A DNA stretch of 16,449 nucleotides from Flavobacteriales bacterium UBA979 (GTDB lineage: Bacteria; Bacteroidota; Bacteroidia; Flavobacteriales_D; Sanyastnellaceae): positions 1 through 16,449 of the forward strand of contig DBBR01000016.1 in assembly GCA_002292325.1 (NCBI GenBank). Direction: 5' to 3'. The notes under the pieces are model-generated. The model made no database searches, was not told the origin of the DNA, and saw only the letters and a program-made list of their open reading frames with translations. This document shows positions 1 through 16,449 of the stretch, in pieces. The translations under genes were made by a program, and so were the position numbers. Numbering within the stretch: position 1 is the stretch's first letter; every line of letters starts with the position of its first letter.

Positions 1-1
1 C

Positions 2-679
2 GCAACCGACGATGACGAATCGTGTACGTACGCCGAAGAATTCTACGATTGCGACGGCAACTGCCTGAACGATGCGGATGGTGACGGCATATGCGATGAA
101 CTAGAAGTCGCGGGCTGCACAGATCCCGAAGCAGAGAACTACAACGCCGATGCGACCGAAGACGATGGCAGCTGCTATTACTGCGACATCGAGATTGAAG
201 AAGACGCGACCACTGATGAAATCGATGGTGCTGCGACCGGATCAATTGACGTGACGATAACAGGTGGTGAGGGACCGTACGCGATTGCTTGGACGGGCCC
301 AGACAACTTCACATCGGATCAAGAGGACCTGACGGACTTGTTCGCTGGCCTTTATACGATTACTGTGACGGATGAAAATGGATGCGCCCAAGAGCTCCAA
401 GTGGAAATCGGTGCGACGACCAACTTGGGGGAGATTCCAGCGCTGCAATTCAAGCTATACCCGAATCCGACTTCTGAAACACTGTGGATCGCCGCAGCGG
501 GATGGGGTGGTTTGACCTCTGTAGTTTTGTATGATGCAGCCGGTCGGCAAATCGCAGCTGAGGCACACAACATCCAAGAGGTTATGCCACTCGACGTCAG
601 TGGGTTGGCACCTGGTTTTTACCAATTGGTTGTGCTGAATGCAGATCAGCGTGGTGTGGCTCACGTGTTGATTCAGTAA
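2..679 (+). CDS. T9SS type A sorting domain protein with SprB-like repeat (5' truncated)
   Basis: Partial gene: the reading frame is open from the left edge to TAA at 677-679, giving 225 visible residues without start or signal peptide. Visible residues 1-70 are Asp- and Cys-rich, with a CDGNC / DADGDGICD stretch (calcium-binding, thrombospondin-3-like in look) and then the GCTDPEAENYN..A..DDGSC repeat common in secreted Flavobacteriia proteins. Residues about 80-137 match a SprB-type repeat (GSIDVTITGGEGPY ... GLYTITVTDENGC). Residues about 152-225 form a type IX secretion type A C-terminal domain: LYPNPTSETL, then a VVLYDAAGRQ strand, then LAPGFYQLVV. The CTD directs export across the outer membrane and is normally removed as the protein is attached to the surface or released. 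Function depends on the missing N-terminal part, which could be an enzyme or an adhesin. The gene is convergent with the next one, 44 nt away, with no convincing terminator hairpin. Confidence 0.9.
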   Translation, partial: ATDDDESCTYAEEFYDCDGNCLNDADGDGICDELEVAGCTDPEAENYNADATEDDGSCYYCDIEIEEDATTDEIDGAATGSIDVTITGGEGPYAIAWTGPDNFTSDQEDLTDLFAGLYTITVTDENGCAQELQVEIGATTNLGEIPALQFKLYPNPTSETLWIAAAGWGGLTSVVLYDAAGRQIAAEAHNIQEVMPLDVSGLAPGFYQLVVLNADQRGVAHVLIQ

Positions 680-723
680 GAGAATTGATCGGACTCGGTT
701 GGGGCGAAGGGACCGCTTAGGTT

Positions 724-1245
724 TCAATGCTGCATGACATACCGAACGCCTGTATCGGTGTATTCTTCGAAGGCAATGACAGCGTTGCCCGTCCATCCTG
801 TGGCCTCGCTGGCCAGCCCGAGTGCTGGATAAGCCTTCATGGTGCCGAGAAGGATGCCTACGGTATTTTGATTGCATTTCCAGTCTACGAAATGCGATGG
901 TCGCTCTTCGATGTTGTGCATGCGTAAATGGTGGTTTCTGCCCATTTCCTCTAAACCCTCTGCCGCCGAAACTTTTAAGCCGGCAAAGGAGCGCAGTTCG
1001 TTTGCAGGTATGCTATCTGGGTTGTCGAAGTATACCCCTGTGAATTCTCCCGTGGGGTACAATTCTCTCAGTTCTTGGAATGCATCACCGATGGAAGTAT
1101 ACGGTCCAGTGTGGTCCATGCCAAGGAGGATGAATCCGCCTTGTTTGCCTTGCTGTACCTCAACTGATTGCCAAAGACCTTGTGAGCTGAGGTAGCCAAA
1201 TGCACAAAGTACAACTGCACTTAAGGTGATTAATACCTTTCTCAT
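724..1245 (-). CDS. membrane-anchored GyrI-like domain protein
   Basis: 173 residues from ATG at 1245. The frame stays open to a TTG at 1275, but the ATG puts a hydrophobic segment right at the N-terminus (residues 3-20, KVLITLSAVVLCAFGYL), so I chose it. The rest is soluble and looks like a GyrI/effector-binding (SOUL/GyrI-like) fold: HTGPYTSIGDAF at about 45-56 and the family hallmark VYFDNPDSIPANELR at 71-85. GyrI-like domains bind small ligands or act as inhibitors; those with an N-terminal anchor include eukaryotic TEX264. No DNA-binding domain is present, so it is not an AraC- or MerR-type regulator. It begins 30 nt after the stop of the TerB-like gene on the same strand, suggesting a two-gene operon of membrane-anchored proteins. 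Ligand and partner are unknown. The domain call is fairly sure; the role is open. Confidence 0.75.
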   Translation of the reverse strand: MRKVLITLSAVVLCAFGYLSSQGLWQSVEVQQGKQGGFILLGMDHTGPYTSIGDAFQELRELYPTGEFTGVYFDNPDSIPANELRSFAGLKVSAAEGLEEMGRNHHLRMHNIEERPSHFVDWKCNQNTVGILLGTMKAYPALGLASEATGWTGNAVIAFEEYTDTGVRYVMQH

Positions 1246-1275
1246 TGTAAGAGAGTGATTCGTATTGGGTATCAA

Positions 1276-1680
1276 TCAAATATCTAATTTGGTTTCGATG
1301 GATTTCAATGCTTCCTTTTCTTTTGCAGCTTCGTGATCATCTGCTTTCACAATCCAATTGCCAATTGTGACAATTGATTTTTTCTCCATTGTTGAATCGC
1401 TGTTTGCCACAGTCTCCAAGGCTTCTTCAAAGGATTTTTTCGATGCTTTTTGCATAACCGCTGATGGAATGAAGTCAATCACGCTCCTTTCAGCCATGGA
1501 TGCGACGCCATCCGCTTTGATCAACTCGATCATCAATCGAGCGGAAGCCTCCTTCATTTCTGGGCTCATCTTCTTCCAAGTGAGCTTGTACCGATAACTG
1601 CTCTGCCATATGTACACGCCCCAACCAATTGAAATTAAGGCTATTAAACCGACGCCGATCCACATATTTATATTCTGCAT
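1276..1680 (-). CDS. single-pass membrane protein with TerB-like helical domain
   Basis: 134 residues from ATG at 1680, TGA at 1276-1278. Residues 6-27 (MWIGVGLIALISIGWGVYIW) form one transmembrane helix, followed by a basic segment (YRYKLTWKK) that should lie in the cytoplasm. The remaining ~95 residues are helical and resemble the TerB/DjlA N-terminal fold: the first repeat has LMIELIKADGVASMAERSVID (residues 49-69, with KADG and a following Glu) and the second has WIVKADDHEAAKEKEALKSI (109-128, KADD and Glu). In TerB such Asp/Glu positions bind metal ions; here the set is incomplete, so metal binding is not assured. Upstream is AT-rich with no Shine-Dalgarno sequence. The gene diverges from the acylase gene across 134 nt and is followed after 30 nt by the GyrI-like gene. 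Membrane-tethered TerB proteins have been proposed to act in membrane stress responses; the role here is inference. Confidence 0.65.
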   Translation of the reverse strand: MQNINMWIGVGLIALISIGWGVYIWQSSYRYKLTWKKMSPEMKEASARLMIELIKADGVASMAERSVIDFIPSAVMQKASKKSFEEALETVANSDSTMEKKSIVTIGNWIVKADDHEAAKEKEALKSIETKLDI

Positions 1681-1741
1681 TTTTGTATTGGTTTTGTTAT
1701 CTCGTTCGGCAAGTTAAAATTTTTTGATGGAACTCAGTTTT

Positions 1742-1759
1742 TTGTTCTTTCAAGAACAA
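1742..1759. repeat. perfect inverted repeat between divergent genes (candidate operator)
   Basis: TTGTTCTT-TC-AAGAACAA: two perfect 8-bp arms around a 2-nt centre. It sits 62 nt upstream of the TerB-like start (1680, minus strand) and 55 nt upstream of the acylase start (1815, plus strand), just before a candidate -33 element at 1766. Because both neighbours are transcribed away from it, an operator for a dimeric repressor or activator fits better than a terminator. The 2-nt centre is too small for a stable RNA hairpin loop without opening base pairs. No regulator gene is next to it in the window. Confidence 0.45.
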
Positions 1760-1765
1760 CGGTGC

Positions 1766-1796
1766 TTTTGCGAGACGAAGTGTTAGCTTACCTTGC
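1766..1796 (+). promoter_or_regulatory. candidate Bacteroidota-type promoter of the acylase gene
   Basis: TTTTG at 1766-1770, an 18-nt spacer, then TACCTTGC at 1789-1796. This resembles the Bacteroidota primary sigma pattern TTTG / ~19 nt / TAnnTTTG, but the -7 box is imperfect, missing one T of the TTT run. The start codon at 1815 is 18 nt downstream, which leaves room for only a short leader. Position and spacing support it; the sequence match alone is weak. Confidence 0.35.
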
Positions 1797-1814
1797 AGCA
1801 AAGGCAATGCATCC

Positions 1815-4187
1815 ATGAAAAACACACTGATTGCAGCAGGTACTTTGCTGGCTTTGATCGCTATTTGTTTTGGAGTGTTCATCGCCCGCGAATGCGCACC
1901 CGAATATGCCTTTGAGCATAATACGGATTCGGTAGAGGGTGAAGTCGAAATTGTATTCGATGACATGGCTGTACCGCACATTTATGCTGCATCGGAAGCG
2001 GATGCGATGTTCGCATTGGGCTATGTACATGCTTCAGAACGCTTGTGGCAAATGGACTTGCTCCGCCGAGCCGGAGCCGGCGAATTGTCGGCCTTATTGG
2101 GTGCTGACATGGTTGAAAATGACACCTATCTGCGCACGCTCGGAATGCGGGAGGCGGCCATTCGCACGGCGATTGAATTTGAGTTGTCTGCGCCCGATCA
2201 CATTCAATTAGCCATGAATCGTTATTTGGAAGGAATCAATTCCTTCATTGCTGAAGATCGCCGTTCATTGGAGTACCTTTTGGTAGGGGAGGACCCGCGA
2301 ATGTTCACAGTGAGGGATGTTTTTTGTTCTACGGGATTCATGGCATACTCGTTTGCTATCCACTTGAAGACGGAACCCATCTTGGATTGGATGAAGCATG
2401 AACTCGAAACTGGATATTGGGCAGATTTGGCGGTCGATCAAGCTGGGTTTACCCGGATTCCTGCGGACAAAGACTCGGTGATTTCAGACATTTCAGGGCT
2501 GGCTTCTCGCGCGCACGAGCTGGATGCATTGCGGCCGGTTCCCCAGTGGTTGGGATCCAATGCTTGGGTGATAGCGCCCGATAAAACTGCTTCGGGTCAT
2601 GTGGTGTTTTGCAACGATGCCCATATGGCCTACGCTTCGCCGTCTGTATGGTACGAAGCGCACATCGTGACACCCGAAGTTGAGTACTACGGAAATCATC
2701 TGGCCGGCTTGCCTTTTCCTGCCATAGGTCATACGCGAGATCATGCTTGGGGCATTACGATGTTTGTCAACGATGACATTGATTTCTACCGAGAGACCGT
2801 CGATGGAGACCGTTACCTTCACGGCGGAGAATGGCGAGCACTGGAAGTAGTCGAGGAAACCATTGACGTCTTGGACGGTGAGCCGGTAACATTTGAATTG
2901 CGTAAAACCCACCACGGGCCATTGCTCGAAGAGGGAGTCTCGATGTGGTGGACGTATACACAGTATCCCGAAAACCGAATCCAGGAGGCGTTTTATGGGT
3001 TGTCCCGGAGTTCTGGCATCGAAGAGTTTCAGCGTCATGCGGCCATGCTGCATGCGCCGGGCGTCAACTTAATGTACGGTGATGCTCGGGGCGACATTGG
3101 ATGGTGGGCCTGTGCAAAGCTTCCCATTCGACCAGAACAAGTGGACACTAAAACCGTGATTGATGGCACAGATCCAAGCAACGATCCAATCGGATGGCAC
3201 GCGTTTGATGTCAATCCACAGCTCGTCAATCCGGCACGCGGCTTTGTCTATTCAGCAAACAACGCCCCTGAGCCGACTTTCGATAGCATCCGCTACCCCG
3301 GTCATTATTACTCAGGAAATACCCGTGCAGCCGGAATTTTCAATGCCCTTTCCGAACCTAAGAACGATTGGACCGTTTCAAAATCGCAGCAGTTGCAGTT
3401 GAACGAGCGTTCGTTGGTATACCAGGAGAATGCTGCGGCACTGGTGGCCTTGGCGCGAAGCAGCGGGATAGAAGCCGTGGAATTGGAAAACTGGGACGGT
3501 TCACATGGAGTGGATGACATGGAGCCGACCTTATATTATCGGTGGATGTACCGAACAATTGAGGGGGCTATGTTCGACGAATTTGAGCGAGCTGCCTCAG
3601 ATGGGTCGGCTGCTGACAAGTTTGAATCGTGGCACAAGACCATTGTGAGCGAAAACACATTTCCCCGGCTGCTTGCCAACGTGAATTCACCTTGGTGGGA
3701 CGATGTAAATACAGAAGAAGTTGAAACGGCCGCCGATGTTGTAGCGGTCGCATGGGAGGAAGCACGAGAAGATCTTTCATTGACGCTTGGCACGGATCCT
3801 GCTGAATGGCGTTATGGGCGACTGCACAAGGTGACCCACCGCCATGCGATGACGGATGTTCCGCTGTTAGGTGATTGGCTGAATGTGGGACCGTTTCCTT
3901 TGCCTGCCGCGAAGGATGCACTCAACAAGTATGAGTTCAAGCTCAAAGAGGCAGTAGATTACGAGGTTTTTTCCGGTGCTTCCATGCGCATTGGCATCGA
4001 CTTTGAGGACGTAGCAGCGTCAGAGAGTATTTTGCCAACGGGCCAATCGGGTAATGTGTTTAGTCCTTACTACGCCAATCAAGCGGCACTGTACCATTCA
4101 GGTCAATTCCGCAAGCAGCGTATGGATCGGGAAGACATAGCGGCAAACAAAATAGCACGTTCATTCATCCGTCCAATTGAACGATAG
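1815..4187 (+). CDS. penicillin acylase family protein (Ntn hydrolase)
   Basis: 790 residues, full family length. Residues 4-24 are a hydrophobic N-terminal segment (export signal or anchor; no acceptable lipobox). The alpha part has the family opening FDDMAVPHIYAASEADAMFALGYVHASERLWQMD. Autocleavage should occur between Gly247 and Ser248 (WLGSNAWV), making Ser248 the N-terminal nucleophile, beta-1. Counting from there, GHTRDHAWGITMFVNDDIDFY puts Asp at beta-73 and beta-76, where E. coli penicillin G acylase has calcium ligands. SANNAP supplies Asn482, and Arg504 follows 22 residues later, the spacing I recall for the oxyanion Asn and catalytic Arg of that enzyme (beta-241/263). Met is at the beta-69 oxyanion position (Ala in E. 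coli). The C-terminus has YGRLHKVTHRH and GQSGNVFSPYYANQ. It hydrolyses an amide bond in the periplasm; acyl-homoserine lactones, acyl-peptides and beta-lactams are all possible substrates. It ends 24 nt from the convergent PorP-like gene. Confidence 0.92.
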   Translation: MKNTLIAAGTLLALIAICFGVFIARECAPEYAFEHNTDSVEGEVEIVFDDMAVPHIYAASEADAMFALGYVHASERLWQMDLLRRAGAGELSALLGADMVENDTYLRTLGMREAAIRTAIEFELSAPDHIQLAMNRYLEGINSFIAEDRRSLEYLLVGEDPRMFTVRDVFCSTGFMAYSFAIHLKTEPILDWMKHELETGYWADLAVDQAGFTRIPADKDSVISDISGLASRAHELDALRPVPQWLGSNAWVIAPDKTASGHVVFCNDAHMAYASPSVWYEAHIVTPEVEYYGNHLAGLPFPAIGHTRDHAWGITMFVNDDIDFYRETVDGDRYLHGGEWRALEVVEETIDVLDGEPVTFELRKTHHGPLLEEGVSMWWTYTQYPENRIQEAFYGLSRSSGIEEFQRHAAMLHAPGVNLMYGDARGDIGWWACAKLPIRPEQVDTKTVIDGTDPSNDPIGWHAFDVNPQLVNPARGFVYSANNAPEPTFDSIRYPGHYYSGNTRAAGIFNALSEPKNDWTVSKSQQLQLNERSLVYQENAAALVALARSSGIEAVELENWDGSHGVDDMEPTLYYRWMYRTIEGAMFDEFERAASDGSAADKFESWHKTIVSENTFPRLLANVNSPWWDDVNTEEVETAADVVAVAWEEAREDLSLTLGTDPAEWRYGRLHKVTHRHAMTDVPLLGDWLNVGPFPLPAAKDALNKYEFKLKEAVDYEVFSGASMRIGIDFEDVAASESILPTGQSGNVFSPYYANQAALYHSGQFRKQRMDREDIAANKIARSFIRPIER

Positions 4188-4211
4188 TAAAATCGAACAA
4201 ATTCACGTACG

Positions 4212-5210
4212 TCAGTTCAGGTGCACCCGCATCCCGGCATTCCACCCTGACCGAATGGAAGTCAGCCCGACGGCCATTTCGGGGGCGATCCAGCAGGTCC
4301 AATTGCGTTCGAATTGACAGGAAACCACCGGTGCAAGTTGTCCAGTACTTCTGTAAATCGCACCCAGTCCGATGTGCGTTGCTGATTTGAGTTCGGTGAA
4401 TTTTGAATCTTCACCGATGGACATCGTCAACATCGTTCCGATGGACAAGAGCTGAGCGCCAGCTTGCCGCTCCATCTCCAGCCAACTCAAGTTGCGCAAG
4501 GGAAAACTCATCCCTCGAATTTCTTGCTGTCGGCTGAGCAAGACGGTATGCCGCAGAGCAAAAGGATCCGTGGAGTATCGAAAAAAACCTTGGTTAACAG
4601 GGGCATGCAGCGCACGATAGACGGCAGAGAATTGAAGGGTTTGGTAGCCCAGTTCGATTCCAGTTTCCAGGTAATTCACTGCGCCCATGGCAGAGGATTC
4701 GCCTGACTCCGCCAACTCAGGTGCAACGGGATTTAACAGGTATTGACTGTCCCATATCCCGTTGTTTCGCCAGGTTCTCCGGCCATATCCCAAGTGAAGG
4801 GCGGCTGAAAAGAAACGATTCTTCGCCAATCGAACCTTCTTGTAAGCCCCAGCCACGATGCGAAGCCGTTGCAATGACTCGCCTTCTCGGTCGTCCTCCA
4901 ATTGTCCTGTCCATCCGGCTTCCCCTCCTCCAGATCGCTCAGGGATGGCATATGTTAGATGCAACCGCGAGGTCTGGAAGGGACTGTTGACCAATCCCAA
5001 ATCGATGTTTCGGTGCGATAAATCTACCGTGAGTTTGGGAAGGAGGGATTGCTGAAATCCACTCAATGCGCGAGCAGAGACCGCTTGTCCAGCAGACCAA
5101 CGCGCTGGAATCAGGCACGAAAGCGCATCTTGACCTTGCATGCTCAATGAGCAAAACGAGAGGAGCAGGGCCAATGCTCCATGCCGAAGATCAACGAACA
5201 AGCGTGACAT
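4212..5210 (-). CDS. PorP/SprF-like outer-membrane protein, last gene of the seven-gene operon
   Basis: 332 residues from ATG at 5210; further in-frame ATGs lie upstream at 5222 and 5237. I chose 5210 because it gives a standard signal peptide (SRLFVDLRHG, then ALALLLSFCSLSMQGQ with cleavage near GQ). The mature protein is a run of short amphipathic strands ending in an aromatic- and Trp-bearing strand (WNAGMRVHLN), as expected of an outer-membrane beta-barrel. Segments such as LHLTYAIPE, AVYRALHAPVNQGFF and LGYGRRTWRNNGIWD fit the PorP/SprF family, but the usual N-terminal YM.N..L.NPA..G motif is not obvious, so this is a divergent member. It overlaps the giant type B CTD gene by 20 nt. Genes of this family typically sit right beside type B CTD cargo genes and are needed for secretion or surface attachment of that cargo, as SprF is for SprB. 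Context carries about half of this call. Confidence 0.65.
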   Translation of the reverse strand: MSRLFVDLRHGALALLLSFCSLSMQGQDALSCLIPARWSAGQAVSARALSGFQQSLLPKLTVDLSHRNIDLGLVNSPFQTSRLHLTYAIPERSGGGEAGWTGQLEDDREGESLQRLRIVAGAYKKVRLAKNRFFSAALHLGYGRRTWRNNGIWDSQYLLNPVAPELAESGESSAMGAVNYLETGIELGYQTLQFSAVYRALHAPVNQGFFRYSTDPFALRHTVLLSRQQEIRGMSFPLRNLSWLEMERQAGAQLLSIGTMLTMSIGEDSKFTELKSATHIGLGAIYRSTGQLAPVVSCQFERNWTCWIAPEMAVGLTSIRSGWNAGMRVHLN

Positions 5211-8200
5211 GTTGCATTGCATTGATTCGCGTTCCATCTTGAAAGTCAAGAATTAATTTCACAGCATAGACTGCGGAAGGTGCAGGCCGGTTTCGCCATT
5301 GGCCATCCCATCCATTCGCTGGATCATTGGATTGCCAAACCAATTCTCCCCAGCGGTTGTAAACCGTCATTTCAAAATCGTCCAAGGGCTCGGAGCGTAC
5401 GACCAGCATGTCGTTCAAAAGATCTCCATTGGGTGAGAATTGATCGGCCAAGAACCAATTGACAGGAGCGTGAATGCAAATGTGTGCCGTGTCGGTTGAA
5501 ATGCACCCTCCCTCGTTTTCAATCTGAAGGAATGCAGTGTACTCTCCAGGCTGCTCTGGCATCCAGGTGGGGGTCGAATTTCCGGTATACGGAGCTCCCC
5601 AGACTTCTGTTCCTGCGCCATTGATCGTCGATTCCGCGATTCTCCACCAACCCGACGTCGCAAATTGGCTGTAATCAATCAGTTGCAATGGCAAGAAATC
5701 CCATGCAATGCATTCCGTGCCCGGATTGACTGAAAACCCTGCACTGACCGGACTGTAGGCCGGTGGTACAGCTTCTGACCCAGTCGTGCAACCGTGTTCT
5801 AACTGATTTAACTGCCAGGGAATTTGGTCGCCAGCTGCTCCATTCAACACCCATTGGCTGGTATCCGCATTGACCCAATCGGCATCCACAAATTGCCCGT
5901 CCCACCACAAACCATAACCGGGCGTGCTGGAGGTAAATAACACGCTTGAAGGAGCTCCAAAGCACAGCGTATCGCCCAATTCCAGGGCATAGACAGCAGC
6001 GGGAATGGCTTCAATCCAGACGGAATCTTGCACTGGATCTGAACATCCGTCCATGGCCGTGACCACCAAATATCCACTGGAGTCGCTTACGTACGTTGTC
6101 GTTGCAATTTCAAATCCATCATTTGACCAAGACCAGGTTGGTAAAACATCGGGTAACCGTCCGCCCCATGCCTCTGCTTGAGCCGTGGTCGCTGTGCCCG
6201 GGCACAGGGTTGAGTCGTTGACACTCAGCGAAACACTCAACGGTGGAAGCATCGCAAAGGTGACCGTGTCTTCGGACAAACACGCCGCTCCGTTCCACTG
6301 GATTGTCAACGTATGCAATCCTGTGTCAAGGCTGGATATCCACAGGTCAGTCATCGGCTCGTCATCCAAGGTCCATGAGGTTCCCGTGGCGGGAAAAAGA
6401 TTTGGATCCCATGCCTGGTCCTGGTAGCACCAAATGGATTCCAAACCATTGAATGCCGCTTGTTGCCATGCTTCAACGTTGACTTGAACATCGTCAACGC
6501 ATCCCCCAGGTGCCGTCCAACTCACGTCTTGCCAGCCTGACGTTGCGGCACTGGGCGTGAGCACACCGGTCGTTCCATTCACGCCGCTTCCGTTCCACCA
6601 TCCACCCATGGGCCAATCTTCATCCGCCAAGTCCAAAGGTTCAGCATCGCTGCATACGACTACCGGTTCCAAGTTGAGTTCTGAGGGGAAAACCTCGAGT
6701 TGCAGCGCGTCCGAGCACGTATTGGCAGTGAAGGTCAATGTATAAAGACCCGGTGGTACTTCATCGGGGTGCAGGCTCCAATCGCACCAGGAACTCACGC
6801 TCAGGCCTACGCTTGATCCGGCACCGGCCACGACAGGGGTAATTCCAGCACCGGGCCAATCCCCGTTCCATGTCCCACACCAAGGGACTGCGGAGATGGT
6901 TGCGTCATGCAGATCTACCGAAGGAGCACCGTCGCAAGTTTCAAATACAGAGGCAACGTCTGTGGTGATGTTGTGGGCGATTAACGTGTCGGGGCAGCCA
7001 TTCGAAGCGGTGTAAACCAGTGTCTGTCCCCATCCTTCGGGGGCATTTCCGGGATTGAACCATCCATTGGTGGCGATTCCAGGTCCCGTCCAACTGCCGC
7101 CCACAGGGGCTGCATCTGGAGCAGGAAAAAATGGGGCTTGTTCGGGGCAACTCGTGAAGGATTCCACACCGATATCAATGGCCAGGATGTTGGCCTCCGC
7201 GAGTTGATTGCATCCCACCAATTGGTAAAGCCACGTGGTGGGACCCGGTGCAATGGATTCCGGTTCAAACCCCTCTTCATTCGCTCCGGGTCCCGTCCAG
7301 TATCCAATGGTATTCATCGCAGGGAATTGCTGCCAACCCGCTGTTTGACAGATGTTTCCAAGATCAACGGGTGGCTGGTCGGGGACCACTTCCACTTCGA
7401 TCGTGTCAGCGCACCCGCCTGAGGCGTAAATCAATTCAAAAACACCCATGGAATCCGGAGTGAATAGGCCGGCTGGAGTGCTGTATCCAAGCCAAGTTGC
7501 AGGAAGGTTGGAGGCGCCCATGAGCGCAACGGGATCACCCCCCAAGCAGGTACTCAAGTCCAACCCTGCTTCGACGTATTGCATGGAGATCACGGTATCG
7601 AGCGTGCAGCCTTCTGCAGTTGTATAGGTCAAGGGTTGAACGGGTGGATTGGTGCCATTTGATGCGGCTGATATACCGGCTGTACCGGCGTCTAACCACC
7701 AAGTTTCGTCTTCTAAATAGGTGGGCCCATCCCATGTTCCTCCGCTCGGATTGACGATCAATTCCACATCTCCACTCGCGCTGCAGATCGGTTCCTCCAA
7801 CAGGCTGCCGAAGACAATGGATTGTGCTGCAACTGCAATCATCAGCGTTTCGTTCAATCCATTTAGAGGCTGTTCGACCATCAATTCCAACGTGACGGAA
7901 TCAGCATCCTGAAAACAAACTGAGATGCCCGCAGCAACGCCGTCAGGTAATTCGTTTGAAGGGATGGGCGTACCGGTTGATCCAACACTCCACTGAATCA
8001 GATGCTCCAAACACCCCGCTGGCTGCCAAAATACGTTCACACATTCGCCAATGCATTCGGTGCCTTCGATGGTCCAAGTTCCTTGAATGGGACAGGCTGC
8101 GAGGCTCGCCGAAAAGGGGACTTCAAACACATGCAGTGAATCGCATGCATCGCGCATTCCCAACGGAACCATAAGTTCCCAACTGCAATTGCCTGTCATC

Positions 8201-8832
8201 GCCTCTGTGAAAGGCACCGTCAGCCCCACGGCGCTGTCCCCGTCGCAATTGAGAACCGCATCGGCAATGTTCCAAGCCTCCTCCGGCCCGGCTAGTACCT
8301 CCAGCGAGTCCAGCGCAACATCCGCGCAACCGACCGGTTCGTTGAATAAAAAGGTGAGGGATGTGGCTCCGCAATCCGGCCATGCTTCCGGCACGATCGA
8401 TGGAGGCACGGGGACGGGAGCTTGTCCAATCCACTCCAGTTCAAATCCGCAGAGATTCAGGCTATTATCTGATGTAAAAACGAAGGTTACCGTACCCGAA
8501 TTGGCTGTTAGAGAGGCGGGAACGAATCCCGTGCCGGTGATGGTCGCCAGCAGGTTGCCCGAGCCAGCTAAGCCATCCCATACGGTGAGAAAATCGAAAT
8601 CCTCTTCGATGCACACCGAAGAAAGAAAATTGACTAAGATGGGAATGCCACTTTCCAGTTCCACGGCAAAGACGATGTTCTCGTTGGAACTGTATTCTTC
8701 TCCGTCGCCCGAATCGACCAGTTGACCTGTGCAGTCGGATACGACCAAATTGTCCATGACGTATTCGGCTTGGCTCCAACCCGTTGGGATCGCCATCGCG
8801 CAACACACCGCGAACAACAGCAGTCGTTTCAT
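5191..8832 (-). CDS. giant CUB/repeat protein with T9SS type B (gliding-motility-associated) C-terminal domain
   Basis: 1,213 residues from ATG at 8832, which overlaps the previous stop as ATGA and gives a clear signal peptide (MKRLLLFAVCCAMAIPTGWSQ). The longer frame upstream is not used: it would cover the preceding lipoprotein gene. Residues about 24-130 look like a CUB domain (Cys pair, DFLTVWDG, TITGTG, SGTVTFVFTSD). Residues about 130-245 form a second Cys-bearing beta domain. About six modules follow, opening with W-x-G at roughly 366, 447, 512, 581, 654 and 744 and mostly closing with a GC.D strand, so the period is about 65-90 residues. More Ig/PKD-like modules run to about 1,120. 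Residues 1126-1213 are the CHU_C/type B domain: FSPNGDLLND, VYNRWGELVWQS, NGWDGQW, VYAVKLILD. It should be exported by Sec, then by the T9SS, and stay on the cell surface as an adhesin or binding scaffold. The binding target is unknown. Confidence 0.9.
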   Translation of the reverse strand: MKRLLLFAVCCAMAIPTGWSQAEYVMDNLVVSDCTGQLVDSGDGEEYSSNENIVFAVELESGIPILVNFLSSVCIEEDFDFLTVWDGLAGSGNLLATITGTGFVPASLTANSGTVTFVFTSDNSLNLCGFELEWIGQAPVPVPPSIVPEAWPDCGATSLTFLFNEPVGCADVALDSLEVLAGPEEAWNIADAVLNCDGDSAVGLTVPFTEAMTGNCSWELMVPLGMRDACDSLHVFEVPFSASLAACPIQGTWTIEGTECIGECVNVFWQPAGCLEHLIQWSVGSTGTPIPSNELPDGVAAGISVCFQDADSVTLELMVEQPLNGLNETLMIAVAAQSIVFGSLLEEPICSASGDVELIVNPSGGTWDGPTYLEDETWWLDAGTAGISAASNGTNPPVQPLTYTTAEGCTLDTVISMQYVEAGLDLSTCLGGDPVALMGASNLPATWLGYSTPAGLFTPDSMGVFELIYASGGCADTIEVEVVPDQPPVDLGNICQTAGWQQFPAMNTIGYWTGPGANEEGFEPESIAPGPTTWLYQLVGCNQLAEANILAIDIGVESFTSCPEQAPFFPAPDAAPVGGSWTGPGIATNGWFNPGNAPEGWGQTLVYTASNGCPDTLIAHNITTDVASVFETCDGAPSVDLHDATISAVPWCGTWNGDWPGAGITPVVAGAGSSVGLSVSSWCDWSLHPDEVPPGLYTLTFTANTCSDALQLEVFPSELNLEPVVVCSDAEPLDLADEDWPMGGWWNGSGVNGTTGVLTPSAATSGWQDVSWTAPGGCVDDVQVNVEAWQQAAFNGLESIWCYQDQAWDPNLFPATGTSWTLDDEPMTDLWISSLDTGLHTLTIQWNGAACLSEDTVTFAMLPPLSVSLSVNDSTLCPGTATTAQAEAWGGRLPDVLPTWSWSNDGFEIATTTYVSDSSGYLVVTAMDGCSDPVQDSVWIEAIPAAVYALELGDTLCFGAPSSVLFTSSTPGYGLWWDGQFVDADWVNADTSQWVLNGAAGDQIPWQLNQLEHGCTTGSEAVPPAYSPVSAGFSVNPGTECIAWDFLPLQLIDYSQFATSGWWRIAESTINGAGTEVWGAPYTGNSTPTWMPEQPGEYTAFLQIENEGGCISTDTAHICIHAPVNWFLADQFSPNGDLLNDMLVVRSEPLDDFEMTVYNRWGELVWQSNDPANGWDGQWRNRPAPSAVYAVKLILDFQDGTRINAMQHVTLVR

Positions 8833-9287
8833 CGCAAGGTGTCTAAAATGAGAATGGTTTCTGAGGTCACTTCGTTTGATGCATTGCCGGCGCGATCGTA
8901 CAATTGAAAGCTCAATGTGGTGGTTTCTTGGTCGCCATTGCCCAAGAGAAACAGCGGTGGGATTTGCACCAAAAAGTCGCCTTCTATACTGAGCTCCATT
9001 TGATTGGGTGTCAAGGGTGGCACGTGATACCAATCGTCGGCGTTCAGGCGCGAATCCCTCACGCGCAAGGAGGCGGAGTCGGGATCAGCTTCTCCAATGT
9101 CGCCCTGCGCATCGCGGTAGTACAACGTCACTTCGATGGGGTGCTCATAGGCTCCGACCATTGTAGGAGTGACTTCCAAGATGGAAATTTCTGGAGCGAC
9201 AGGGGCGGGCTCCTCCGGTTTGCATGAAAACAGCAATGCTACAGCCATCGCTGCGAACCAAATCCGATGAAAATTCCTGTTGATCAT
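8829..9287 (-). CDS. small Ig-like lipoprotein
   Basis: 152 residues from ATG at 9287. This start overlaps the previous stop (ATGA) and opens with a lipoprotein signal: INRNFHRIWFAAMAVALLFSC, with lipobox LFSC and lipidated Cys22. The mature N-terminus CKPEEPAP carries acidic residues and Pro, as on lipoproteins exposed outside the cell in Bacteroidota. The rest is a beta-strand pattern with VTLYYRDAQGDIGEADPDS (an acidic DxxGDxG loop, possibly calcium binding) and LSFQLYDRAGNASNEVTSETI near the end, consistent with an Ig or cadherin-like fold; a related shape is common in Bacteroidota proteins of unknown function. No catalytic motif is visible. It lies between the cytochrome-like lipoprotein and the giant surface protein, with 4-nt overlaps on both sides, so its amount should track theirs. 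A bridge or adaptor role is possible but is inference. Confidence 0.75.
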   Translation of the reverse strand: MINRNFHRIWFAAMAVALLFSCKPEEPAPVAPEISILEVTPTMVGAYEHPIEVTLYYRDAQGDIGEADPDSASLRVRDSRLNADDWYHVPPLTPNQMELSIEGDFLVQIPPLFLLGNGDQETTTLSFQLYDRAGNASNEVTSETILILDTLR

Positions 9288-10240
9288 GGAATGTAAATGG
9301 AGTAGAGTGGAATCAAATACGGTTGGCTGCCCGGCCCGGGAATGGCAATGGCATTGGTGCCGTCGTCCACCGTGGCCTGAAGGTACCAAGTGCTCTCGGA
9401 AGGGAATCCCGTCAAATCGATGGTCACCCGGTGGCTGTATGTACTGGTACCACCGTAGAAATTGGCCGCATCAAATGTGAAAGGCTGGTCCATTTCCACA
9501 GCTGGGGCGAAGGTCAGACTGTCGGGAGAAGCGGCCAAGTGCAATCCAGCCACGAGCGCATCGAGCGGTGTTGAGTCGTCGTCGATGGCGAACCATAGAT
9601 CCACGGGTGCAGCCTCGACTTCAAGCCGGTAATTGGCCTCTGGATTGCGCAGGTACGGTTCTTCCAAGCTGCCCGAAGCGAAGCCACCGAAGCCTGTGAT
9701 TTGCGGGGAAAGATCACCCACAACTGGTTCATTGCCATTGACATCGAGTGCGCCGTTTTCGATCCAGGTTTCCAATGCTTGGAGGTATGCAGCCTTGTTT
9801 TCGTTCCAATCCGATTCCGGGTCCACAGACAAAGGCATCATGCCCGAGGTATTGGGAATGAACGTTGTCAATCGTTCAATCAGCAAACTGCTGGATATGC
9901 TCTCAGGTACGACCCGGAATTCAAAACTTCCCGCGGCATCATTCGAAATGACAGGATGCCAAACCAAGGTGTTCCAGGCAGAATTGATGGTGCGAAAATC
10001 AGGCTCAAACGTCCCGTCATGGCATCCGGAATTGGCACAGGTGGGCTGGAACATGCGGTCGTGAAGCCATGCAAACGTTCCCTCTGGAATGGGCGCCGTG
10101 GCATCGATAACGGTTTCCACTTCGTCAACATCGTCGTATGGATTGGGCATCGGATCGGGTCTGCATTGAAGCAGTGCAAGGCCTGATACCAAGACCATGA
10201 AGGTGCGGGTCAAGCGGCGATGTGGATGGTGAACACTCAT
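9284..10240 (-). CDS. lipoprotein with cytochrome-c-like CX4CH domain
   Basis: 318 residues from ATG at 10240, overlapping the previous stop as ATGA. The lipoprotein signal ends in LALLQC, Cys26. Residues about 50-165 look like a small cytochrome-c domain: FQPTCANSGCHDG gives Cys68, Cys73 and His74 (spacing CX4CH rather than CX2CH), SGMMPLS near 133-137 offers a distal Met before Pro, and YLQALETWIENGA closes with the usual C-terminal helix. This pattern is seen in the cytochrome-like domains (PSCyt1 type) that accompany DUF1501/DUF1549/DUF1553 genes. CX4CH is a known but uncommon heme motif, so covalent heme is probable, not certain. Residues about 175-318 form a beta-rich domain with many aromatic residues and no known motif (SHRVTIDLTGFPSESTWYLQ). 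It may carry electrons for, or sense redox state of, the envelope complex; that is inference from context. Neighbours are the DUF1501 gene upstream and the Ig-like lipoprotein downstream. Confidence 0.78.
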   Translation of the reverse strand: MSVHHPHRRLTRTFMVLVSGLALLQCRPDPMPNPYDDVDEVETVIDATAPIPEGTFAWLHDRMFQPTCANSGCHDGTFEPDFRTINSAWNTLVWHPVISNDAAGSFEFRVVPESISSSLLIERLTTFIPNTSGMMPLSVDPESDWNENKAAYLQALETWIENGALDVNGNEPVVGDLSPQITGFGGFASGSLEEPYLRNPEANYRLEVEAAPVDLWFAIDDDSTPLDALVAGLHLAASPDSLTFAPAVEMDQPFTFDAANFYGGTSTYSHRVTIDLTGFPSESTWYLQATVDDGTNAIAIPGPGSQPYLIPLYSIYIP

Positions 10241-11580
10241 AATTGGTTCAATAAACTTGTCGTTCCATTGGCCGTCATGCCGGCGGCTTGCACTTCGGGC
10301 TGAACGCCCAATAAATCCGCCACCGTCATCATGGTATCGGATACCAGTCCGACCGGATTGTTCTCGCTGCCGATTGAAAGTCCAGCTGGAATGGATGGTC
10401 CAGCAAGGAGCGTCCAAACGCGCAATGAATTGGTGTCGCTGTGATCATAGGAGAGCCAATCGTTTTGATCCAGGATGTTATTGGGCTGGAGGTTTCGACC
10501 GCATTCTGGGGTGCACAGCAAAGTCGTTTGACCAGACATTTCAGGGATGTCGGTTTGGATTTTATTCCACAGGTGTCCGACAGCATGGTCTGCACGGTGC
10601 AAGGCTCCAAGGTATCCTGAAAAGTTAGAGTGACAGGAATCCACCGCGCTCAGGTTGACCATCATGAAGGCGGGTTTGAACCATTTTAAAACCTCTACCG
10701 CGAAGGCCATCGTGTACAAATCACCGTTGTCTGTCACCGGAGGCAAGTCCAATGTACCTGCAGCGACTTTCGCGTACATCGCTTCCATGAATGCTTTGAT
10801 GTTTTGCTTTTCATCTTCAGAATTTCCGATGGAACCGCCAGCTGAGGTCAATGCCTGAAATTGCAAATCCAAGAAGGTTTGCAGTTTATACATTGGAGCG
10901 AGTTCGTTTTCGGGGTGGTAAATCTTCGCATCGGCCATGAATTGGGCTCCGATGTCGCTGAAGGTCACCGTAGGCGCGAAAAAATTACCCGCGTATTCCG
11001 CCCCGTAATCGGGATGGGCGCTGTGATTCAGGAGTGGAGTTGAATTTCCAATTCCGTTGCCTACAAACCAAGCATCCGTGGCTGAATAGCCCCCGTGGCG
11101 GCGCAAATACTCAAAAATGGTAGGGTTGATTGGGCGTTGCTTCAGTCCTTGTGTCGTTGTGGTCGATCCTTGAACCAGGCTGTTGAGCCCGCCAAAATGA
11201 CCCGCACTCAAGGCTGTGACCTCTTTGAACACAGTGCCTTGCGATTCCAATGAATTGGAAAGAATCGCGGGGATGGGATTCAAACCACCCGTTCCTGTGC
11301 CATAGACAATCTTGTTTTCAGGTGCTGCACCCGAAAACATATTGTACATGATATTTCCCGGATAGGGTTCGCCTTGGCTGTCGTCAAGGTAGCGCTTCAG
11401 GACCGATTCTTGCTGACGCACCCCACCGGCGAAGGCAACCATCACCACGTGCTCAGACGAGCGATTCCCTGTGGGAGCGAACAAGCGGCCGCTCGGCAAA
11501 ATGTACGGAGCAAAAGAAATGCCCGCAGCTGCGAGGCCAGTCTTCTTGATGAAGTCCCTTCGGGTCGTTGTCTTTTTCAT
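10237..11580 (-). CDS. DUF1501-type protein, Tat-exported, alkaline-phosphatase-like fold
   Basis: 447 residues from ATG at 11580. The N-terminus is a twin-arginine signal (TTRRDFIKKTGLAAAGISFA), so it is exported folded, possibly with a bound metal. The body resembles the DUF1501/sulfatase-like group: HVVMVAFAGGVRQQES near 44-59, KEVTALSAGHFGG at 119-131, PTIFEYLRRHGG at 153-164, LHRADHAVGHLWNKI at 327-341, CTPECGRNLQPN at 356-367 (counterpart of the usual EFGR..N), and SYDHSDTNSLRVWTLLAGPSIPAG at 377-400, where His380 matches the usual G-x-DHW metal His. A canonical sulfatase C-x-P-x-R active site is absent, so it should not be called a sulfatase. The activity of DUF1501 proteins is unknown; hydrolysis of a phosphate or sulfate ester in the periplasm is the family guess. 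Its stop overlaps the cytochrome-like gene by 4 nt, and its start shares one base with the previous stop (TGATG). Confidence 0.82.
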   Translation of the reverse strand: MKKTTTRRDFIKKTGLAAAGISFAPYILPSGRLFAPTGNRSSEHVVMVAFAGGVRQQESVLKRYLDDSQGEPYPGNIMYNMFSGAAPENKIVYGTGTGGLNPIPAILSNSLESQGTVFKEVTALSAGHFGGLNSLVQGSTTTTQGLKQRPINPTIFEYLRRHGGYSATDAWFVGNGIGNSTPLLNHSAHPDYGAEYAGNFFAPTVTFSDIGAQFMADAKIYHPENELAPMYKLQTFLDLQFQALTSAGGSIGNSEDEKQNIKAFMEAMYAKVAAGTLDLPPVTDNGDLYTMAFAVEVLKWFKPAFMMVNLSAVDSCHSNFSGYLGALHRADHAVGHLWNKIQTDIPEMSGQTTLLCTPECGRNLQPNNILDQNDWLSYDHSDTNSLRVWTLLAGPSIPAGLSIGSENNPVGLVSDTMMTVADLLGVQPEVQAAGMTANGTTSLLNQL

Positions 11581-12089
11581 CAGTAGTAACGGTATTCGTC
11601 AGATAACGAGAAGGACATGTAAACCAATTCTGGCGTCATGCCGGGATTGTTCAGAACAAATTCACGGACAAACGTTCGTTCCGCCTGCGTTGGAAAGCGC
11701 GTGTAAAACCGCAAATACGTTTCGTCGATGAACGCGTCCAGGTCATCCAGCATTTCCTCGCGTGTCTGCAGTTCGAGGTCAGGCTGGTTGAAGAAGTTGC
11801 TGAGAAGGACTTCCCTCGCGATGCTTTGATCTCCGATGGACTCAAAAACACGCGCCGCGTTGTATAGGTCGTTCGCAGGCATGCCGGCTTGAAATAAATT
11901 CGTGTGCACAATGGCAACCCACTGCTCATTCGTTTTCAGGCGGTCTTTGGTGGCAAAGCCCGGCGTCACTTCAAGGCCTTGCAATTCAAATGACACGTCT
12001 GGCTCGGGTCGGCAGCCGGCAGCCAAGAGGAGCAACACAATCAGCGTCATATACCCCGTTTGCGTGCGGCTAGAAACCAGCATATTCAT
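11580..12089 (-). CDS. lipoprotein with one R-x-P-T-x-x-E module
   Basis: 169 residues from ATG at 12089; ATG at 12083, two codons later, is an equal alternative. The long open frame further upstream is rejected because it runs inside the preceding gene. The signal has a hydrophobic run and lipobox AAGC (Cys26), then RPEPDVSF. The mature protein is mostly helical: TNEQWVAIVHTNLFQAGMPANDLYNAARVF, then AFIDETYLRFYTRFPTQAERTFVREF near 119-144, ending in VYMSFSLSDEYRYY. The FYTRFPTQAE stretch and the S-D-E-Y ending recur in the upstream lipoprotein, so the two look like relatives built from the same module. The ending recalls DUF1553/DUF4214-like proteins, in which a [ST].EY motif closes the domain. 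It overlaps the upstream gene by 14-20 nt and shares one base with the DUF1501 start. Function unknown; a structural partner of the DUF1501 protein is likely. Confidence 0.72.
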   Translation of the reverse strand: MNMLVSSRTQTGYMTLIVLLLLAAGCRPEPDVSFELQGLEVTPGFATKDRLKTNEQWVAIVHTNLFQAGMPANDLYNAARVFESIGDQSIAREVLLSNFFNQPDLELQTREEMLDDLDAFIDETYLRFYTRFPTQAERTFVREFVLNNPGMTPELVYMSFSLSDEYRYY

Positions 12090-12981
12090 CAGATTGTAGG
12101 ATGTAACGTTGAATGTCGGCCGTTTGCAGATTGAGCAGGAATTCAGTCGTCGCTTCAAGGACTTCTGCATCGGAAGGGTCACGCGCAAGAAAGCTTCGGA
12201 ATTGCCAGCGCACCATGCCTTCATCCCATTCGGGATTCCACACGACGGCGTGAATGTAACTCGGTTTGTCATTTGCCGACATGCCGAACAACAGGTTGGG
12301 TTGGTTGTACTCGATGATGTCGTAGGAAACATCAAATTCAGCTTGCGTTGGGAACCGCTGATACACGTCGTCAAACGTAGCATTGACAAAATTGAAGCTG
12401 TTCATGTTGATTTGATCGTATACGCCATTCCACATCATCCGCTGGCAAGCATCGCGTACATCGATTTCCTGGAATTCCATATCGACCGGACATTCGAGCA
12501 CGGCCAGATACCGCTCGGCTTGTGCCTGATTCAGTGCATAGCCAGCCCAATTGCCATTCAGGCTGTCGTTGACGGCCATGCCACGTGCAATTCCGTACCG
12601 TTCATTCAGGATGGCATCGGAAGCCCCTTCAAGGAAGCGTGCCTTGAGGTCTGTATAAAGTTTCTCGTGATACAGCGTTCGATAGGTTGTGCCGTCAAGC
12701 GAGTCCATGCCAGTCACCAGCGTATTGATTACGGCCAATCGGACTTCTGCGCTTAACGTATCGTTCTCCAAGAGCAAAACGTCACGGTCCATTTCATCAT
12801 CCGTTGGCTCGCGTCCAATGAGATCGATGTACATCCGGTTGACATAATTCTGAACGAGGATGGTTGAGATTTCGTCATACGGCGGAACCGGGTTATCGGG
12901 ATACACGAATTCTTCCGGTTTACAGCCGGACCAAGTGACCACCGCTAAGGCAAGTGCGAAAAGGAGAAAACGACAGGACAT
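12070..12981 (-). CDS. DUF1549-like lipoprotein, first gene of the operon, three R-x-P-[ST]-x-x-E modules
   Basis: 303 residues from ATG at 12981, the first ATG in frame. The signal peptide ends at lipobox WSGC, Cys20, followed by KPEEFVYPDN. Residues about 44-70 (NYVNRMYIDLIGREPTDDEM) resemble the opening of DUF1549/DUF4214-type domains. A second copy of the motif lies near 203-215 (FDDVYQRFPTQAEF) and a third near 263-273 (SFLARDPSDAEV), and the protein ends in YILQSDEYAGF. The middle includes Cys164 and Cys179 (ECPVDME, DACQRM), which could pair. No catalytic signature is visible. It is the first gene of a seven-gene unit and follows the SulP stop after 135 nt; no strong TAnnTTTG box stands out in that gap, so the operon promoter is unidentified. 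Proteins of this kind accompany DUF1501 proteins in Planctomycetes and Bacteroidota, with unknown function. Confidence 0.75.
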   Translation of the reverse strand: MSCRFLLFALALAVVTWSGCKPEEFVYPDNPVPPYDEISTILVQNYVNRMYIDLIGREPTDDEMDRDVLLLENDTLSAEVRLAVINTLVTGMDSLDGTTYRTLYHEKLYTDLKARFLEGASDAILNERYGIARGMAVNDSLNGNWAGYALNQAQAERYLAVLECPVDMEFQEIDVRDACQRMMWNGVYDQINMNSFNFVNATFDDVYQRFPTQAEFDVSYDIIEYNQPNLLFGMSANDKPSYIHAVVWNPEWDEGMVRWQFRSFLARDPSDAEVLEATTEFLLNLQTADIQRYILQSDEYAGF

Positions 12982-13116
12982 TTCGGTTTTGAGCTCGTTG
13001 TCTAATGTAAACAAAAACAAGCGATTGGAGGGAAAGGTTGCTCATGAAACCAGAATGACGAAGTCCATGGATTGCGTTCCATCCGAGCGGCAACCGTGAA
13101 ATTCCTCAGCTCCCCT

Positions 13117-14643
13117 TTAATCCACGTCCCGGACCAGTTTATACGTTGGGTCTTCACCGAAGTGGTTCACTTCGATGATGGCATCGGCCTTGTCCATCAT
13201 GGCTCGGCAATCCGAGCTCAAAGCTCGGATATGCACCGTTTTTCCGGCTGATTTGTAACGTGCGGTCAGCCGGTTCAATGCTTCAATAGCTGACATATCC
13301 ACCACGCGGCTTTCTTGGAAATTGAGGACGACATGCTCTGGGTCGTTGGCGATATCGAATTTGTCAGCAAACACGGTTGTGGAACCGAAGAATAAGGGGC
13401 CGTAGAGTTCGTAATGTTTCCATCCGTTTTCATCGATGTGCTTGCGCGCCCGGATTCGCACCGCATTGTCCCAGGCAAAAACCAACGCAGCGACAATGAC
13501 TCCGATCAGCACTGCCATGGCCAGGTTGTGCATGACGGCCGTTACCAGCGTCACGAGGATCATGATAATCACATCAGACCAAGGCATGCGTCGAAAGGTT
13601 CGGAGGGAGGCCCATTCAAAGGTGCCAATGGCAACCATGATCATGAGACCGGTCAACGCAGCCATCGGCAACTTTTCGACGATGGGTGCACCAAACAGAA
13701 TAAAGACCAAAAGCATGACGGAAGCCACAATACCGCTCAGGCGGGCCCGCGCCCCGGAACTCACGTTGATGAGACTTTGTCCAATCATAGCACATCCCCC
13801 CATGCCACTGAACAATCCACTGAGAATGTTGGCTGCACCCTGTGCGACGCATTCGCGGTTCCCATGACCTCTCGTTTCCGTGATTTCGTCCAAAATACTC
13901 AGGGTCAGCAGGCTTTCAATCAAACCTACGCCTGCAACGATTGCCGCGTACGGTGCTATGATGCCGAGGGTTTCCAAATTGAAAGGAACAATGGGAATAT
14001 GGAACGGTGGAAAACCGCCAGAAATAGACGCCAAATCCCCGACTGTTTTGGTGTCCAATCCGAAAGCGGCCGTGATACCAAAAATGACCAAGATGGCGGT
14101 CAGTCCTGCTGGGATTTTTTTGGTCAGCTTGGGCAAGAAAGCAATGATGGCCATCGCAAGCAATGTCAGAGCTCCAAACGTGGTGAGTTCTCCCATGGGA
14201 AGCCAATCGCCGCTTTCAGTTTTGAATTGGCTCAATTGGCTGCCTCCGATGATGATGGCCAGGCCATTTACGAATCCAAAGATGACGGGCTGTGGCACCA
14301 AACGCATCAATTTCCCCAGCTTTAAAAATCCTGCGGCAAGTTGGAAAATCCCGGCCAGAATAACGGTCGCAAAAATGTATTCAGGGCCCTCTATTGCTGC
14401 CAGGGATGCGATGACCACGGCAATGGCACCTGTTGCTCCACTGATCATCCCAGGCCGTCCACCCAGCACACTCGCGACAAGTCCAACCACAAATGCCGCA
14501 TACAGACCTGTCAAAGGACTCAACCCAGCAATCAAGGCGAACGCTACGGCTTCCGGTATCAGGGCCATGGCCACAGTCAACCCACTCAATACTTCAAGGC
14601 GGTAATCCACGGTTTGTCGGAAGTCAAAAAGGGCAATGCGCAT
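13117..14643 (-). CDS. SulP family anion transporter with C-terminal STAS domain
   Basis: 508 residues from ATG at 14643. An in-frame ATG lies further up at 14748, but it would put the start across the purT start and ahead of a promoter box, so the downstream one is chosen. Residues 13-395 contain the SulP/SLC26 membrane core: DYRLEVLSGLTVAMALIPEAVAFALIAGLSPLTGLYAAF, GRPGMISGATGA, GFVNGLAIIIGGSQL, GHGNRECVAQGAANILSGLFSGMGGCAMIGQSLINVSSGARARLSG. Residues about 410-495 are a STAS domain with VVLNFQESRVVDMSAIEAL, where DMS sits at the usual anti-sigma-antagonist-like loop. Likely substrates are sulfate or bicarbonate, possibly sodium coupled as in BicA; the sequence does not decide this. It diverges from purT across 103 nt. 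Confidence 0.95.
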   Translation of the reverse strand: MRIALFDFRQTVDYRLEVLSGLTVAMALIPEAVAFALIAGLSPLTGLYAAFVVGLVASVLGGRPGMISGATGAIAVVIASLAAIEGPEYIFATVILAGIFQLAAGFLKLGKLMRLVPQPVIFGFVNGLAIIIGGSQLSQFKTESGDWLPMGELTTFGALTLLAMAIIAFLPKLTKKIPAGLTAILVIFGITAAFGLDTKTVGDLASISGGFPPFHIPIVPFNLETLGIIAPYAAIVAGVGLIESLLTLSILDEITETRGHGNRECVAQGAANILSGLFSGMGGCAMIGQSLINVSSGARARLSGIVASVMLLVFILFGAPIVEKLPMAALTGLMIMVAIGTFEWASLRTFRRMPWSDVIIMILVTLVTAVMHNLAMAVLIGVIVAALVFAWDNAVRIRARKHIDENGWKHYELYGPLFFGSTTVFADKFDIANDPEHVVLNFQESRVVDMSAIEALNRLTARYKSAGKTVHIRALSSDCRAMMDKADAIIEVNHFGEDPTYKLVRDVD

Positions 14644-14670
14644 GGGGGTGGTTTGGATTGAAAAAAGGCG

Positions 14671-14678
14671 CAAAGATA
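14671..14678 (-). promoter_or_regulatory. -7 promoter box of the SulP gene
   Basis: On the minus strand this reads TATCTTTG, an exact match to the Bacteroidota TAnnTTTG -7 consensus, followed by C as is common in Flavobacteriia. The SulP ATG (14643) lies 27 nt downstream. A matching -33 TTG at the expected spacing is not visible, so this rests on the -7 box and its position. Confidence 0.55.
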
Positions 14679-14746
14679 GGCAGTGAATGAACGCCTCATG
14701 CGACCATTGAGTGCCAATCCACAAGGATGCATAGTACCTTTCTGGC

Positions 14747-15937
14747 ATGCAAAAGAAAATTCTGTTGCTCGGGTCGGGCGAATTGGGCAAGGAAGTGGTT
14801 ATCGCACTTCAGCGTTTGGGTCAGCAAGTGGTGGCGGTGGATTCCTATTCGGGGGCTCCAGCGATGCAAGTTGCCGACGATTTTGAAGTCATCAATATGC
14901 TCGACGGAGAGGCGCTTGATGCTGTTGTGGAGCGTCACTCCCCTGATATTATAGTGCCTGAAGTGGAGTCCATCCGAACGGAGCGGTTTTACGATTATGA
15001 GGCTCAAGGAATCCAGGTTGTTCCCTCGGCGCGTGCAGCGAACTTCACAATGAACCGCCGGGCAATCCGCGATCTCGCAGCACAAGAGTTGGGGTTGAAA
15101 ACAGCTCCGTACCGGTATGCAACATCCTACGATTCGCTCGCGGCTGGTGTGGAAGCGGTGGGAATGCCCTGTGTCGTCAAACCGCTGATGTCCAGTTCGG
15201 GAAAAGGACAATCTGTCATCCGGACTTCGGATGATATTTCAACGGCATGGGCTTATGCGCTCGAGGGTTCAAGGGGGGACTTGGCAGAGGTTATTGTCGA
15301 AGCTTTCATTGATTTTGATTACGAAATCACCTTGCTCACTTTAACCCAAGATTCTGGGAATACGTTGTTTTGTCCACCGATTGGGCACCGGCAGGAGCGA
15401 GGGGACTATCAGGAGAGTTGGCAACCGGCTGCCATGGAGTTTGATGCATTGCGCGAAGCGCAAGAAATGGCAGCAAGGGTCACAGATGCTTTGGGTGGTT
15501 CTGGAATTTGGGGTGTCGAGTTTTTCATTCAAATCCCAAAGGGTGATCAACCGGGAACGGTTTACTTCTCCGAATTGTCACCTCGTCCGCATGACACAGG
15601 CATGGTGACATTGGCGCATACCCAAAATTTTTCAGAGTTTGAATTGCATGCCCGAGCAGTGCTCGGACTGCCCGTTACGGAAATCAAACACATCCGAAAC
15701 GGTGCAAGTGCTGTGGTGCTTGCTCCAGCATCCGTCGCCTCGAAAACCGCTCCTGTGATCACCGGCTTGGCTGAAGCTGCACGATTCACTGATTCTGATT
15801 TCCGGGTATTCGGCAAACCAACGAGTCGTCCATATCGGCGCATGGCCGTGGGCCTTGCGCATGGCGGATTGGATGTGAGCACGGCATCATTGGTCGAGCG
15901 AGCTCAAGCGGTGGCCCGAGCGATTCAAGTGAGGTAA
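14747..15937 (+). CDS. purT: formate-dependent phosphoribosylglycinamide formyltransferase PurT
   Basis: 396 residues (E. coli PurT has 392). PurT makes formyl-glycinamide ribonucleotide from GAR, formate and ATP in purine synthesis, without folate. The ATP-grasp layout is complete: [28 protein letters not shown] at 7-34 and APAMQVAD at 37-44 in the N-terminal domain; [15 protein letters not shown] at 142-156 as the ATP loop; [11 protein letters not shown] near 189-199; and Mg ligands Glu258 (WGVEFF) and Glu276 in the PurT signature [14 protein letters not shown] (275-288). Compared with E. coli, the hairpin between the two Glu residues has about six extra residues (IPKGDQPG). The ATG at 14747 gives the normal N-terminus; there is no Shine-Dalgarno sequence at a proper distance. 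It diverges from the SulP gene and converges on the AtoE-like gene, 25 nt apart. No other purine gene is in the window. Confidence 0.96.
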
Positions 15938-15962
15938 ATGAGTTAAATGAGGTCAGGCGGGA

Positions 15963-16449
15963 TCACAAAGTCCAAATCACCATGCCGACGGCCATCGCCA
16001 CCCCGGCCACGATCATAAGGAGCAAGGTATAGGGTAAAATATCTCGGGCATTGAGACCGGTGATTCCAAGCAGAGGCAACGCCCAAAACGGCTGAAGCAT
16101 GTTGGTCAATTGATCACCAAATGCCATGGCCATGATGCCTTTGGAATAGTCCAGATCCAGCGCTTGACAGGCCTCGAGCACCAAAGGCCCTTGGACGGCC
16201 CATTGTCCGCCACCGCTGGGTACAAATACGTTCAGAATACCCGATGAGGTGAAGAGGGCGAGTGGTAACCATGCTCTTGAGGTCGCTCCAACTAGGCCTT
16301 CTGCAATCCATGGTCCAAGCCCTGTGCCTGTGACCATGCCCATGATTCCAAAATACAGCGGGAATTGTACCAAGATGCCAGAGGCGCCGCGGATGGCTTC
16401 ATCCAGTGCTTTTAGAAATTCCCTCACGGATCGGTGGGCGATGAGGGCA
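15963..16449 (-). CDS. AtoE-type short-chain fatty acid transporter, C-terminal part (5' truncated by window edge)
   Basis: 162 residues are visible; the frame stays open through the right edge, and the gene starts outside the window. The GTG at 16425-16427 is internal (Val), preceded in frame by ALIAHRS. The visible part is hydrophobic with several membrane helices and carries family features: ILVQFPLYFGIMGMVTGTGLG, NVFVPSGGGQWAVQGPLVLEACQALD, and FGDQLTNMLQPFWALPLLGITGL. These match the TIGR00366/AtoE (short-chain fatty acid transporter, about 440-460 residues) family, which imports acetoacetate or butyrate-size acids; E. coli AtoE works with AtoDAB. Whether catabolic genes sit upstream lies outside the window. 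The TGA at 15963 is 25 nt from the purT stop, in convergent orientation. Confidence 0.9.
   Translation of the reverse strand, partial: ALIAHRSVREFLKALDEAIRGASGILVQFPLYFGIMGMVTGTGLGPWIAEGLVGATSRAWLPLALFTSSGILNVFVPSGGGQWAVQGPLVLEACQALDLDYSKGIMAMAFGDQLTNMLQPFWALPLLGITGLNARDILPYTLLLMIVAGVAMAVGMVIWTL

Follow-up and report, generated by a model that had tools for sequence, protein, structure and literature searches.

In Planctomycetes, Verrucomicrobia and some Bacteroidota, a gene for PSCyt1, PSCyt2 (DUF1549) and PSD1 (DUF1553) domains is followed by a DUF1501 gene. PMC5615132 gives the function of the PSCyt genes as unknown, suggests a role in carbohydrate processes and notes sulfatase neighbours; PMC4452313 describes DUF1501, too, as being of unknown function. 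In a set of Bacteroidota loci chosen for the strength of their DUF1501 matches, 20 of 22 DUF1501 genes stand behind a same-strand open reading frame (ORF) that encodes 771-1151 aa and contains two CXXCH motifs. In another known arrangement, T9SS type B cargo proteins are encoded with a PorP/SprF gene, as in SprB/SprF and Fjoh_3952/Fjoh_3951.

The operon described here lies in a window of 16,449 nucleotides (the whole stretch of DNA that was analysed) from Flavobacteriales bacterium UBA979. Like the PSCyt/DUF1501 pair, it encodes a PSCyt1-like heme domain beside a DUF1501-like protein of alkaline-phosphatase (AP) fold, and perhaps it also holds a DUF1549-like helical part resembling PSCyt2. Unlike that pair, however, it carries its domains on separate lipoproteins with the cytochrome encoded after g3, has a CX4CH instead of a CXXCH motif, one heme motif instead of two and sequences below Pfam detection, and is joined in one branch by a T9SS cargo/PorP pair. 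As in SprB/SprF and Fjoh_3952/Fjoh_3951, a CHU_C/TIGR04131 domain is found on a large protein (g6) with g7 directly downstream, but here g6-g7 stand behind a five-gene lipoprotein/DUF1501-like/heme core, and 18 g6 loci are without an adjacent g7.

Results

The first-pass annotation had described seven minus-strand genes without intergenic bases, and a reading-frame check found all seven starts and stops where it had placed them. From g1/g2 to g6/g7 the genes overlap by 20 (14 if g2 starts at 12083), 1, 4, 4, 4 and 20 nt. Between positions 4000 and 13300 no promoter-like site was prominent (6 against 7.3 expected, counting the sigma-70 pattern only and not Bacteroidota promoters), nor was any terminator-like site (7 against 9.9 expected). 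The annotation had also suggested following gene order and overlaps in relatives, and both the block and its tight junctions are kept there. g1, g2, g4 and g5 surround g3 in 98 of 112 distinct loci (141 before identical g3 sequences were dropped). In the window and 40 loci, junctions from g1/g2 to g6/g7 measure 60 nt or less at 40/41, 39/41, 40/41, 34/34, 29/30 and 25/29 readable sites, with starts set by a script rule that took an inner ATG, not 5210, for the window's g7; g6 and g7 overlap by 1 or 4 nt at 16 of 29 readable junctions. Such proportions are not population rates, because the choice of loci was selective: the 40 compared regions were picked among the stronger matches, the 80 named loci scored best among 416, and 18 of 20 further loci were hand-picked from weaker matches, with L199 and L200 intermediate in score. 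Matching genomes made up 94 of 395 in the class as against 2 of 296 in a phylum-wide sample, both of these in the window's family. That the block is common to many Bacteroidia suggests a shared job. In 7 of the 20 further loci (L182, L184, L185, L186, L188, L189 and L190) the gene immediately before g1, transcribed in the same direction, was named by eye as M20-peptidase-like. The remaining 13 loci, some of them too short to hold it, showed no such gene next to g1, and it was left out of the core.

The third gene, g3 (10237..11580, minus strand), encodes a 447-aa protein with a twin-arginine signal and altered active-site motifs. Its predicted structure has a clear AP-superfamily fold, and the likeness to DUF1501 itself comes from motifs and profiles. 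GG, G361-R362 and D379-H380 occur in 112/112 members of the g3 family and E359 in 107/112, while the DUF1501 comparison set has EFGR (21/22), RDHH (21/22) and GGPS (12/22); profile-profile comparison with DUF1501 gave 45% at E=2e-4. The Pfam DUF1501 model (PF07394) matched nothing in the window genome, did not match g3 at E<=1 and was not among the families listed for 28 g3 members at E<=0.1, and a sequence search of solved structures with the g3 profile had no match at E<=0.01.

We assigned metal-ligand roles to positions in g3 from two AP-superfamily lipoproteins and from general AP chemistry. On this assignment the first ligand Asp of the AP superfamily is Gly at position 52 in 112/112 sequences, Glu-Cys or Glu-His stands in place of the Asp-His pair in most of them, and position 125, the one nucleophile-like position checked, is variable; D314, H317 and H380 are invariant, but the full two-metal ligand set and nucleophile of an AP-superfamily hydrolase are not found in g3. 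The first-pass annotation had regarded the DUF1501 gene as an enzyme, which appears doubtful from these residues because the ligand Asp is replaced throughout. Given the same substitutions we think it improbable that g3 acts as a sulfatase, phosphatase or phosphodiesterase on a polyanion captured by g6, even though such a hydrolase would agree with the clear predicted fold, with the three invariant residues and with the carbohydrate role suggested, and the sulfatase neighbours noted, for PSCyt genes in PMC5615132.

Directly behind g3, g4 (9284..10240, minus strand) encodes a lipoprotein of 318 aa (Cys26) that combines a PSCyt1-like cytochrome c domain with a C-terminal region without assigned fold. 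Its heme motif is CX4CH (C68..C73H74), accompanied by a conserved Met135-Pro136, and CX4CH rather than CXXCH was found in 107/108 members. The Pfam PSCyt1 model (PF07635) matched only 1 of 26 members (E=0.048), and solved structures searched by sequence with the g4 profile gave no match at E<=0.1. Alignment by hhalign with PSCyt1, the only cytochrome family compared, reached 96% over 126 columns; both share the heme motif, the distal Met and a WI-x-x-GA end, and when 179 ORFs were ranked with the g4 profile the top 11 were PSCyt partners. The window genome encodes cytochrome c assembly proteins, and g4, judged by its sequence, is probably a heme protein.

The 303-aa lipoprotein (Cys20) encoded by g1 (12070..12981, minus strand) has a predicted helical fold like that of the phycobilisome linker (PF00427) and DUF4214, aligned between residues 89 and 287. 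Unlike those families g1 is a lipoprotein, and its sequence similarity to them is marginal: the window's g1 scores below the Pfam cut-offs of DUF4214 (14.5 bits vs 23.2) and PBS_linker (12.2 vs 28.7), and g1 relatives have weak DUF4214 similarity. A weak similarity to PSCyt2 (DUF1549) was seen in 7 of 26 g1 members (best E=0.003), and hhalign gave 61% over 42 columns, with no clear rank among 179 ORFs. A relative of g1, the lipoprotein (Cys26) of about 169 aa encoded by g2 (11580..12089, minus strand; start at 12089 or 12083), and the 152-aa lipoprotein (Cys22) encoded by g5 (8829..9287, minus strand) have no reliable family in Pfam or NCBIfam. At least two acidic residues soon after the Cys occur in g1 (17/35), g2 (22/37), g4 (13/34) and g5 (26/30), counts that stand without a background rate; acidic residues as a signal for lipoprotein surface export were for this reason set aside.

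At the downstream end, g6 (5191..8832, minus strand) encodes a 1213-aa secreted protein with an N-terminal signal peptide, judged by eye, an N-terminal CUB domain and a type B T9SS C-terminal domain (CTD). The family labels first given are partly right: in g6 the type B CTD stands above its cut-offs (40.3 bits vs 35 for TIGR04131, 48.8 vs 27 for CHU_C) and the CUB match exactly at that of Pfam, but DUF1501 lacks a Pfam match in g3. PKD domains were found in 3 of 4 scanned g6 relatives. The 332-aa outer membrane protein encoded by g7 (4212..5210, minus strand) is PorP/SprF-like and diverged in the window's genus. Taken by itself, the window's protein is far under the PorP/SprF cut-off (16.5 bits vs 90.55; TIGR03519 / PF11751), but of 6 relatives 5 score over this threshold, and the window's g7 is retrieved at E=2e-25 by a profile built on 14 g7 relatives from other genera. 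Against the expected pairing of cargo and PorP stand the 18 loci mentioned above.

A quick, midpoint-rooted tree of g3, with long branches flagged, splits into branches of 91 and 21 rows. In the larger branch g6 lies downstream, after g5, in 73 of 77 readable loci, that is, loci with g5 found and enough sequence after it; L173, which lacks g6 in the 2.7 kb that follow g3, is left out, and counting it would give 73/78. The smaller branch has the five-gene core without g6 in 16/16 readable loci. Because of this split (73/77 vs 0/16) we describe the locus as a five-gene core that one branch has combined with a CUB/type-B-CTD cargo and the PorP/SprF partner of this cargo; over both branches g6 is optional, since the other branch keeps the core without it. 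The first-pass view that the CTD gene belongs with the DUF1501-like/cytochrome-like set thus holds in one branch and not in the other, and the contrary outcome it had named, the two groups apart as often as together, is absent in the 91-row branch. An order of assembly from core to g6 to g7 would depend on the midpoint root and is not claimed here.

Among 399 genomes of the order, g3 and g6 were both present in 47 and only one of them in 5 + 5; for several of these 10 a contig end or an incomplete assembly accounts for the missing gene. An earlier g6 scan scored the two best candidates per genome, which makes absence less sure; it missed G006, found in a later scan. Within the window's genus, both genes occur in 7 genomes and neither in 14 listed ones, while one genome shows g3 alone, on a contig that is broken. 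The cultured relative Sanyastnella coralliicola also carries a relative of g3. The PSCyt/DUF1501-like core and the T9SS cargo/PorP pair might be independent neighbours, co-transcribed in some lineages and working apart. This would fit the core-only branch, and g6-g7 lie on a different contig from the core in G119, G178 and G164; moreover, G235 has the pair with no g3 found, and G024 has it with a sole g3 of the other branch, which made us rate independence slightly higher. The retention of g6 after g5 in 73 of 77 loci and the excess of genomes with both genes (47 of the 57 with either) argue against it, however, and we consider it unlikely, if worth keeping in mind.

Genomes with only the other-branch g3 had a full-length g6 match in 0/11 and partial matches in 3 (E 1e-31 to 1e-34), with at most 40 candidates scored per genome. 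This count, the retention of the core without g6 by a whole branch, and a heme motif that would be unexpected in a chaperone all speak against a core complex dedicated to maturing or anchoring g6, in which g3 would be a pseudoenzyme. Gene order, tight junctions and the loss of catalytic-type residues in g3 would suit such a complex, but we consider it very improbable.

Discussion

We favour a two-module envelope operon in which the core (g1-g5) is related to the PSCyt1-PSCyt2-PSD1 + DUF1501 pair but split and diverged; the modules and this kinship, taken together, we consider likely. Together with the redox-capture mechanism outlined below, the whole explanation has a probability of about 0.43, slightly reduced because G024 keeps g6-g7 without the matching core. 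The mechanism by itself is tentative and rather unlikely to be right. Starting from the observed gene order, co-occurrence, predicted folds, signals, heme motif, type-B CTD and PorP identity, our guess is that the operon encodes a redox-linked complex at the outer membrane, with a T9SS arm for capturing a ligand. The core would comprise the related lipoproteins g1 and g2, the Tat-exported AP-fold protein g3, g4 with its one heme motif and the small lipoprotein g5. If these form a complex on the membrane side that we infer, g1 and g2 might be an outer-membrane scaffold holding g3 and the cytochrome g4; a ligand, the presumed substrate, would be bound or converted by g3 at a reduced metal site and, with heme loaded, electrons could pass via g4. 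In the T9SS branch g6 would be secreted and stay on the surface, with g7 as a PorP/SprF shuttle and anchor of its own, and its task there might be ligand capture or attachment of the cell.

The operon distributes PSCyt/DUF1501-related domains over individual lipoproteins, and one branch ties them to a cargo of known export route. It would be a long shot to see in it an undescribed redox-coupled surface system of Bacteroidia, with a T9SS CUB/PKD arm, an outer-membrane heme lipoprotein, a single-metal DUF1501-type protein and a new ligand chemistry. If this were true, the system would represent the large orphan PSCyt/DUF1501 family in a compact and separable form. The core-only and core-plus-cargo branches allow comparison, and the function of the orphan family would become testable by single-gene deletions.

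Conservation of the operon

The seven minus-strand genes at 12981-4212 form an operon that is real and conserved. On the window sequence we confirmed the seven reading frames and six overlaps reported by the first-pass annotation, and internal sigma-70-type promoter or terminator patterns did not rise above shuffled sequences, the promoter pattern used being sigma-70 and not that of Bacteroidota. By their appearance we take the flanking genes to encode a penicillin acylase family protein (1815-4187, plus strand), a SulP transporter (13117-14790, minus strand), PurT (14747-15937, plus strand) and an AtoE-like protein (15963-16427, minus strand).

Of 399 order genomes, 145 hold relatives of g3, the Tat-signal protein of the core, at E<=1e-3 and 52, counted from the list of matches, at 1e-40 or better. 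Across the class they occur at E<=1e-20 in 94 of 395 genomes, representing 57 of 197 genera. All of g1, g2, g4 and g5 surround g3 in 98 of 112 distinct loci, and in 11 of the remaining 14 a contig end cuts where genes are missing. At L192 only g2 is kept beside g3: the g1 side is cut, but there was room for g4 and g5 and neither was detected. At L173 and L175 g3 stands by itself. The complete seven-gene set was detected in 44 of the 112 loci. In one set of 20 loci, 18 of them hand-picked, seven (L182, L184, L185, L186, L188, L189 and L190) have a same-strand M20-peptidase-like gene immediately upstream of g1. At L069 (about 9106-10452) an ORF of 448 aa carrying six CXXCH motifs lies near a core without g6 and g7.

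The proposed joining of the core to T9SS cargo depends on the branch of g3. In a quick, midpoint-rooted tree of 112 rows the cargo gene g6 is present at 73 of 77 readable loci (g5 found, with room behind it) of the 91-row branch, where the claim holds, and at 0 of 16 of the 21-row branch, where it does not. The PorP/SprF-like gene g7 accompanies g6 at 44 of the 73 loci, while 10 end too soon to judge and 19 were scored without it; one of these (L162) holds a g7 piece, which leaves 18. In the MAG of L054 g6 and g7 are in fragments, by decay or assembly error; L126, going by its match, is the same contig in another collection.

When g3 (at 1e-40) and g6 (at 1e-60, two candidates scored per genome) were counted in the same 399 order genomes, 47 held both, 5 only g3, 5 only g6 and 342 neither (Fisher p=1.6e-49, not to be taken literally because the species are related). 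Genome G024, with a g3 of the other branch, is among the 47. As for the g3-only genomes, G006 does carry a linked g6 (L068), g3 is close to a contig end in G193 and G295, and G001 has an other-branch g3 on a short contig; g6-only G215 has g4-g5-g6-g7 consecutively on a 5.7-kb contig. Within the window's genus both genes occur in 7 genomes, g3 only in 1 (at a contig end) and neither in 14 listed. No g6 match was found in G184 at 1e-30.

The g6-g7 pair also occurs apart from the core. In G119, G178 and G164 g6 lies on a different contig from the core, yet g7 still comes next, and G235 has the pair in an assembly (77% complete) that yielded no g3. G024 carries the pair inside a 102-kb contig and its sole g3 (L069) belongs to the branch without g6, which weakens the strict version of the suggestion that all seven genes make one surface machine.

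Relation to known families

Canonical DUF1501 is present in 91 of 198 genomes of the phylum. In 20 regions around the strongest matches, 20 of 22 DUF1501 genes are preceded on their own strand by an ORF of 771-1151 aa that holds two CXXCH motifs, presumably PSCyt1-PSCyt2-PSD1. In profile-profile comparison g4 matched the first 260 residues of these partner ORFs at 96% (E=4.6e-9), and against 179 ORFs its top 11 matches were all DUF1501 partners, of which there are 20 in total. The g3 profile matched DUF1501 at 45% (E=2e-4) across 110 C-terminal columns, and with filters off DUF1501 made up 8 of its top 9 matches (best E=0.002); cross-pair controls gave <=0.3%. The Pfam DUF1501 and PSCyt1 models did not recognise g3 and g4, which are therefore not filed as members. 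We call g3 and g4 remote relatives of DUF1501 and PSCyt1; a relation of g1 to PSCyt2 is suggestive only. One genome, G009, has both a canonical DUF1501 gene and a g3-type operon (G009:C34, G009:C2).

We compared 112 g3 sequences with two AP-superfamily lipoproteins (L261, L262), using assumed metal-ligand roles. The first ligand Asp is Gly in 112/112 g3 proteins. Where the lipoproteins carry Asp-His, the first residue in g3 is Glu in 107 proteins and Asp in 5, and the second is Cys in 80, His in 31 and Gln in 1. D314, H317 and H380 are retained in 112/112, the alignment at H317 being ambiguous by one or two residues. Comparable changes are seen in the DUF1501 set (GGPS 12/22, EFGR 21/22, RDHH 21/22). 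We read g3 as having probably lost one metal site, which weakens a hydrolase reading. Residue 360 (window 10503-10501) is Cys in 80 of 94 higher-scoring g3 proteins and His in 18/18 of the lower-scoring set. The two comparison proteins (L261:740-1702, L262:422-1396) are ~320-aa, lipoprotein-like weak relatives of the g3 C-terminal half, both with an Asp, an Asp-His pair and a His at the sites where g3 departs from them; many further genomes in family f9 give weak matches to this type.

Conclusions

The operon is undescribed within the open-access literature searched, where we found no description of it and no paper joining DUF1501 with type IX secretion. The relevant passage of PMC5615132 gives nothing known of PSCyt gene functions and suggests a carbohydrate role, DUF1501 appears without any characterization in that of PMC4452313, and PSCyt1 is merely an annotation term in the part of PMC11495043 concerned. 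Type-B cargos are reported in PMC12618676 and PMC9143113 to rely on PorP/SprF-like partners or to be associated with them. The biochemical role of the operon is something we infer. In it two known kinds are newly joined: a PSCyt/DUF1501-like core in split form, and a type-B cargo of the T9SS together with the shuttle that belongs to it.
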